DNA of 64,000 nucleotides, taken from NCBI RefSeq assembly GCF_009720525.1, contig NZ_CP043930.1, forward strand, positions 186,001-250,000. The letters are read 5' to 3'. This document shows positions 1-64,000 of the stretch, in pieces. The translations under genes were made by a program, and so were the position numbers. The stretch comes from Gimesia benthica (lineage in GTDB: Bacteria > Planctomycetota > Planctomycetia > Planctomycetales > Planctomycetaceae). The stretch's first letter is position 1. Each line of letters opens with the position of its first letter. The notes under the pieces were generated by a model that worked only from the letters and a program-made list of their open reading frames with translations, ran no database searches and was not told the DNA's origin.

Positions 1-227
1 TGGGCTGTCTTAAACCACCAGTGACCGTCATGGTAGCGATACCGGGCCCGGGTTGCATCGTCCAGATTCAGATGCGCGGTTCCCGCACGAACGACCGGAT
101 CAATCTGCATCTGATCGCCCGAATTCGGTTGTGCATCGGGAGGAGTTTGGACCTGGGCTGACAACAGCAGAGGACAGAGCCCCAACGCTGCAGTCACAGT
201 CAACACTTTTAAACTAAGGCCTTTCAT
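1..227 (-). CDS. Secreted hypothetical protein, N-terminal part only (runs off the window)
   Basis: Only the first 75 codons lie in the window; the gene continues leftward past base 1. The start ATG (complement of 225-227) is preceded by a good ribosome site, GGAAGGTG, seven to eight bases upstream. The product opens with a signal peptide (Lys near the N-terminus, a Leu/Val/Ala core, then a likely cleavage site around Ser-Ala-Gln at residues 23-25). After it come a Pro/Asn/Gln-rich linker and a segment with Tyr, His and Trp residues (RYRYHDGHWWF). Short motifs of this type recur in planctomycete exported proteins, but I do not recognise a named family. Function unknown. Confidence 0.75.
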   Translation of the reverse strand, partial: MKGLSLKVLTVTAALGLCPLLLSAQVQTPPDAQPNSGDQMQIDPVVRAGTAHLNLDDATRARYRYHDGHWWFKTA

Positions 228-768
228 TTGAGCACCTTCCTTTCAAGTGGATGAAAAATGAATATTCCTGGCCGCGTTACTACTCATGAAAAGCAAACCC
301 CATACCGCGTTTTAAAATGCAGGAATTCCCCTGAGTTCCTGCATAGGTATTTTTCCTATCCACCAGTCTCCTGACAAAACCTGACTCTCACACCTTAAAC
401 ATGACCGAAGTAAATCAAATCAATATGGTTGCGATCTTTTTACCAGATTGCATACCAGAGCGAGTCTCACGTTAAGAACCTGTATGGATTCGTAGCTGAT
501 GTTACATTTTTTCTCTCTGCAATCGTAAAACTAAGGGGATTTTGACCAGACAACCATCTGCAAATTTTTGCTCTCCTCTGCAATTCTCTGCCCGGGACAC
601 TCTGGATTGTAAGAGAAGATTTGCACAAGGGCTGGCAATATCACCGGTTGGAAACAGACCATAATCTTCCGTTGATTTGTCACCACTCCCGGATTCTGCT
701 AGATTCTCAGCCACAGAATTCAAGACATCCCATCACCATTCACATTCATTACCCAACACGAGGTTACC
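228..768. other. Intergenic region with a hairpin; no convincing gene
   Basis: No reading frame here has a ribosome site and coding character. The 73-codon minus-strand frame at 502-723 would need a TTG start and has no recognisable domain. The stretch must hold the divergent promoters of the truncated gene to the left and the immunity-domain gene to the right. An inverted repeat at 317-344 is listed separately. Confidence 0.6.
317..344 (-). promoter_or_regulatory. Perfect 9-bp inverted repeat in the 5' region of the leftmost gene
   Basis: ATGCAGGAA at 317-325 is repeated inverted as TTCCTGCAT at 336-344, with a 10-base loop. One more T-A pair can form inside after a G-U pair. A second short repeat, ATAGG/CCTAT at 343-347 and 355-359, abuts it. 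The pair lies about 90-130 bases upstream of the start codon of the leftward gene, so it could be a leader RNA hairpin or an operator. There is no U-tract on either strand, which argues against a terminator. Confidence 0.35.
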
Positions 769-1254
769 GTGGCACTCACATTAAATGATTTGACAATTAA
801 TCTGGAACAGGTCGACTGCAAGGTCCTCCTCGACGACTGGACCTGGGCCATGCCCGAATCGATGCAGGCCGTTCTGGTCACTGCCATGGGGGACGTCTTC
901 GCGCAGGGGGAATCGGGGGCCATCTACTTTGCCGATATGGTCGAAGGCAAAATCACCCCGGTCGCCGAAGACAGCAGCGAATTTGAAACACTGCTCCAGG
1001 ATCCCGATTTCGTCACCGACCTGTTCTTTCCCGCCCGTGTACTGGAACTTCGCGAAGCCGGCGTCAGCCTGGAACCGGGCCAGGTCTACGGCCACCAGAC
1101 GCCTCTCGTCCTTAGTGGCGAAGATGAACTCGATAACATCGAACCGATCGACGTCGCGGTGCACATCAGCGTCCACGGCCAGATCCACGAACAGGTCAAA
1201 GACCTCCCCCCGGGCACCGTGATTACCGATATCGAGTTTGAAGAGGAAGCCTGA
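769..1254 (+). CDS. T6SS immunity protein Tdi1 C-terminal domain (DUF1851) protein
   Basis: The 161-residue product consists almost wholly of a DUF1851 domain, the C-terminal domain of Tdi1, which in Agrobacterium protects against the T6SS DNase effector Tde. Recognisable parts are the aromatic-rich W-T-W-A-M-P segment, VTAMGDVF, the VEGKITPVA strand, the LEPGQVYGHQTPLVLSGED block and the closing VHISVHGQIHEQVKDLPPGT. The N-terminal GAD-like domain of full Tdi1 is absent. The start is GTG, because no in-frame ATG precedes the domain; an AGG lies about five bases upstream. No effector gene adjoins it, so it looks like an orphan immunity protein or a domesticated relative. Confidence 0.75.
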   Translation: MALTLNDLTINLEQVDCKVLLDDWTWAMPESMQAVLVTAMGDVFAQGESGAIYFADMVEGKITPVAEDSSEFETLLQDPDFVTDLFFPARVLELREAGVSLEPGQVYGHQTPLVLSGEDELDNIEPIDVAVHISVHGQIHEQVKDLPPGTVITDIEFEEEA

Positions 1255-1286
1255 CCCGGAACTGAGACGGGGCACATCAACAGACT

Positions 1287-2099
1287 CTAATCAGCCTGCC
1301 TCTTGAGAAATACACTCAGCCGTCCCAGTTGATCGGTATTAATATGATCCACGTCCGCGGCCACCAGTTCCCGCCAGACGGCTTCTGACTCCGGCGTTGC
1401 CCAGAACCGCACCCGCCGCCCCGCGGCATGCGACTGCTTCACAATTGAACGCAGTTTGGTGCGTTCCGCCTCAGACATCGTGCCTTTTCCCCGATATTTG
1501 AAATGGGACGTCCAGCGGTCGCTGATCAATGGCATCAGTTCTGCCGGCTGCTTCGAGTCCAGATCACTCAACCGCCCGTCAATCCCCATATACCGCGGGT
1601 TGGCGGCGGCGATCAGTTTCTTCGGCCGGTCTCCTGAAATTACAATCTGCACCGCCCCCGGAATCGATCTCCCGTCTTCAACCCTGCAAAGCAGCTGGGC
1701 ATAGTCTTCCAGTTGCTGACGTAATACCGGATAAACCGCCGCCCCATCCGTTTTGATATCCACCAGCAGAGTGAAGGGGGGCGTTTTCTCCTGACTGGAA
1801 AAAGTGTGTTTTTGAAAATACGCCTGCAACGGATCCAGGTAAAGTTTCCGCAGCGTCCGTTCCGGCGTTACATCAGGCCGATCGTGGGCCACCAGCAGCT
1901 CACCATCCACCAGGTAAATGTCCGCTTCCACAGACCAGAACCCATGCTCCAGCGCATCGTGCAATGGTCGGGCATGTTCATAATCATTATGAGCATGCGC
2001 CTGAAACAGAGGCGCCTGTGCTTTCTCCTCTGCCTTCAATGATGTGAAGCTACAACTGATGACCAGCAACACAACGATAAACAAGCGGCTGAAACCCAT
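1287..2099 (-). CDS. Secreted glycerophosphodiester phosphodiesterase / PI-PLC-like protein
   Basis: The 270-residue product starts with a signal peptide (to about residue 23) and then has a TIM-barrel phosphodiesterase signature: HAHNDYEHARPLHDAL near residue 35, SVEADIYL with the paired acidic residues, and LLVAHD. These correspond to the His, Glu-x-Asp and second His that bind the metal and attack the phosphodiester in GDPD and PI-PLC enzymes. DHINTDQ near the C-terminus is also typical. The sequence is closest in style to the Aim6-like branch of this superfamily. It is expected to act outside the cytoplasmic membrane on phosphodiesters such as glycerophospholipid head groups; the actual substrate is unknown. 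It is convergent with the DUF1851 gene and probably monocistronic. Confidence 0.75.
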   Translation of the reverse strand: MGFSRLFIVVLLVISCSFTSLKAEEKAQAPLFQAHAHNDYEHARPLHDALEHGFWSVEADIYLVDGELLVAHDRPDVTPERTLRKLYLDPLQAYFQKHTFSSQEKTPPFTLLVDIKTDGAAVYPVLRQQLEDYAQLLCRVEDGRSIPGAVQIVISGDRPKKLIAAANPRYMGIDGRLSDLDSKQPAELMPLISDRWTSHFKYRGKGTMSEAERTKLRSIVKQSHAAGRRVRFWATPESEAVWRELVAADVDHINTDQLGRLSVFLKRQAD

Positions 2100-2207
2100 T
2101 GACGCAAACCTTTGAAGAACCAGACTGATAAGGGAGTCAAGAGCTTAATGGTCACGCATCCGGGGTTCCAGTCGCACGCGCGGTGCTTCACCGTTTCTTA
2201 ACAGGCT

Positions 2208-2690
2208 TTATGGTTCAGCAGACAGTAGAGAGATACGCACTGCATGTTGCCGCCGATTGACTGCGTTCACGATGACGGAACAACGCTCACCTGGTGTGAG
2301 TGAAATATTTTGCGAGCATAACATCGCATATGCCCCTGGCATCAGTTCAACCAGATAGCCAGGCCGCCCATCGCATCGATCTGCCTGATCGACACGACGG
2401 ATCACTTTTGACGAAAAGACTGTTCCCACTTCGAACTGATTGGACTCCCAGGGGTCCGCATACATTCCTTTAATCGTACCAGCAATCCGACCGCCTGCCG
2501 CATCAACATGAATGATCTCAACCTGTAACAGGTCTCCCACAGATGCAAACTGCTCACACGAATTAAAAGAAGCGATCCAGGAGATTTCCGGGATGAGCAC
2601 CTGGATCTCCTGCCTGTCATACATACAAAACATACCGAATACGCGCACAGCCTGGACCTCAACAGTCACGATATCCCCTGAAACCAGCAT
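2208..2690 (-). CDS. S1-like RNA-binding (OB-fold) protein
   Basis: The 160-residue product contains what look like two OB-fold S1-type units. The first (residues 1-78) shows the S1 layout: SGDIVTVEVQAVRVFGMF, a central IPEISW strand, and VGDLLQVEIIHVDAAGGRIAGTIK at the end. The second half (about 85-158) is weaker but again ends in a basic strand, HAVRISL. S1 domains bind single-stranded RNA, but free two-domain proteins of this size have varied roles, so the job here is open. The start ATG has AGGGAG a few bases upstream. The neighbours give no pathway clue. Confidence 0.5.
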   Translation of the reverse strand: MLVSGDIVTVEVQAVRVFGMFCMYDRQEIQVLIPEISWIASFNSCEQFASVGDLLQVEIIHVDAAGGRIAGTIKGMYADPWESNQFEVGTVFSSKVIRRVDQADRCDGRPGYLVELMPGAYAMLCSQNISLTPGERCSVIVNAVNRRQHAVRISLLSAEP

Positions 2691-2827
2691 CGACCTACGC
2701 TCCCTCCTTATGGAAATGCCCCCAAACTATCATGCCGTCTAATTAAAAACCTACAGGGTATTCTCAAGATGTTAGCAATTCCGATTCAGAGACTCTTACC
2801 AACCCCATGCTCAATTCAATGAGTGAT

Positions 2828-3577
2828 TCATTTTCCGAACCAGGCCGACGCGGAATCCATTATTTCCAGCGTATCATAGAACCACTCTTCCGCGACCAGC
2901 GGCATCTTATTGCTATAACCATTGAGGTGGCGATTCAAATCCAGGCGAAAATCTAGACAGCGGCGTTTCAGCTGGAGATTACTTTTAGGAGGTTCGCCTC
3001 CCTGACATGCAAGCTCCTCCGAAATTAATCGCATTTTTGCATCCGCTGATTCGATATACTTCATTAACACCAATGCATGTGTCAACGACAACAGCTCCAT
3101 CTGTTCAAAAGCAATACCAGACAGAGGCTCAGCGGAATCGAGTTCGACTACGTTCTGTCCAATCGGCTGCTGCAAGTCGTCAATTACCAGTCCACGGTGC
3201 AGATTGAGATAATCACACAACCGTCGCTCCAGAGAACTAGCAACTGCTCCTGTCATGTATACAGGAATCGTGCCATCCGGATAGTCACTCAGATATTGAA
3301 CCAGCGCATCCATCTGTAACAGTCCCAGGTCGTCGATCAAAGTTTGCCTGGAGTCAGAATTCATCCCACTGAACGGCCCCCATAAATCGACCAGATCAGA
3401 CTCATATTCTGACACCACCGCCACGAAGTATGCGATCCGTAACAGAAAGCAGGTCTCAGGTTTCAATTCGCCTTTGAGTCGAGTTCGCACATAAGGAGAC
3501 ACAATACCAGCCAGGGCAGGGATCTGGTTTTGCCACCAGATCAATAAATCATGGGGGCTAACTTCCTCTGCCTGCAT
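2828..3577 (-). CDS. Hypothetical protein, soluble and mostly helical
   Basis: This 249-residue reading frame has a good ribosome site (GAGGGA, about six bases before the ATG) and normal codon use for the window. There is no signal peptide or membrane segment. The sequence is Leu- and acid-rich and looks largely alpha-helical, with a Trp-rich N-terminus (LIWWQNQ) and a Trp-Phe near the C-terminus. I do not recognise a family. It follows the S1-like gene's orientation with a 137-base gap, so the two could share a transcript, but this is not shown. Confidence 0.55.
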   Translation of the reverse strand: MQAEEVSPHDLLIWWQNQIPALAGIVSPYVRTRLKGELKPETCFLLRIAYFVAVVSEYESDLVDLWGPFSGMNSDSRQTLIDDLGLLQMDALVQYLSDYPDGTIPVYMTGAVASSLERRLCDYLNLHRGLVIDDLQQPIGQNVVELDSAEPLSGIAFEQMELLSLTHALVLMKYIESADAKMRLISEELACQGGEPPKSNLQLKRRCLDFRLDLNRHLNGYSNKMPLVAEEWFYDTLEIMDSASAWFGK

Positions 3578-3845
3578 TAGAGTCCCTCTCTTAGATGTGA
3601 AAACAAGTACTTCCGGCTACTTCGATCATACTACAATCTGTTTTGTACATTACAATGATCACTCTACACTCTCGCAACCTAGTGAAGCGGGTGTTAGAGA
3701 CTCCGATTTCCTTTTTTAAGATTTCATTTGTCCTACATGAGAAAATACCTGATGAATTTGAGCTACTCTGTTAAAATAGAATTTGAATAGCTTATTCCTC
3801 ACATTCGTCTCTGAAAATGATTTCACCTAATTCAAGGCGCTCACC

Positions 3846-4796
3846 ATGTTCCTCTTCAGCTCACTCATCCTCGCTCTGACCGGTGCAGTCGCAGACGCCC
3901 AGCCCACCACCGCCGAAGTTCGGTCCACCGTAGAGCGCAGCATCCCTTACATTGAAAAGCAGGGGCTGTGGTGGATTGAGGAAAAGAAATGTGCTTCCTG
4001 CCACCGCGTGGGAACCATGCTCTGGAGTCTGCAGAATGCGAAGCAGCATGGCTTCACCGTCAGCGACCGTCTGCAGGAATGGACCGACTGGGCCAATGAC
4101 AAGGCACTGTCCAAAAATGACAAAGGCCAGATTGCAGGAACGACTAATAAAGAAGGCGTGGTCCAGCAATTGTTCGCGTTTACTCCGGCCAACTCAGATC
4201 CGGAAACCCGCAAAAAACTGATCGGTCTGCTCCGCGTCGATCAGAAGCCCGACGGTTCCTGGAAAGCAGGCGGGCAACTTCCCTTTCAGAAGCGAGCCAA
4301 ACCGGAAACCGACGCCGTCAGTACCATGTGGCTCACGCTCGGTTTGCTGACCGCCGCCGATAATCCCCAAAATCAAAAGACCATCCAGCAGGCCCAGACT
4401 TTTATCGACAAGAGCACTCCGGGCAAAAGTACCGAGTGGTACGTCATGAAACTCCTGCTCGCGACCAGCCAGAATCAAAACCAGCAGCGCGACCAGATGA
4501 TCCAGCAGTTGCAGAGCCTGCAACACGAAGATGGTGGCTGGGGCTGGCTCACCAGTGATCCCAGCGATGCCCTCGGCACCGGCATGGCGTTGTTCGCCCT
4601 CCGTAAAGCAGGCGTTAATTTACAGGCCGAACCAGTCCGCCGGGCGGAACGGTTTCTGATCTCGACTCAGAAAAAAGATGGCTCCTGGCCGGTCAAGGGC
4701 ACCAAAGCCAAGAAGAAAGATCGCATCGAAGAGACTGCCGTCTACTGGGGGACCACCTGGGCGGTGCTGGGTCTTCTCGAATGCCTGCCGCAGTAA
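3846..4796 (+). CDS. Secreted protein with a haem c motif and squalene-cyclase/prenyltransferase-like repeats
   Basis: The 316-residue product has a signal peptide (to about residue 19). A CASCH motif at residues 49-53 follows, the CxxCH signature for covalent haem c attachment. The rest resembles the alpha-alpha barrel repeats of squalene-hopene cyclases: QKPDGSW near 137, QHEDGGWGW near 228 and QKKDGSW near 275, each followed by a long helix (SDALGTGMALFALRKAG, for example). The catalytic DxDD motif of true cyclases is not visible, so a triterpene cyclase activity is unlikely. Related proteins in planctomycetes are annotated loosely as cyclase-like or cytochrome-like. It probably acts in the periplasm. 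The polysaccharide operon begins 36 bases downstream and might be co-transcribed. Confidence 0.65.
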   Translation: MFLFSSLILALTGAVADAQPTTAEVRSTVERSIPYIEKQGLWWIEEKKCASCHRVGTMLWSLQNAKQHGFTVSDRLQEWTDWANDKALSKNDKGQIAGTTNKEGVVQQLFAFTPANSDPETRKKLIGLLRVDQKPDGSWKAGGQLPFQKRAKPETDAVSTMWLTLGLLTAADNPQNQKTIQQAQTFIDKSTPGKSTEWYVMKLLLATSQNQNQQRDQMIQQLQSLQHEDGGWGWLTSDPSDALGTGMALFALRKAGVNLQAEPVRRAERFLISTQKKDGSWPVKGTKAKKKDRIEETAVYWGTTWAVLGLLECLPQ

Positions 4797-4832
4797 GCGA
4801 TCGCCGATTCACATCGTTGCTTCGGAATCTGC

Positions 4833-6479
4833 TTGATCCCGACTGAAAAACCGTATATCGTCGGTAACAACTGTGAAACGACATCCGCGCGTCCCGTCAC
4901 CGAAAGCCTGCTGCCGACCTTGTCCGAACCCGAATCGAATCAGACCACCTCTCGCTCCAGTCACTGGTGTCGCTGGGCCCTCGCCGGGATTGTCATCCTC
5001 TTTCTGATCTGGCGGGTCCCCCTCGTACTCCGCGAGGCAGGGGGGCAGGATGAAGAATGGTTCGCCATTCCCGGCTGGACGATTCTCGAGACAGGCATAC
5101 CCCACGTCCCGTATGCCCCGCAACGACAGACCGGCAGTGCCTTCTATCAGGCTGACGAAGCGCTCTTCGCACTTCCGCCACTTTACTTTTATGTCTCCGC
5201 ACCGCTGTACGCCGTCCTGCCTCCGACTTACAGCACGACGCGGCTCGTCTCCATCACGGCTGGGGTCGGAATCCTGATTCTGATGTACCTGCTCGCCATT
5301 CGTATATTCAAAGACCCGCTCGCTGGACTGATCGCCGCGGGTCTCTTCAGCCTCTCCCGGCTCCTTTATTTCCCGGCTGTTATCTCCCGTCCCGACATGC
5401 TCTGCTGCCTCTGGGGACTGCTGGCAATCCTGATGATGTACCGCTGGCATGCCAGCGCACGACGCTACCGCGACCTGGGCCTCGTCGGCCTCCTGCTGGG
5501 ACTGGGCATGCTCACGCATCCCTTTGCGCTGGTCTACTGCATTCAGCTCGGCTGCTGGGCACTGCTCGTCAACGGGACCTGGCAACAACGCCTGTTGCGG
5601 GGCACCGTGATCACCGGTTGCGCCCTGGCGGTCTTCGCCTTATGGCTCCCTCTGATTCTGGCTTACCCCGAACCCTTCCGCTATCAGTTTTTCACCAACG
5701 TGCTTGACCGCTCCGGTCCGGGACTCGTCTCCCGTCTTCTGTTTCCCTGGCCTTACTTCGCCACGCAGTTTCAGTTGCTCCGCGAACACGCGGGCACGAT
5801 TCAGCTCTCACTCATGGCCGCAGGATTAGTCATCGGCACTCTCCTGGCCTGGCGCTCCCGGGACCATCGTCAGCGCATCCTGCTGCTGCTTACCTGGTCC
5901 TCTATTTACCTGCTCATTGCCTGCCAGGGACACCACCCGACCAAAGGCTACTGGTCGTATCCCGGCTTGCTCCTGTTCCTCTGCCTGGGCTGGGGGCTGA
6001 GCCGCCTCGCTACGCTACTCTGGAACCGCAGTGTCGTCTGGCGTCTTCCGGTACTAATCGGTGCAGCCTGTCTTGTGCTGGCAATGCTTCCCGGCTCAGG
6101 AATCCGCACATGGCGCGCTCACATTGCGAACTGGTCGAATGTGAATTACAATGCACCTCGATTTATCAGTCGGATCATTCAGGAGTTACCTGCAGACGCC
6201 CGTTATACGGTCGATCGCGCCTATGTCTTCAACTTTGCAGCCGCGGGACGTCAGACGCTCCTCGGGGACAACCGCGAATTCGCCTTTGATGCACGTCCTT
6301 TTCCCTACGATTACCTAATTGTCAGCCATGACATGCAGGACAGGGGGTTAAGTAAAGAGTTCAAAGGGCGTCTCGTGGGAACCTGGGGAGATCCGGATGA
6401 TCCCTTCAGCTGTTTTGTCGAAGTTTATGTGCCGGAAGACAGCCCGGTACAGAGCCTCGATCAGACCAGTCAGAAATGA
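4833..6479 (+). CDS. Integral membrane glycosyltransferase, family 39 / ArnT type
   Basis: The 548-residue protein is polytopic (roughly ten to twelve membrane segments from residue 48 to about 425). It has the GT-C layout: a first periplasmic loop right after the first helix carrying acidic residues (GGQDEEWFAIPGW near 67-79), where the catalytic Asp/Glu pair of this fold sits, and a soluble C-terminal tail. Such enzymes move a sugar from a polyprenyl-phosphate carrier onto a lipid, glycan or protein on the outer face of the membrane. The start is TTG; no ATG lies upstream of the first helix, and GGAA sits five bases before the TTG. It leads a compact operon with the next three genes. Confidence 0.7.
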   Translation: MIPTEKPYIVGNNCETTSARPVTESLLPTLSEPESNQTTSRSSHWCRWALAGIVILFLIWRVPLVLREAGGQDEEWFAIPGWTILETGIPHVPYAPQRQTGSAFYQADEALFALPPLYFYVSAPLYAVLPPTYSTTRLVSITAGVGILILMYLLAIRIFKDPLAGLIAAGLFSLSRLLYFPAVISRPDMLCCLWGLLAILMMYRWHASARRYRDLGLVGLLLGLGMLTHPFALVYCIQLGCWALLVNGTWQQRLLRGTVITGCALAVFALWLPLILAYPEPFRYQFFTNVLDRSGPGLVSRLLFPWPYFATQFQLLREHAGTIQLSLMAAGLVIGTLLAWRSRDHRQRILLLLTWSSIYLLIACQGHHPTKGYWSYPGLLLFLCLGWGLSRLATLLWNRSVVWRLPVLIGAACLVLAMLPGSGIRTWRAHIANWSNVNYNAPRFISRIIQELPADARYTVDRAYVFNFAAAGRQTLLGDNREFAFDARPFPYDYLIVSHDMQDRGLSKEFKGRLVGTWGDPDDPFSCFVEVYVPEDSPVQSLDQTSQK

Positions 6480-6510
6480 CAACCATCATCACCAGCACAG
6501 GAGTCACCGG

Positions 6511-7734
6511 TTGAACGCACATGAGGGACAGACAGAGACGACACAGGTGCAACATCCTCTCCGCGTGGCCATCATCGGGGGAGGCGGTCATGTGGGACTC
6601 CCTTTCGGCCTGGCCTTGTGTGACTGCGGACACACGGTGACGCTCGTCGATCTCAACGAGGCGCAGCTCGATACGATCCGCTCTGGCCAGATGCCGTTCC
6701 AGGAAATCAACGCTGACCAGCTTCTGCCCCGAGTTCTCGAATCCGGTCGCCTGCATTGTTCCACGAGCTTCACGGCGCTTTCCGAACAGGATGTGATCAT
6801 CGTCACCATCGGCACCCCGGTTGATGAATATCTCGACCCCAGTCTCAGAGCCTTCGATCAGGTGATGGAAGATGTCTTCCAGCACTGCCGCCCCGGTCAG
6901 TTATTGATCATTCGCAGTACGGTCTTCCCCGGAGTCACCCAGCGTCTGGGGCGACTCGTCGCCGAACGTGACCTGCAGATCGAGGTCTCTTATTGCCCCG
7001 AACGGATTGCCCAGGGCCGGGCACTGCTGGAACTGACACAACTCCCCCAGTTAGTCAGCGGCTGTTCCCCACAGGCAGCACAGCGGGCGGCCCGCTTCTT
7101 CTCCGATTTCGGTCAGGAAGTGATCGAGCTTTCCCCCGTCGAAGCCGAACTGGGTAAGCTGTTTACCAATTCCTATCGCTACATTAACTTCGCGATCTCG
7201 AATCAGTTCTACATGCTGGCCCAGCGTTACGAGGCCGACTTCGACCTCATCTATCATGCGATCACCTACAAATACCCCCGCATGAACGGCTTTGCCCGCG
7301 CCGGATTTGCCGGCGGCCCCTGTCTGCTCAAGGACACCATGCAGCTGGCTTCCTTCAATCACAACCTGCTCACCCTCGGTCAGACCGCGATGGCGGTCAA
7401 CGAGGGACTCCCCGGCTTCATTGTGGAACGACTCAAGAAAAATCACGACCTGACCGGCTTGACGGTCGGGATTCTGGGAATGGGCTTCAAGGGGAATTGC
7501 GATGACCCGCGGAGTTCTTTATCTTACAAACTCAGAAAAGTGCTGACGCTGGAATGCCGGCGGGTGCTTTGTACCGATCCCTTCATCGACAGTTCCGATT
7601 TTGTTTCGCTCGAAACCATTCAGCAGGAGTCAGACATTCTGATCCTCGGGGCCTGTCACGACGAGTATCGCAGTTTACAGACCACCAAACCCCTGATTGA
7701 CGTATTTGGATTTACAACAAGGCAGGAGCCATGA
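6511..7734 (+). CDS. UDP-glucose/GDP-mannose dehydrogenase family protein (nucleotide-sugar 6-dehydrogenase)
   Basis: These enzymes oxidise the C6 hydroxyl of a nucleotide sugar to a carboxylate with two NAD. I place the start at the TTG at 6511, which has AGGAG eight bases upstream and gives 407 residues; a longer frame would overlap the previous gene by some 80 bases. Seen in the protein: a Rossmann fingerprint (IIGGGGHVGLPFG near the N-terminus), GTPVDE, RSTVFPGVT, the central helix ELGKLFTNSYRYINF, and GGPCLLKD with the catalytic Cys at about residue 271. The layout resembles UDP-ManNAc dehydrogenase (WecC) more than UDP-glucose dehydrogenase, but the substrate cannot be fixed from sequence. 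Its stop overlaps the next start. Confidence 0.8.
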   Translation: MNAHEGQTETTQVQHPLRVAIIGGGGHVGLPFGLALCDCGHTVTLVDLNEAQLDTIRSGQMPFQEINADQLLPRVLESGRLHCSTSFTALSEQDVIIVTIGTPVDEYLDPSLRAFDQVMEDVFQHCRPGQLLIIRSTVFPGVTQRLGRLVAERDLQIEVSYCPERIAQGRALLELTQLPQLVSGCSPQAAQRAARFFSDFGQEVIELSPVEAELGKLFTNSYRYINFAISNQFYMLAQRYEADFDLIYHAITYKYPRMNGFARAGFAGGPCLLKDTMQLASFNHNLLTLGQTAMAVNEGLPGFIVERLKKNHDLTGLTVGILGMGFKGNCDDPRSSLSYKLRKVLTLECRRVLCTDPFIDSSDFVSLETIQQESDILILGACHDEYRSLQTTKPLIDVFGFTTRQEP

Positions 7735-8753
7735 AAGTTCTGATTACCGGCGCCGCCGGGTTTATAGGCAGCTATGTCGTCGGAGAACTGCTGGAGGCCG
7801 GCTACGATGTCGTCGGGCTGGACAATTTCTCCAAGTACGGCGAATTGAGTCCCGCTCACCAGGGACATCCCCGCTACGAATTCCTGCAGGCCGATGCCAA
7901 AGACATCGACCTGCTCAGTCGGCTGCTCAAGGGCTGCGATCACTTCATCGCCGGCGCCGCGATGATCGGCGGTATTTCCTACTTCCATAAATTCGCCTAC
8001 GACCTGCTCGCAGAAAATGAACGCATCACAGCGGCCGCTTTCGACGCGGCTCTCGCCGCCCATCGCGAAGGACAACTACAGAAAATCACCGTCATTTCCT
8101 CGTCGATGGTTTTTGAATGTGCGCAGCAGTTTCCCAGTCAGGAAGGGGACCAGCGCACCTGCCCGCCTCCCGAATCGACCTACGGCTTTCAGAAACTCGC
8201 CGTGGAGTATTATGCCCAGGGAGCACATCAGCAATACGGTCTGCCTTACACAATTGCCCGCCCCTTTAACTGCGTCGGCATCGGTGAACGCCGGGCTGTC
8301 ACCGATGAAGATGTCAAATCGGGCGATATTGAACTTGCTCTCAGCCATGTCGTCCCCGACCTCGTCCAGAAAATCATGAAAGGGCAGGACCCGCTGCAGA
8401 TTCTCGGCGACGGCTCTCAGGTCCGTCACTACACCTACGGCGGAGACCTTGCCCGGGGTATTCGGCTCTGTGTCGAACATCCCCAGGCCCTCAACGAAGA
8501 CTTCAACCTCTCCACCCCCCAGGCGACGACGGTCCTCGAACTGGCCGAGACGATCTGGCAGAAAATTCATGGGCCCGATAAACCTTTCCGCTATCAAAGC
8601 GAACAGCCATTCCCGCACGATGTGCAGTATCGCTCTCCCGCAGTCGAAAAGGCAAAAGACATGCTCGGCTTCACCGCCGACACCACTCTGGATCAGATGC
8701 TGGACGAGGTCATCCCCTGGATCAAAGAACAGATTGCACGCGGAACCATCTGA
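7731..8753 (+). CDS. NAD-dependent nucleotide-sugar epimerase/dehydratase (extended SDR)
   Basis: The 340-residue product is an extended short-chain dehydrogenase. It has GAAGFIG at residues 7-13 for NAD binding, an SSSMVFE strand with the catalytic Ser, and YGFQK with the Tyr-x3-Lys pair. The later block ARPFNCVGIGER and the GDGSQVRHYTYGGDLARGI stretch are usual for epimerases and dehydratases of UDP- or GDP-sugars. Start and stop overlap the neighbours (ATGA with the upstream gene, TGATG with the downstream one), so translation is probably coupled. It likely supplies a modified nucleotide sugar to the flanking glycosyltransferases. The exact reaction is not determinable. Confidence 0.8.
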   Translation: MKVLITGAAGFIGSYVVGELLEAGYDVVGLDNFSKYGELSPAHQGHPRYEFLQADAKDIDLLSRLLKGCDHFIAGAAMIGGISYFHKFAYDLLAENERITAAAFDAALAAHREGQLQKITVISSSMVFECAQQFPSQEGDQRTCPPPESTYGFQKLAVEYYAQGAHQQYGLPYTIARPFNCVGIGERRAVTDEDVKSGDIELALSHVVPDLVQKIMKGQDPLQILGDGSQVRHYTYGGDLARGIRLCVEHPQALNEDFNLSTPQATTVLELAETIWQKIHGPDKPFRYQSEQPFPHDVQYRSPAVEKAKDMLGFTADTTLDQMLDEVIPWIKEQIARGTI

Positions 8754-9484
8754 TGGAGCAGGCAGCCACTCCTCTCTCGGTCATCGTCCCTGTCTACAAC
8801 GAGGACGAAAACTTCCCCCGCCTGATCGATGCCATCGACCAGCGGCTGCCGCAACCTTTCCGCGTGCTGGTTGTCTACGACTTTGACGAAGACACCACGG
8901 TTCCCGTGGCCCGCGAACTGGCGACCACGCGTCCCTATCTCTCACTGGTCAAAAACGAACTGGGCAGGGGACCCGCGAATGCCATCCGGGCCGGCTTCCA
9001 GGCAGCAGACAACGGACCGGCCCTGGTCATCATGGCCGACCTCTCCGACGACCTCAACGATGTCGCACCCATGCTCGAGCTTTATCATTCTGGATGCCGG
9101 ATCGTCTGCGCCTCACGTTATATGCAGGGAGGCAGGCAACTCGGCGGTCCGCTGCTCAAACGCACGCTCAGCCGCCTGGCGGGACTCTCACTCTATTACC
9201 TGGTCGGCTTCCCCACCCACGACGCGACCAATAATTTCCGCCTGTATGACGCCGCCCTGGTCAATGAACTGCAGATCGAAAGCGAGCAGGGCTTCGAAAT
9301 CGCCCTGGAGTTGACCGCCAAGGCCTTTGTCCGCGGCGAACAGATCGGCGAGATTCCCACCACCTGGAAAGACCGCGACGCCGGCGAGTCCCGCTTTCAG
9401 CTCTTCCGCTGGCTCCCCAAATACTTCCGCTGGTATCGCTACGCCCTCTTCGGCCGCTGGTTCGGCAGGAAAAAACAGCGCTGA
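8753..9484 (+). CDS. Family 2 glycosyltransferase, polyprenyl-phosphate mannosyltransferase (DPM1) type
   Basis: The 243-residue product has the GT-A fold of family 2: LSVIVPVYNEDENFPRLID at the N-terminus, VVYDFDEDTT, the GRGPANAIRAGF helix, and MADLSDD as the metal-binding acidic motif. The later block FRLYDAALV and ALELTAKA resembles the DPM1/polyprenol-phosphate sugar synthases. No C-terminal membrane helices follow, so it is the short, single-domain form. Such an enzyme makes the lipid-linked sugar donor that the GT39-type enzyme at the head of this operon would use, which fits the pairing. The start overlaps the epimerase stop by one base. Confidence 0.8.
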   Translation: MEQAATPLSVIVPVYNEDENFPRLIDAIDQRLPQPFRVLVVYDFDEDTTVPVARELATTRPYLSLVKNELGRGPANAIRAGFQAADNGPALVIMADLSDDLNDVAPMLELYHSGCRIVCASRYMQGGRQLGGPLLKRTLSRLAGLSLYYLVGFPTHDATNNFRLYDAALVNELQIESEQGFEIALELTAKAFVRGEQIGEIPTTWKDRDAGESRFQLFRWLPKYFRWYRYALFGRWFGRKKQR

Positions 9485-9498
9485 TTGAAACTTACTTT

Positions 9499-9972
9499 TT
9501 AATCAATGCCCTGCCAGGTAAATTCCACGTGCCCGGTATCCTTGTTATAAATCAGCTCTTCCCGTTCGTGCACGAAGTATTCTGAAAACTCGCGATGATA
9601 ACGTTCCAGAAATCCCATATCTTCCTGCCGCTGGAGACCACGTTTCAGAATCCGCTGCACCGTCTCACGGCTCCCATTAAACGACAGCCGGATCTGTCCC
9701 GCATCCCCCAGGATCCATGTAGAAGACTTCAACTCGCAGACATCAGCTGGTGGGGCAAAGCCAAGCTGCCGTTCAAAGACGGCGGCTGGACGTGATAACC
9801 CGTATTGCCAGATTCCCAGGGCACTGCAGTAAATCACAAACGCCCCCAGCAGCCACCGCCACTTTCGATTGACACGCAATAGAGATAACGCCCCCATCAA
9901 AATCAGCGCAATGATTGCAAATCCGATCGTGAATAAAATCAACAGAAAGATGATGTTTGCGAATACAGCCAT
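9499..9972 (-). CDS. Hypothetical protein with two N-terminal membrane helices
   Basis: The 157-residue product has two hydrophobic segments near its N-terminus (about residues 5-31 and 39-58), then a soluble domain with many charged residues and several aromatic positions. No family is recognised. The gene is convergent with the polysaccharide operon, its stop lying 14 bases from that of the family 2 glycosyltransferase. The ribosome site is weak (GACGGG directly before the ATG). Codon use matches the neighbours, which is the main reason for accepting it. Confidence 0.5.
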   Translation of the reverse strand: MAVFANIIFLLILFTIGFAIIALILMGALSLLRVNRKWRWLLGAFVIYCSALGIWQYGLSRPAAVFERQLGFAPPADVCELKSSTWILGDAGQIRLSFNGSRETVQRILKRGLQRQEDMGFLERYHREFSEYFVHEREELIYNKDTGHVEFTWQGID

Positions 9973-10133
9973 CCCGTCATGATAAAAGAGCAGGGGAGAC
10001 TGTCAATTGCTGTTCGCTGCAGCGGATCTTTCGACATCTGCTCTATTTCGACCTGTCGATATTCTCCCGGCCTGCTGTGTAGCGTAAAATAAGTCCCAGC
10101 GCGAATTTTCCTCTCTGCAGATCAAGCGAACTC

Positions 10134-10730
10134 ATGAACGAAACAGCCCCCGTAACGACCAAATCTCCCAAAAGTAATCTCAGAATTTATGTAATCATCC
10201 TGCTCATTATTCTGGGAGTCGCCGGCTGTGTGCAGTTGAGCCATTATTATGTCAGTCTGCCGGAAATCGATCGGCTGGGAGCTTCCGGCCATATGAAACA
10301 AGAGGCAGAGCGGGCAGTCCGGTTAGCGCAAGACGTATTTCAGGTCGACCTGGATTACTCACCCGAATCCGTTGAGCAAGTAGAACAGATTCTGGCCAAA
10401 TCGCGGGAACACTATCTTCAGGATCCAAACGCGGACCGCTCGATCACGCCGTCTGCGCGGAGCTATCTCTGGGGAGCCTATCTTGGCGAGGTGATTAAAA
10501 CAGTCAAGCCGAGTGAATGGAAATACGATCCCGAAACAGAAGCCGTCACACTCCAACTCACTGAGGAGGCCGGACAGCCTGTAATCAATCCCATGCGCTG
10601 GTGTTATCAGCGCATTGCCAGAGGCGAGCCGGAAGATAATGTGTGGTGCAACTTCCTGCTGGTCACGGTCGAGCCCGACCCCAGCCAGTTGCGTAACACG
10701 CCTCCGCAGCAGGGGGTACCAGGCCAATAG
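10134..10730 (+). CDS. Hypothetical membrane-anchored protein
   Basis: The 198-residue product has a short polar N-terminus, one membrane segment at about residues 17-35 (ending VAGCVQL, which could also be read as a poor lipobox), and a soluble remainder of about 160 residues. The soluble part carries a helix-rich stretch with VEQVEQILAKSREHYL and a C-terminal Pro/Gln-rich tail. I do not recognise a family. It stands alone between two opposing genes, so it likely has its own promoter in the preceding 160 bases. The start ATG has only a weak ribosome site. Confidence 0.55.
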   Translation: MNETAPVTTKSPKSNLRIYVIILLIILGVAGCVQLSHYYVSLPEIDRLGASGHMKQEAERAVRLAQDVFQVDLDYSPESVEQVEQILAKSREHYLQDPNADRSITPSARSYLWGAYLGEVIKTVKPSEWKYDPETEAVTLQLTEEAGQPVINPMRWCYQRIARGEPEDNVWCNFLLVTVEPDPSQLRNTPPQQGVPGQ

Positions 10731-10757
10731 CCTGTCTGTTGCAAGGCGCCGATTCAA

Positions 10758-10988
10758 TCAATGTTCAGAGGGCTCTCGATTTGACTGCGCCTTCAACGCA
10801 GGCCACTCAGCGAAGGCGATAAAGAACAACAGGACGACATTCAACATCGGAACCAGAATCAACAGGCTGATCCAGCCCGGAAAGCCGGCATTGCTGCAAA
10901 TCATCCAGAAAGGAACCACTCCCAGCACTGCCATCGAACAGACAATCAACAGCTCAAAAAAACCAGGCATAAATGCAGCGACGCACAT
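10758..10988 (-). CDS. Small membrane protein
   Basis: I place the start at the ATG complementary to 10986-10988, because GGAGG lies six bases upstream; this gives 76 residues rather than the longer 86-residue frame. The protein has two hydrophobic helices (about residues 9-29 and 36-58) joined by a short loop with Pro-Gly, then a basic, polar C-terminal tail. No family is recognised. It is convergent with the membrane-anchored hypothetical to the left. Confidence 0.55.
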   Translation of the reverse strand: MCVAAFMPGFFELLIVCSMAVLGVVPFWMICSNAGFPGWISLLILVPMLNVVLLFFIAFAEWPALKAQSNREPSEH

Positions 10989-11148
10989 GGGATACCTCCG
11001 TTGGGCACAGTCATACATCCGCCATCATAGTCCGTGCAAACCGGCATTCAAGAACTATTTCCAGCCAGCATCCCCCAGACACGTCCAAACAGCGATAGAC
11101 AGATTCGCGCTCATCCGACTATGATTCCGGCCAGTAAATTTTCAGCAC

Positions 11149-11153
11149 GGAGG
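11149..11153 (+). promoter_or_regulatory. Strong Shine-Dalgarno GGAGG positioned for an ATT start codon
   Basis: GGAGG at 11149-11153 is followed, after the seven bases 11154-11160, by ATT at 11161. No ATG, GTG or TTG exists in this frame between the upstream stop (11122-11124) and codon 28 (ATG at 11242). The protein sequence after the ATT already looks like part of the domain, so this site decides the start of the next gene. Confidence 0.6.
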
Positions 11154-11160
11154 TTCTCTC

Positions 11161-11664
11161 ATTCCACTAACCCCGTTTCATTTCAGTCCCGGCCTGCTCA
11201 CCAAAGCCTGTGGTCCCCGTTCATTCTGGCTGACCTCCTTCATGGCGGCCAACGTGCTGATTGATGTGGAAGTGCTCTACTATATGAGCCGCAATGAACT
11301 GCCGCTCCACCGCAGTCTGCATACCTACCTGGGAGGCAGCGCTGCAGGTCTCGTGGCCGGTCTGCTGATGTGGGGACTCATACTGTTCCTGGCCCGACTC
11401 ATGCCCCCAACCTCACGCTGGAAACAGCGACTCGCGCAAACTTCCCAGACACGGCTGCTTTTACAGTCCCTCCTCGCTGGCTTGATCGGCGGAGTCTCTC
11501 ATGTCTTCCTCGACAGCCTGATGCACGCCGACATGCATCCCTTCTGGCCACTCGCTACCGGCAACGTGCTCGCAGGTTCGATCAGTGTCGCGGCGCTGCA
11601 TCTCGGCCTGGGACTGCTCGGCCTGTTCTCGATTTTTCTCTGGTTATTCCTGCGAGATCCGTAG
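11161..11664 (+). CDS. Integral membrane protein, probably initiated at an ATT codon
   Basis: From the ATT at 11161 the product has 167 residues. It opens with PLTPFHFSPGLLTKAC, then a stretch resembling metal-dependent hydrolase-like membrane proteins (LIDVEVLYYM, a His-rich HRSLHTYLGG loop, and HVFLDSLMHADMHPF). Three to four hydrophobic helices fill the rest. The paired His and Asp residues near membrane helices resemble YdjM/DUF4184-like families, but the match is only by eye. A start at the ATG 11242 would remove the first 27 residues, including the conserved-looking N-terminus, and has no good ribosome site. I therefore prefer the ATT start, with GGAGG seven bases ahead. Confidence 0.6.
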   Translation: MPLTPFHFSPGLLTKACGPRSFWLTSFMAANVLIDVEVLYYMSRNELPLHRSLHTYLGGSAAGLVAGLLMWGLILFLARLMPPTSRWKQRLAQTSQTRLLLQSLLAGLIGGVSHVFLDSLMHADMHPFWPLATGNVLAGSISVAALHLGLGLLGLFSIFLWLFLRDP

Positions 11665-11948
11665 TCTTAATTTGCACTGCACATTCATCTGAACAGGCTC
11701 TTCAAAAACCGTATTCTCAGCCGCCTTGCTGATCGATTGGCAGCCATTTCTCTGACGTCCCTGTCAAACCGCTGCACTCCCACACCTCACATAACCCACT
11801 GAAATACAGTCACTTACAACACACCCGACACTCAGTGGTCGTGAATGGCATGCGGTTCGCTTTTGCGAAAAGCATACAGAGAAGATTTGAAGCGCATCAA
11901 AATGATCGCAAGCTGATTCAGAGCAATCTGAGAAAAGGACATTCAACG

Positions 11949-14900
11949 ATGAACAGCGATAATGCTAATCTGGGTGAAACCAATCGTAATTCAGATGAGG
12001 ACGATGAACCGAGCAGTTTTCCGATCGTGGGCGTCGGTGCGTCAGCAGGTGGACTGGAATCCCTGGAGGAGCTGTTCACGAAAGTTCCCGTGAATAGCGG
12101 CATCGCTTTTGTCGTGGTACAACACCTGTCCCCGGATTTCAAAAGTGTAATGGATGAGCTTCTGGCGCGGCGGACTGACATCCCCATCCAACAGTCGGAA
12201 GATGGACTGCCGATCTCTCCCAATCGGATCTTTCTGATCCCGCCGAAGAAAGAGGCGATCCTCGCTGATGGACGTTTTCGTCTGCGAGACAAAGATCCCA
12301 AAGAAACCCTGACGCTACCCATTGATTATTTTTTCCGCTCACTGGCTCAGGAAGCAGGCTCCCGATCGATTGCGGTCGTGCTCTCGGGCAGTGGCAGCGA
12401 TGGTTCGCGCGGTATTCGCGACGTCCACGATGCGGGAGGACTGGTGATCTGTGAAAGTAATGAAACTGCAAAATTTGATGGAATGCCCCAGTCGGCACGA
12501 GAAACGGGACTGGTTGATCTGATCCTGAAACCAGCGGAAATTGCAGGGGCCATTGAAAAGCATGTCACCTTTCACAGCAACAGCCTGACTTCGAATCAGG
12601 TTGAAGAAAAACCGCTGGACGAGGGAGTCGAACTGATCTTCGGGCTCCTGAACCAGGAATACGGCATCGATTTTTCCCATTACAAGTCCAGCACCGTCGG
12701 CCGGAGAATTCAGCGTCGTCTGCTGATGCAGCAGGTCGATTCGATCAATGACTATGCAGAACAGCTGCGGGAGAATTCCCAGGAACTGAATTCGCTTTAC
12801 ATGGACCTGCTGATCGGCGTCACCCGTTTCTTCCGCGATCCGGAAGCGTTCTCGATTCTGGAAAAGAAGATCATTCCGAATCTGCTCGACAGTATCCCGC
12901 CTGAAGAAGAAATCCGTATCTGGATCGCCGCCTGCGCAACCGGGGAAGAAGCATATTCCATCGCGATTCTTTTCCACGAACAACTCGAAGAACGCAGCCG
13001 CCCCATCAACATCAAGATCTTTGCCACCGATGCACATAAAGCCTCACTCGAGTTTGCCAGTGCGGGTAACTATGAAGAAGACGCCTTCAAGGAAGTTTCC
13101 GACAGACGTCTGAAACGCTACTTCAATAAAACACAGAAGGGTTACTCTGTCGATCCGGACCTGCGTAAAATGATCGTCTTCGCACCCCATAACGTGTTGA
13201 AAGACGCTCCCTTTACCAAGCTGGATCTCATCTCCTGCCGGAACCTGCTGATCTATTTCCAGAGCCGGGCACAGAAACGGGCTCTGTCCCTGTTCCACTT
13301 TGGCCTCAAAGCCAACGGCATTCTCATGCTGGGCCCCAGTGAGTCCCCCGGGGAACTCTCAGATGAGTTTGAAGTGATCGATGGACACTGGAAGCTATAC
13401 CACAAACGTCGTGATATCCGTCTGCCCGCGGATATCCGAGGCCCGTTGACCCACACCAGTCTGACTTCAACCAAAGTCGAAGAAACCAGGCAGCCCGCAA
13501 CTAAGAAACGCGAACTGATGGATATCAGTCTGCTGGGTGCTTACGACTGGGTCCTCGCACATCACATGCCGGCTGCTGTCCTGATTGACGAATCCCGCGA
13601 ACTGCTGCACGTGTTCGGCGACGCGGAAAAATTCATGAAGATCCGCAAAGGCCGTCCGAGTAAAGACGCACTCGATCTGTTTACAGACGATCTCCGCACA
13701 GCGCTGCTGGCAGCCATGCAGAGCATCAGCAAAGACCAGGTTCCCGTCTGCTATAGCGGCATGCGCGTCGACTCGGGTAGTGCAGAGGGCCTGTATCGTG
13801 TCTCCATCGAGCCTGTCGAAAACAAACACGCGACTCAACAGCAGTTGTTGATTATGTTTGAAAAGATGGATGATGATGAAGCGGATACCAGCCGCGATTC
13901 GAGCTCCCACATGAAAGATTTCAGTTCGGAGCGCATCGCCCGGGAACGCATCAAGACTCTGGAAACCGAATTGCAGCACACCAAGGAAAGTCTGCAGGCC
14001 ACTGTTGAAGAACTGGAGACATCCAATGAAGAACTGCAGGCAGCGAACGAAGAATTGATCGCCTCCAACGAAGAGTTACAGAGCACTAACGAAGAGCTCC
14101 ATTCGGTCAATGAAGAACTCTATACCGTTAATGCCGAGTATCAGAACAAGATCAATGACCTGACGGACATGACCTCCGACCTGGACAGTCTGATGGAGAG
14201 TACCGATGTCGCGACCGTCTTCCTGGACGAAAACCTCTGCATTCGGAAATTCACTCCCCAGATCGGACCCATTTTCAAGCTGATGTCGCACGACATGGGC
14301 CGCTGCATTGACAGTTTCGCCCATCATATTGACCGCCCCGGTTTAATCAAAGAGATTCGAAATGTATTGCGGACAGGAGAACCGCTCGAAGAAGAAGTCC
14401 AGGATGATGAGGGACGCTGGATGTATCTACGCGTCCTGCCGTACCGCTCCAAGCGGGATCTGAAGGGCGTTGTACTGACTCTCATCGATATTAACACTCT
14501 GAAACGGACCCAGGATTCGCTGGCTGCGGCAGTCAAAAATCGCGAACAGTTCCTGGCCATGCTGTCTCATGAACTTCGCAACCCCATCAGTGCTGTCTTC
14601 AGTGCGTCTCGATTATTGAACAATCGCATCAGCGAAACTGAAGAATCGCAGAAAGCGGTTTCCGTCATCCAGAGACAGGCCGCTCACATGGCACGCCTGC
14701 TGGACGACCTGCTGAATATTTCACGCATGACCCAGGACAAACTGGAACTCCGTAAGAAGAAGTTTGATCTGCATGATCCCCTGCAGGAAGCCATCGAGTC
14801 GATGCTGCCTTCCATCAAACAGCAGGACCAGGAACTGGAACTGAATATCACAGACGATCCGCTGAACCTCTATGGGGATGAAGACCGCTTAAGGCAGGTC

Positions 14901-15692
14901 GTCGTGAATTTACTCGACAATGCAGTAAAATACTCATTTCGGGGCGATGTCATTCGAATGAATGTCCGCAAGGAGTCGGATGGTGCCGTTCTGGAATTAA
15001 AAGATAACGGTAAAGGGATCTCTAGCGAGATGATGGAAACCATCTTTGAACCGTTCGTCCAGTCGCATCGCACTCACGATGATCAGGATGGCGGCATGGG
15101 CGTTGGTCTCTCCCTGGTCAAATTCATCATCGATGGGCACGATGGCGACATTCAGGTCAAAAGCAAAGGCATCAATCGGGGTAGTGTCTTCTCGATTCGT
15201 CTGCCATTGCTGGAGCAACAGGATCTCAGCCAGATTGATGAAACATCCAATGGGGGGAACGGCAAATCGAAACCCTCAGAGGGGAACGGAAAATCGAGCA
15301 GTCACTCTCATCGCGAACAGTCCAGGCAACAGATCCGCAGCGTTGTGGTCATTGAAGACCAGCAGGACAACCGCGAGATGCTGAATGCCTTACTGGGCAT
15401 GGAAGGTTTCGACGTGAGTACCGCGGAGAACGGTAAAACAGGTCTCCAGCTCATTCGAAATACCGATCCCGATGCAGCAGTAATCGACCTGGGACTCCCC
15501 GTACTCAATGGTAATGAAGTCGCCCGCACACTACGATCCGAACGCGGTGACGACCTGTTTCTAATCGCCTTAACGGGCTATGGTCAGCCAGAAGACATCC
15601 AACGTGCAAAAGAGGCGGGATTCGACGAATACCTGGTCAAACCTTTGGACCTCGACCGACTGTTAGCCTTGCTCAAAAAAAGCGGTAATTAG
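11949..15692 (+). CDS. CheB-CheR-PAS-histidine kinase-receiver hybrid signalling protein
   Basis: Start chosen at ATG 11949 (AAAAGGA eight bases upstream), giving 1247 residues. Domains in order: CheB methylesterase (about 24-215, catalytic Ser in GVGASAGG near 32, His in QHLSP, Asp in GSGSDGSRG); CheR methyltransferase (about 225-500, SAM motif [11 protein letters not shown] near 328); a PAS-like region (545-660); a long coiled coil made of EELQxxNEEL repeats (about 664-739); a second PAS; HisKA with the phospho-His 874 in SHELRNP; HATPase; receiver with Asp 1180 and a KPLD lysine. All catalytic residues expected for each module are visible. Soluble, so the input is cytoplasmic. Its end overlaps the convergent CsrA-receiver gene by four bases. 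Confidence 0.9.
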
Positions 15693-16444
15693 ACCGTAGT
15701 GATTGAGCCAAACGTTTCCTGGCGAATCTGCCCGATCATACGTGCGGGATCCAGCGGCTTCTTGAACCAGCCATCCACACCTTCAGGACCGATGGCTACG
15801 CCGGCTTCACGAGGATCAGCACCACTGACGCCGAATACTTTCAGGTTTCGCATCCAGGGAGTTTGGCGGATGTGACGTACCGCCAGGGGACCATCACAGA
15901 CAGGCATCGCCATATCCAGCAAAACCACATCCGGCAGTTGATGTTCCTGCAGGTATTCCAGTGCCTCAACACCATCGCCGGCGGTCTCGACATCATAACC
16001 GAACGATTTCAGGCAGGACGCTAAAAGTTCGCGTTCGTTGCGATCATCGTCGACCAGCAGGGCACGCAACTTCTGTGGCGAGCGTTGCGCGGCCATGATT
16101 TTCTCAGCTTCTTTAAAGCCTTCCACCACGGTCTCCAGAGTTTTAGCTGCCTCAGCGTTATCGCCCTGATGAATCTGTAACTGAGCCAGGTAGACTGCCA
16201 ACCGTGCTGTGTTCAACCGGTTTCGCAGATCATGCTGACTCTTATTGACGAGCATGGAAGGTCGGTCAGCAAATGAGGTCGCGCTTCCTTGATTGGTAGC
16301 AACTTCCTCTCTCAAAATTTCCAGTTCACGAGGGGCATCAATGCCGATTTTGGCAACACCGCCTCGGATCTTAAGCACATTGATCGTGACACCGATGGAG
16401 GGAAAAACGATCTTTTGATCGGGACGTCTCGACAGTACGAGCAT
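15689..16444 (-). CDS. CsrA RNA-binding domain fused to a histidine-containing helix pair and a receiver domain
   Basis: The 251-residue product begins with a complete CsrA: MLVLSRRPDQKIVF, the IGIDAPRE strand and LREEV, with the RNA-contacting Leu 4 and Arg 45 both present. Residues 64-118 are a predicted helical hairpin whose first helix carries QHDLRNRL (His 71), like the H-box of histidine kinases; no ATPase domain follows. Residues 126-245 are a receiver with acidic pocket Asp 132-134, phospho-acceptor Asp 177 (LLDMAMP), Ser 207 and Lys 229 (FKKP). Ordinary CsrA has about 60-75 residues, so this is a fusion and not a read-through: it is one open frame with normal codon use. It likely lets phosphorylation control mRNA binding. 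It lies convergent to the CheB-CheR kinase, the obvious candidate partner. Confidence 0.88.
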   Translation of the reverse strand: MLVLSRRPDQKIVFPSIGVTINVLKIRGGVAKIGIDAPRELEILREEVATNQGSATSFADRPSMLVNKSQHDLRNRLNTARLAVYLAQLQIHQGDNAEAAKTLETVVEGFKEAEKIMAAQRSPQKLRALLVDDDRNERELLASCLKSFGYDVETAGDGVEALEYLQEHQLPDVVLLDMAMPVCDGPLAVRHIRQTPWMRNLKVFGVSGADPREAGVAIGPEGVDGWFKKPLDPARMIGQIRQETFGSITTV

Positions 16445-17012
16445 TGTTCGGTTCCTTTCCTGATCGAAATCGAACCATCTGGTTTCAACTTCGCATCTTT
16501 TCTTCGGATCACTGACCTGTGACGAGCGAGGTAAGCGGCGACGTCTTGTCGGCTTTCTCGCTATCAGTGAGCTTGAAGGGAATCCGTTCCGTTACACTTA
16601 CCGCGTCTGGAGTTTATGCCTCAGAATCAGATTGTCAATACAGGATCGTAAATAACCCTGAATCAAACTTATTTTCTGAATTCACAATCAGATTCGTTAC
16701 TCTCTCCAGTCATCTACCAAAATCATACCGATCACACTTTGAGTCTGTTATGACAGCTTGAAGAATGACTACATCTGTAGCAGCTCGTCTCGTTTGAAAT
16801 CAATAGGGCTGCACTACGACATTCTTACGCAGTGATCAATTTATTGATTTTGTTTTTTTTCAAGTACGGTCAAAACACACGATCTCAAAGACGATGTCCA
16901 ACAGTTTAAGAAACACACACTCGAAGCAAGCGTGTTGACAGCTGAACATTCTACGACCAGAATAGCGTTCATTGTCCTTTCTGAATTCCCCGATCCATTC
17001 GCAGGACCAGTC
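16445..17012. other. Intergenic region between the CsrA fusion and a small membrane protein
   Basis: The region is AT-richer than its flanks and has no convincing gene; the 80-codon frame at 16519-16761 lacks a ribosome site and any recognisable motif. On the minus strand the CsrA-fusion leader carries AGGAAAGGA just before the start. A five-base repeat, GGTTC 16450-16454 and GAACC 16472-16476, could fold so that an AGGA motif sits in the loop. Divergent promoters must lie here. Confidence 0.5.
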
Positions 17013-17222
17013 ATGAGCGATCCGCAGCAGCCCATCAACTACCGCCTGTTTATTCCCCTGATGATGATTTTCATGAGCGGTTACCTGTTCATGAAAGGTC
17101 CCTCCGCTAACACTGCCCAACTCCTGTTCCGCGTAGGTACCCTGGCCGTGGGACTGATGCTCCTGCTGTTTCTCAATCTCCCCAAATCAAAATCAAATGC
17201 AGAGAAAGATAAAGGAGAGTGA
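17013..17222 (+). CDS. Small membrane protein, 69 residues
   Basis: The chosen start ATG at 17013 has AGGA about nine bases upstream; the longer frame to 16932 adds a polar segment without a ribosome site. The product has a polar N-terminus (MSDPQQPINYRLF), two hydrophobic helices (about residues 12-27 and 35-56) and a Lys/Glu-rich tail. No family is recognised. Its end is followed immediately by a small open frame with coding-like codon use and then by the DUF2071 gene, and the three may form one transcript. Confidence 0.5.
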   Translation: MSDPQQPINYRLFIPLMMIFMSGYLFMKGPSANTAQLLFRVGTLAVGLMLLLFLNLPKSKSNAEKDKGE

Positions 17223-17344
17223 CATGTCCCCCCACAGGTACCGACCGACACCAGGCCTACGATCTGGCGACCCCTTATGTCGAACATGCCTCCCGCTATA
17301 AATTTCGCAACCTTAAAGATCACACAGCACTCGTGCCCGGTTAA
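17219..17344 (+). CDS. Possible 41-codon gene or frameshifted small gene
   Basis: From a GTG at 17219 this frame gives 41 residues ending YKFRNLKDHTALVPG. Codon use is typical of the window (GCC TAC GAT CTG GCG ACC). The best-placed start, however, is ATG 17224 with AAGGAG six bases upstream, which is in another frame and stops after 25 codons. A run of six C at 17228-17233 lies between the two: losing one C would join the ATG to the coding-like frame (39 residues). The product is unknown, and either reading is tentative. Confidence 0.3.
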   Translation: MTCPPTGTDRHQAYDLATPYVEHASRYKFRNLKDHTALVPG

Positions 17345-17373
17345 ATCACTTACTTCGTCTTCTGATAATCCCG

Positions 17374-18157
17374 ATGGACAATCTCACCTTCAACGACGAA
17401 CTCCTCGCACGCCAGCCTGCTCGTGGTATTGATGTTGAAACCACGCTCGCGCACTTCGCCATCATCACCTGTCTGATCGACCCGGCAGTACTTCGTCCGT
17501 TGATCCATCCCCGCTTCCAACTCGACCTGGTGGAAGTCGATGGACAGGAGAGGGCACTACTCTCAGTGGTCCCCTTCATGGATCAGGACTTCCGCTTCGT
17601 CCGCTTTCCCTGGATCAGATGGCGTTTCGGCCAGACGAACTATCGAGTATACGTCACTGATACCCAAACCGGCGAGCACGTTGCATGGTTCATCGGTACG
17701 TCCCTGGACTCCTGGACCGTTTCCATCCCCCGACATCTCTGGAAACTCCCCTGGCATCGGGCGCATATCAGCTTTGACTGTAACTACGACGAGACAACAC
17801 GCCGTTATACTCGCTATCGCATGCAGACAACTGACAGTTGGGCCGACGCGGAAGTCGAACTTCAGGATACCGGCCAGCCCCCCCACCGAACTGTCAGGCT
17901 TTGATGACCTGGAAACGGGACTGGTGATCTTAACCCACCCCCGCAAAGGTTTTTATTATCGCCGCGACGGGCGACTGGGCACATATCAGATCTGGCATGA
18001 CCGGCTGCAGCCAACCGTCGGCAGGATCACCTCGCCGCGCTTCTCACTTCTCGAGGAACGGGGATTTGTTGCATCAGGAGCAGAACCAGCCATCCACAGT
18101 GTTCTATTACAGCACGAAACTGAGTTCACGATCTATCTGCCTCCACACACCTTATAA
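17374..18157 (+). pseudogene. DUF2071 (YqjF-like) gene interrupted by a one-base shift at a C7 run
   Basis: Codons from ATG 17374 give a DUF2071-like N-terminal part (CLIDPAVLRPLIHP, LLSVVPFMDQ, NYRVYVTD) ending at 17904. The rest of the domain continues in the +1 frame to the TAA at 18155-18157 (GFDDLETGLVILTHP, YQIWHDRLQPTVGRI, then a C-terminal strand). The switch falls at seven consecutive C, 17878-17884: with six C the two parts join as a single protein of about 260 residues. Codon use is good on both sides, so the change is recent, a sequencing error, or a slippage site. DUF2071 proteins belong to the acetoacetate-decarboxylase-like fold; their function is not established. Confidence 0.65.
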
Positions 18158-18717
18158 TCGGTAGTTTTACTAATTGAGATGAGTAGTCCCGTTCCCCCCT
18201 GACGATCACGACATTATGTCTCACCTCATGCGACTAATTTGCTTCTCTGCCATCAGCTAAAATGAGGCATATTCCTCAAACCAGACTAAAATCAAGAAAT
18301 ATAATCAGTACGATCTTGTATGATTATACTTCGCTAGATAGCTTCACTTCACATCCAAAAAAGAGTCCTCATAGTTGTTCTCAGCAATATTTTCTGGGTA
18401 TCCAGATCTCCCCTTACGTATCATCACAAATATTTTTTATCTCTGATATTCTCTAGTGTTAGCATTGGGTTTGTAGCAGGACATAGCGCACTGCACGAAT
18501 CAGTAATGCCAGACTGATTTCTTTCAAACCGCACGTCGATTGTTTATTAACATAACAGTTTCGCGTCCTATGATGTCATAATCTCACTTGAACACATCAC
18601 ATTATCGCTAATTTTATACCGATCCTCTCTGCGCCTGAAACATTGAAGTCACTCAGTCCCGCCTGACTATGCACCGTTTCATACTTCCTTCGTTTTCATG
18701 TATCCTATATTTTCAAA
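18158..18717. other. AT-rich intergenic region
   Basis: About 560 bases, clearly richer in A and T than the surrounding genes. The only plus-strand frame of note (18262-18456, 64 codons) has no ribosome site and an implausible composition. The region should contain the promoter of the receiver-HDOD/kinase pair, but I cannot assign -35 and -10 boxes with confidence. No clear inverted repeats or tRNA-like folds were found. Confidence 0.5.
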
Positions 18718-20529
18718 GTGAGTCTGCCGATCACACGACAGACTCAGTTTTCGGAGGATTTAGCCATAAATTCTTTTCAATACCACGCCCTGATTGTTGA
18801 TGATGAACCATCCCTGCGGCAATTGCTGGCCCGGGCACTGAGCAAGGTTGGTATTCGCTGTGATACGGCAGAAAACGGTATGGCTGCCCTGGATATGTGC
18901 CAGCGCCATACTTATGACCTGGTGATCGTTGACCTCAAAATGCCGCAAATGAATGGACACGCCTTATGTCTGCAGTTGATCCAACGGCAGGACCAGCGAC
19001 CGGAAATCTGTGTGCTCACCGGCATCATGCAAGACTTAATTGACGAAGATCTGCGGAAGCGGGGTATCAAACACCTCTATCGCAAACCCGTTGATTACAA
19101 AGAATTTTCGCAGAACATGCTGGAGATCCTGAAGAAAAGTGCCGCTGCTCACACAAAAGATTCGAAACCGATTCAAACGGCCTCTGCCGCCGCAACCCCC
19201 TCCAGCTCGAAGCACAATGTCGTTGTCCTGAGTCCCGACACGTCGTTCTGTCACCGTATTGTACTGGCTTCCGCTGAATCGCCCCTGGATGTAATCATCG
19301 CCCTCAGCACTGATCACCTGCTGGAGATTGTAAATGAAAAACGAGTTGATCTGCTGATCATTGATCAGGAAATCTCGGGATTCCTGCGGGGAAATCAGAT
19401 TGTCGAGCGCCTGCACGCAGACCTGATCAATATTCCCGCATTCCTGAGAGGCTCCCGGGATTCCATCGAACGACTCAACATCGATAACTGCCAGGGAGTG
19501 GAACGGACCATTGAAGAGGACACCAACGAAACCGAAATTCTGAACATGGCCTACGGCTTCATGTCGCGTCTTTCACACCATTGTCTGATGATTGATTCCG
19601 CGGCCCGCCGCCTGGTCACCGAATTCAGTGATGTACCTCCCATTCCACATGTACTCACCAGGCTTGCCGAACATGCTGCCCGCTCGTCTCTGGAAATTTC
19701 GATCCCGCAACTGGTCAGCGAAATTGAAACCGACTCGCGATTGACTTCCGAGTTGATCAAGGTCGCGAATTCATCACAGGTTGCCGCTTCATCAAAACAG
19801 AAAGATCTCAAAGGCATCGTCACCCTGCTGGGCCCCCGACAGGCAATTGCCATCTGTCTCTCGCTGGGACTGCGGACGGTCCACTCCAAACTGATGAAGC
19901 CCTGGGCGGAAGAATTTCGTCACTGGTATCTCAAACGCACCTCGCTGATCGCTGCCACTGCAGAATCAGTCGCCCGTTATTATGATTCTGTCCCACCGGA
20001 AACGGCCTACCTGCTGGGGATCCTGCAAGATATCGGCATCCTGGTGCTGGCTGAGCACTACGGGGAAGTCTATTTTGAGCGGGTCGTGAAACGAGTCCGT
20101 AATATCCCGACCTTACAGTTCACCACTTCCGAGAACATGGTCACCAATACCGACCATGGGATGGTCTCGGCAGCCGTGCTGCAATCCTGGAGTTTCCCGT
20201 TTTCCATAGTGCAGCCCGTGTATGCGCATCACAAGGATGACAGCGACATGAACCTGCCTATCATGACACAGGGGCTGGTCCGCTGCATGCGGGTCGCGGA
20301 AGCCTTCGCAGAGATGTGCGATCAGCCCGTCCCACAACGGATTTTAAAAGTAAATCAACTGCTATCTGAATATTACGATAAAGGAAGAATGGATTCGCAG
20401 GATGTCTTTCTGACCGCGATTGAAAAAACAAACAAGATGACGGAAGTCCTGCACACACCGCCTTTGTCCTCTGATGAACTGGAAAAAATTGTCAGTCAAC
20501 TTCGGGAAAGTGATCCAAAGCATTCATGA
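18718..20529 (+). CDS. Receiver-HDOD signalling protein
   Basis: Taken from GTG 18718 the product has 603 residues. Residues 22-135 are a receiver with Asp 28-29, phospho-acceptor Asp 72 (IVDLKMP), Thr 101 and Lys 123. About 165-285 is a second, degenerate receiver-like domain (LSPDTS, LLIIDQEIS) that lacks the acidic pair. About 300-500 is an HDOD domain (IPHVLTRLAEH, ELIKVANSS, LGPRQAIAICLSLGL, YLLGILQDIGIL). HDOD proteins tie signalling to regulation but their biochemistry is mostly unknown. The GTG has no ribosome site; GGAGGA at 18753-18758 points instead to the in-frame ATA at 18766. Its stop overlaps the next kinase gene (ATGA), so the two are coupled. Confidence 0.85.
   Translation: MSLPITRQTQFSEDLAINSFQYHALIVDDEPSLRQLLARALSKVGIRCDTAENGMAALDMCQRHTYDLVIVDLKMPQMNGHALCLQLIQRQDQRPEICVLTGIMQDLIDEDLRKRGIKHLYRKPVDYKEFSQNMLEILKKSAAAHTKDSKPIQTASAAATPSSSKHNVVVLSPDTSFCHRIVLASAESPLDVIIALSTDHLLEIVNEKRVDLLIIDQEISGFLRGNQIVERLHADLINIPAFLRGSRDSIERLNIDNCQGVERTIEEDTNETEILNMAYGFMSRLSHHCLMIDSAARRLVTEFSDVPPIPHVLTRLAEHAARSSLEISIPQLVSEIETDSRLTSELIKVANSSQVAASSKQKDLKGIVTLLGPRQAIAICLSLGLRTVHSKLMKPWAEEFRHWYLKRTSLIAATAESVARYYDSVPPETAYLLGILQDIGILVLAEHYGEVYFERVVKRVRNIPTLQFTTSENMVTNTDHGMVSAAVLQSWSFPFSIVQPVYAHHKDDSDMNLPIMTQGLVRCMRVAEAFAEMCDQPVPQRILKVNQLLSEYYDKGRMDSQDVFLTAIEKTNKMTEVLHTPPLSSDELEKIVSQLRESDPKHS
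18753..18758 (+). promoter_or_regulatory. Shine-Dalgarno GGAGGA aimed at a possible ATA start codon
   Basis: GGAGGA lies seven bases before ATA 18766-18768, in frame with the receiver-HDOD gene. A start here would leave six residues before the receiver domain's first strand, which is usual for response regulators, whereas the upstream GTG at 18718 adds 16 more residues and has no ribosome site. Confidence 0.35.
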
Positions 20530-22862
20530 ATTTCTCATTTGAAAATTCGATCGACGTCAACACTCTGAAACAGGTCATCGAGAAAACCATCAATGCCGTG
20601 GTTGTTACGGACAATCGTGGTCTGATCACCTGGATCAACAAAGGCTTCGAACGGATGACCGGTTTCCAGTTCGATGAAGTCATCGGGAAAAAACCGGGGG
20701 ATCTCCTGCAGTGTGAAAAAAGTGATCCCGAGGTGATCCAGACAATGCGCACGGCCATCGAGACTGCAGAACCCTTCGAGGTCACCATCTATAACTACAC
20801 AAAGCAGGGAGAGGGGTACTGGAACTGCATCGAATGTATGCCCCTTTACGAAGCAGACGAACACACCGGCTTTCTGGCCATTCAGACCGATGTCACTTCC
20901 CGCATCGAATTTCAGAATCAGTTGATTGAAGCCAATCGTCGAGCACAGGAAAACTCGGAACGGTTGCTGCTCGCGTTTGCCGGTGGGCAAGTCGGCAGTT
21001 GGGACTGGAATCCAATAGAAGACGAAGTCTATTTCCATGAGAGTTGGGAGAACCTGGTGGGTGCCAGACCTGGCTCCCTGGAGCATAAACTCGAAACCTG
21101 GGAACAGCGTATCCATCCCGATGATATCGACAGCTTCACGCAGAAGTTGGCATTCATCACACGTGATAAACATGACACATTTGTTTCTGAGCACCGCCTA
21201 CTCTGCAAAGAGAAGCATTACCGCTGGACCATGGCCCGCGGGCAGGTAGTAGATCGCGATTCGGACGGCAATCCCACCCGTCTGGTGGGAGTCCATCTGG
21301 ATATTTCTGAACAGAAACGTACACAACGGTTACTGGACGAAAGAAACGACCTGCTGCAGACCATTCTGGATGTCATTCCATTTGCCGTCTCCTGGAAGGA
21401 TGCTGACTCCAATTACCTGGGCTGTAATGATCGTTTTCTTGAGTTTTGGGGATTTGATTCCTCTCGAGATGTTATCGGCAATTCAAATCTGAATTTATCG
21501 CTGACAGGCATTCATTCTGAATCAAACATCGATGAAGATCAGCGAATTATGCAATCTGGCGATCCGGTAATGCACAAGATCGAGACCAGTGTGTCAAAAA
21601 ACGGTAGGCCTATGATATTAGACACGAGTAAAGTTCCCCTGAAAATGCATAATGCTGAAACAGGATTACTTATCATTTCAATCGACATCACGGAACTGGA
21701 AACGGCGCGAGAGACGTTACGACAAAATGAACTTAAAGTTCGGCACAGAGGACGCATGGAGGCCGTTGGGGAACTGGCAGGGGGCATCGCTCACGAATTC
21801 AATAATCTGCTACAGGCAATTGGTGGGTTTGTTTCATTTGCCCGCGATGATATCAGTTCCGATTCGCAGGCTCATACCGATTTAAATCAAAGCTTGACTG
21901 CCATCAGTCGCGCGACTCAATTGACCAACCAGCTTCTGCGATTCAGTCGCATCGACGAGGTTGAAAAATATGAATGTAATTCCCTCTCGATCATCGAAGA
22001 TCTGAAAGTATTACTCCGCCCCTTACTCCCCGAGAATATTAATGTCGACTATCAATTAAACGGCACCTTGCCCCTCATCATCGCGAACCCCCTCCTGCTG
22101 GGACAATCACTTCTCAATCTCTGTTTGAATTCCCGTGATGCCATGCCTGCCGGAGGAACCATCACTATAGGCAACCGGCTCATCACGAGCCAACAAAAAA
22201 CCTTCATTGGCTTTTATGTCCAGGATAACGGTTTGGGGATCCCGGAGTACTTACAGGATCGGATTTTTGATCCTTTTTTCACCACCAAAGAGGTCGGGCA
22301 GGGAACCGGGCTGGGGCTCTCCATGGTCTATTCCACTGCCCAGGAGCACCGAGGGTCCATCGAATTTGAATCCCTTCCCGGCCAGGGGGCCCGCTTCGAA
22401 TTGCTGATCCCTGTCATTTCAGACAATCATCAGCCTGAAGATTCAAATCAGACTGATTCGGTCGATATGAAAAACACAAACATCAAATCCATTCTGGTGG
22501 CGGAAGATGATTCAATTGTCATGCGGGTCACTTGTCGTATGCTTGAGAACCTGGGTCACCAGGTCTTCTCTACGAACAACGGTCGGGAGGCTCTGGAAAT
22601 GTATCGTCAGGAGCGGGACAATATTCATTGCCTGGTATTCGATGTGTGCATGCCACTCATGACCGGCACCGAAGCATACGACGAGATCTGTCGCCTGGGC
22701 AATCCTCCGCCGGTTGTCTTCTGTACCGGCTATGATTCCGACCAGAAGCTCAAGAACAACCTCTCCCAGAAAGGTTATCGCCTGATCAACAAACCGTTTG
22801 ACCAGTCGACCCTCGAAGGGGCCATCAACGAAGCACTGCACGAAGCCGCTGGAGAGGAATGA
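20526..22862 (+). CDS. Three-PAS hybrid sensor histidine kinase with receiver
   Basis: The 778-residue soluble protein has PAS domains at about residues 10-125, 150-265 (PAS_3 type, WEQRIHPDD) and 275-395. A HisKA region of the NtrB-like sort follows, with phospho-His 423 in [11 protein letters not shown], then an HATPase domain ([43 protein letters not shown]) and a C-terminal receiver with Asp 706 (VFDVCMP) and Lys in INKPFD. It is cytoplasmic, so it senses an internal signal. The start overlaps the stop of the receiver-HDOD gene by four bases; together they form a kinase-receiver/HDOD pair likely to pass phosphate between them. Confidence 0.88.
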
Positions 22863-22909
22863 GCGGCCCTTTCCTGTGCAGGACTTTGTTATCCTCCGTC
22901 TCTCTTGAA

Positions 22910-23404
22910 TTAATCCTCATCAGCCCGATCATAAGGGTGCACAGGATCAATATTTCCCTGAACCAGACCGAAGAACGGATCATCCATTTCTGTCAGTACG
23001 CCATGCAGTAAACGGTGGACTCGAAACACATTGTCATAATCCATCGGTGGATGACGGCCAATATAATTTCTCTCCCGCGTGTCTTCATCGTCGTAACAAT
23101 AAAACAGGCCATAGCTTCCCGGGCCGTGTGTCTCGATCCAGTCGAGCATCTCCCACACTGCAGACGTTCTGTGATTACGTGAAACGCACCATGTCAGCAG
23201 GCCTTTTTCATTATTTAACGACTCACACAGTTGCCACTGGATAAAACATTCTGCAGACACATCCATCCATGTTCGAAATTCGTTCCATAATTTCTGATCT
23301 GCGGCATCGATTTCTGCATCGATCCGATCAATGTCAGACAACCTCGCCTCCCTGATTGCTTCACGACTGCTCCGCAGATGACACCAGCCAAACCCCAGTA
23401 ACAT
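22910..23404 (-). CDS. Imm7-family immunity protein
   Basis: The 164-residue product matches the shape of immunity protein 7: an N-terminal GWCHLRSS strand, a long acidic helix, and the characteristic end block GPGSYGLFYCYDDED, NVFRVHRLLHGVLTEMDDPFFG. Imm7 proteins neutralise toxins of polymorphic toxin systems by direct binding in the cytoplasm. No toxin or VgrG/Rhs gene is adjacent, so it is an orphan here. The start ATG has GAGGGG eight bases upstream. It is the first of a group of small immunity-like genes on this strand, interrupted by the plus-strand SMR gene. Confidence 0.7.
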   Translation of the reverse strand: MLLGFGWCHLRSSREAIREARLSDIDRIDAEIDAADQKLWNEFRTWMDVSAECFIQWQLCESLNNEKGLLTWCVSRNHRTSAVWEMLDWIETHGPGSYGLFYCYDDEDTRERNYIGRHPPMDYDNVFRVHRLLHGVLTEMDDPFFGLVQGNIDPVHPYDRADED

Positions 23405-23582
23405 GGTCGTTTCCCCTCTTTGTTATTCCGAAATTCTTTAAGCCAGCGGCGTTTACCCACAGGACTTACCGCAGCATTGACAGTTCACCGCCATTCGATA
23501 TCTTTAGACATCCACTGAACCTCTCTGGTTCGACACATACCGAATTTCGCAAGACGTCTCTTGATACGGGGTACTGCAAATC

Positions 23583-23918
23583 ATGTTAACCTGTTATCTG
23601 GCTCTGGGAGTGGCAATCGTGCTGGAAGTGATCGGCACGTCTGCGCTGCAGGCTTCGCAGCAGTTCACACGCCCGGTCCCCACGGCAATCACGGTGGTCA
23701 CCTATCTGAGCGCCTTCTATTTTCTCTCCCTGGCTTTGAAGATGATCCCGGTCGGCATCGCTTATGCCATCTGGAGCGGGGTGGGCATTGTGCTCATCTC
23801 CTGCGTTGGCCTGATTCTCTTCAAGCAGAAACTGGATTTGCCCGCCATTCTGGGATTGGCACTGATCATCGCCGGAGTTCTCGTGATCAATCTGTTCTCT
23901 CAGACTGTCTCACATTGA
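23583..23918 (+). CDS. Small multidrug resistance (SMR/EmrE-type) efflux protein
   Basis: The 111-residue product has four membrane helices. The essential glutamate sits in the first helix (VAIVLEVIGTSALQAS, Glu 15), with the conserved IPVGIAYAIWSGVGIVLI block in the third and LIIAGVLVIN in the fourth. These are the marks of proton-coupled SMR pumps such as EmrE, SugE/Gdx and QacE, which work as dual-topology dimers exporting cationic compounds or guanidinium. Which of these it exports cannot be told here. It stands alone on the plus strand between immunity-like genes that run the other way. Confidence 0.85.
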   Translation: MLTCYLALGVAIVLEVIGTSALQASQQFTRPVPTAITVVTYLSAFYFLSLALKMIPVGIAYAIWSGVGIVLISCVGLILFKQKLDLPAILGLALIIAGVLVINLFSQTVSH

Positions 23919-23952
23919 ATGCGCAACAGCGTCTATACAAACCGCTCACGCT

Positions 23953-24375
23953 TTATGGTTCCTGTTGAACCAGCTCTTCCGGCGTATTGACGTAGCGGGG
24001 CTCCCCCAGTTGTACCAGCAGATCAGCCGGGTATTGTCCCGCATCCGCACCGCTTCGGAAGACCGGCGTCGTTTCATCGGAGTAAAACAGCATTACATCC
24101 CCCAGCTGCAGCACTTGAAACAACCGTTCCAGAAATGCGGGGTGCCGGATCGGACGGGCGACCATGATCCCAGCGACATCGCCGCTGTCAGCCGCTTCTT
24201 TCCCACCCAGATAAATATCGACTACATCATCGGGCTCCTGAAACCAGACCCGCAGACAGCCGTACTGATCCAGAGACTCTGTCTGGTCAGTTGAAAGTAT
24301 TTCGCATACTGTCGCATAATCAAACCCGATCGGCTCGCCATCACGATAGTTCCAGATGAATGCTTCTATGCTCAT
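23953..24375 (-). CDS. Hypothetical protein, possibly of an immunity-protein family
   Basis: The 140-residue acidic, soluble product has FIWNYRDGEPIGFDYATV near its start and a later MVARPIRHPAFLERLFQVLQLGDVMLFYS block. Its size, acidity and place, eight bases after a DUF1963-like gene and near an Imm7 gene, suggest another immunity-type protein, but this is inference from context; I do not recall a named family for it. It is probably co-transcribed with the gene upstream. Confidence 0.5.
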   Translation of the reverse strand: MSIEAFIWNYRDGEPIGFDYATVCEILSTDQTESLDQYGCLRVWFQEPDDVVDIYLGGKEAADSGDVAGIMVARPIRHPAFLERLFQVLQLGDVMLFYSDETTPVFRSGADAGQYPADLLVQLGEPRYVNTPEELVQQEP

Positions 24376-24383
24376 TTACAATC

Positions 24384-24749
24384 TTAACCACATTCAAAGA
24401 CCGAGATTGTCTCCAGACATTCAAAGCAGAAAAAGACAAAGATCATCCCCACATCGCCAAACATCCATTTCTGATCCTCAGATAAGCTATCAACACGATG
24501 AGGATTCGAATCCCAGTCATGCTCAACAGAGTCGATCTGTGCTGTGAATCGCATCTTGTTCTTACAATGGGGACAGCCCGGCCATTCCTCTTCATTCCCC
24601 TGTATCCAGTCAGGACTGCCCCCCAGCTTGGTCCGCTGTCCGTGGTATTCATAATGTGGTATATCTTCCCCCTTCGGATAAGCCTCTTCTCCTTCTTTCA
24701 CACGCTCCAGAGAGACTCGAAACTCGGGTAACTGATTCACTTTATCCAT
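24384..24749 (-). CDS. DUF1963 (YwqG-like) protein
   Basis: I start the gene at the ATG complementary to 24747-24749, which has GGTGGG six bases upstream (121 residues); a GTG four codons earlier is less well placed. The sequence has KLGGSPDWIQ followed by WPGCPHCKNKMRF with a Cys-x2-Cys pair, an AQIDS strand and FGDVGMIFVFFCFECLET with a second Cys-x2-Cys. This order is that of DUF1963/YwqG proteins, which in genome neighbourhoods often act as immunity proteins. The four cysteines suggest a zinc site. It heads a two-gene unit with the hypothetical downstream. Confidence 0.6.
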   Translation of the reverse strand: MDKVNQLPEFRVSLERVKEGEEAYPKGEDIPHYEYHGQRTKLGGSPDWIQGNEEEWPGCPHCKNKMRFTAQIDSVEHDWDSNPHRVDSLSEDQKWMFGDVGMIFVFFCFECLETISVFECG

Positions 24750-24827
24750 TCGTTTTCCCACCGATCATGGTACCTAAAATACTTGTCTGAAAAGGCCCTT
24801 CATTTCTAACAGACAGCTCCCCCTCAA

Positions 24828-25613
24828 TTAAGTCTGTACCGAATGGGCCATCACACCCACCAGACTGCCGGCCTCAGTCAACCCGACCACAAGCCGCGGG
24901 AACACACAGCCGAAATTCGTAGCACTCATTTTATTGCCATCTCCCACTGCAACGAATACGGGGGAGTGGATCTGTTCCGTGCGTTCACACCAGGTAACCA
25001 GTTTCCGCCACTGGGCAAGCCAGGCGGCATCTTCGGCGACAAAACTTTCCCACAGCAGGCTGTATTCCTGAAGCACGGAACTCTGAATTTTAGCCTGTGG
25101 ATAGATCGCCCTATTGAAAGCGGTGCGAATCAGGGAGGCGGTAATCCGCGTCGGCTTTTCCACTCCGCGATTGATGGTCACAAAAAAGGGATCAAAGGTG
25201 CTGGAACCTTCTGAATAATTCACCGACACACCTTTGAGAATGGAAGCCATCGCTGCAGACAGTTTTTCACACAACACGATCTCCTCTGGATCATGTTCGT
25301 GCACATTGGGTCTGCCCGGCACAAAGAGACAACCACAGGAGTAAACAGCCAGGTGCGGGTGCAGGGTGCTATGATTCCATTCGTCTCGTGGAAATTCCGG
25401 ACCACAGCACATCATACAGGGTTCAAACGGCTTGAGACGTTCCGCCACCAGGTGACACCCATTAACGGTTACCGGGGGCGTTTCCACCTTTTCAGTTGAG
25501 CTCAATTCAAGAGCGGTCTCCTGATCAGCCGACTTACAGCCGCTGATCATCGAACCGGCAGCCAGTGCCAGAATCGTCCGTCTGGAGATCAGCATTGTCT
25601 CTGTGAGTTCCAT
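24828..25613 (-). CDS. Tat-type lipoprotein of unknown function
   Basis: The 261-residue product begins with SRRTILALAAG, a twin-arginine signal, ending in a lipobox (MISGC, Cys 26), so it is predicted to be exported folded and then lipid-anchored. The mature part carries CMMCCGPEF and YSCGCLF, five or more cysteines that may bind a metal or form disulfides. Export by Tat supports a cofactor-bearing protein. No family is recognised. The start chosen has AAAGG about seven bases upstream; a second ATG six codons later is possible. Confidence 0.6.
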   Translation of the reverse strand: MELTETMLISRRTILALAAGSMISGCKSADQETALELSSTEKVETPPVTVNGCHLVAERLKPFEPCMMCCGPEFPRDEWNHSTLHPHLAVYSCGCLFVPGRPNVHEHDPEEIVLCEKLSAAMASILKGVSVNYSEGSSTFDPFFVTINRGVEKPTRITASLIRTAFNRAIYPQAKIQSSVLQEYSLLWESFVAEDAAWLAQWRKLVTWCERTEQIHSPVFVAVGDGNKMSATNFGCVFPRLVVGLTEAGSLVGVMAHSVQT

Positions 25614-25707
25614 AGCCGGCCTTTATTTGCTTCAGAGAGACGTCAATCTGCTAACTGTGACTCTGTCGGACCATTCTACCGCGTCTCTCATCAGGCGGAA
25701 ACCGAAA

Positions 25708-28686
25708 TCACTTCCCTGAGACAGGTTCGATAAAACCACCGTCCCACTCGATGCGACAGCGGGGCAGCGCAGCCGCCAGTTTGCGGACGCCTCCTTCTGT
25801 GACGGGGCAACGCACGACATCGATTGCGACCAGTTTTTTACAGACATGTAATTCTTCAAGGCCGGCATCGGTAACTCGAGTGCCACTAAGCCCCAGCCAG
25901 ACCCAGCGAGGCGTCTCAGCCAGCACGCGGCAAGCTGCGTCGTCGATATTCCTGCATTCCTTCAGGAGCACGCCGTGATTGCTCAAATAACGCATCTGCT
26001 TCAGCCCCTCAGCTGATATCTTCGTCTCAGACAGAATCAATCCAAAGAAATGATCGGTCAGATGCCGTAACTCAGCGACAGCCTGATCGGAAATTGAAGC
26101 CCCCTCTGCATTCAAATTTGACAGGTAAGTAATCCCGGGAAAGGACATCAGTCTGGCAAATACCAGATCGTCAACAGAAGCCCCGACAAAGACCGCATTC
26201 CGAACCCTGGGAGTATTTCGTAAATTCTCTACATTTTCAGCATTCAGTAAACGGATTCCTTTCAAATCGACTGCATGTAGAAAAGTGATCTCTTCAGGCA
26301 AAGTACCGCCTGGACTGACTTCAACTCGCTGATCACCGACAAAAACCGTAACATTCCCTCCATGTAAAACCACCCATTCTAATGACGAGCGTTGTTCTGG
26401 TGGAATTTCAATACGAATCTCCGGTGGAGGCATATCTGCACGCACTCGAACCAGACGAAATCCCGCCTTGATCGAAACGAGGCCTGGAGGTTCCTTTCTA
26501 TAATCAATTGCGCGGCACCGATTCGAACTTTGCTGCCAACTCCCACCACATTGCACATATTCCTGCTGTCCCTCAGGAGTTTTTACTCCCAGGCACCATT
26601 CCGATACATTCCCATGCATATCATGTAGACCAAGTCGATTTGCCGAATAATATCCCACTTCCTGAGTCCGATTCAGACCGAAATCAATATTGGCTTCTCC
26701 CGTTAAGAGTTGATCGACGGGCTTTTTCAGATAGAAATCATGACTGCCGTTTGAATAAGTACCCCGTGGTCCTACCCGACATGCATATTCCCATTCAACC
26801 CGGGTTGGCAGGCGGTAGATCCATCCCTGATCCGCATATTTATCATTCAGTACATCGATAAAATACTGAATATCGAAACAGGAGACGCTCTCGACAGGTA
26901 GATCCCCCTGTTGTTCTACTGAAAGCGACGCGATCGCTGCTTTACCTGCTCCCTCAGCAGAAAAGTGGCTGTGATTCTTACCCACCACAGCCAGCCATTC
27001 CCGTTGTGTTACCTCACAGGCCCCCATATAAATATCTTGTGAGAAGCTCACATGCTCCCAACCTGCCAGTCCTCCATAGCCACCAAGATACGCACTCCCG
27101 GCCGGGACTTTGATGAAGTTCATTCCAAGCTGATTCTCAAACTGATCGGGAAGTGAAACCTCAGTTGTACTTCTCTTGGTGGGGGCTGCCGATAGTGGCA
27201 CCTCCCGACTGACACGAACCACTTCGCGCCCATCTCGTGTAACAGTTATCAGCTCCCTCTTCAGAACTTCCCCGCCTTTTGTAGCCTCGAACTGATACTG
27301 TCCCGGTTTCAGTCGAAGCTCTTCGACTCCAGTCCCCTTGATTACCAGTTCCTGACCGTCGATGGAAACACTCACACCGGGATCTTCGACTTCAATCACC
27401 AGAGTTCCCTCGGGTGAGAAATAGCGGATTACAGTACTGTGCAAGCGGGTGATGCCGGTTGCGTCGGTAAAGCCAAAACTCGACAACAGCACGATGAGGA
27501 TCGCCGCAACCTTCATCCACGATAACCGACTCTGCCTCAGTTTTTTTAATTTTGCCGAAGTCGACTCATCCCTGGTTTGACGCATCGGTACTGCTGCTTC
27601 CGCACCTCCGGCTAATCGCTCAGCAACATCCTGTGCAGACTGAAATCGATGATCGGGGTCTTTTTCGTGCAGTTGACGAATGATGGCAACCAGCCAGTCC
27701 GGCACTTCAGGAATGATCTCCCGGATACTCCGGGGTTCCTCATCCACGACCCGCTTCAGCACAGCCAGAGTCGACGGGGCACGGAAAGGAGGGCGTCCGG
27801 AACACATCACATATAAAACACTCCCCAGGCTGAACAGGTCACTCTTCCGGTCCAGCTTGAGCCCCTGAACCTGCTCGGGCGACATATACATCGGCGTACC
27901 CGCGATGATACCGCTCTGAGACCGGCTCGCGTCATCTGCGGCGCGTGCCAGACCAAAATCGGTAATTTTGACACGTCCCGTTCCGGACTCGATCAGGATA
28001 TTCCCTGGTTTAATATCCCGGTGAATCAATCCCTGCAGATGGGCTGCTTCAAGACCATCTGCGATCATCCGCCCAAACTTCACGATGGTAGTCAGATCGA
28101 GCGGCCCATTGTCATCAATCATCTGCTGCAGTGTCTTACCGTCAATGTATTCCATCACCAGAAAGGGCAGGGGGGCTTCCTCGACCGCGTAAATATTAAC
28201 GACGTTCTCATGACGTATGGCCGCGGTGGCCCGCGCCTCGCGCAAAAACCGCTTGCGAGCAGGAGAAGTCGCCGCCATGGCCGGGGTCATCACTTTGATG
28301 GCGACAATCCGGTGCAGTCGCTGGTCAAACGCCTTAAAAACGATACCACAGCCCCCTCGGCCAATCAGATCCTGAATATCATAGTGCCCCAGTGCTCCCA
28401 GCGATCCAGCTTCCGTCGCCGGCTGTAGAAATCCCAGGTCGAGATCATTCAGTCCAGGCTGGGCCCCCGCATCTTCCCCCGCGACGCGTGTTGCTTCGCT
28501 CGACCGTCGCATCTGCTCCAGCACAGGGACGCCGAGAAATTCGCCTGACTGTTCCGTCTCATTCAGCAAGGCAGCCACCTGTTCCCGCAACTGACGATCT
28601 TCGCCGCACACCTGATCGAGGTAGGCCGCCCGCTGCTGAAGATCTTCAATCTCCAGCGCGGCAATAAAGATTTCCTGTTCGTTCAT
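25708..28686 (-). CDS. Membrane serine/threonine kinase with formylglycine-enzyme-like and leucine-rich repeat modules
   Basis: The 992-residue protein has a cytoplasmic kinase (about 102-363) with catalytic Lys 131, HRDIKPGN (Asp 224) and DFG 243-245, all intact. A membrane helix follows at about 391-406, then a PEGA-like beta domain (428-495), a formylglycine-generating-enzyme-like (SUMF1/C-type-lectin fold) domain at about 520-757 (MNFIKVPAG, YRLPTRVEWEYACR, DMHGNVSEWCLG, GGSW, GFRLVR), and a C-terminal leucine-rich region (795-985). The external part would sense or bind a ligand; whether the FGE-like domain is an enzyme is unclear. It is the last gene of a unit starting with an ECF sigma factor, an arrangement common in planctomycetes. 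Confidence 0.85.
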   Translation of the reverse strand: MNEQEIFIAALEIEDLQQRAAYLDQVCGEDRQLREQVAALLNETEQSGEFLGVPVLEQMRRSSEATRVAGEDAGAQPGLNDLDLGFLQPATEAGSLGALGHYDIQDLIGRGGCGIVFKAFDQRLHRIVAIKVMTPAMAATSPARKRFLREARATAAIRHENVVNIYAVEEAPLPFLVMEYIDGKTLQQMIDDNGPLDLTTIVKFGRMIADGLEAAHLQGLIHRDIKPGNILIESGTGRVKITDFGLARAADDASRSQSGIIAGTPMYMSPEQVQGLKLDRKSDLFSLGSVLYVMCSGRPPFRAPSTLAVLKRVVDEEPRSIREIIPEVPDWLVAIIRQLHEKDPDHRFQSAQDVAERLAGGAEAAVPMRQTRDESTSAKLKKLRQSRLSWMKVAAILIVLLSSFGFTDATGITRLHSTVIRYFSPEGTLVIEVEDPGVSVSIDGQELVIKGTGVEELRLKPGQYQFEATKGGEVLKRELITVTRDGREVVRVSREVPLSAAPTKRSTTEVSLPDQFENQLGMNFIKVPAGSAYLGGYGGLAGWEHVSFSQDIYMGACEVTQREWLAVVGKNHSHFSAEGAGKAAIASLSVEQQGDLPVESVSCFDIQYFIDVLNDKYADQGWIYRLPTRVEWEYACRVGPRGTYSNGSHDFYLKKPVDQLLTGEANIDFGLNRTQEVGYYSANRLGLHDMHGNVSEWCLGVKTPEGQQEYVQCGGSWQQSSNRCRAIDYRKEPPGLVSIKAGFRLVRVRADMPPPEIRIEIPPEQRSSLEWVVLHGGNVTVFVGDQRVEVSPGGTLPEEITFLHAVDLKGIRLLNAENVENLRNTPRVRNAVFVGASVDDLVFARLMSFPGITYLSNLNAEGASISDQAVAELRHLTDHFFGLILSETKISAEGLKQMRYLSNHGVLLKECRNIDDAACRVLAETPRWVWLGLSGTRVTDAGLEELHVCKKLVAIDVVRCPVTEGGVRKLAAALPRCRIEWDGGFIEPVSGK

Positions 28687-28724
28687 ATAAGACTTTTCTC
28701 TGAAGAAGTGAAGCGCTTAAAATT

Positions 28725-29591
28725 CTAGTTTGCCCACCGACCATTTTTGAAGTGACGCCAGGGATAATAACCATGTTTCAGTGAAACCCGGTCGTGATAT
28801 AATCGGAGTCGCGTGTCTGTTGTATTGTCTTTTAACTCGATGTAATCCGGCTTGCGGGCCACTTCAGTAAAGCGAACATGATTCTTACCCCGGTTTTTGA
28901 CTTCCAGCCAGCTTTGATCCGCCTGGATTGTGAATATCCCGCCACCCCCGCGAACGTATTTGCGCCGCCCGTCAAATACGCAGGGAGACAGCTCATTATG
29001 GGCCTTCGTCTTCAGCAGGGATGCCTTCGCCTGATTTCCATTCCGTGCACACTCCGCGATTTCATGCTGGTAGGCTTTCTGCATCGCCGTCACCGCGACG
29101 ACCATCTCTTTTTCGAAGTGAGTGGTATTGATGACCGAGGGTAAAACCCGTTTCTCCTTAAACCGTCTGCGTTGACGTTCAATCAAATCGGCAGCATGTG
29201 TATTCCCCTGTTTGATGGCAATTGCCTTCTGTTTGTCAAACAGTTCGTTGATCGCCTTCATGGCAGTCTCAACCCGCTCCTGAAACTCTTCCCGGGCAGC
29301 ATCCAGCTCTGGCTTCGCCTGACCGGGACCCGCTTTAGCCAGGATAATAATCACCTTACTCCGATTTTGACTTGGAAAATTGGCCCGTTGCACATGCCCC
29401 GACTTTTCACTTGAGGAGGGCAGAGTGGTAACCTGCGAACCGGCTTTGCCGTTCTGCGTTTTGCCATTCCAGCCGGCCCCCGTCTTCACTGCTTGACGGG
29501 GTATTTGTCTGAAATAATCGGCAGCCTGCAAAGCCGTAACATTCAGAACCAGGAACAACAGACAGATCAGATTTCTGGTTTTCAAAGACAC
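28725..29591 (-). CDS. Secreted hypothetical protein
   Basis: The 288-residue product starts at GTG with GAGGT six bases upstream. It has a signal peptide (to about residue 23), a low-complexity Lys/Gly/Ser stretch, then a charged helical domain (about 90-200) with many Lys, Arg and Glu, likely a coiled coil. A C-terminal beta-rich part ends LRLYHDRVSLKHGYYPWRHFKNGRW. No family is recognised. It lies between an ECF sigma factor and the large kinase on the same strand, and may be part of the same regulated unit. Confidence 0.55.
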   Translation of the reverse strand: MSLKTRNLICLLFLVLNVTALQAADYFRQIPRQAVKTGAGWNGKTQNGKAGSQVTTLPSSSEKSGHVQRANFPSQNRSKVIIILAKAGPGQAKPELDAAREEFQERVETAMKAINELFDKQKAIAIKQGNTHAADLIERQRRRFKEKRVLPSVINTTHFEKEMVVAVTAMQKAYQHEIAECARNGNQAKASLLKTKAHNELSPCVFDGRRKYVRGGGGIFTIQADQSWLEVKNRGKNHVRFTEVARKPDYIELKDNTTDTRLRLYHDRVSLKHGYYPWRHFKNGRWAN

Positions 29592-29704
29592 GATTTGACC
29601 TCATGCAACAGGGGGGAGTCTGTAAAACAGAACAAAGTGGATCCAAATGGCCCTCTTTGAACCTCGCTACCCCTCAGTGCGAAAACCAGCAGCAGAGGAC
29701 GTCA

Positions 29705-30277
29705 TCAAATCTCAGATATTTCTGAATTTCTCCGCATTTCTCTCCGTAGCCAGGCTTTGGCATAGGCCCATAATCGATCAGCTGTGCGGGGGGAAACCCC
29801 CATCACTTCTGCAGCCTGACTTAATGTAAGGCCAGAAAAATAAAGCAGTTGCACTAATTCTGTAGCCCGGGGATCTACTGTAGAGAGCCTGTCGAGGGCT
29901 TCGTCCAGCGCAATCAGATCTTCTACGGGTTCAGGCAATGTGGATGGCAGCACCTCTTCCAGATCTAGACGAACTGCATTTCCACCACGCTTGAGACTTC
30001 GGCGGGCCCGTGCATTTTCAACCAGAATGCGGCGAATCGCGATTGCGGCGGCCCCGAAGAAATGTCCTTCACCATTCCAATCCTCGTCATTCCCAATCAG
30101 CCGCAGATAAGCTTCATGGACGAGGGAAGTGGCCTGACGCGCATGTCCTGTCGGCTCATTCGCCAGATATCCTGCAGCCAGCTTACGGAGCTCGTCATAG
30201 ACTCGGGGCAGCATTTTTTCAGCTGACTCACGGTCTCCCGCCTGAACGGCACGCATCATTTCGGTGAATTCAGACAT
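29705..30277 (-). CDS. ECF-type sigma factor (TIGR02999-like)
   Basis: The 190-residue product has region 2 with VYDELRKLAAGYLANE and LVHEAYLRLIG, which match the TIGR02999 group of ECF sigma factors abundant in planctomycetes, and a region 4 helix-turn-helix (LSQAAEVMGVSPRTADRLWAY) for -35 recognition. No anti-sigma factor gene is adjacent. Instead a secreted protein and a membrane Ser/Thr kinase follow on the same strand, so phosphorylation is a plausible control, as proposed for related ECF groups; this is inference. The gap to the next gene is 113 bases. Confidence 0.85.
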   Translation of the reverse strand: MSEFTEMMRAVQAGDRESAEKMLPRVYDELRKLAAGYLANEPTGHARQATSLVHEAYLRLIGNDEDWNGEGHFFGAAAIAIRRILVENARARRSLKRGGNAVRLDLEEVLPSTLPEPVEDLIALDEALDRLSTVDPRATELVQLLYFSGLTLSQAAEVMGVSPRTADRLWAYAKAWLRREMRRNSEISEI

Positions 30278-30468
30278 CGCAGACTCGAACTTTCAGATTG
30301 GGAGGTCATCCAGACTTTGCTTTACGGGTGAAGGACAGGCACACCAGTCATTTCAGACAACTCGCAATGGATTCTCGCTCCCAGGGTCCACACTCGACAA
30401 CAGATCACCCCATGTTACAATACTGTCTTCTGATTCACAAACCTCAAAATCTTCGCTGCGGAGACATC

Positions 30469-31146
30469 ATGCGGAACGCCAGACAGATCTCATTTCTGTT
30501 ACTACTCATTTGTTGTACTGGGTGCCAGGACCAGGAAAATGCGAACGTTCCGGGACCCACGCCACAACAGGAAGCTACCAACCAGGCAATTATGCAGGAG
30601 ATCCAGAAACTGGAGCAGGAATCGGCCAGTGCCGAACCGCCTCCCCCGGTGTTTCCACTCCCGAACCTCCCCGACTGGAAACGCTCCGCTCTCCGAGCCT
30701 TACCGGCCGCCGACCATGGCTTCTCAGTGTCCTACGATCACGCGGGGGGCATGAGGGTGACCTTCTATCAGTTTACGCGCGGCCTGAAAGAGATTCCCGA
30801 CAATCTCAACAGCGAGCCCGTGCAAAATGAAATGAAGCATGCCAAAGCCAGCATCGAACAGGCAGTGGAACTTGGACTCTGGAACTCGGCGACAGAAACC
30901 GATCACGGCACCGTCTCGCTGGGTGACTCACCACAAAAAGCACTCTGGTGCCGCTACCAGCTCGCTACTGACCAGGGTGAGGTCAACTCCGACACTTATG
31001 TCTGGTCCCATGCGAACACCTTCTTCAAACTCCGCTGTACCGGCCACGCAAAGAACCCACTGGACGATGTGAAGACGCTCACTCCACTGTTGACCGCCTT
31101 GGGCGATGCCTGCAGTGAGAAGCAGAAAGCCCCCGCGGAGAAGTGA
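30469..31146 (+). CDS. Lipoprotein of unknown function
   Basis: The ATG at 30469 has GGAG five bases upstream and begins a lipoprotein signal (LLLLICCTGCQD), so I prefer it to the longer frame starting at 30298. The mature protein (about 205 residues) has a Glu/Gln-rich N-terminal segment, a Pro-rich linker and a domain with FYQFTRGLKEIP and LKCTGHA-like strands. It has the look of planctomycete surface lipoproteins and no recognised family. It is transcribed divergently from the sigma factor. Confidence 0.6.
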   Translation: MRNARQISFLLLLICCTGCQDQENANVPGPTPQQEATNQAIMQEIQKLEQESASAEPPPPVFPLPNLPDWKRSALRALPAADHGFSVSYDHAGGMRVTFYQFTRGLKEIPDNLNSEPVQNEMKHAKASIEQAVELGLWNSATETDHGTVSLGDSPQKALWCRYQLATDQGEVNSDTYVWSHANTFFKLRCTGHAKNPLDDVKTLTPLLTALGDACSEKQKAPAEK

Positions 31147-31400
31147 ACTTCACACTGGAATACTTCATCCTAAAAAGATGCCCAGCCGCTCTCGTCACAC
31201 AACCAACCCACAAAAGGGATGATTTACCCCGCTGGAACTGAATGGATTTCAAACCTACCTGTCACTGTCGCCTGGCTTACTCGGACGGATACCCTGAGAG
31301 CCTTTCCTGCCTTTCGTATCAAGTGCAACCGTCAGTGCCTCTACCGACTTTCCCCGTTTAACCACCATCTCTCTGGAGATTAGGATCATACAAAACGCAG

Positions 31401-31691
31401 TTAAGGCGAACGCACCTCCGATCCCCCCAGACGTAGAATGACAGAGAACATTTGGAACAAGGCATCAATCCCCACCCCTCTCCGACCTATAAGCATGTTG
31501 GAGATCGAAACATAAATTGCATAGACTGTTATCACTGGCAGAATCAATGTCGCCACCAAAGACAAACAGGACGCCCATTCCCAGAATCTCCTGGATTTCT
31601 TCATCTGCGATAATCGCTCAGACCGGAATGCTGTCTGTTGCGCCTGTCTCATCAAGCTTTGTTTCTCTGGTTGTCGCCTACTGTTATTCAT
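31401..31691 (-). CDS. Hypothetical membrane protein, 96 residues
   Basis: The product has a basic, Gln-rich N-terminal tail, one long hydrophobic helix (about residues 37-65) and a short second hydrophobic stretch. No family is recognised. The reading frame has acceptable codon use but only a weak ribosome site, so I hold it with modest confidence. A longer antisense frame (31517-32047) lacks coding character. Confidence 0.4.
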   Translation of the reverse strand: MNNSRRQPEKQSLMRQAQQTAFRSERLSQMKKSRRFWEWASCLSLVATLILPVITVYAIYVSISNMLIGRRGVGIDALFQMFSVILRLGGSEVRSP

Positions 31692-31795
31692 TGTCTTTCA
31701 CCAACGGCAAAATCAGTCTGTGTGGATCGGGCAGTTCAAATGTCTCAATCCGCAGAGGCACTTCCCTTGTGAGCAGCAATCGGTCGTTTTCTTTC

Positions 31796-32116
31796 CTACC
31801 CGCCGCGGAGAACTCGCTTATCGGTTTCGTCTTTCTCGGGCAGGTAACACTGCAACTGTCCCTCCAGATCATCAACATAAAGCCTGCCACAACTCGCACA
31901 TTGCCACATCCCTCGGACTGGAGAGCAGATCAGTTCTCTCAGCTTCATGCAGGCCGCTTCAAACGAAAGCGTTCCCGCAGCCAGACGTTCCACAACCTGG
32001 ACCTCCAGCGCATCAAACATCGCCAGCCAGTCCTGATCCGGTATTAAACGCCCCTTTTGAGGCAGATTGTCCGTCGAGTCAAATATTGTCTCCCCGCAGT
32101 AGCAGCTAAATTTCAT
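31796..32116 (-). CDS. Small zinc-ribbon-like hypothetical protein
   Basis: The start is the ATG complementary to 32114-32116, which has GGGAG six bases upstream, giving 106 residues; the longer frame adds an unlikely leader. The product opens with MKFSCYCGETIFD and later has MWQCASCGRLYVDD, two Cys-x-Cys/Cys-x2-Cys pairs that together look like a zinc ribbon. The region between them is helical. Planctomycete genomes carry similar small Cys-pair proteins; function unknown. An overlapping minus-strand frame at 31684-31899 is a shadow or a frame-shifted tail. Confidence 0.55.
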   Translation of the reverse strand: MKFSCYCGETIFDSTDNLPQKGRLIPDQDWLAMFDALEVQVVERLAAGTLSFEAACMKLRELICSPVRGMWQCASCGRLYVDDLEGQLQCYLPEKDETDKRVLRGG

Positions 32117-32248
32117 CGCAACTCCCGTTGATCCTGGTATCGTTTCAGTGAATCCTGATAATTTTAATGTCACTTGCGTTTCAGCCCTGAAGTGGGTTCT
32201 GTTTCAAGTACAGTATCCGCTGATAATACATCTCAAATATGCTCTCTT

Positions 32249-32737
32249 TCACTTCGGCTGTGCCGGCAGCGGCACCTTCGCCTGCTGCAACACACTGTTA
32301 AATGCGTCTGCTGGTGAATCCGTAGGATTGAAGGCAGACTCAGGTTTGTCATGCGGATACCACCTGATATGGTAACACTGAAAGCAGATTACAAAATCAT
32401 GTTGCTCACCATTCTGCTTCAACCGGATCCCGTGCCGGGGCGAGAAGCAGGCAGCGACGACCCCCGGATTCGCAGCTACACTCGCTCGCAGCGAATCCAG
32501 TAGCTTTTGACGGGTTGACTTATCTTTGATCTCCACACTCCCCAGCACTTTCCAGCCATGAAAGGTCTCGGGGTCTTCTTCGTCCAGTTCCACATCCGGG
32601 TCGAGCGAATACAATTCCCACACCGGTGCCTGTTGCAACGCCGCGTCCGCCTCCACAGGAATCTTGTCTCCCGCAGGGGGCAGTCTCTCCTGACACCCCC
32701 ACAGCATGACGCCGATTAACAACAGTCCGGTTCTCAT
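32249..32737 (-). CDS. Lipoprotein of unknown function
   Basis: The 162-residue product has a short lipoprotein signal ending in LWGC (Cys 15) and a good ribosome site (AGGAAG). The mature part is acidic near its start (PDVELDEEDPETF), then has a domain with CFSPRHGIRLKQNG and CFQCYHIRWYP strands. This recalls small planctomycete lipoproteins with a beta-sheet core, but I have no family name for it. The neighbouring genes on this strand are also short lipoproteins or soluble proteins, so the region is a run of accessory genes. Confidence 0.55.
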   Translation of the reverse strand: MRTGLLLIGVMLWGCQERLPPAGDKIPVEADAALQQAPVWELYSLDPDVELDEEDPETFHGWKVLGSVEIKDKSTRQKLLDSLRASVAANPGVVAACFSPRHGIRLKQNGEQHDFVICFQCYHIRWYPHDKPESAFNPTDSPADAFNSVLQQAKVPLPAQPK

Positions 32738-32888
32738 TTATTTCTTCCTGTCGTCGTGCATTTTTACATTCGAGCCAGCCTCTGCGTCAGCAGCCTTACC
32801 TGTTTCTTAGTAAATGCGGGAGGACTCTCAAGACTTGGTGGCAGCTCTCCCCATACTAAGTTATTCAGCACAAAAATAAGACAGCACA

Positions 32889-33269
32889 TTAATCGAAGAA
32901 CACACTGCCTCGACGCACGAACTCACAGTCTTCGAGGTCAAACGAAGTCTCGGGCTCGGTATCACCGCCTTTCGGCAGTTGGATCGTCACTGGTTGATCG
33001 GTCACGGGAACCCGGCAAAGATAGACCGTGTAGCCCCCTTCGACTTCGTGGGTGTACTCGAAGAGTAACTCCCCCTCTTTGTGCCCCAGCGTTTCCACAG
33101 TCACCGATCCCAGCGAGAAGCCATAACTGATTTTTTGCTTTGAATCGACAGCCGGATTGATCGTAATCACGCCGGAAGCTTCATCAAACGAGATCGCAGG
33201 CCCGGCAGAGGGAGTGCTACCTGAGCATCCAGCGAGCAAGAGTAACAGTAGGATGATTCGTCTTTTCAT
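32889..33269 (-). CDS. Lipoprotein of unknown function
   Basis: I start at the ATG complementary to 33267-33269, the first residue of the lipoprotein signal MKRRIILLLLLLAGCSG; a frame six codons longer has no ribosome site. The mature part is about 110 residues, beta-rich, with VTVETLGHKEGELLF and VTIQLPKGGD strands. No family is recognised. The VOC-family gene lies 30 bases upstream on the same strand, so both may be co-transcribed. Confidence 0.55.
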   Translation of the reverse strand: MKRRIILLLLLLAGCSGSTPSAGPAISFDEASGVITINPAVDSKQKISYGFSLGSVTVETLGHKEGELLFEYTHEVEGGYTVYLCRVPVTDQPVTIQLPKGGDTEPETSFDLEDCEFVRRGSVFFD

Positions 33270-33299
33270 AACGAAACCCGCTAACACAACTGCAACAAC

Positions 33300-33683
33300 T
33301 CAATCCGTGTTTTCCGCGATCCGCCACAATACACCGGAGGGGTCATATAGTACAAAGTCCCGCATCCGCCAGGGGCGTTGTTCCGGTTCGGTCACTGTCA
33401 CGCCATACTTCTCGGCAATCTGCTGTTCTCGCACGTGCTCCCGCCAGTCATCCACATTCTGGACCGAGAGATGCATCATGAAATTCTCAGCCAGCTCTCT
33501 GACGTAATATTTCTGCAGCAGAAACGTGCAATTACCACAATGCAGATAGGCCAGTTCATCCGAAGACCAGGGAACCTGAAAACTGAGATCCGAGTAAAAG
33601 CGTTTGGAAAGTTCGAAATCCTTCGCAGGCACAAAGGCTTTCAGTTCGAGCGTTTCCAGATTCAATTCGTGTTCCGCATTCAT
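33300..33683 (-). CDS. Glyoxalase/bleomycin-resistance (VOC) family protein
   Basis: The 127-residue product has the paired beta-alpha-beta-beta-beta modules of the vicinal-oxygen-chelate fold: KAFVPAKDFELSKRFYSDLSF, then a mid strand with LLQKYYV, MMHLSVQNVDDWREHV, and the final RDFVLYDPSGVLWRI. VOC proteins include glyoxalases, dioxygenases and drug-binding proteins; no specific residue set lets me choose. The ribosome site is AGGAG. A lipoprotein gene follows. Confidence 0.75.
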   Translation of the reverse strand: MNAEHELNLETLELKAFVPAKDFELSKRFYSDLSFQVPWSSDELAYLHCGNCTFLLQKYYVRELAENFMMHLSVQNVDDWREHVREQQIAEKYGVTVTEPEQRPWRMRDFVLYDPSGVLWRIAENTD

Positions 33684-33803
33684 CCCGCCGGCTCCTGTTT
33701 CAGATGGATCCTATGTCAGCATCCTTTCATCGTACCGCGAGTTACAGGTCCAGCAACAGAATTTCAGCAGGATCAGATCGGTTCATCGAAGTGATCAACT
33801 CAT

Positions 33804-34340
33804 TTAGAGTTGAACCCTGAGGCATTGTCCCTGAGTTGGACAGAGTTGCGAGGGACAGAACTCGGTCTGCAAATCCGTGCGGGGAGTCACAAAGATCAGA
33901 CAGCCTGCATACCGCACGCGGACATACGCATGCAATCTCCGCATCCCTGCCAGATCCATGCCCATCGTGTCATAGAGCAGGACTTCGGGGTCTTTTGACA
34001 GGGCTGCAGCCATGCCGAGAAAGCGGCGTGGATTCGCAGCGTTTTGTGAAAGCAGGGGAGCGACCCGGACGGGGAAGTCGCCGATAGTCTGTTCGGCTGA
34101 AGTTTGAGAGAGACTGGAATTCTGCACCAGCCAGTCGACCGTAGCGGATTCTTGAAACAGGCGTTTTCGCATCGAACGCGGGTCAGCTTCTTCAGCGACT
34201 ACGACCTGTCGCCCCTCAGACTGAAAACGTTCGTACAAACGCTGCTGCAGTCGCTTCACACCATCCCCGGGATCTGCATGCAGACACCAGACAAAGCCGG
34301 GACAATACAGGATATCGTTTGTACCGTAGAACTCAGACAT
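33804..34340 (-). CDS. Degenerate ABC-ATPase-like protein
   Basis: Start chosen at the ATG complementary to 34338-34340 (GGAAGAG five bases upstream), 178 residues. The second half looks like the end of an ABC ATPase: RRFLGMAAALSKDPEVLLYDTMGMDLAGMRRLHAYV corresponds in order to the helix after the signature motif, Walker B and the D-loop. But the usual Asp-Glu-Pro-Thr after Walker B reads D-T-M-G, so the catalytic Glu is missing, and the N-terminal part has no Walker A lysine motif. It may be a non-catalytic relative or a decaying gene. The tRNA-Phe gene lies upstream on the same strand. Confidence 0.4.
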   Translation of the reverse strand: MSEFYGTNDILYCPGFVWCLHADPGDGVKRLQQRLYERFQSEGRQVVVAEEADPRSMRKRLFQESATVDWLVQNSSLSQTSAEQTIGDFPVRVAPLLSQNAANPRRFLGMAAALSKDPEVLLYDTMGMDLAGMRRLHAYVRVRYAGCLIFVTPRTDLQTEFCPSQLCPTQGQCLRVQL

Positions 34341-34367
34341 GCGCTCTTCCCATGCCCCCAACGCAAA

Positions 34368-34399
34368 CGAGCGGGAATATCAAAAGACATTCCCGCTCG
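34368..34399 (-). terminator. Hairpin downstream of tRNA-Phe
   Basis: A perfect 11-bp inverted repeat (CGAGCGGGAAT at 34368-34378, ATTCCCGCTCG at 34389-34399) with a 10-base loop begins 22 bases after the tRNA end, reading on the minus strand. It is followed only by a short T run (TTT), so it is a moderate intrinsic terminator for the tRNA transcript. Confidence 0.6.
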
Positions 34400-34421
34400 G
34401 CATCGTTTTCTGGTTAAAAAG

Positions 34422-34494
34422 TGGGCACGGGCGGGATCGAACCGCCGACACCAGGATTTTCAGTCCTGTGCTCTACCAACTGAGCTACATGCCC
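34422..34494 (-). tRNA. tRNA-Phe (anticodon GAA)
   Basis: The minus strand reads as a full 73-base cloverleaf. The acceptor arm pairs GGGCATG with CGTGCCC; the D arm has AGCTCAGTTGGTAGAGC; the anticodon loop is CTGAAAA (anticodon GAA); and the T arm is GGCGGTTCGATCCCGCC. The discriminator is A and the CCA end is not encoded. The sequence is close to bacterial tRNA-Phe throughout. It sits on the same strand as the ABC-like gene downstream, with a hairpin between them. Confidence 0.95.
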
Positions 34495-34718
34495 TTCGTT
34501 TCCGCTTTGAAATCACTGGCGTTAACTCCCTGTGAATTCATCGCTTAATGGAAGCGAGATGGAAATATAAGCCATTCCGCGATCAGTTTCAAGCATAACC
34601 ACCGTTTCTGATTCAGGAATCGTCAGTTTTCCCGGAGAAGTGGATCTGGCTCTGCAAATATCGACAGTTTCACGGCTTATGAGGTTCGGATTAGCAGCAA
34701 TTTAACGGTCAGGGCAGC

Positions 34719-36080
34719 TTAAACCTGCCCGTAAAACAGTTCTGATGACAGATCGATCTCATCTTTGCCGGGGGTGGGCAGGGCCTGATCTATTTGCAGA
34801 TCACTCTGGCGGAGATCAATAATGCAATTCGGATCCAGGGGATCGGCCTGTTTGCCGTCCGCGGTCTGGATGATCTGTACGATCGGACTCGTATAATTTT
34901 CCCCGTTACGACGAATCACCCGGGCCGCACTCCCGTCTGTCAGGGTGACGAAACTTCCCACCGGAAACAGCGAGAGCAGGTTCAACAGGGCCCGCATGGA
35001 GGAAGAATCGATCGTTTTCGTGTTAGTCATCCGCAGCATGTATTCCATGGCCGCATATGGCATCAGGGCAGGGCGGTCCTCCCGGGAACTGGTCAGTGAT
35101 ACATACCAATGCGCCACATTTAAGATCCGGGCGAACAGGTGAATCATATTCTGAGTCCGTTGACGAGGATACCCGGCACCATTTGGCTGTTCGTGTACCT
35201 GGTAACAGACGACCGGCACAATACTCGGAATCCCGGCCACATCTTCCAGTATTTCCAGAGAAAAGATAGGATGCTTCTGCAATTCCATCCGCTCCAGCGG
35301 ATCGAGCTTGCGACGCCATTTACCGATTTTGGCCTGCACCTTGACCATGCCCCAGTCGTGCACCAATCCACACAGACCGATGTTTCTTACGTTGGTTTCA
35401 TCCAGGTTCAGTTCGGAACCAATTGCCATGCCTAACAGCGACATCTGCAGACAGTGCTGCGAAAGGGTTTCGTCGGAGCCAGCTTCCATGGCAACTGAGA
35501 TCACACAATCGGCATCGGAAGTCAGTTGAGTCAGGTAATTGGCAGCGATGCCAGCAATTTCAGACCCCTTCGGCGTGCTTCCCTTGAGAGCACCACGCAT
35601 CATATTATCCAGTGACTCGCCGAAGGACTGCTGCTGAGCGAACAGGTTTTCCCGATGTTCCCGGTCATATCCTTTACAGCCATGCACCACCATCGAATCA
35701 CGGAGTGCTGGCCCCGTATTGGCGACGAACATCGACCCCGATTCGATCAGCTTATCCAGCTTCTCTGTCAACTCGGTCGAAAAAATCCCCCGATTGGGAT
35801 CATCGACCAGCGGATTACCCACCAGCGCATTCAGACTTACAGTAGCAGCATCGTCACCGTGCAGTTCCACATGGCTCTGTTTTCGCTCGCGCAATAAATC
35901 TTTGAAACGTGAGGTAATCACGGAACCTTCAGCCAGCAGGAGCACACCATTCGCGTCATGGATCGGATTTTGAATCGTGCGTCCCACGATCAGATCTTCT
36001 ACACGAATCGCAACGGTCTCCTGATTTCCCGCTGCATCACTGTGAGTGAGTTCTGGTTTTTCCTGAATTTCTGTAATCAT
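34719..36080 (-). CDS. Divergent HD-GYP-type protein
   Basis: Start at the ATG complementary to 36078-36080 (AGG some nine bases upstream), 453 residues. The N-terminal 150 residues are a separate domain with no recognised name. The HD-GYP core runs from about 200 to 385, with HDWG, KHPIFSLEILED and HEQPNGAGYP. Compared with active c-di-GMP phosphodiesterases the first motif lacks the Lys of HDIGK, HHE reads VHE, and the late Asp of the A-D-x-x-D-A-L motif is His (NVAHWYVSL). Metal binding may therefore be altered. A C-terminal beta domain follows (about 400-440). It is probably a signalling protein. Confidence 0.7.
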   Translation of the reverse strand: MITEIQEKPELTHSDAAGNQETVAIRVEDLIVGRTIQNPIHDANGVLLLAEGSVITSRFKDLLRERKQSHVELHGDDAATVSLNALVGNPLVDDPNRGIFSTELTEKLDKLIESGSMFVANTGPALRDSMVVHGCKGYDREHRENLFAQQQSFGESLDNMMRGALKGSTPKGSEIAGIAANYLTQLTSDADCVISVAMEAGSDETLSQHCLQMSLLGMAIGSELNLDETNVRNIGLCGLVHDWGMVKVQAKIGKWRRKLDPLERMELQKHPIFSLEILEDVAGIPSIVPVVCYQVHEQPNGAGYPRQRTQNMIHLFARILNVAHWYVSLTSSREDRPALMPYAAMEYMLRMTNTKTIDSSSMRALLNLLSLFPVGSFVTLTDGSAARVIRRNGENYTSPIVQIIQTADGKQADPLDPNCIIDLRQSDLQIDQALPTPGKDEIDLSSELFYGQV

Positions 36081-36313
36081 AATCGGAACCTGAGCGAACC
36101 ATAAATAATAATTGATGAAACCTGACGGCTTTGAGCGTCTGTGTGAGCTGCCGATCACACCATGGTTCACCTGAGTAGAGACTTATTTCAACTCTAGGTC
36201 AGAATTCTGCTCCCTCACCCGAGGAGGGATGTCCATGGCAAAAATCTCATTCAGGTCCTGACGGTTATAACAGTCATGCTGTTTCGCCAGAAATCACCTA
36301 AGGGTTTTACCTG

Positions 36314-37567
36314 CTAACAGATAGGCAAAACAGGCGTGAGCAGGCTTTCGAGTTGCTGCAGCACCTCTGCTTCACTGGGCTGAGGCGTGGCAATCAGTGC
36401 ACGTAATGGAAGCGGTGTTCCATCAAAACGGTAGAGGGAACCGGCTGAATGGATACCAGAGATCCCCGTCGGAAGGAAGACTTCCGGCTCAAGGTCGCTC
36501 AGAGGAGCAGGGCCGACATGAATCAGCGGGATCTGTTGTAACTCCTGCAGGGCCAGTTCCGAAAGTCCCGTCAAAGGTGCATCACCAATCAGCAGACAGA
36601 CATCAGCCTCTTTCTGTTCCAGCATGCGAACAGTCGCATATTCACAGGGAGAAAAACGGGGATACCCGACTGCAAAGTTCACAGCCGCTGCGTAACCTGT
36701 CTGCCAGGCCAACACCGGTTCGGCTCCTTTCGCAGCCCCTGCAGCAGGAACATTCATGGTATGACAGCGACGTTCAGACTGAATCTCCCGGGCCAGTAAT
36801 GAAAGTGCTTCCAGCTTACGATGGAACAGGCGATCTTCAGAGACAGCAGGTCCGAAAAAAATCACGATGTAGCGACTCTGCCGAATCAGCGCTGCCAGTG
36901 ATTCCAGTTCTCCTGCTGACAGACCTGAGGGGACATCACCATTCAGAGCAATCCCCCTGAGTAGTGCCCGTAACCGCCAGAGGGTTTCAAATTCCCCCTC
37001 AACAGGAACACGGAGTGCAAGATCAACATCAGCACTTGCATCTGACGCGGAAGCACCAACGGTGACGAATTTCCTTGAAATCGCGTCGGTCCCGGAATTC
37101 AGGCTCTGCTGGTGATGCGGATTCGCCCGTAGACTCTCCGCGTTCCAGTAGATAATCAAATCAGCACGACTACGCACTTCTCCTAAAGTGCAGGAGGCTT
37201 CTCCCACCTGCTGGAGTGCACGCGTGGAGGCTGAGGCACCGCTGTCGATCGTGGCTCCGATTCGATCCGCCAGACTGATGGCAGCCCGTTGAGCTTCGGT
37301 CGCGGATTGTCCCATGCCAAAGAGCAGGGGAGAGGTCGCATTTTGAATCAGCTCTGCAGCGCGAGTCAAAGCATCTTCCCGAGATGCTTCAGCGCCACTG
37401 ATCAGGGGCTGTAACTGATTCGTCTGGCGGGAGCGCGCAAACCACGCCTGCCCCTGGGGGCAGGTGGTCTGCACGTCTAGTATCTGTTGGCCGTCTGTCG
37501 TGACCTGGATGTTATCGCAGACGCAGCAACATCCGGCACAGGTCACATCTTCAAACACGTTCTTCAC
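36314..37567 (-). CDS. fhcB: Formylmethanofuran dehydrogenase/hydrolase subunit B
   Basis: The 417-residue product resembles the FwdB/FhcB family (molybdopterin-oxidoreductase fold): a CxxC-CC-VC cluster at residues 10-17 plus Cys 36 at the N-terminus, then GMGQSATEAQRAAI, a YWNAESLRANPHH block and later SGIHSAGSLYRFDGTPLPL. In planctomycetes and methylotrophs this subunit belongs to the formyltransferase/hydrolase complex (FhcABCD) of the tetrahydromethanopterin-linked C1 pathway for formaldehyde oxidation. In the methylotroph complex the B subunit is thought to be non-catalytic. The other fhc genes are not in this window. It is followed at 41 bases by a sugar-isomerase-like gene on the same strand. 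Confidence 0.8.
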   Translation of the reverse strand: MKNVFEDVTCAGCCCVCDNIQVTTDGQQILDVQTTCPQGQAWFARSRQTNQLQPLISGAEASREDALTRAAELIQNATSPLLFGMGQSATEAQRAAISLADRIGATIDSGASASTRALQQVGEASCTLGEVRSRADLIIYWNAESLRANPHHQQSLNSGTDAISRKFVTVGASASDASADVDLALRVPVEGEFETLWRLRALLRGIALNGDVPSGLSAGELESLAALIRQSRYIVIFFGPAVSEDRLFHRKLEALSLLAREIQSERRCHTMNVPAAGAAKGAEPVLAWQTGYAAAVNFAVGYPRFSPCEYATVRMLEQKEADVCLLIGDAPLTGLSELALQELQQIPLIHVGPAPLSDLEPEVFLPTGISGIHSAGSLYRFDGTPLPLRALIATPQPSEAEVLQQLESLLTPVLPIC

Positions 37568-37608
37568 AGACAGTCTCCGCCAGCAGTTTCAGGAGAAACA
37601 GGCAGCAT

Positions 37609-38457
37609 TCAGGCCAGCTGTTCTTTCAGCTCTGTCAACAAAGCGACCGCTTTGCCGATATCAGCCTTCTGCTGATCCCGCTGCTCGGGAATTTCCCGTT
37701 CAATGGTCAACGGGCCAGTGTAACCGATTTCATTGAGAGTCCGCAGGTAAGTTCCCATGCCAACATCGCCGTCCCCCAGAGGCACTTCTGCTCCCCAGGC
37801 CACGCCACGTTGATCTTCAGGAGCCCAGGTGGCATCCTTGCAGTGCACACTGCCGACCAGATGGCCAACCCGTTTCAAGGCAGCAATCGGATCGCCCGTC
37901 CCGTACAGAATCATGTTCGCGGGATCAAAGTTGATTTTCAGATTGTCACGAGCCACATCACCGATGAAATCAAGCAGATGATCGGCGCTTTCCTGCCCGG
38001 TTTCGAGGTTCAGATTCTGGCCGTTCACTTTGACATGATCCAGCAGATCCTGGGTGGTTTTCACCAGATCCTTGTAATCGTCGCATTCACGATCTTCGGG
38101 AACGAAGCCAATGTGCAGCGCCACGGTATCACAACCCAGCAGTTTGGCGAAATCGGAAATCTCTTTCATCTCTTCTGTGCGGGCGGCCCGGGTTTCGGCA
38201 GGAACCAGCCCCACGGTCTTCTTCGTTGTTTCAATATCTGCGTAGCTTTCGCCATCAAAACCACCGAAGACGCAGGTCAGCTGAATGCCGGCATCGTTGC
38301 ATTTCTTGATGAAATCTTCTGCAACTTCTTTCGTCCGAGTCTCCGCATGGGGGGCATGAATCTGAATCGTGGGGATTCCTAACTCCTGGACGACATCGAA
38401 GTGTACCCCCAGTCCCGCGTCGACGGATGCGAATACACCAATAGGCCATTTTTCCAT
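37609..38457 (-). CDS. Sugar phosphate isomerase/epimerase (xylose-isomerase-like TIM barrel)
   Basis: Start at the ATG complementary to 38455-38457, with GGGGAGG seven bases upstream, giving 282 residues. It has the AP-endonuclease-2/xylose-isomerase-like barrel with the four metal-ligand strands in order: LNLETGQE, INFDPANM, SVHCKDA and TIEREIP. Such proteins are isomerases, epimerases or inositol-catabolism enzymes and are numerous in planctomycetes; this one cannot be assigned a substrate. There is no signal peptide, so it is cytoplasmic. It lies upstream of fhcB on the same strand and may be co-transcribed. Confidence 0.75.
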   Translation of the reverse strand: MEKWPIGVFASVDAGLGVHFDVVQELGIPTIQIHAPHAETRTKEVAEDFIKKCNDAGIQLTCVFGGFDGESYADIETTKKTVGLVPAETRAARTEEMKEISDFAKLLGCDTVALHIGFVPEDRECDDYKDLVKTTQDLLDHVKVNGQNLNLETGQESADHLLDFIGDVARDNLKINFDPANMILYGTGDPIAALKRVGHLVGSVHCKDATWAPEDQRGVAWGAEVPLGDGDVGMGTYLRTLNEIGYTGPLTIEREIPEQRDQQKADIGKAVALLTELKEQLA

Positions 38458-38743
38458 TCTTTTGCCTCCCCGATTGATTGTTTCTCTAGGTCTCAAATTG
38501 TTCGGTTTTCATTACAAAACAGGCCCCCGCCTCTCGGGAGCCTCAACTCATCATAAGGAGATCATCCCGGTTTCACAAACCACGACCTCGGTTTCTTAAC
38601 AAAAAAAAGAAACACTTTTTCGAATGTCGTTTCCCGCTTCCCCCGTCTATTGTTTCCAGCACGACTCCCCTTATAATGGAGCCTGCTTGCAATGATTGCC
38701 CCAGAATAATTTAGTCGGCCCGGCCACTGAAAGGATACCGCTC

Positions 38744-39211
38744 ATGATTGAAATCAATAAAATCCTCATCCCCACAGACTTCAGTGAACCCTCTCAGGCC
38801 GCTACTCAATACGCCGTCGAACTGGCAAGGAAATTCGATGCCCAGCTGCACCTGCTGAACGTGATTGAAGACCCCGTGGTCTACATGCCCATGTTCGAAA
38901 GCTATGCACTGCCGCCCAAGGAAGACTTCGAAAACTTCTCCAAAACCCGTCTTGAGAACTGGATCCTGGACGAAGATAAAGAAGGGCTCGATCTGGTTAC
39001 CCACTGGGTACACGGCAATCCGTTTGTCGATATTCTGAAGTACGCGAAAAAAGAAGACATCGACGTCATCGTGGTCGGCACACACGGTCGTTCCTTCACC
39101 GCGCACCTCCTGCTCGGAAGCGTGGCAGAGAAGGTCGTGCGGAAAGCCCCCTGTCCGGTTCTGACCGTCCGCCCGAAGGGACACCAGTTCATCCATCCGG
39201 CACAGGACTAA
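38744..39211 (+). CDS. Universal stress protein (UspA family)
   Basis: The start ATG 38744 has AAGGA about nine bases upstream, giving 155 residues. The sequence begins with KILIPTDFSEPSQAATQYAVELARKF, the usual Usp strand-helix, and ends with VVGTHGRSFTAHLLLGSVAEKVVRKAPCPVLTV, which contains the G-x2-G-x9-G(S) nucleotide-binding motif of ATP-binding Usp proteins. It lies divergent from the isomerase gene and upstream of a DASS transporter on the same strand, with 86 bases between. Confidence 0.85.
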   Translation: MIEINKILIPTDFSEPSQAATQYAVELARKFDAQLHLLNVIEDPVVYMPMFESYALPPKEDFENFSKTRLENWILDEDKEGLDLVTHWVHGNPFVDILKYAKKEDIDVIVVGTHGRSFTAHLLLGSVAEKVVRKAPCPVLTVRPKGHQFIHPAQD

Positions 39212-39297
39212 GCCTGATTCGGCACGCTGATTCAACCTGTTGACAGTGCCTGCTCCCCAGTGAGCGCGCCTGCTGATAATCCAGGGACACTCTCTAC

Positions 39298-40905
39298 GTG
39301 ATTGGCGACTCATCACATACTTCAGAAAGTCGGATTCCCTTCTACGGTAAATTGTTCAGCCTGATTGCGTTTGTCATCATTCTGAATCTGCCGACGCCGG
39401 ACGATATGTCCTCTGCTGCGCAGCGCCTGGCTGCGGTGACCGCACTGATGGCGATCCTCTGGATGACGCAGGCACTGCCCATTGCCGTTACCAGTCTGGT
39501 TCCGCTGTTTGCCTTTCCTCTGTTCGGTATCCAGAACCCGGCGACGGTCAGTCAGGCTTATATTAATCAGAATATCTTTCTGTATATGGGTGGGTTCATT
39601 ATCGCGCTGGGCATCGAAAAATGGGGCGTCCATCGCCGCATTGCCCTGCATACAATTAATGTAGTCGGGTCGAGCCCCCGCCGGGTCGTGCTGGGGTTCC
39701 TGTTTGCAACCGGCTTTCTTTCGATGTGGATCAGTAATACCGCCTCTACGCTGCTCATGCTCCCCATCGGCATGGCGATCATCGGTTCCATGTCCGAACT
39801 CGCACTGTTCGATTCCAACGTCGATTCTTCTAAAGCCATTCGCCATTTTTCGGTCGCGCTGCTGCTGGGCATCGCATATTCCGCCAGCATCGGTGGAGTC
39901 ACCACGCTGATCGGCACGCCCACCAATATCGCCTTTCAGCAGATCTGGCTGGCTCAGTTTCCGCAAGGCCCGCAACTCTCGGCAGGGGAGTGGATGATCA
40001 TGGTTGTCCCGTTCGGGGTGACCTTCATTATGATCACCTGGCTGGTTCTCTGCTGGAGAATGCCATCGCTCTCCAGTTCCAAAACATCCTCTCGAGATAT
40101 TATTCAGGAACAGATTCAGAAGCTGGGACAACCCACCCGCGCGGAAGCCCTGATGCTGTTCGTCTTCGCGACCACCGCCATCCTCTGGGTCACGCGCAAA
40201 CCATTGATCTTTGGTGAATGGGAGCTGCTGGCTGGCTGGGAACAGTTACCCATTCACTTCCTTAAGAAATGGGGCATCCCCGCAGACCAGGCCTCAAGCT
40301 GGGTCCACGATTCGACCGTTGCCATGGGGATGGCGATTCTGATGTTTGCTATTCCTGCCCGGAAATCCGAAACGGGGCAGACGGAATATCTCATGGACTG
40401 GGAGACCGCGGAACGACTGCCCTGGGGCGTCCTGCTGCTGATTGGCGGCGGCTTTGCCATCGCGGGCGCATTCAAATCGACCGAACTCTCCGACTGGGTC
40501 GGGCATGTCTTCTCGCAGGTAATCGCCGGCTGGCCCGCCTGGGCTCTGGTTCTGGCCGCCTGCCTGATGCTGACCTTCCTGACCGAATTCACGTCGAACA
40601 TCGCAACCGTGAATACGGTACTGCCGATCCTGGCTGCTACCGCGGTCAGTCTGGAAATTGACCCTCGGTTGATCATGATCCCCGCAGCGATCTCCGCCAG
40701 TTGTGCGTTCACCATGCCGATCGCTACGCCCCCGAATGCGATTGTCTTTGCTTCGGGAAAGATCAAGATGTCCGACATGCTGACTTACGGCATCATCCTG
40801 AATCTGATCGGCGTATTCCTGCTCACGGCCTTCATGTTCTTCTACTTCATTCCGCAGATGGGCATTCAGCCGGGAACTGTGCCGGACTGGCTTCACGCTC
40901 GCTGA
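39298..40905 (+). CDS. Divalent anion:sodium symporter (DASS/SLC13 family)
   Basis: The 535-residue product is a membrane protein with around eleven helices and the DASS sodium/substrate motifs: SNTASTLLMLPI near 141-152, GGVTTLIGTPTNI in the first half, and in the second half LTEFTSNIATVNTVLPIL and MPIATPPNAIVFASG. Such carriers import citrate, succinate, malate or sulfate with sodium. The start is GTG with AGGGA ten bases upstream. The Usp gene upstream may share its transcript. Substrate cannot be fixed from sequence; dicarboxylates are the default. Confidence 0.85.
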   Translation: MIGDSSHTSESRIPFYGKLFSLIAFVIILNLPTPDDMSSAAQRLAAVTALMAILWMTQALPIAVTSLVPLFAFPLFGIQNPATVSQAYINQNIFLYMGGFIIALGIEKWGVHRRIALHTINVVGSSPRRVVLGFLFATGFLSMWISNTASTLLMLPIGMAIIGSMSELALFDSNVDSSKAIRHFSVALLLGIAYSASIGGVTTLIGTPTNIAFQQIWLAQFPQGPQLSAGEWMIMVVPFGVTFIMITWLVLCWRMPSLSSSKTSSRDIIQEQIQKLGQPTRAEALMLFVFATTAILWVTRKPLIFGEWELLAGWEQLPIHFLKKWGIPADQASSWVHDSTVAMGMAILMFAIPARKSETGQTEYLMDWETAERLPWGVLLLIGGGFAIAGAFKSTELSDWVGHVFSQVIAGWPAWALVLAACLMLTFLTEFTSNIATVNTVLPILAATAVSLEIDPRLIMIPAAISASCAFTMPIATPPNAIVFASGKIKMSDMLTYGIILNLIGVFLLTAFMFFYFIPQMGIQPGTVPDWLHAR

Positions 40906-40922
40906 CAGTCTGATGCGACAGT

Positions 40923-42302
40923 TTATTTACCGATGCAGAACTTGCTGAAAATTCGATCGAGGATGTCATCGGTGTAAACCTGGCCGACGATCTGCCCCAG
41001 ATGCTGCAGGGCTTCGCGTATTTCAATCGCCACCAGTTCTTCTCCGAGTTGCAACTCGGCAGCTTCTTCCGCAGCCCCCAGAGATTCACCCGCTGCCCGC
41101 AGGCTTTCCCGACACCGTGACGCGGTGGAGCCGATCAGATGCCTGCCCCCGCGATGCGTCTCAGACAGCCGTTCCAGTATCTGATCCTGCAGAGCTTCCA
41201 AACCAGTCCCCTCCGCAACACTGATCTCCAGGTCGGCCTCTATCGAATGAGAATCCACAGGGGCAGGAGAGAGATCGCTTTTCGTACGCACCGTCAGAAC
41301 ATTGCGAACGGCTGCCAACTGATCGCGCTGACTGCGGTCCTCGGCACTCATTTCAGGCGTCAAATCAGCGGCCGTGCACCAGACCACCAGATCCGCCTGT
41401 TGCGTCTGTGCCTGACGAAAATTCTGAGCACTGACTGAAATTTCATGTGCTCCCGTTTCCAGGCCGGCGGTATCAATCAGGTGGATACTCTGACCTTTCC
41501 AATTCAGCGGTGTCACCAGGTAATCGCGGGTGGTACCTGCGACATCCGATACGAGTGCGGCTTCCGCATCCCCGACCAGCGCATTATACAGTGTGCTTTT
41601 CCCCGCATTAGGGAGCCCCGCCAGCACCAGCGACAGACTCCCGGTCGACTCCATCCGCTGTGCCGAATCGGCATATAGCTGTTCGCAGAACTCGCGAATG
41701 CCTTCCAGACGGGTGACCAGCGTCACGCGGTCTATGAATTCAATGTCTTCCTCGACAAAATCGAGCCCCGCTTCCAGTTCGGCCAGCAGTTCCAGCAGTT
41801 CAATGCGTGCCCGCCCGATCCGGGTTGAGACACCTCCCGCCAGCTGACTGAGTGCCAGGTTCAGCTCTTCATGATCGTGCGCATCAATCACCCCCAGCAC
41901 CGCCTCGGCCTGCATCAGATCGACGCGTCCTGCCAGAAAGGCACGCAAGGTGAATTCTCCGGGCCGCGCCATGCGGGCACCGCGGGAAGCGATCTGCTCG
42001 ATGGCGGCTTCCAGCAGAGGGGGAGAACTGACGGTATGAAATTCCGCCAGCGGCTGACCGGTAAAGCTCCGCGACGTCGGCCAGTAATAGAGTGCCCCCG
42101 GCAGGCGGGTTTCGGAACCTGCCAGTTGCAGTGTTCCCGGATACCGCTGCGAGTGTATGCTCTGCTGCCAGTCCGTTTCCGCTTCAAAACAGGCTGACAG
42201 ACAGGGTAGAATCTCGCGACCACTGATGCGAATCAGGCCGGCTGCGCCTGCTCCGGGAGCAGACGCCAGTGCCACAATCGTATCGTCAAACTGCAGATTC
42301 AT
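40923..42302 (-). CDS. mnmE: tRNA modification GTPase MnmE
   Basis: The 459-residue product has the MnmE order: an N-terminal formyl-THF-binding domain (TIVALASAPGAGAAGLIRISG, GEFTLRAFLAGRVDL), helical region, then an inserted G domain with GLPNAGKSTLYNAL (Walker A), DVAGTTRDY (switch) and DTAGL, and the C-terminal FCIGK motif with the Cys needed for activity. With MnmG it makes the 5-carboxymethylaminomethyl modification of wobble uridine. It ends the minus-strand group that starts with a metallophosphoesterase and yidC, a neighbourhood often seen in bacteria (yidC-mnmE). Confidence 0.95.
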   Translation of the reverse strand: MNLQFDDTIVALASAPGAGAAGLIRISGREILPCLSACFEAETDWQQSIHSQRYPGTLQLAGSETRLPGALYYWPTSRSFTGQPLAEFHTVSSPPLLEAAIEQIASRGARMARPGEFTLRAFLAGRVDLMQAEAVLGVIDAHDHEELNLALSQLAGGVSTRIGRARIELLELLAELEAGLDFVEEDIEFIDRVTLVTRLEGIREFCEQLYADSAQRMESTGSLSLVLAGLPNAGKSTLYNALVGDAEAALVSDVAGTTRDYLVTPLNWKGQSIHLIDTAGLETGAHEISVSAQNFRQAQTQQADLVVWCTAADLTPEMSAEDRSQRDQLAAVRNVLTVRTKSDLSPAPVDSHSIEADLEISVAEGTGLEALQDQILERLSETHRGGRHLIGSTASRCRESLRAAGESLGAAEEAAELQLGEELVAIEIREALQHLGQIVGQVYTDDILDRIFSKFCIGK

Positions 42303-42326
42303 GTCGCGTCTCTCAGGACGTCCTGA

Positions 42327-44456
42327 CTATCGACGTTTCTTGGACTTCTTCCCGTTGCCTTTGTCGCGGGGATTCTGATCACGCTGTTTTTCATTCAGCG
42401 CTGCCTGGGCCTGAGCCTGGTCGGCAATCTCCTGCAAGCGGGCAAACCAGCCTTTTTTCGCAGGCTGTTCATCCTCTTTGTCCGTCTTCTTGTTCTTGTT
42501 CGGCGAAGACTTCTTCGTCTCCGCTGTGACTTCGATCACATTCGGATCGGCACTGGTCGCAGGATGACGTTTGGCCTGGAAATCCAGCAGTTTCCGCTCG
42601 CAGATCCCCCACAAACTGGAAGCAATGAAGTACACACACAAACCGGCCGGCACGCGGTAGAACAGGAAGCCCATCGCAATCATCATGTAGTTCATGATCT
42701 TGTGCTGCAGCTCCTGATCTTTGTCGGTTGGAGGCGGCATGAACAGCTTCTGCTGTACCACAAACAGTCCTACAGTAATCAATGGCAGCAGGTTGAAGTT
42801 ATCTCCCAGAACCGGCAGATTGAACGGCAGCTTGAACAGGGCATCCGGAGCAGCCAGGTTGTCGATCCAGAGGAACGGGGTTCCTCGCAACTGGACGGCA
42901 TTGTTCAACGCGGTGTAGAGACCAAAGAAGATTGGCAGCTGCAGGAAGATCGGCAGACAGCCAGCCAGTGGGTTGTAGTTATTCTTGCTGAACAACTCCA
43001 TCTGCGCCCGGCCCAGCTTCTCGCGATCGTCGCCGTATTTCTTTTTCAGCTCGGCTATCTGCGGCTGCAGCTCTTTCATCTTCTGAGCGCCTACAGCCTG
43101 CTTCCGCGACAGGGGATACAGACTTCCCCGCACGATCACAGTCAGGCAGACAATGGCAATCCCGTATGACAGACCAATGCTGTGCAATGTCGTCAGCAAC
43201 CAGAGCATCAGCTTAGCTACGGGACCGAAGAAACCGAAGTCCATGATCTCGGTCGCCTTCAACGGCGGTCCGAGCAACGATTCCCGTTTGGGGCCGGCAT
43301 ACAGAGCATAGCTGTGCTCGGTCTCACCGCCGGCGGGCAGTTCGATCTCATCAGAATTGATTTTGACCGTGATGCGGCTCTGTTCTTCAGTTTTCACATT
43401 CTGCTGGATGAGCACCGGCTCGACACTCGCAGAATAATTGGACTGCATCTCACCGTTGACCAGTTCCGGCTTATAGTTCTTGCCATCCGGAGTAAGCAGG
43501 GCGGCAAAATATTGAACGTCCACACCGGCGAACTGAAAAGCCCGTGTGTATTTCTCGACGTTCTGTTCCTGAATTTCTTCGATAATGTCTGCAGCGTATA
43601 AGGTCGTGGTGTCGACACTCATATCGTCCTGCAGGAATCCAATGCGAACATCGCGGAACTTACGCGTATTGTCTGCGTTCTCCAGCGGAATTCCCACGGG
43701 ACCCAGCAGCTGATAATCCAGCACCTGCCCTTGTGAGCTTTCGTTAATCAGTTTGAGATCGAAGTGAATCAGGTAACCGGCCTGCTGGGTATTGCGGAAC
43801 TCGCGAAAATCCTCTCCCTCAGGTTTGCGGTATTTCTTCAGGCTGAATACCTTCTGAACTTCAATACTCCCATCCGGAGCACTGAGTCCCAGGCGGACCG
43901 AATGAATGATTCCGTCGGCATCTTTCACTTCTTCCAGCACCTTCCAGTCAGCGCGACGGGTATTGGTGAGGAAGGGGGCCAGTTTCTGGTCCAGCTGTTT
44001 CATCTCGATCTGTAAAGACCGCGAAACCTCTTTGGCACCACTGAATTCCCCCAGGATCTGCAACTGTTTCTTGTTATCGTCCAGGTCTCTGTAGAGTGGA
44101 TCGTTCAGAGAGGCTTCCAGGACAGCAGCCCCCTGAGTCGTGATTTTCGCCTGCAGAAAGTAGCCTGAGTCCGGGTCCAGTGAACCGAGTACAATTGTCC
44201 GATTGGGATTGCGGGCAAAACCGGCTTTCTGTTCTGCCGGCTGTTCGGGCAACGGCTTGACTTCGCCATTAGTCGGCGGCTTTTTCGCGACCAGGGGCAG
44301 ATCGGGATCCTGCTCATCCTGCGCAGGCGCGTTCTCAGCCTGCTGTTCTGCGACAACCTGAGGACGGGGAGCAATGCGGGGGACAATGAACATCTGCCAG
44401 AAAAAGATGACTGTGGCAGACAGTACTACAAAGAGTAAAAGTCGTTTTTGTTCCAT
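42327..44456 (-). CDS. yidC: Membrane protein insertase YidC
   Basis: The 709-residue product has an N-terminal membrane anchor (residues 5-25), a large periplasmic domain (about 100-400), and the conserved five-helix insertase core: YGIAIVCLTVIVRGSLYPLSRKQ, MKELQPQIAELKKKYGDDREKL, NYNPLAGCLPIFLQLPIFFGLY and LCVYFIASSLWGICERKLL. The C-terminus is Lys-rich, as in many YidC proteins that bind ribosomes. It inserts and folds inner-membrane proteins with or without SecYEG. The gene starts two bases after the stop of the metallophosphoesterase, so the two are probably translated together; mnmE follows 24 bases on. Confidence 0.95.
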   Translation of the reverse strand: MEQKRLLLFVVLSATVIFFWQMFIVPRIAPRPQVVAEQQAENAPAQDEQDPDLPLVAKKPPTNGEVKPLPEQPAEQKAGFARNPNRTIVLGSLDPDSGYFLQAKITTQGAAVLEASLNDPLYRDLDDNKKQLQILGEFSGAKEVSRSLQIEMKQLDQKLAPFLTNTRRADWKVLEEVKDADGIIHSVRLGLSAPDGSIEVQKVFSLKKYRKPEGEDFREFRNTQQAGYLIHFDLKLINESSQGQVLDYQLLGPVGIPLENADNTRKFRDVRIGFLQDDMSVDTTTLYAADIIEEIQEQNVEKYTRAFQFAGVDVQYFAALLTPDGKNYKPELVNGEMQSNYSASVEPVLIQQNVKTEEQSRITVKINSDEIELPAGGETEHSYALYAGPKRESLLGPPLKATEIMDFGFFGPVAKLMLWLLTTLHSIGLSYGIAIVCLTVIVRGSLYPLSRKQAVGAQKMKELQPQIAELKKKYGDDREKLGRAQMELFSKNNYNPLAGCLPIFLQLPIFFGLYTALNNAVQLRGTPFLWIDNLAAPDALFKLPFNLPVLGDNFNLLPLITVGLFVVQQKLFMPPPTDKDQELQHKIMNYMMIAMGFLFYRVPAGLCVYFIASSLWGICERKLLDFQAKRHPATSADPNVIEVTAETKKSSPNKNKKTDKEDEQPAKKGWFARLQEIADQAQAQAALNEKQRDQNPRDKGNGKKSKKRR

Positions 44457-44458
44457 GA

Positions 44459-45205
44459 TTATCGACCGTCACGCAGACGATCGCCCAAAAAGTTATCTAA
44501 ATCAGGGATATCGTAAATCTTCTCGGCGGTCGTGTTGAAATCGTATTCAACCCGGCAGAAGGTCACCTTCTCATCATCGATAATGACATAGGAAGAGCGG
44601 CTATCCGCATCACGGGGCTGTCCCACCGAACCGACATTCACCAGGAATTTTTCCTCGCCGAATGAGTAAACGTAATCAATCTCATCCGGAGCAAGGAAAT
44701 TCATGCTTTCTGTAAAAATGCCGGGAATATGAGTGTGTCCCTGGAAGCAGTACTGGTCGACCAGACCAAAAATACGTTCCATTTTCCGCTGGTTATAAAT
44801 GTCTTCCGGGAAGACGTATTCGTTTAGTGGATTACGGGCGGAACCATGCACGAACAGCAGTTTATCCTCGCGAATCATCCGCGGCAGTTCGCCCAGAAAA
44901 TCCCAGCGATCCTGGTTTTTATTGGCATCACCCGTCTCCAGCATCTTCCGAGTCCAGAAGATGGCGCGTTCGGCACCGGCATTGAAACCTTCCGGATCAA
45001 ACAGGGCAGCCTGGTCGTGGTTCCCCAGCAGAGACTTCTTGCATCGTTGTCTGACCAGATCGATGCATTCCCGCGGATTGGGTCCATATCCGATGATATC
45101 ACCCAGGCAATAAATCTCGCTGATCTCACGGCGATCAATGTCAGCCAGGACAGCTTCCAGCGCCTCGAGATTACCGTGAATATCACTAATTATCGCTCTT
45201 AACAA
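44459..45205 (-). CDS. Calcineurin-like metallophosphoesterase
   Basis: The 248-residue product shows the full two-metal phosphoesterase motif set: [37 protein letters not shown] and GHTHIPG. This matches the YfcE/DUF2437-like branch of small phosphodiesterases. The start is TTG (complement of 45203-45205), supported by GTGGGAG seven bases upstream; no ATG lies nearby. It heads the unit with yidC and mnmE. The substrate is unknown. Confidence 0.85.
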
Positions 45206-46253
45206 CGGACAACTCCCACTTTGTTTGACCGGGAATACCAGTTCGAAAGACTATCCAGGCAGTTTGCTTTTTACGGAGCATGACCACCCGAAGTTCTCAT
45301 CAGAAATAAACTGCGACGGGTCAGATCTGTCAAAACAGACATGAATGCATTCACACAATGAAACACCGCCGCGGCACCGCGAAAGAAAAGCAGCGGTAAC
45401 ATGCAACGGGACACTGAGTCTGACCGGGTCTGACAAAAGATCACTACAGCTCTGAGAGACCGTCCAAAATCTTTCCACCAAAGTCCCAATAGTAGCAGTA
45501 CAGGGGCACCATCTCAAGGCTCTGTTTACAGTTATCATTCGTTACCTGTCAGTAAATCTTCTGATTTCATCTCAGCTGAATGCCTTCAAAAAACAACATT
45601 GCCTCATTCATGACTGAAAAACACACCAAAACTCTCCCAGATCACCAAAATCGGTGATGATTTCTCTCCCCGGATTGAGTCAAAACATAGGAAACTGGGA
45701 TAATACTGGCTAAATAGCGTTTCAAATGGCGAAATCAGGGATTGTACCGACTTTCAGGCCTGAAGCAGTTCTGCGGGGCAATTGAGCCACTGCAACACAG
45801 CGCGAGATCCACTGCGATCCCTGCAAGCGGCATTATCCAACCATCGCCGACCTCAAGCAGTGGTCACATTAACAGTTTCCTGAACCTCAAAGATGCAACC
45901 GAGGAACAGCTGCTTCCCAAAATCAACAGCCGCGTCGCTCCCGATGTTGCCTGCAGGAAACTGTGGTCTATGTTTTGGTACCCCTTCATCATGATTGTCT
46001 CCCAGTTTTCAACTCGGGTCGCACTGTTCGCCGGGATGGCGGACAAGCAGCCTGATTTGAAACCCGGTCTCTTCACATGTTCCCCGGAGCAGGTGAGCGA
46101 TTCCGCCATCTGCGCTGTCGAACCGTCTGGACGGTCGCTGACAGTGCCAGACACTGGTTCCAGTGAGATCTAACATCCTATTAACTTTGATCCATCAAAT
46201 CAGTTGTACGACGATTACAACGCTACAAGCACCTTTTGGCGAGACATAAATCA
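45206..46253. other. 1-kb region without a convincing gene
   Basis: Two frames overlap here on opposite strands: 45742-46173 on the plus strand (143 codons, TTG start, no ribosome site) and 45864-46154 on the minus strand (96 codons). Neither has a recognisable motif or a clear ribosome site, and their codon use is not distinctive. The region must carry the promoter of the NtrC-type gene and that of the metallophosphoesterase-yidC unit. No RNA gene or inverted repeat of note was seen. Confidence 0.5.
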
Positions 46254-47651
46254 ATGAAGACAAATTCAGGCTCATTACTGGTAGTTGATGACGACCAATA
46301 CATTCTGGAAGCCATGGCAGACTATCTGCGTAGTCTGGGGCACCGTACAGAGACCTCTCTGACCTGCCTCGATGCCATCGAACGACTGAAAGAATTTCCG
46401 TTTGAAGTCGTGATCTGTGATGTCAACCTGCCGGATCAGGATGGATTCCATCTGCTGGAGTGGGTTGAGCAGAATGCCCCCGACACCGCCGTAATTATGC
46501 TCACCGGATACGGCACGATCGAAAGTGCAGTCGAAGCAATCCGCCTCGGGGCCTTCGAATATCTCACCAAGCCGGTCATTGATGAAGAACTCAGCCTGAC
46601 CATTGAACGCTGCCTGGATCAGCGACAGGTGGTCGAAGAAAACAAATCACTCAAAGCGCAACTCGATCAGCGTTATGGCCTGTCCAACATTGTCGGACAG
46701 GACTACAAAATGCAGAAGATGTTTGATCTGATCGAAAGCGTCGCCGATACGCGTACCACTGTTCTGATTCTGGGAGAGAACGGAACCGGTAAGACAATGA
46801 CGGCCCGCGCCATTCATCAGTTGAGCGATCGTGCCAACAAACCATTCGTCGAAGTCGCCTGCGGGGCACTGCCTGACACGCTGCTCGAAAGTGAATTGTT
46901 CGGACACAAAGCCGGTTCGTTTACCGGAGCGACTCACGACAAAATTGGTAAGTTCCTCCAGGCCGACGGAGGCACACTCTTCCTGGATGAAATCGCGACC
47001 GCTTCTCCCAGCCTGCAGGTCAAACTGCTGCGTGTTCTACAGGACCGTGAGTTTGAAGCTGTCGGCGATAACAAAACACACTCCGTGGACATCCGCCTGA
47101 TTCTGGCCACCAACCAGGATCTGGAAGAGATGGTGGCGAAAGGGGAGTTCCGGCAGGACCTCTACTACCGTGTTAACGTCATCACACTCACCCAGCCCGC
47201 ACTGCGGGAACGCATGAGCGACATCCCGCTGCTGGTGGAACATTATCTTAAGGTCTACAACGAACAGATCGGAAAATCGATCAAAGGTTTCGATCCTTCC
47301 GCCATGCAGGCCCTGCTGAAATATTCCTGGCCAGGTAACGTGCGGGAACTGATCAACGTCATCGAACGCTCGGTAGTCCTCTCTAAAGGGGAGTACATTC
47401 GCGTGCATGATCTGCCTGAGCAGATCCGTCAGGAACAGTCCTACTCACTCTCCACAGAGACCAGCAGTGGCGGACGTAGCTCGCTGAAAAATGCCCTCGC
47501 CAATCCCGAGCGACAGATCATCATCGAAGCACTGGAAGCCAACGGCTGGAACCGTCAAAACACTTCCAAAGCCCTGGGTATCAACCGGACGACACTCTAC
47601 AAGAAGATGAAAAAATACGAGATCGACTTCGAAAAGCAGTTGATGCACTAA
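46254..47651 (+). CDS. NtrC-type sigma-54-dependent response regulator
   Basis: Start at ATG 46254 (465 residues); a TTG six codons upstream is an alternative. Receiver at about 6-120 with Asp 56 (ICDVNLP) and Lys in TKPV; AAA+ sigma-54 activator domain at about 145-370 with Walker A GENGTGKT (173-180), GSFTGA (221-226, a known variant of GAFTGA) and the sigma-54-contacting and Arg-finger regions; C-terminal Fis-type helix-turn-helix ([20 protein letters not shown]). It activates sigma-54 promoters when phosphorylated. Its kinase is not adjacent, so it is an orphan regulator in this window. A strong terminator follows. Confidence 0.92.
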
Positions 47652-47710
47652 GCAACCGCCAACTGTAAATAACTGAAACAACACAGGTTCTTCTGAATCT
47701 CCTGAACCGG

Positions 47711-47739
47711 AAAGCACGCCTCACTGGCGTGCTTTTTTT
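47711..47739 (+). terminator. Rho-independent terminator after the NtrC-type gene
   Basis: A perfect ten-base stem (AAAGCACGCC 47711-47720, GGCGTGCTTT 47726-47735) with a five-base loop TCACT is followed by further T residues, giving an unbroken seven-T run at its end. It lies about 60 bases beyond the stop codon and is a textbook intrinsic terminator. Confidence 0.92.
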
Positions 47740-47907
47740 ACGTTAGCGGCAAAAGCGGTATTCCCTTCAAATCAGGAAAAACGAATAAAGTTGCACTTAT
47801 ATACCTGTTTTCACATTTCAGAAGTGCCGATATCTGAAGAGAGAATTTATTGTTTCTGACGAAACAGGTAAAACATTGAATCGTCTCATTTTCAGGAGGG
47901 GGAAGAA

Positions 47908-49038
47908 ATGAGGTTTGCGCTGGTTTTCTATTCCACGCTCGTTATCCACATCTGCGGATCGGCAATTTTCGCCGAAGAACCAGCAGCACCCAAGTCCATT
48001 GAAGATGTCTTTCGTGAACTCGAACCTGCGCCGGCACCCTCTCTGACAGATCCCGCAACTCCAGCGCAACTCCCCCTGGAATCCCAGGTCGAAGCCATTA
48101 CTGCTCCCACTGTGCAGCCTGCCGCCTGTCCCGGCGGAACGGGCTGTAACTGCGGTACCTGTAATTGCCAGACTCCGGTCTGCAGCTGTGAATCCTGCCA
48201 GACCTGCACGCTCTGCGATCGCATTCCTCTGCTGAATCGCTTTCCCAGCGACCGCTGTTTCGAAGACTTCGTGATGCCGGTCAGCAATCCAGTCTGGTCT
48301 ATCGATCCCCGCTCGCTGACTTATGTTAGAGGCATCTTCATCAATCAGATGATCGATTCCCAAACGCCGGTTCTGGGGGCAGGGGACCTGCAGGTTTACG
48401 CACTTCAGCTGGGAGTCGCGCTCAACGAACGCCTCTCAGTCATCGCCGTCAAAGATGGTTACAACACCCTGCAGACACGGGGAATCGGCAACCGAACCGG
48501 CTGGTCCGACATCGGCCTGGGACTGAAATACGTTCTGGTCCGCGATGTGGAAAACCAGTTCCTGCTGTCGGGGGGACTGATTTACGAGGCTACCAACGGC
48601 AGTTCACGCGTCTTCCAGGGGAATGGCGACAGTGTCTGGACTCCGTATCTGTCGATCGGTAAGCAGATTGGTTCTGGGCACCTCATCGCCTCCACCGGAT
48701 ATCACGTTCCCGGAGATACTGCTGAAGAATCGCAGTCGATTTACTACAGCGTGCATTACGACCACCCCGTAACCAGCAAACTCTCTGCTCTGGCTGAGTT
48801 GAACGGCATCGTCTACACCAAAAGCGGTCAGGCTCTCCCTCTGAATATCGAAGGGGGCGACTGGATCAACCTGGGTTCATCCAGTGTTGCTGGAAACAAT
48901 GTCCTGACATTCGCCTTCGGTGCCGACTATCGCTTCAATAAGTGTCTGTCATTCGCCGCTGCCTGGGAATTCCCGCTGTCCAACAGAAAAGATCTGCTCG
49001 ACAGTCGTACGACCGCCACTTTGACTCTGATGTTTTAA
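47908..49038 (+). CDS. Exported beta-barrel-like protein with a cysteine-rich linker
   Basis: The 376-residue product has a signal peptide (to about residue 22), a Pro/Ala-rich stretch (24-73), then ten cysteines in 30 residues (74, 80, 82, 85, 87, 92, 94, 97, 100, 103). The remainder is a series of alternating strands with many Gly, Tyr and aromatic residues, ending in LTLMF, so its C-terminus is Phe as in outer-membrane barrels. It therefore looks like an outer-membrane protein with a periplasmic metal-binding or disulfide-bonded plug. No family is recognised. The ribosome site AGGAGGGGG is strong. The NtrC terminator separates it from the gene upstream. Confidence 0.65.
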   Translation: MRFALVFYSTLVIHICGSAIFAEEPAAPKSIEDVFRELEPAPAPSLTDPATPAQLPLESQVEAITAPTVQPAACPGGTGCNCGTCNCQTPVCSCESCQTCTLCDRIPLLNRFPSDRCFEDFVMPVSNPVWSIDPRSLTYVRGIFINQMIDSQTPVLGAGDLQVYALQLGVALNERLSVIAVKDGYNTLQTRGIGNRTGWSDIGLGLKYVLVRDVENQFLLSGGLIYEATNGSSRVFQGNGDSVWTPYLSIGKQIGSGHLIASTGYHVPGDTAEESQSIYYSVHYDHPVTSKLSALAELNGIVYTKSGQALPLNIEGGDWINLGSSSVAGNNVLTFAFGADYRFNKCLSFAAAWEFPLSNRKDLLDSRTTATLTLMF

Positions 49039-49068
49039 TTACGAGTTCAACCGTAATCAGTTCGGCAT

Positions 49069-49731
49069 TCACTCGGCTGAAGCAGCCTGACGCTCACGAA
49101 CTGTCTGCTCGAGCTGATCCAGGACTTCCTCGATTGAAAGCTGAGAGGTATTGATTTCCACCGCATCGTCGGCCGGTTTTAACGGGGCGACGGTGCGGCT
49201 TTCATCCCGCTGATCGCGCTGGTGGATCTGCTGCAGTATCTCTGCCTGGGTAATCTCCTGATCCTGTCCCTGCATTTCATCAAAGCGACGCCGGGCACGC
49301 TCTTCGGGGTCGGCAATCAGAAAGAACTTGCAAAGTGCATCTGGAAACACCACCGTCCCCTGATCGCGTCCTTCGCTGACAATATTCACCCCCTCAGCAG
49401 CCTGTCGCTGCAGATGCACCAGAGCTTCCCGGACCGCTGGATACTGCGCGACCTGCGACGCCGCTTCCGAAACTTCTGCAGTTCGAATTGCCTGGGTGAC
49501 ATCCTCTCCGTTCAGAATCACATGTGCGTCAGCAAAGGAAATACGAATCTGCTGACTGACGTCGCCGACGGACTGTGAGTCTGCTGGATCGATGCCCTGG
49601 TTCAGGACCGCCAGCGCCACACAACGATACATGGCCCCGGTATCCAGAAACTCGAAACCCAACCGCTGAGACAGCCCCCGCGCTGCGGTGCTTTTACCCG
49701 ATCCTGCAGGACCATCAATCGTCACGATCAT
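49069..49731 (-). CDS. cmk: Cytidylate kinase
   Basis: The 220-residue product has the standard CMP kinase layout: IVTIDGPAGSGKSTAARGLSQRLGF as the P-loop, FLDTGAMYRCVAL, then SEGRDQGTVVFPDALCKFFLIADPEERARRR. It phosphorylates CMP and dCMP. It is convergent with the outer-membrane-like gene and lies three bases downstream of the GH38-like gene, so they are probably co-transcribed. In many bacteria cmk adjoins rpsA; that is not the case here. Confidence 0.93.
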   Translation of the reverse strand: MIVTIDGPAGSGKSTAARGLSQRLGFEFLDTGAMYRCVALAVLNQGIDPADSQSVGDVSQQIRISFADAHVILNGEDVTQAIRTAEVSEAASQVAQYPAVREALVHLQRQAAEGVNIVSEGRDQGTVVFPDALCKFFLIADPEERARRRFDEMQGQDQEITQAEILQQIHQRDQRDESRTVAPLKPADDAVEINTSQLSIEEVLDQLEQTVRERQAASAE

Positions 49732-49734
49732 CTG

Positions 49735-52650
49735 TCAGTTCGACTCCTCAAAGAAAATTTCGATCTCAGCAATTTCATACAGCGACATTTCGACCAGCAC
49801 CGCATCCTCTTCTACGGGGAGCTCGACAACGGTCTTCCCCTGGAAATCACGCTGTCGGGCGCTCACAGGGGATTTGAAACAACGCAGTTTTATTGAACGA
49901 TGTACGCCTTCCGTTTCGAGCAGACGTACGGCAAACCCTTTCCGCGAATCATCGGGTCGCAGCTCATCGCGTTTAAGATCCATCACCCGGGTGATCTGCA
50001 CGTTACTGGCCGATACATGGAACAGCCAACCCTGATCGCCCATTCGCGGCGGACCTGCGGGACTGGCATACTGAGCTACCGGCACCATCGCATTTCGAGC
50101 CAGCTGCATCGGGAAGTTCTGGTTCAAGGCAATCGAGAATTGGAACTCGCGTCTGGTTTCCCCTTCGACCACCAGCATACTGTCGAGCATGCGGGGACCG
50201 GTTTTGCGATGGAAGGGCAGCCCGTGATTTAGAATCGTCACCCGCTCCTCGCCTTCGGCGATTTCAAAATAGTGCGGGCCTTCGAAACGTTCTCCCTGAA
50301 ACGCGTGGGCACTTTCCAGGAGCGAACGCGTCAGGGACGCTGTGCTGTCTCCCCAGGCAAAACGGGCCGCATAGTAATGGTCCCACGGATTTCCTTCGGG
50401 CTGTACCTGCACATCCAGCTCAATTTTCACATCCAGTACCGGACGCCCCCGCCACAATTGAAATGTCTGTCGGAATGTCGCCAGGGGGCTGTCGCTGACC
50501 TGATCATACAATTCACCAGTGGTGACAATCTCGCCCATTCCGGGCCCGGCACAGGTCAATTCGGCCTTCACACTTCGAATAGCAGCATAGGGTGTTTTCT
50601 CATCCCAGTCCCCCAGGGGATCGGGGCGGGGAATATTCCGCTGATAGGGGAAACGATATGACAACTGCTGACTCAGGCGATTAGGCTTACGACCATACTC
50701 TTTGATCTGCGCAATCCCGCCGGTCTCTTCATGGATGTGCACCTCGAAGAATTCGTTGCGTAACAGGAGCGGCTCACCGATCGGAATATTACTCTTAACC
50801 GCCGGTGCCGGCTTCTTCCCAGGCTGCAGCCAGACGAATCCCGCACCTGGTATTTCCACCACCGCCTGTTTGCGCTGCCCGTCGAACTGAGTCGCCTTGA
50901 TGTAATCCCGCGGCTCCGGTTCGAAGGGAAAATCGGAGAGATCGACAACGACACGCCGGTTAAACGAAAGTGAATTCAACAGCAGCACACCGGACTGCGA
51001 TGAGTCAGCTCCCTGAAGAATGATGTCGGCCAGTTTTTTGACACCCGCGTCCCGGAAACCCTCCAGTGCTGCACGTGCCGCCTGAATCATCTCTTCCTCA
51101 GCGTCCGGGTGTGCGTCTTCAACCTTTGCTTCCAGCTCTAATAAAGAAGGCTCTTGAATCGGCTTCCCATAGATTGCCTGGGCCACTGTCTGAAACCAGC
51201 GTCCCGCCATAAACTCGTCATGTCTTTGAAAGCAGTCAATGAAGCGACTCAACGGGTCCGGCTTCCGCATCGCCACCAGTTGGCTCAAAAAGGGAGAGAG
51301 ATACTCTCGCGCATCGTAGGAAGAATGCCGCCCTGAAGATTCGGTATCCTGAAAGAAGTCATTCAGCAGGACGAAGCTACCTAATACCGGCGCGTAGCGA
51401 TGAATGCGTTTCATGTCCTGATAAAAGGGCGATTTCACATCAGGCCAGCGGGCAAACATTAATGCCCCGACCTGATCTTCCTCCATCGACTCCGCCATTC
51501 GTTGGGGGAATCGCAGATAGCTCGCAGCACCTTCGGCTGACATCGGAATCCGAGAGTAGGCATCCAGAATGGTGCCGTCTGCCCCCTCCCAGTGAATCTT
51601 ACTCTGTTCGTAATCCGGATAAATCCCGTCATCCAGAACCAGGTGCAGGGCTGAATGGAATCCCGATCGATGCAGGAGCATCGGCAGCAGGGAAGCCAGT
51701 CCGAACCGTCGTCGCGCCCAGGTCGTCGGTGCCCGTCCTGAAAGTTCGCGAATCTTCTCTGAACCAGCCTGTAACTGCCAGATCAGCGATTCCACCGCAA
51801 TCACAGGGGTGGCAATCTCTTCCCGCTCACCACCGATGACTTCCGTCTCCCTGTTATCACAGCTCTTTTTCAAGACCGTGATCAGGTCCGGATTCTGTTC
51901 CGCAACAGTCTCCAGATCCTGCGCCGTAATCAGGATGTTCAGAGGTTGTTCGTCTTCGATCGCCTCTTGGAAACTCTCCTTGGCCCATTCTGGAGCCACC
52001 AGACAAAGGTCAATCAGGTAACAGTCGATGGGATAAAACCGTTCGCGGTTTTCCAGCAACACTTCGAAACAGGCCTTGAGATGCGCCCGGGCAGCTTCTT
52101 CATCGTGAGCGAGGGCAGCATCGGCGGCGGCAATTGCTTCCCGTTGAATCGTAGCTTCATCCAGGCTACTGAAATGGTGCATGCAGCGGGTGAGCAGTTC
52201 CAGCTGAATATAACAGAAACCGAGTGCGTAAAAATCAGCGACCAGATCTGCTGACAACTCGACCACTGCAGGCGAATCAGGCTTCTCTGTCTCAGATTCA
52301 CCTGACTCCTCGGTGGAGTGCAGGGGGGCTAAGGCCGCCTCGGTATATTCGTCGCGCTGGATTTTGCCGCTGACAACGGTCGCTCCGTTCGACTCAGCCT
52401 CTTCAATCCATCCGTAAGGCAGCCAGTCCTCCGCCGTCTTGGGGACCAGCAACAGTCGATCGGTCAGAAACTGGGGAGGCTCATCGGAGCGGTGCCAGCT
52501 CGGAATCACCCGGGTTGTTGCCAACAATTCCGGATGCCAGGCAACCGCAAAGGCATTCAGCAGGCTTTCCGCCTCTTTTTCATCCAGCTCTGTCGGGAAG
52601 TCATCCAGACTGTGGCACGGAATCAATATCACAATGTCATTGTATGTCAT
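49735..52650 (-). CDS. Large GH38-like (alpha-mannosidase-type) protein
   Basis: The 971-residue protein has a predicted glycoside hydrolase family 38-like core and C-terminal beta-sandwich region: an N-terminal strand IVILIPCHSLDDF where GH38 normally has H-x-H-x-D for zinc, a middle stretch with LHLVLDDGIYPDY and TTWARRRFGL, and a C-terminal part (LLLNSLSFNRRVVVDL, EFFEVHIHEETGGI) like the GH38 beta domains. The usual metal motif is only partly present, so catalysis is uncertain. It shares no signal peptide, so it would be cytoplasmic. It sits upstream of cmk on the same strand. Large GH38-like proteins of this kind are seen in planctomycetes; role unknown. Confidence 0.55.
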   Translation of the reverse strand: MTYNDIVILIPCHSLDDFPTELDEKEAESLLNAFAVAWHPELLATTRVIPSWHRSDEPPQFLTDRLLLVPKTAEDWLPYGWIEEAESNGATVVSGKIQRDEYTEAALAPLHSTEESGESETEKPDSPAVVELSADLVADFYALGFCYIQLELLTRCMHHFSSLDEATIQREAIAAADAALAHDEEAARAHLKACFEVLLENRERFYPIDCYLIDLCLVAPEWAKESFQEAIEDEQPLNILITAQDLETVAEQNPDLITVLKKSCDNRETEVIGGEREEIATPVIAVESLIWQLQAGSEKIRELSGRAPTTWARRRFGLASLLPMLLHRSGFHSALHLVLDDGIYPDYEQSKIHWEGADGTILDAYSRIPMSAEGAASYLRFPQRMAESMEEDQVGALMFARWPDVKSPFYQDMKRIHRYAPVLGSFVLLNDFFQDTESSGRHSSYDAREYLSPFLSQLVAMRKPDPLSRFIDCFQRHDEFMAGRWFQTVAQAIYGKPIQEPSLLELEAKVEDAHPDAEEEMIQAARAALEGFRDAGVKKLADIILQGADSSQSGVLLLNSLSFNRRVVVDLSDFPFEPEPRDYIKATQFDGQRKQAVVEIPGAGFVWLQPGKKPAPAVKSNIPIGEPLLLRNEFFEVHIHEETGGIAQIKEYGRKPNRLSQQLSYRFPYQRNIPRPDPLGDWDEKTPYAAIRSVKAELTCAGPGMGEIVTTGELYDQVSDSPLATFRQTFQLWRGRPVLDVKIELDVQVQPEGNPWDHYYAARFAWGDSTASLTRSLLESAHAFQGERFEGPHYFEIAEGEERVTILNHGLPFHRKTGPRMLDSMLVVEGETRREFQFSIALNQNFPMQLARNAMVPVAQYASPAGPPRMGDQGWLFHVSASNVQITRVMDLKRDELRPDDSRKGFAVRLLETEGVHRSIKLRCFKSPVSARQRDFQGKTVVELPVEEDAVLVEMSLYEIAEIEIFFEESN

Positions 52651-53325
52651 TTCACTGCAATACTTTACAGAAGATATAACTTTATGAGATTACGCGGCAG
52701 GCCTGGTGTCGGCACAAACCGTCACAACAATTAGCATACGTAAACTGGTTCCGAGTATCCATAGTGCTGATTCCCACAGGGGTCAGAAATCCCAAATGCA
52801 TGCTGAAACAATACTTAAATACAGCCCCATTTCACCCGCTCACAGACCATATCTCACAGCGACTAACCTGATTCTGTGGATGAAATCCAGCAAAAAATCT
52901 GGAAAAATCGTACTAAAATGATGTTTGCGGGAACTTTTCGCCCAGAAGCATCCGTCCAACATTTCGAGAGGCAGATAAAAGGCCACTCAGGAGGCCCAAA
53001 AAGAGCATCGTTAAACCGCTTTTCCGGGCTTCCAGTTGCAGGGAGCAGATTGATAAAATTTGATGAACTCGATGGCAAAACCCGTTATTTCATTGACTTT
53101 ATACAAAACCCTGTGATAGCCTTATGTTAGGGAATTATCTCTATCGATTTTTTCCTGACCTGTCTCTACAGAAATGACTGAAATCAGATTCTTCCGGTCG
53201 CCTGAACAAGCTCTCTCATCCAGGTGACGGGAATTCACTTCGTACATTCAATTTCGAAACACGATTCGCAAGCACTCTGGTAGTACTGGTTCCAGTTCCA
53301 CCAGAAAGCAGGAGTAACCAGACAC
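52651..53325. other. Intergenic region upstream of the pilM-like operon
   Basis: About 675 bases with no gene I can support. The 84-codon frame at 52876-53130 has no ribosome site. The region contains the divergent promoters of the GH38-like gene and the pilM-like operon. Nothing repeated or strongly structured was seen. Confidence 0.5.
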
Positions 53326-55476
53326 ATGGCAGAAAATCAAGCTGTTTGGGGCATTGAAATAGGACAGGCCGGACTGAAGGCCATCCGACTACGGTATGCC
53401 GAAGCGGCCGACCAGGTTATTGCGGTTGCCTTCGACTATATTCTGCATCCGAAAATTCTCAGCCAGCCCGATGCAGATCCCGAAGAATTGATCAGTCAGG
53501 CACTGGATACATTCCTCTCCCGTAATGAAATCAAGGGAGATGTGATTGCCATCAGCGTTCCGGGGCAGACATCACTGGCCCGTTTCATTCAACTGCCGCC
53601 GGTCCAGTCCAACCGTGTTCCGGAAATCGTCAAGTACGAAGCCAAGCAGCAGATCCCTTTCGCCCTGGAAGATGTCATCTGGGATTACCAGCCTCTGGGA
53701 GGCGGTATCGAAGAGGGGGGCTACATGCTGGATGCCGAAGTCGGCATCTTCGCCATGAAACGAGATCAGGTCCTCAAAACCCTGAAGCCGTTCATTGATC
53801 GTAAAGTCGAAGTGGAACTGATTCAGATCGCACCACTGGGTCTGTACAATACACTCTGCTACGACTCACTCGGCATGCGGGTCGATACCGATTACGACGG
53901 CAACCCGGAAGAGTCATCCATCGTAGTTGACATGGGTGCCGACAGTACCACCTTGATGGTAACGAACGGCAGCAAAATCTGGATCCGTAACGTCCCCATC
54001 GGCGGTAACCATTTCACACGTGCTTTGACCAAGGAAATGAAACTCACCTTTGCCAAAGCGGAACACCTGAAATGTAATGCCACCCGCTCCGAAGATCCCC
54101 GTGCGGTCTTCCAGGCACTGCGTCCCGTGTTCAACGAATACGTCTCGGAAATCCAGCGTTCCATCGGATATTTCTCCAGTGTGAACCGCGAAGCCAAGAT
54201 CTCTAAGGTCTACGGTACCGGCAATGGTTTCAAACTCGCCGGTCTGCAGAAATTCCTGCAGCAGAACCTGCAATACGAAGTTGAACGTCTGGATGACTTC
54301 CAGGGGCTGGTCGGCGATGCCGTCCTCAACGAACCCCTGTTCCAGGACAACATCCTGACTTTCACAGTGCCCTACGGGATCGCCCTGCAGGCACTCAAGC
54401 AGACCATGATTCGCACCACGCTTCTGCCACCGGAAATTGCGACGGCCCGTAAAATCCGCCGCAAGAAACCATGGGCGGTGGTCAGTGCTGCTGCTTTGAT
54501 GGTCGGCCTGTGTATTTCAGCCGTTGGTTACAGCAACGTTGCCAATTCGGTCAGCAAAGATCGCTTTGGGGAAGCAGAAACAAAAGTTAATAACCTCACC
54601 ACACAGGTCTCGGGCTATAAATCCAGCTATGACTCCGCTGCCGGGGAATTCACAACCCTGATCGAAAACGGCAACAAACTGGTCTGGAACCTCGATTCGC
54701 GCGAGAACTGGCTGGAAGTTTACAAGGCCATTGATGAGTGTCTGCCACGTGATGTCGGCGATGAAATCGACAACGAACAGATTGCCAAGAGCAACCGCAT
54801 CAAGTTGCCCGGTATCACAGTCACCCATCACAAAGATCTGGCCCAGTGGTTTGAAAAACTCTCTCCGCAGGCCAAATCGCTGTTGCCACCTATTGATAAA
54901 GAAAAGCCACCCGAAGGTGAAGGCTATGTCTTCACACTGACCGGCGTGCATTACCACAACGATGAATCCAAACCGACAACTGATGTCGGCGTACTCTATG
55001 TGCATGAAACACTACTCAAGAACCTGCAGTCATGGACTGTTAAAAACCCGAATTCTCAACCCGTGGATGTTCGCAAAATGGGGATTTCCCATGCGGTCAT
55101 TCTCAAGGACGAAGTTCGTCCCTTCCAGTACTATCCGTACGGTAAACCACCCGGTATGCGCGGCACGGACGGCGGTATGGGCCGCGGTTTCGCGGGACTG
55201 GGAGGCGGTCAGCCAGGCATGGGAGCGCTTCCGGGAGAAGATGTCGGCTTCGGTTCGTCTCCAATGGGTCCGATGGGACGTCCGGGAGTTCGCCCGCGAC
55301 CACGTCCCGAGAAAGAAACGAAAGTCATCCCGCTGAAGCAGACCACCTTCACGCTGGAGTTCGTCTGGCAACCAATTCCAGTGCTGGAGCGAGAAGAAAA
55401 TCCACCGGAAGCACCTGCTGCTGAAGGAGAAGGGGGAGAGACTCCCGGCGCTGAAGGCGAGGCTCCTCCCGCCTGA
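53326..55476 (+). CDS. PilM-like actin-fold ATPase fused to a PilN-like membrane domain
   Basis: The 716-residue product begins with a PilM-type actin-like domain (about 5-365): IEIGQAGLKAIRL (phosphate-1 loop), AISVPGQTSLARFIQLPP, VVDMGADSTTLMV (second phosphate loop) and GTGNGFKLAGL. A membrane helix at about 386-404, then a coiled stretch and a periplasmic domain, correspond to PilN. After about residue 600 there is a Gly/Met/Pro-rich tail. Normal PilM and PilN are separate proteins of type IV pilus or type II secretion machines. The ribosome site is AGGAG. It starts a three-gene operon with two unknown membrane proteins. Confidence 0.78.
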   Translation: MAENQAVWGIEIGQAGLKAIRLRYAEAADQVIAVAFDYILHPKILSQPDADPEELISQALDTFLSRNEIKGDVIAISVPGQTSLARFIQLPPVQSNRVPEIVKYEAKQQIPFALEDVIWDYQPLGGGIEEGGYMLDAEVGIFAMKRDQVLKTLKPFIDRKVEVELIQIAPLGLYNTLCYDSLGMRVDTDYDGNPEESSIVVDMGADSTTLMVTNGSKIWIRNVPIGGNHFTRALTKEMKLTFAKAEHLKCNATRSEDPRAVFQALRPVFNEYVSEIQRSIGYFSSVNREAKISKVYGTGNGFKLAGLQKFLQQNLQYEVERLDDFQGLVGDAVLNEPLFQDNILTFTVPYGIALQALKQTMIRTTLLPPEIATARKIRRKKPWAVVSAAALMVGLCISAVGYSNVANSVSKDRFGEAETKVNNLTTQVSGYKSSYDSAAGEFTTLIENGNKLVWNLDSRENWLEVYKAIDECLPRDVGDEIDNEQIAKSNRIKLPGITVTHHKDLAQWFEKLSPQAKSLLPPIDKEKPPEGEGYVFTLTGVHYHNDESKPTTDVGVLYVHETLLKNLQSWTVKNPNSQPVDVRKMGISHAVILKDEVRPFQYYPYGKPPGMRGTDGGMGRGFAGLGGGQPGMGALPGEDVGFGSSPMGPMGRPGVRPRPRPEKETKVIPLKQTTFTLEFVWQPIPVLEREENPPEAPAAEGEGGETPGAEGEAPPA

Positions 55477-55573
55477 TCCGCGAAAACGGATTCGACTTTT
55501 GTGATGACTGATTTTGAAGTACAAGTAAAACTGAAAATAAACTGATTCTCTTCGGAGTGTAGAGGAAACCCCA

Positions 55574-57349
55574 ATGGATAAATTGAAACCTCTGATTACT
55601 CATAAATTCTGGATCATCCTGTTCATCGCCCTCATCCTGCCTGTGGTAGGCTGGAGTATGGCAACGGGAAGTCTGGCTAAAGAAATCGATGAGCGTAAAA
55701 CCGCTATCGATAAGGCGTTTACCGATGCCCAGATTCAGCCGAATCCTCCCAATGAGACCTGGTCCAGTGCACTTCGGGAAATCAACAAGAAGAAAGAGAG
55801 CTATATCGGTGAGTCGAATAAGTTCGTCTGGGAAAAGCAGAAAGAACTCTTTGTCTGGCCGCCGGAAATCACACCTCTGATGTCAGATACCCCTTACCGG
55901 GGTGAGATCACCCGTGTACCGCGTAACCTTTATCGTAGTGCCTACAAATTTGAAATCCTGCGTGCACATAAGGCCGCCAATCCCTTTGACATCAAAGATG
56001 GCACAGGACTGGTTCAACTTTCGCCGAATACCATTCCCCACGTTCCCCTGGACAAATGGAAAACCCTGCCTCCGACATCCGAAGAAATGTGGAACGCCCA
56101 GGAAGATGTCTGGCTGGTCACATCCATTCTGGAAGCGATCGCCAAAGTCAATAAAGGTGCAGCCAACATCAGTGAATCCCCGGTACGTCAGATTTCCGTT
56201 CTGGAACTGCGTGGTGGAACTCCCGGTGATGACGGCAGTGCTCCGGCCGGCGGCGACATGGAAGGAATGGGGGGCATGGATCCCGAAATGATGGCTGGCG
56301 GTGGTGGCATGTTTGGCGGGGGCAGCGGTGGTGCTGGTCCCGGTGCAGGCATGGACGGTGGCCGCGATGGCACACTCTCCATCGATGTCGATATGGACTT
56401 AATGAAGATCTTTGGTAACAACGTCGACGGCTCCGCCGGAGGTGGAGAAGGAGATATGGGTGGAGACATGTCCGCCGAAGGCATGGGCATGGTACCCGGT
56501 GGTATGGGAGGCGGCATGGGCGGCCAGTCCCAAAACCTGAAACGCTATTATAATGAGGAAGAAGACCTCCCCTATAAAACGCGCGCCTTTTATCTCAAAG
56601 CAACAATCCAGTCTTCCAAACTTCCAGATCTGCTGGCATCCCTGAGCAGCATGCCCTGGCCGACCAAAATTGTTCGCGTCCAGATGGCTTCGATGTACTC
56701 GGACAACATGCAGCCGATCGTCGCCAACGCAGGCGGTGGAGCCATGCGGGGCGGTGCCATGGGAGGCTCCGGTGCTGCAGGAGGCTTCGGTGCCGAATCT
56801 GGTTTTGGCAACGATAACTTTGGCTTACCTGGTGCAGGCGTGTCTGGTGGTTTTGGAATGGAAGCGGAAGCCGGAGGCGTTCCTGGTTCCGGTCTTCAAC
56901 CCGGTGCGGAAAACCGCAGCTTGCTCGATGCAGCGATGAACGACCCGGAACTGGCAGTCGTCACTGTCGCCGGACTGATGACGCTTTATAAACCATATGT
57001 ACCACCCGAAGGTGCTGAAGTAGCAGAACAGACTGATGGAAATCAGCAACCTGCCGGAGAAGCAGATGCAGCAACCGAAGGGCAGCCGGGCGATCCTGCT
57101 GCGACAGATGCTCCAGCAACAGATACTCCAGCGACTCCCGGTCAACCAGCAGCCTCAGGCCTGGCAACTCCAGGAACGACACCTGGTCAACCGGCAACGC
57201 CCCCCGCAACTCAGGGAGATACTCCCGCAGAGCCAGCGGACGGTAATAACAGTCCCCCTGCAGCAGAACCTGATGCAGGCACACAACCAGATGCATCCCA
57301 GCCGTCACCGCAGAACGAAACACCTGCTGAACCTGCTGGAAACCAGTAA
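55574..57349 (+). CDS. Single-pass membrane protein with Gly/Met-rich and Pro/Thr-rich regions
   Basis: The 591-residue product has one N-terminal membrane helix (about residues 12-31), a helical domain to about 210, a Gly/Met-rich stretch (about 215-325, with repeated MGG and GMG units), then a mixed region with more Gly and a long Pro/Ala/Thr/Gln-rich tail (about 490-591). From its place after the PilM-PilN-like gene it could fill the PilO role (one helix, periplasmic domain), but I see no sequence support for PilO itself. The ribosome site is GTAGAGGAAACCCC before the ATG. Unknown family. Confidence 0.6.
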   Translation: MDKLKPLITHKFWIILFIALILPVVGWSMATGSLAKEIDERKTAIDKAFTDAQIQPNPPNETWSSALREINKKKESYIGESNKFVWEKQKELFVWPPEITPLMSDTPYRGEITRVPRNLYRSAYKFEILRAHKAANPFDIKDGTGLVQLSPNTIPHVPLDKWKTLPPTSEEMWNAQEDVWLVTSILEAIAKVNKGAANISESPVRQISVLELRGGTPGDDGSAPAGGDMEGMGGMDPEMMAGGGGMFGGGSGGAGPGAGMDGGRDGTLSIDVDMDLMKIFGNNVDGSAGGGEGDMGGDMSAEGMGMVPGGMGGGMGGQSQNLKRYYNEEEDLPYKTRAFYLKATIQSSKLPDLLASLSSMPWPTKIVRVQMASMYSDNMQPIVANAGGGAMRGGAMGGSGAAGGFGAESGFGNDNFGLPGAGVSGGFGMEAEAGGVPGSGLQPGAENRSLLDAAMNDPELAVVTVAGLMTLYKPYVPPEGAEVAEQTDGNQQPAGEADAATEGQPGDPAATDAPATDTPATPGQPAASGLATPGTTPGQPATPPATQGDTPAEPADGNNSPPAAEPDAGTQPDASQPSPQNETPAEPAGNQ

Positions 57350-57414
57350 TGTAAGATTGATCTGAACCTGAAGTTAATCAGAGACAGTAAAACTCACTTA
57401 ACGGAGAAGGTCCC

Positions 57415-59619
57415 GTGAAAAACCTGATGTCCAATCTCAAAGGAATGAATTACAAAGAATTTGCAGTGAACCATGCGGAAAAAATCGTATTGGGCTTCGT
57501 TGCATTGTTTGTACTCTTCGCCATCTTTACCTCCAAATGGTCGACCGAACAACGGACTCCACAGGAGTTAATCCAGAAGGTGGATACCTCTGAGTCCATG
57601 GTGGCTAACAGCCAGTGGCCTGAGGACAAACGGAAAGAATTCCTCAAACAGGATGACTTACGGGAAAAAGTGAAAAAGCTGATGATCGATGGCGTCGAAG
57701 CTTCGCCTTATGCTTTTTCTACCCCACTGGATTATCAGATCTACGCTAAAAAAGAACGCGCCAAAGAAGTGGACTGGCTCCCCGTGGAAGACCTGGTCGC
57801 CTCTTACGGACGTTTCATCATGATGACTCGTCCTGTTGACGCAACCACAGAAGAGGGAGCAGAAGGTTCAGAGTCTGGTACCGAAACTGAAAAAGCTAAA
57901 CCGGATGAACCGGAATATGATCAATTCAAGCGTCGTACTACGACTGCCGGAATGGGCATGGATGGCATGGGCGGTCCCGGTTCTCCCACTGGTCTGACCT
58001 TCGGTGCGATTCCTGGCGAAGCTGAAATGATGGCCGCTGGTCCTGGTGGTTATGATCCGGGAATGGTTCCTCCCGAAATGGTAGGCGGCGCATTGCCGGA
58101 AGACCCTGCCATGATGGGCGCGGAAGGGATGGGCGGCATGGGAATGGCTGGCCCGGCCCGCGAAGGACGTGGTCTGCGGTTTGTTGCCGTCCGCGGTGTC
58201 TTCGACCTGGCCACACAGCAGGATAAACTGGAACGTTCACTGGGTGATGCCTACTCTCTGCAGAACATGCAGACCGGCAAACTGCTGGAATTCCTCGATT
58301 TCGAACTGGAACGCAAGAAAGCCGTCTCCGGTGCAGATCCCTGGGCTGGTCCCTGGGAAAAAGTCGATATCGATGTAGCCATTGAGACTCTCAACCAAAG
58401 CTCTGATTTCGATCCCGAAGTCGTCAACACAGGTATTACCGACCGGGTTTTCACCATGCCACTCCCCAGCCGTATCGCTGGATTCTGGTACAAGGTCGCT
58501 ACACACCCCCGTGTTGAAAACTTCACCCTCAGCCAGGAGGAAATCGAACAGGAACTGGAAATCAATCGTCGCTTCCTGGATCAGTACAAGAAAACACATG
58601 CGAGTGAACGCGTCTTCAAAGAAAAGCAGAAAGGGTTCTCCACCCTGCAGCTTGACATGCGTGGCATTCGCAGCGACTTCATGTACGGCAGCCAGCCCGA
58701 AGCCATGGAGAACGTTTTCAGTGGCATGGTCGATGACATGAGACAGCAGCGTCCCGGCGAAGCCTTCGATGAAAAGAAATTCGTTCAGAAACTGAAAGCG
58801 AATGTGAGTGCCGCAGGTCGTCTGTTGCTGTTCCGTTACTTCGACTTTGACCTCACTCCCGGTGCGACCTACAAATATCGCGTCCGGCTGGTCGTGCGAA
58901 ATCCAAACTACCAGCGTCCCATCGAAGAAGTGGTCCTGCCGGCTGTCGCTGAAGGGGAAACCCGTATGACTCCCTGGAGTAACGAAACCGCTGCGGTTAC
59001 TGCTGAAGAAGATGTGCACTACTATCTGGAAAGTGTCCGACCTCCTCGGGGCATCAACGGCAAGACGGCGAACTTCGAAGTCTTCCAGTGGTACCCCAAA
59101 ACCGGAACGACGATTCACTCTGTCCTGAAAACAGCCGTGGGTGAAGAGATCGGTGGTGAGCAGGTTGCTGAACTGTACGACGTCGCTAAAGAAGAATTCG
59201 ACGAAAAAGCAACTGTCGAATTTGATACACAGAACTACCTGGTCGATGCCGTGGCTTCACCTTCCATTCGTCTGGAAGACCACCCGGACCTCAACCTGCC
59301 GGCGAACACACGCGGCAATCTGCCCATCGATGCAGAAGCCATTATCGTGGATAACTTCGGCAATCTGAAAACCTCATTGCCAGCAGCCGCTTCACGCGAC
59401 TACGAGACTGTTAAAACCCGCTTCGGTCGGGAACGCAAGAGTCTTGAATGGGTTAAGGAAGCCACCGAAGCCCGTGAAACAGCTCCCACTGATGGCATGG
59501 AATTCGGTCTGGAAAGCATGAGTGCTGACTTTGCCGGAATCGAAGCAGAGATGATGGCGCCCACTCAGAAGAGTAAGAAGAACAAACGGAAACGGAATCC
59601 GATTCGCGTCGGACCGTAA
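57415..59619 (+). CDS. Single-pass membrane protein with Gly/Met-rich region, third gene of the pilM-like operon
   Basis: The 734-residue product starts at GTG with GGAG about nine bases upstream. It has a membrane helix at about 25-42, an acidic helical domain, a Gly/Met-rich stretch (about 180-250, with GMGGMGMAG units) like those in the two genes before it, then a large soluble domain (about 255-660) and a Lys/Arg-rich end. No family is recognised. The shared low-complexity type and the single terminator after it suggest that the three products work in one envelope complex, perhaps a pilus or secretion platform. Confidence 0.6.
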   Translation: MKNLMSNLKGMNYKEFAVNHAEKIVLGFVALFVLFAIFTSKWSTEQRTPQELIQKVDTSESMVANSQWPEDKRKEFLKQDDLREKVKKLMIDGVEASPYAFSTPLDYQIYAKKERAKEVDWLPVEDLVASYGRFIMMTRPVDATTEEGAEGSESGTETEKAKPDEPEYDQFKRRTTTAGMGMDGMGGPGSPTGLTFGAIPGEAEMMAAGPGGYDPGMVPPEMVGGALPEDPAMMGAEGMGGMGMAGPAREGRGLRFVAVRGVFDLATQQDKLERSLGDAYSLQNMQTGKLLEFLDFELERKKAVSGADPWAGPWEKVDIDVAIETLNQSSDFDPEVVNTGITDRVFTMPLPSRIAGFWYKVATHPRVENFTLSQEEIEQELEINRRFLDQYKKTHASERVFKEKQKGFSTLQLDMRGIRSDFMYGSQPEAMENVFSGMVDDMRQQRPGEAFDEKKFVQKLKANVSAAGRLLLFRYFDFDLTPGATYKYRVRLVVRNPNYQRPIEEVVLPAVAEGETRMTPWSNETAAVTAEEDVHYYLESVRPPRGINGKTANFEVFQWYPKTGTTIHSVLKTAVGEEIGGEQVAELYDVAKEEFDEKATVEFDTQNYLVDAVASPSIRLEDHPDLNLPANTRGNLPIDAEAIIVDNFGNLKTSLPAAASRDYETVKTRFGRERKSLEWVKEATEARETAPTDGMEFGLESMSADFAGIEAEMMAPTQKSKKNKRKRNPIRVGP

Positions 59620-59642
59620 TCTTTCGAGTTCTGGATAATACC

Positions 59643-59679
59643 AAAGGGAAGTGGCTTCAGTGCCACTTCCCTTTTTTTC
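59643..59679 (+). terminator. Rho-independent terminator after the pilM-like operon
   Basis: A 13-base perfect stem (AAAGGGAAGTGGC 59643-59655, GCCACTTCCCTTT 59662-59674) with loop TTCAGT is followed by more T, giving a run of seven or so. It lies about 24 bases after the last stop codon of the operon. Confidence 0.93.
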
Positions 59680-59735
59680 TGCGCATACGATTACGGTAGA
59701 GAGCGTACCATAGGCTCAGTTGAACACGGGGGAAC

Positions 59736-61154
59736 CTAACAGGTTCCGGACAGCAGCACTTCATCGGTTTTACCGAGGAGCAGTTCCCGCATCTCTGCTG
59801 CGATAAAAAAGGAACCCGTCACGCAGATCAAAGTTTTATCTGTCGCTTCTGACCTGGCGCGCGACCAGGCGGCTTCGGGACTGGCAGTCACGACCAGTTC
59901 AGACGCGTTCCCGATCTCCCCTTGAATCGATCGAGTGATCTCATGCAGTTCCTCTACAGGAATCCGCCGCGGGTTGGAAAGATATTGTGTCAGAATTACT
60001 ATCTGGAAATGAGGCAGCAGTGTTCTTAACATCTCCTGCACATCCTTGTCCCGCGTGACCGCGAAAATCAGCACCCGGTCCGGTTCAGAAAAACCGGCCG
60101 ACAGTGTATCAACCAAAGCCTGAATAGAAGCACCATTATGTGCTGTATCCAGAACAACGGGAGGCTGCTTCTGCACCAGTTCAACGCGGGCGGGCCATTT
60201 CAGGTCGGCCATCCCTTTACGTAACAGATCCAACGGGATCTCGACTCCCTGTTGACGCAGATAGTCCAGAACGGTCACCGCCAGAGTCGCATTGATCGCC
60301 TGATGCGCACCCAGCAGGCTCACTGGAATCTGCTCCAGCCTGGACCAGGGGGTTAGCACTTCAACCTGCTGACAGGGAAGTCCGGTTGCCGCTGACAGCA
60401 CCGGCATTTCAGCTGCTTCCACTGACCTTCCGGAAAAGTCCCGCTGCATCAAATAGAGCGGAGCCTGTTTCTCCTGGCTGATTTCCTCCAGCACGGCAAT
60501 CGCCTCAGGCTGGGTGACACCACTGAAGACTGGAATCCCCGCTTTGATAATCCCCGCCTTTTCACGGGTAATCTGTTCGATTGTATTTCCCAGCAGGGCG
60601 GTGTGATCGTAGCTGATATTCGTGATGACTGTCACCAGAGGCGAACAGACATTCGTCGAATCCAGTCGACCTCCCAGACCGACTTCCATGACCGCGAAGT
60701 CAACCGACTGACGGGCAAACTGCATCCAGGCCAGAGCTGTCGTCAGCTCAAAAAATGTCGGGCTCAGACCAGTCTCTGCCTGGTCCATTTGCGCAACGAC
60801 CTGGGAAAGCTCACTTACCAGCTCTACCAGTTCTTCCTGCTCCATCTGCTGACCATTGACCAGAATCCGTTCTTCGTAACGAGTCACGTGTGGAGAAGTA
60901 AACAGTCCCACGCGATAGCCGGCTGCTGAAAGCATTTCTGCCATCATTACCGAAGTAGAACCTTTTCCTTTGGTTCCGGCGACATGAATCGTGGGGACCC
61001 GATTCTGAGGATTCCCCAGAAGATTCAATAACGCCTCCATTCGGCTCAATTTGAAATCCTGGGTGGAATACTTGCTACTCCCCATCCGTTCATAATTGAG
61101 ACGACCAAATAGAAAGTCCAGACTCTGCTGGTATCTTTCTGCCAAGACTCCCAT
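59736..61154 (-). CDS. folC: Folylpolyglutamate synthase/dihydrofolate synthase
   Basis: The 472-residue product has the FolC layout: TIHVAGTKGKGSTSVMMAEML as the P-loop, GLFTSPHVTRYEERILVNG, TFFELTTALAWMQFA, MEVGLGGRLDSTNV, the ISYDHTALLGNTIEQITREKAGIIK block and DTAHNGAS near 340. It adds glutamate to dihydropteroate or folates. C1 metabolism is thus represented twice in the window, with fhcB. Length is in the usual range. It is convergent with the pilM-like operon. Confidence 0.93.
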   Translation of the reverse strand: MGVLAERYQQSLDFLFGRLNYERMGSSKYSTQDFKLSRMEALLNLLGNPQNRVPTIHVAGTKGKGSTSVMMAEMLSAAGYRVGLFTSPHVTRYEERILVNGQQMEQEELVELVSELSQVVAQMDQAETGLSPTFFELTTALAWMQFARQSVDFAVMEVGLGGRLDSTNVCSPLVTVITNISYDHTALLGNTIEQITREKAGIIKAGIPVFSGVTQPEAIAVLEEISQEKQAPLYLMQRDFSGRSVEAAEMPVLSAATGLPCQQVEVLTPWSRLEQIPVSLLGAHQAINATLAVTVLDYLRQQGVEIPLDLLRKGMADLKWPARVELVQKQPPVVLDTAHNGASIQALVDTLSAGFSEPDRVLIFAVTRDKDVQEMLRTLLPHFQIVILTQYLSNPRRIPVEELHEITRSIQGEIGNASELVVTASPEAAWSRARSEATDKTLICVTGSFFIAAEMRELLLGKTDEVLLSGTC

Positions 61155-61354
61155 GTCAGGCAGTTTCCTTATCTAACGCTGAAAATTGATCTGTTCACAC
61201 TCAGGATTCCAGTCAGTTCAACCACAATCCCGATTCTTGTTCACTTCTGGCTGATATTATAGTCAGCCCCTTTTCCGATGTAGACCGTGAGGTATACAAT
61301 CCAGCAAAGAATTTCACAACCGCCACACCGTCAGAACAACAGGGTGAACAGAAA

Positions 61355-61843
61355 ATGAGTATCGATATCGCCACCATCCCCGAACTGCTCAAGTTTAACC
61401 GGGCCATGACCTTAAAAATATTGGATGAAATCAGTGAGTTCTCCGATCCGACGAGCGCACTGACCTTTAGACCTGGCCCCGGACGGGCACATATCGCCTG
61501 GCAGATTATGCATCTGGGCATTACGGAGGAGCTTTTCGCCTCACAGCGTCTGCGCTCAACAGATTCGTCCCTTACTCAATGGTTCGATTCGTACCAGAAA
61601 GGGACTAACGCCAGCGACGAAATCCCCTCGATCGACACCATTCGTTCGGTGTTGAGTGAATCCCGGGAAAATGTCCTCGATGCAATCTCTCAGATCACCG
61701 CAGCTGATCTGGAAACGGTTCCTGCAGGATTGAGTGAGCGTGGCTGGACCAATCAGATGGCATTACAGATTCTCTGCTGGCATGAGCCACACCATCAGGG
61801 GCAGGCCCATTTAACATTGAACTCCTGGAAAGCGCAACAGTAA
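61355..61843 (+). CDS. DinB-family protein
   Basis: The 162-residue product is a four-helix bundle of the DinB/YfiT type. The three metal-binding His are visible: IAWQIMHLG near residue 53, and CWHEPHHQGQAHL near 142-150. Members include thiol-dependent transferases and putative metal enzymes, and most are of unknown function. The ATG has weak Shine-Dalgarno complement. It is separate from its neighbours, being divergent from folC. Confidence 0.75.
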   Translation: MSIDIATIPELLKFNRAMTLKILDEISEFSDPTSALTFRPGPGRAHIAWQIMHLGITEELFASQRLRSTDSSLTQWFDSYQKGTNASDEIPSIDTIRSVLSESRENVLDAISQITAADLETVPAGLSERGWTNQMALQILCWHEPHHQGQAHLTLNSWKAQQ

Positions 61844-62004
61844 TTTCCAGGACTGTCTTCTGACAGAGCAGGGTACTGCTGAATCGCTATTGACAATATC
61901 CTGGTATCCACCGACAGTACGGCTTGGATACCAGGACATTTTTGCTGAAGAGATTCCACCTGAAGTGAGCCTTTGCACCTCTTTCAGTTGAAGGATCAGT
62001 GATC

Positions 62005-62337
62005 ATGAGTTCGATCAATCCCGGAGCTGTCAATATTAACAGCTCATTCGCGGGTGCCCAGCGTAGTGATGCCACAGCCGAAAAACAGAAGTCTGATTCG
62101 GCGCAACGCAGTGGTGAGATCACCCAGAAAGAGATTACCGATCACCAACTGCACGATGTCGGTGACGCTGACAAATCCGGAGACCGCGATGCCGACGGAC
62201 GCATGCCTCTGGGTTATGATGAAGGCGACGGTCAGGAACACCCACCTGGCAAGGACCAGCAGAGCGAAGAGGAGCATCCCCGACGGACTCCCGACGCAGA
62301 CGGCACTCTCGGAACACATCTCGATCTGGATGCCTGA
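62005..62337 (+). CDS. Small acidic hydrophilic protein
   Basis: I use the ATG at 62005, with AGGA nine bases upstream (110 residues); a GTG two codons earlier is too close to the ribosome site. The product is very hydrophilic, rich in Asp, Gly, Gln, Glu and Lys, with no membrane segment or signal peptide, and looks intrinsically disordered. No family is recognised. Its end is 14 bases from the end of the convergent cpaE gene. Confidence 0.45.
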   Translation: MSSINPGAVNINSSFAGAQRSDATAEKQKSDSAQRSGEITQKEITDHQLHDVGDADKSGDRDADGRMPLGYDEGDGQEHPPGKDQQSEEEHPRRTPDADGTLGTHLDLDA

Positions 62338-62351
62338 GGGTGTGCGGCAAC

Positions 62352-63566
62352 CTACTTGGAATGATTCAGGAACCCAAAGAGACTCTTTTTCTTCTTCGCG
62401 GCTGAGTCTTCATCATGGGTCAGGCTGTCTCCACCCACGTGTGCAGCCAGCTGCATAATACTGCGGGTGAGTTTGGCCTTGGGAGCCTGCATAACCAACG
62501 GAACCCCGTTATTGCGGGATTCAACCATTGTGGCGTAATCGTTGGGGATCTGCGCGAAAATCTCGCGGCCGATTGTCTCCAGAGCTTTGTTTATACTGAT
62601 CTGTGTATCTTCCAGCCCCAGACGATTCATGACCACCTTCACTTTATCAGCGATCTGATCATGGTTGTCAAAGAACTGGGAAAGGCGTACCACATTCCGT
62701 AAGCAGGGCAGGTCCAGCTGTGCCACCATTAAAACAGAATCGGAAAGTTCCATCGCTGCCAGGTCGAGACTGTTATAGCTCTTGCTGACATCAATCACCA
62801 GATGGGTGAATGTAGCCCGCAACAGGGCGATAATTCGCCTTAGTACGTCCGTATTGATTTGTGTGGACATATCCATCTGCACGGGTCGCGGCAGCAGAAA
62901 CGCACCACAGTTATGTTTGGTCAATGATCGTTTCAGCAGCGAATAATCCAGCCGGGAAATGTTCTCAGCCACGTCCTGAATCGTGTAATCGGGAATGATA
63001 TCCAGCCAGACATCAGAATCCCCCAATGCGAGATCCAGGTCGATCACCGCGACGCTGTTGTGTTCGTTACTCGCCAGACAGCAGGCCAGATTGATGGCCA
63101 GTGAAGTACAGCCCACGCCGCCACTCACACCAGCCACGGTAATGACCTGGCTGGAACGAGGCGCTTTATGTTCGCCACCCTCTGATTTCCCTGAAGAGAT
63201 CTGGATGCGATTCAGCGCAGAGAGGAAGTCTTCCAGCACCAGCGGAAAGCCCAGGAACTCTTTCGCCCCGTTCCGCATGGCACGCAGAATCAGGCTGCCT
63301 TCCTGGGATCTGCTGACCACAATTACGCTGCAACTGGGCAGGTCCCGGGTTACCTGGGCAATCAGATTCAGGGCCATTTCCGGATCTGCGTCGAGCGAAA
63401 TCAGAGCTATGTCCGGCTTGGTCTGTGAAACCACCTCAGTAAAGAATTCATATCGACTGCACTCAGCCTCGAGCCAGACCATATCGACACCAATCAGCAT
63501 GTTTTTCAGCTCATTGCGCGTCGCCTCATTCGGATCAATAATTGATAGTCGAACTACTCCACTCAT
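62352..63566 (-). CDS. cpaE: CpaE/TadZ-like pilus assembly ATPase with N-terminal receiver-like domain
   Basis: The 404-residue product has a receiver-like domain (about 4-125; IDPNEATRNELKN, ALISLDADPEM) and a MinD/ParA-type ATPase (about 137-375). The deviant Walker A reads GVSGGVGCTSLA, lacking the second Lys, which is usual for CpaE, and VIDLDLALGDSDVWL contains the switch Asp residues. CpaE/TadZ localises the Tad (Flp) pilus machine. The C-terminus is Lys-rich. The partial proline-rich gene upstream on the same strand presumably belongs to the same locus, which continues off the right edge. Confidence 0.85.
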   Translation of the reverse strand: MSGVVRLSIIDPNEATRNELKNMLIGVDMVWLEAECSRYEFFTEVVSQTKPDIALISLDADPEMALNLIAQVTRDLPSCSVIVVSRSQEGSLILRAMRNGAKEFLGFPLVLEDFLSALNRIQISSGKSEGGEHKAPRSSQVITVAGVSGGVGCTSLAINLACCLASNEHNSVAVIDLDLALGDSDVWLDIIPDYTIQDVAENISRLDYSLLKRSLTKHNCGAFLLPRPVQMDMSTQINTDVLRRIIALLRATFTHLVIDVSKSYNSLDLAAMELSDSVLMVAQLDLPCLRNVVRLSQFFDNHDQIADKVKVVMNRLGLEDTQISINKALETIGREIFAQIPNDYATMVESRNNGVPLVMQAPKAKLTRSIMQLAAHVGGDSLTHDEDSAAKKKKSLFGFLNHSK

Positions 63567-63651
63567 AAGTGATCACTTCTGCTTAAGGTATTAATTCTTC
63601 CCTCTGATTACTCTATTATCGAATCAGAGCGGGGCGGGTTTTAAATTTTTT

Positions 63652-64000
63652 CTAGCCCCCCGGTCCAATTAAACCAGGCTGTCCTTTGGGTGGTGTACTT
63701 AAAGTCCCCGGTTTAGGAGCCGGTGCCGGATTTCCCGTTTTCTGTTTGGGTTTCCACTGTCCCTGCGTTCCCTCGGTGAGGTCGGGAACCTTCATCCCCT
63801 GAGCACCAGCGACTGGTTTCGCGGGAGCCTGTTGCATCTTCTGCTGTTCCTGCAGGGCTTTTAGTTCTTCAGGAGACATCGCAGGCTTATGAATCACCTC
63901 AGACTGGATCGTCGGTGGTGCAGGGGGAGGCGGCATCTGCGACCGGGAAGCCGGAGGCAGTACATTATCTTCCATCTGCATCATAGACTCAGGACTGATT
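63652..64000 (-). CDS. C-terminal part of a proline-rich protein (runs off the window)
   Basis: The frame is open to the right edge, so the ATG at 63984 is an internal one and the gene begins outside. The visible 116 residues are rich in Pro, Gln, Ala, Gly and Lys (PPPPAPPT, QKMQQAPAKPVAGAQ, GLIGPGG at the end), with one short helical stretch (SPEELKALQEQQKM). It lies 85 bases upstream of cpaE on the same strand. In Tad loci that position is often held by the secretin or a CpaB/CpaD-like protein, and a proline-rich tail on one of these is plausible, but not shown. Confidence 0.55.
   Translation of the reverse strand, partial: ISPESMMQMEDNVLPPASRSQMPPPPAPPTIQSEVIHKPAMSPEELKALQEQQKMQQAPAKPVAGAQGMKVPDLTEGTQGQWKPKQKTGNPAPAPKPGTLSTPPKGQPGLIGPGG

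Follow-up and report, generated by a model that had tools for sequence, protein, structure and literature searches.

A conserved family of planctomycete response regulators with a CsrA output domain, probably fed by hybrid histidine kinases

RNA-binding response regulators are already known from the ANTAR proteins, and we describe here a conserved family of planctomycete response regulators whose output domain is CsrA. In these proteins a CsrA domain, a two-helix hairpin with a kinase-like H-box, and a receiver domain follow one another in a single frame; to judge from the sequences of 148 distinct members, the architecture is real, conserved, and constrained on both its CsrA and its receiver sides. 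Because the architecture is so conserved and constrained, and because the gene most often found next to it encodes a sensor kinase, the best reading of the family is that a two-component signal acts directly on RNA binding. A phosphorelay from hybrid kinases probably feeds the family, which in turn probably feeds back on its own translation. The linkage to kinases in all four orientations, the residue pattern of the H-box, and an ANGGAN hairpin in the mRNA leader are new here.

Results

Architecture of the fusion protein

The protein from which this study started is encoded by a reading frame without internal stops in the window, the whole stretch of 64,000 nucleotides of Gimesia benthica DNA that was analysed. 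Its features are the following.

15689..16444, minus strand: fusion protein of 251 aa (CsrA, H-box helical hairpin, receiver), ATG start, one frame
16295..16444, minus strand: CsrA domain, residues 1-50 (Leu4, Arg6, Arg7, Arg45, Glu47), Pfam PF02599
16088..16261, minus strand: two-helix hairpin, residues 62-119, with the HisKA-like H-box QHDLRNRL (structure models and hhalign to HisKA)
16232..16234, minus strand: codon of His71, the proposed phosphotransfer histidine (His in 122/148 relatives)
15698..16072, minus strand: receiver domain, residues 125-249 (Pfam PF00072 and structure match)
15914..15916, minus strand: codon of Asp177, the predicted phosphorylation site (Asp in 146/148 relatives)

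The initial annotation had read this frame as a complete CsrA joined to a histidine-bearing helix pair and an intact receiver, and the open reading frame, the Pfam domains and the modelled helices all agree with it; Leu4, Arg45, His71, Asp132-134, Asp177, Ser207 and Lys229 were found at the positions that it had named. The CsrA domain matches PF02599 with E 2.4e-15 (56.7 bits against a cut-off of 27), and scores below the NCBIfam csrA equivalog cut-offs (41.1 vs 73 and 38.3 vs 70.1). It carries both Leu4 and Arg45, the latter equivalent to Arg44; an RNA-contact role is described for L4 and R44 of CsrA in PMC7652899. The receiver matches Response_reg PF00072 at residues 129-240 (E 6.1e-20, 71.9 bits against a cut-off of 30.2) and the structure 5uht_B (Z 20.3, 1.5 A over 119 residues), and combines the receiver fold with the acidic pair, the phospho-Asp, the Thr/Ser and the Lys. 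In the AlphaFold monomer (mean pLDDT 79.7 with 9 sequences; residues 1-4, 47-65 and 249-251 are of low confidence) two helices, 62-92 and 96-119, lie between the CsrA domain and the receiver, and the same hairpin is seen in a model of the hairpin fragment alone. A fold search with the whole model returned only receiver matches among its best 50. No match to HATPase_c was found by Pfam anywhere in the 251 aa, so that the helix with His71 indeed comes without an ATPase domain, as had been proposed.

Distribution of the family

A search for CsrA-receiver fusions and their taxonomic range had been suggested as a check on the annotation. From the loci that were fetched we collected 150 fusions, of which two were dropped as duplicates, leaving 148 distinct planctomycete CsrA-hairpin-receiver proteins. 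With a threshold of E <= 1e-40 the fusion occurs in 78/297 genomes and 46/155 genera of the class to which the window genome belongs, the 78 including two genomes with partial matches only (G615, G659). Two scans at the family level (E <= 1e-38, partial matches included) found it in 61/149 and 15/43 genomes. In a scan of 392 genomes of the phylum, in which scoring was limited to 6 candidates for each genome, the listed matches starting in the CsrA part were all from the class of the window genome, from nearer relatives, or its own. The distribution is patchy, since 7 of the 14 listed genomes of the genus have a fusion and 7 lack one. A scan of contig collections with narrow patterns yielded at least 7 named fusion loci, the listed ones being MAGs that carry the labels Isosphaera sp., Thermoguttaceae, Pirellulales (two), Planctomycetota (two) and 'bacterium'. 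Two of these loci, L073 and L074, share their fusion with genomes of the class of the window genome (L216 of G491 and L262 of G722, respectively), which puts the window in Planctomycetota; on these grounds the class name Planctomycetia would depend on the Isosphaera label and general taxonomy. Among 72,556 plasmid records, none matched 80% of the query at a single place.

The Gimesia benthica genome (8.03 Mb in one contig) holds a second fusion of 252 aa near 6.334 Mb (L009:2488-3246), 39-40% identical to that of the window, and here too (locus L188) the fusion gene converges with that of a CheB-CheR hybrid kinase. A frameshift or an assembly join between separate genes would be the trivial origin of such a protein; it can be ruled out, as the same three-part protein recurs at full length in many genomes and in a second copy in this one, and no frameshift was seen.

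As a separate observation, the genome has thirteen CsrA matches, two of them in fusions and 11 in open frames no longer than 140 aa; well-known bacteria usually carry one to a few CsrA. A 239-aa relative with an H-box hairpin and a receiver and no CsrA match was also seen (L189:7263-7979, plus strand).

Conservation of functional residues

On the CsrA side, Arg6 is present in 148/148 fusions, Arg45 in 147/148, Glu47 in 142/148 and Leu4 in 130/148 (it is substituted in the other 18), and position 7 is variable (R 89, K 33, G 11 of 148). Loss of the CsrA residues in all relatives, which would have spoken against a functional fusion, is thus the opposite of what is observed for Arg45. On the receiver side, Asp177 is found in 146/148, Asp133 in 138/148, Lys229 in 140/148, and Ser or Thr at 207 in 141/148. 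In the hairpin, His71 is retained in 122/148 and Asn75 in 114/148. Among the 26 fusions without His71, 24 retain Asp177; the two that do not (L304, L308) lie on long branches in the tree. Two short fusions of 186-190 aa (L249, L296) miss the hairpin altogether.

Neighbouring kinases

The gene next to the fusion in the window encodes a CheB-CheR hybrid histidine kinase, a different protein that we propose as its partner.

11835..15692, plus strand: convergent hybrid kinase CheB-CheR-PAS-HisKA-HATPase-REC, 1285 aa (Pfam; start codon assigned mechanically)

The two frames meet tail to tail and overlap by 4 bases. Neighbouring genes in all loci were annotated with domain models seeded from this kinase and from the CsrA of the fusions. 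HATPase genes occupy 83/289 positions at ±1 of the fusions (41/146 at −1, 42/143 at +1), 19/246 at ±3 (9/124 at −3, 10/122 at +3) and 13/221 at ±4, and a sensor kinase is the commonest neighbour of the fusion. For 94/148 fusions a histidine kinase is encoded no more than two genes away, in all four orientations (upstream on the same strand 32, convergent 26, downstream on the same strand 20, divergent 16), with the proviso that these counts treat related sequences separately and do not represent independent events. As in the window, 65 of these 94 are CheB-CheR kinases, and 84/94 end in a receiver (that is, are hybrid) vs 19/41 of the other kinases in the same loci. The remaining 54 fusions lack a kinase at this distance; at least two genes were read on each side for 42 of them, and fewer on one side for 12. 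Elsewhere in the window, a 603-aa open reading frame (18718-20529, plus strand) opens with a stretch that is receiver-like as judged by eye.

We also considered whether the receiver of the fusions derives from that of the neighbouring kinase, and best-match counts do not support this origin. In a pool of 38 non-kinase and 117 kinase receivers, drawn from these loci only, 136 of 147 fusion receivers had a non-kinase receiver as their best match outside the fusions, 10 that of a CheB-CheR kinase, and 1 that of another kinase. The best of the 38 non-kinase receivers was always one of two proteins in which an H-box-receiver tail follows a different N-terminus: a methyltransferase in L303:1447-2922 (minus strand), and a part without Pfam match above cut-off in L295:519-1535 (plus strand). 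Since the tail is attached to other N-termini in these two proteins, it looks portable.

The histidine-bearing hairpin

The initial annotation had likened His71 to the H-box of a kinase, and the profile comparison upholds the likeness. The profile of the 122 His-bearing middle regions aligned by hhalign with a HisKA profile, built from 98 distinct stretches of the kinases that lie nearest in these loci, with a probability of 96.9% (E 1.9e-10, score 45.3), while the controls (reversed profile, two other kinase regions, 40 column shuffles) scored 12.73 or less. The match is carried by the H-box: the hairpin minus the H-box scores 11, no better than the controls, and descent of the hairpin from HisKA is therefore unproven. 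The 24 His-less middles are related to the His-bearing ones (97.6%), yet score 11 against HisKA. At the curated Pfam cut-off no HisKA match is listed for the window protein itself; among the 25 of 30 families listed, HisKA matches 7/24 family members, all weakly (best E 0.014), and each TPR family 1/24.

Residue by residue, the fusions have Asn at +4 from the His in 111/122 cases and Leu at +6 in 118/122. The acidic residue at +1 occurs in 49/122 fusions vs 97/97 kinases in which the motif could be placed (97 of 98), a comparison in which the search pattern for the kinases itself required the +1 acid. At +5, Pro is found in 97/97 kinases; the fusions mostly have Arg, Gln or Glu there, and Pro is absent from their eight commonest residues. 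According to PMC3510030, kinase activity in HisKA kinases depends on the +1 acid and phosphatase activity on the +4 Thr/Asn. The H-box of the fusions, as its residues read, has retained the His and usually the Asn and has often lost the kinase-specific acid; it therefore fits a phosphotransferase or a phosphatase that works without an ATPase domain. As for the role of His71, on which the initial annotation did not pronounce, the evidence is in favour of an HisKA-like element for phosphotransfer (or a phosphatase) that accompanies a hybrid kinase.

Two other identities were tried for the middle region, and both match less well than HisKA. SPOB_a, with a reference profile of 6 sequences, scored 21.8 (44%, E 2.3e-4, over 20 columns), and TPR scored 20.3 vs 45.3 for HisKA. 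The TPR matches of the window protein are all under the Pfam cut-offs (TPR_12, 20.2 of 30.1 bits, E 7e-4; TPR_19, 17.3 of 25 bits), as is that of the hairpin fragment alone (TPR_19, 19.6 of 25 bits, E 0.0012). A fold search with the hairpin alone listed generic helical hairpins, the DHp domains of DesK (Z 9.2) and HK853 (Z 7.8) standing among unrelated ones.

His71 and the type of kinase

The receiver at the end of a hybrid kinase needs a His step before the next receiver, and a phosphorelay thus predicts that His71 should accompany hybrid kinases. The nearest kinase within two genes of the fusions with His71 is hybrid in 83 cases and non-hybrid in 1 (none in 38); for the fusions without His71 the numbers are 1 and 9 (none in 16). 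The corresponding Fisher p of 9e-11 is valid only if all rows are independent, and two of the nine His71-less fusions beside non-hybrid kinases are the short, hairpin-less proteins of L249 and L296. Of the 15 non-hybrid kinases listed, 14 end 5-22 aa past the HATPase domain, and one after 50. In L244, L245 and L246 there are two fusions, one of each His kind, each next to the matching kind of kinase. Loci with one His71-bearing and one His71-less fusion are L077, L244, L245, L246, L249, L287, L293 and L296, and most of them lie around CheB-CheR genes.

On a tree of 146 fusions (the two short ones left out; branch support by SH-aLRT only), there are 8 changes of the His state and 3 of the kinase type, which provides 2 contrasts on supported branches and 3 on all branches. 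Of the 2 supported contrasts, on average 1 goes in the expected direction and 1 shows no difference, and with 2-3 contrasts the phylogenetic independence of the link is not significant; under a looser kinase rule there are 3-6 contrasts, with the same direction in 0.5 of 3 on average. With so few independent contrasts on the tree, the link between His71 and kinase type has low statistical weight and comes down to one or two independent events.

A shared hairpin in the mRNA leaders

Leaders were kept for 144/148 fusions (the others had an unreadable start or under 70 bases upstream), of which 135 have GGA 5-20 bases ahead of the start; after removal of near-identical leaders, 106 representatives under 70% identity remained. 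The motif A-N-GGA is found in 91/106 fusion representatives vs 102/366 other genes, whose starts were assigned mechanically, which may blur this control. When the loop was left free, stems of at least 3 pairs were counted in 63% of the 135 fusion leaders, in 27% of 373 other genes, and in 39% of flank-shuffled leaders; because of this last value a stem test with fixed geometry was chosen. In this test the pair counts, compared to those on re-pairing, were 40 vs 24.0 for pair 1, 73 vs 49.2 for pair 2, and 66 vs 52.2 for pair 3, where at least one shuffle reached 67. Pairs 2 and 3 occur together in 52 leaders vs 29.3 ± 3.2 on re-pairing (maximum of 5000 shuffles, 42), and the other genes have no such excess (22 vs 23.5). 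The excess of pairs 2 and 3 is still visible among leaders under 50% identity (35 vs 20.1, maximum 30), and at under 40% identity the count is within the shuffle range (11 vs 5.9, maximum 12). At the level of the family, then, the mRNAs of the fusions share a covarying ANGGAN hairpin on the Shine-Dalgarno site. The claim is made at that level because the copy in the window is a poor one.

16445..16476, minus strand: mRNA leader with AGGAAAGGA at the Shine-Dalgarno site, weakly paired counterpart of the family ANGGAN hairpin

Here AGGAAAGGAACC has at most two stem pairs, and RNAfold pairs it differently. Hairpins with an ANGGAN hexaloop are a known target of RsmE/CsrA (PMC7652899), and since the leaders share a hairpin of this type a CsrA protein probably binds them. 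The simplest candidate for that protein would be the fusion itself, in preference to a CsrA that stands alone.

Discussion

These results can be brought together in a model in which a phosphorelay gates the CsrA output of a planctomycete RNA-binding response regulator, with feedback on its own translation; we assign it a probability of roughly 0.56. The signal would be taken up by the adjacent hybrid kinase, and phosphoryl groups would pass from the kinase His to its C-terminal receiver, from there to His71 in the DHp-like hairpin of the fusion, and finally to Asp177. The phosphorylated receiver would then alter the binding of the dimeric CsrA part to ANGGAN hairpins on mRNAs, one of these being the leader of the fusion itself, which would close a negative feedback loop. 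The proposal of the initial annotation that a two-component signal acts directly on mRNA binding is in this way supported in part: the conserved architecture and the kinase neighbour speak for it, and each phosphotransfer step, like the gating of RNA binding by phosphorylation, is a step that we infer. More tentative, and in our estimate somewhat short of an even chance, is the fuller proposition that one polypeptide unites an RNA-binding output with the whole second half of a phosphorelay (the histidine phosphotransfer element and the terminal receiver), that a four-step His-Asp-His-Asp relay thus ends on mRNA and not on DNA, with its loop closed on its own hairpin, and that the H-box-receiver module is portable and serves other outputs too.

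The strongest competing explanation, which we nonetheless consider unlikely, is that His71 does not relay at all, and that the hairpin is a dimerising stalk with a built-in phosphatase that resets Asp177, the kinase phosphorylating Asp177 directly. CsrA and DHp domains are both dimeric, which counts in favour of such a stalk. So does the existence of fusions that dispense with His71 and still, in 24 of 26 cases, keep Asp177, as well as the retention in 111/122 H-boxes of the +4 Asn that is linked to phosphatase activity (PMC3510030). What this explanation leaves without account is the occurrence of His71 beside hybrid kinases and its loss where the kinase is non-hybrid, few as the independent events are, and the manner in which a hybrid kinase would bypass its own receiver. 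It is quite improbable that the CsrA part serves mainly as a sink or antagonist, which would tune other CsrA proteins, by binding regulatory RNAs or by pairing with CsrA subunits that stand alone, and would not repress mRNA targets of its own. Mixed dimers are possible, given the 13 CsrA matches in the genome and their mostly short frames; against this role, Arg6 and Arg45 are conserved as well as Asp177 of the receiver, and the mRNAs of the fusions carry a conserved hairpin of the CsrA-target type. Least probable is a TPR-like protein-interaction hairpin without phosphotransfer role, as the sub-cut-off matches that suggest it (TPR_12 and the TPR_19 fragment, profile score 20) are outweighed by the score of 45 against HisKA, by the 7/24 vs 1/24 members matched among the listed families, and by the coincidence of the conserved His, Arg, Asn and Leu with H-box positions.

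The phosphorelay model can be placed among known systems. Signal input into CsrA is known to come via sRNAs and, in other bacteria, via protein antagonists. The BarA-UvrY system, as described in PMC7652899, reaches CsrA through transcription of the sRNAs CsrB/C. The fusions share with stand-alone CsrA/RsmA/RsmE the CsrA domain with its Arg44 equivalent, the N-terminal strand and probably the ANGGAN hairpin targets, and csrA autoregulation is known there (PMC7652899); they differ in that the receiver, absent from the stand-alone proteins, is carried on the protein itself. In the ANTAR response regulators (AmiR, NasR, EutV, PdtaR) a receiver or sensor is likewise coupled to an RNA-binding output (PMC12471899; for EutV, PMC3369931), but they act by antitermination, with another output domain, and an H-box hairpin is not described there. 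The histidine phosphotransferases Spo0B, ChpT and PhyT, which derive from kinases, resemble the hairpin of the fusions in having a DHp-type His domain that relays phosphate without a working ATPase (PMC5898713, PMC3433190); they are, however, separate kinase-like proteins with a degenerate catalytic part, whereas the fusion hairpin has no catalytic remnant and is joined to a receiver and an output.

In the review PMC12471899, E. coli CsrA figures among the orphan response regulators, a label that does not suit this stand-alone protein. In the open-access literature searched, no description of a CsrA-receiver fusion was found, in keeping with the annotation, which knew of no described protein of this architecture; the older censuses of response-regulator output domains by Galperin, outside that literature, may list CsrA among them.

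A receiver-bearing CsrA would connect a sensor to translation directly and fast, in a genome with 13 CsrA matches. That such fusions are often encoded beside a sensor kinase suggests that signals from outside could be handed straight to messenger RNA instead of DNA. The family, with members that have or lack His71 and that stand beside hybrid or non-hybrid kinases, also offers natural experiments to test the gain or loss of a step in a relay.
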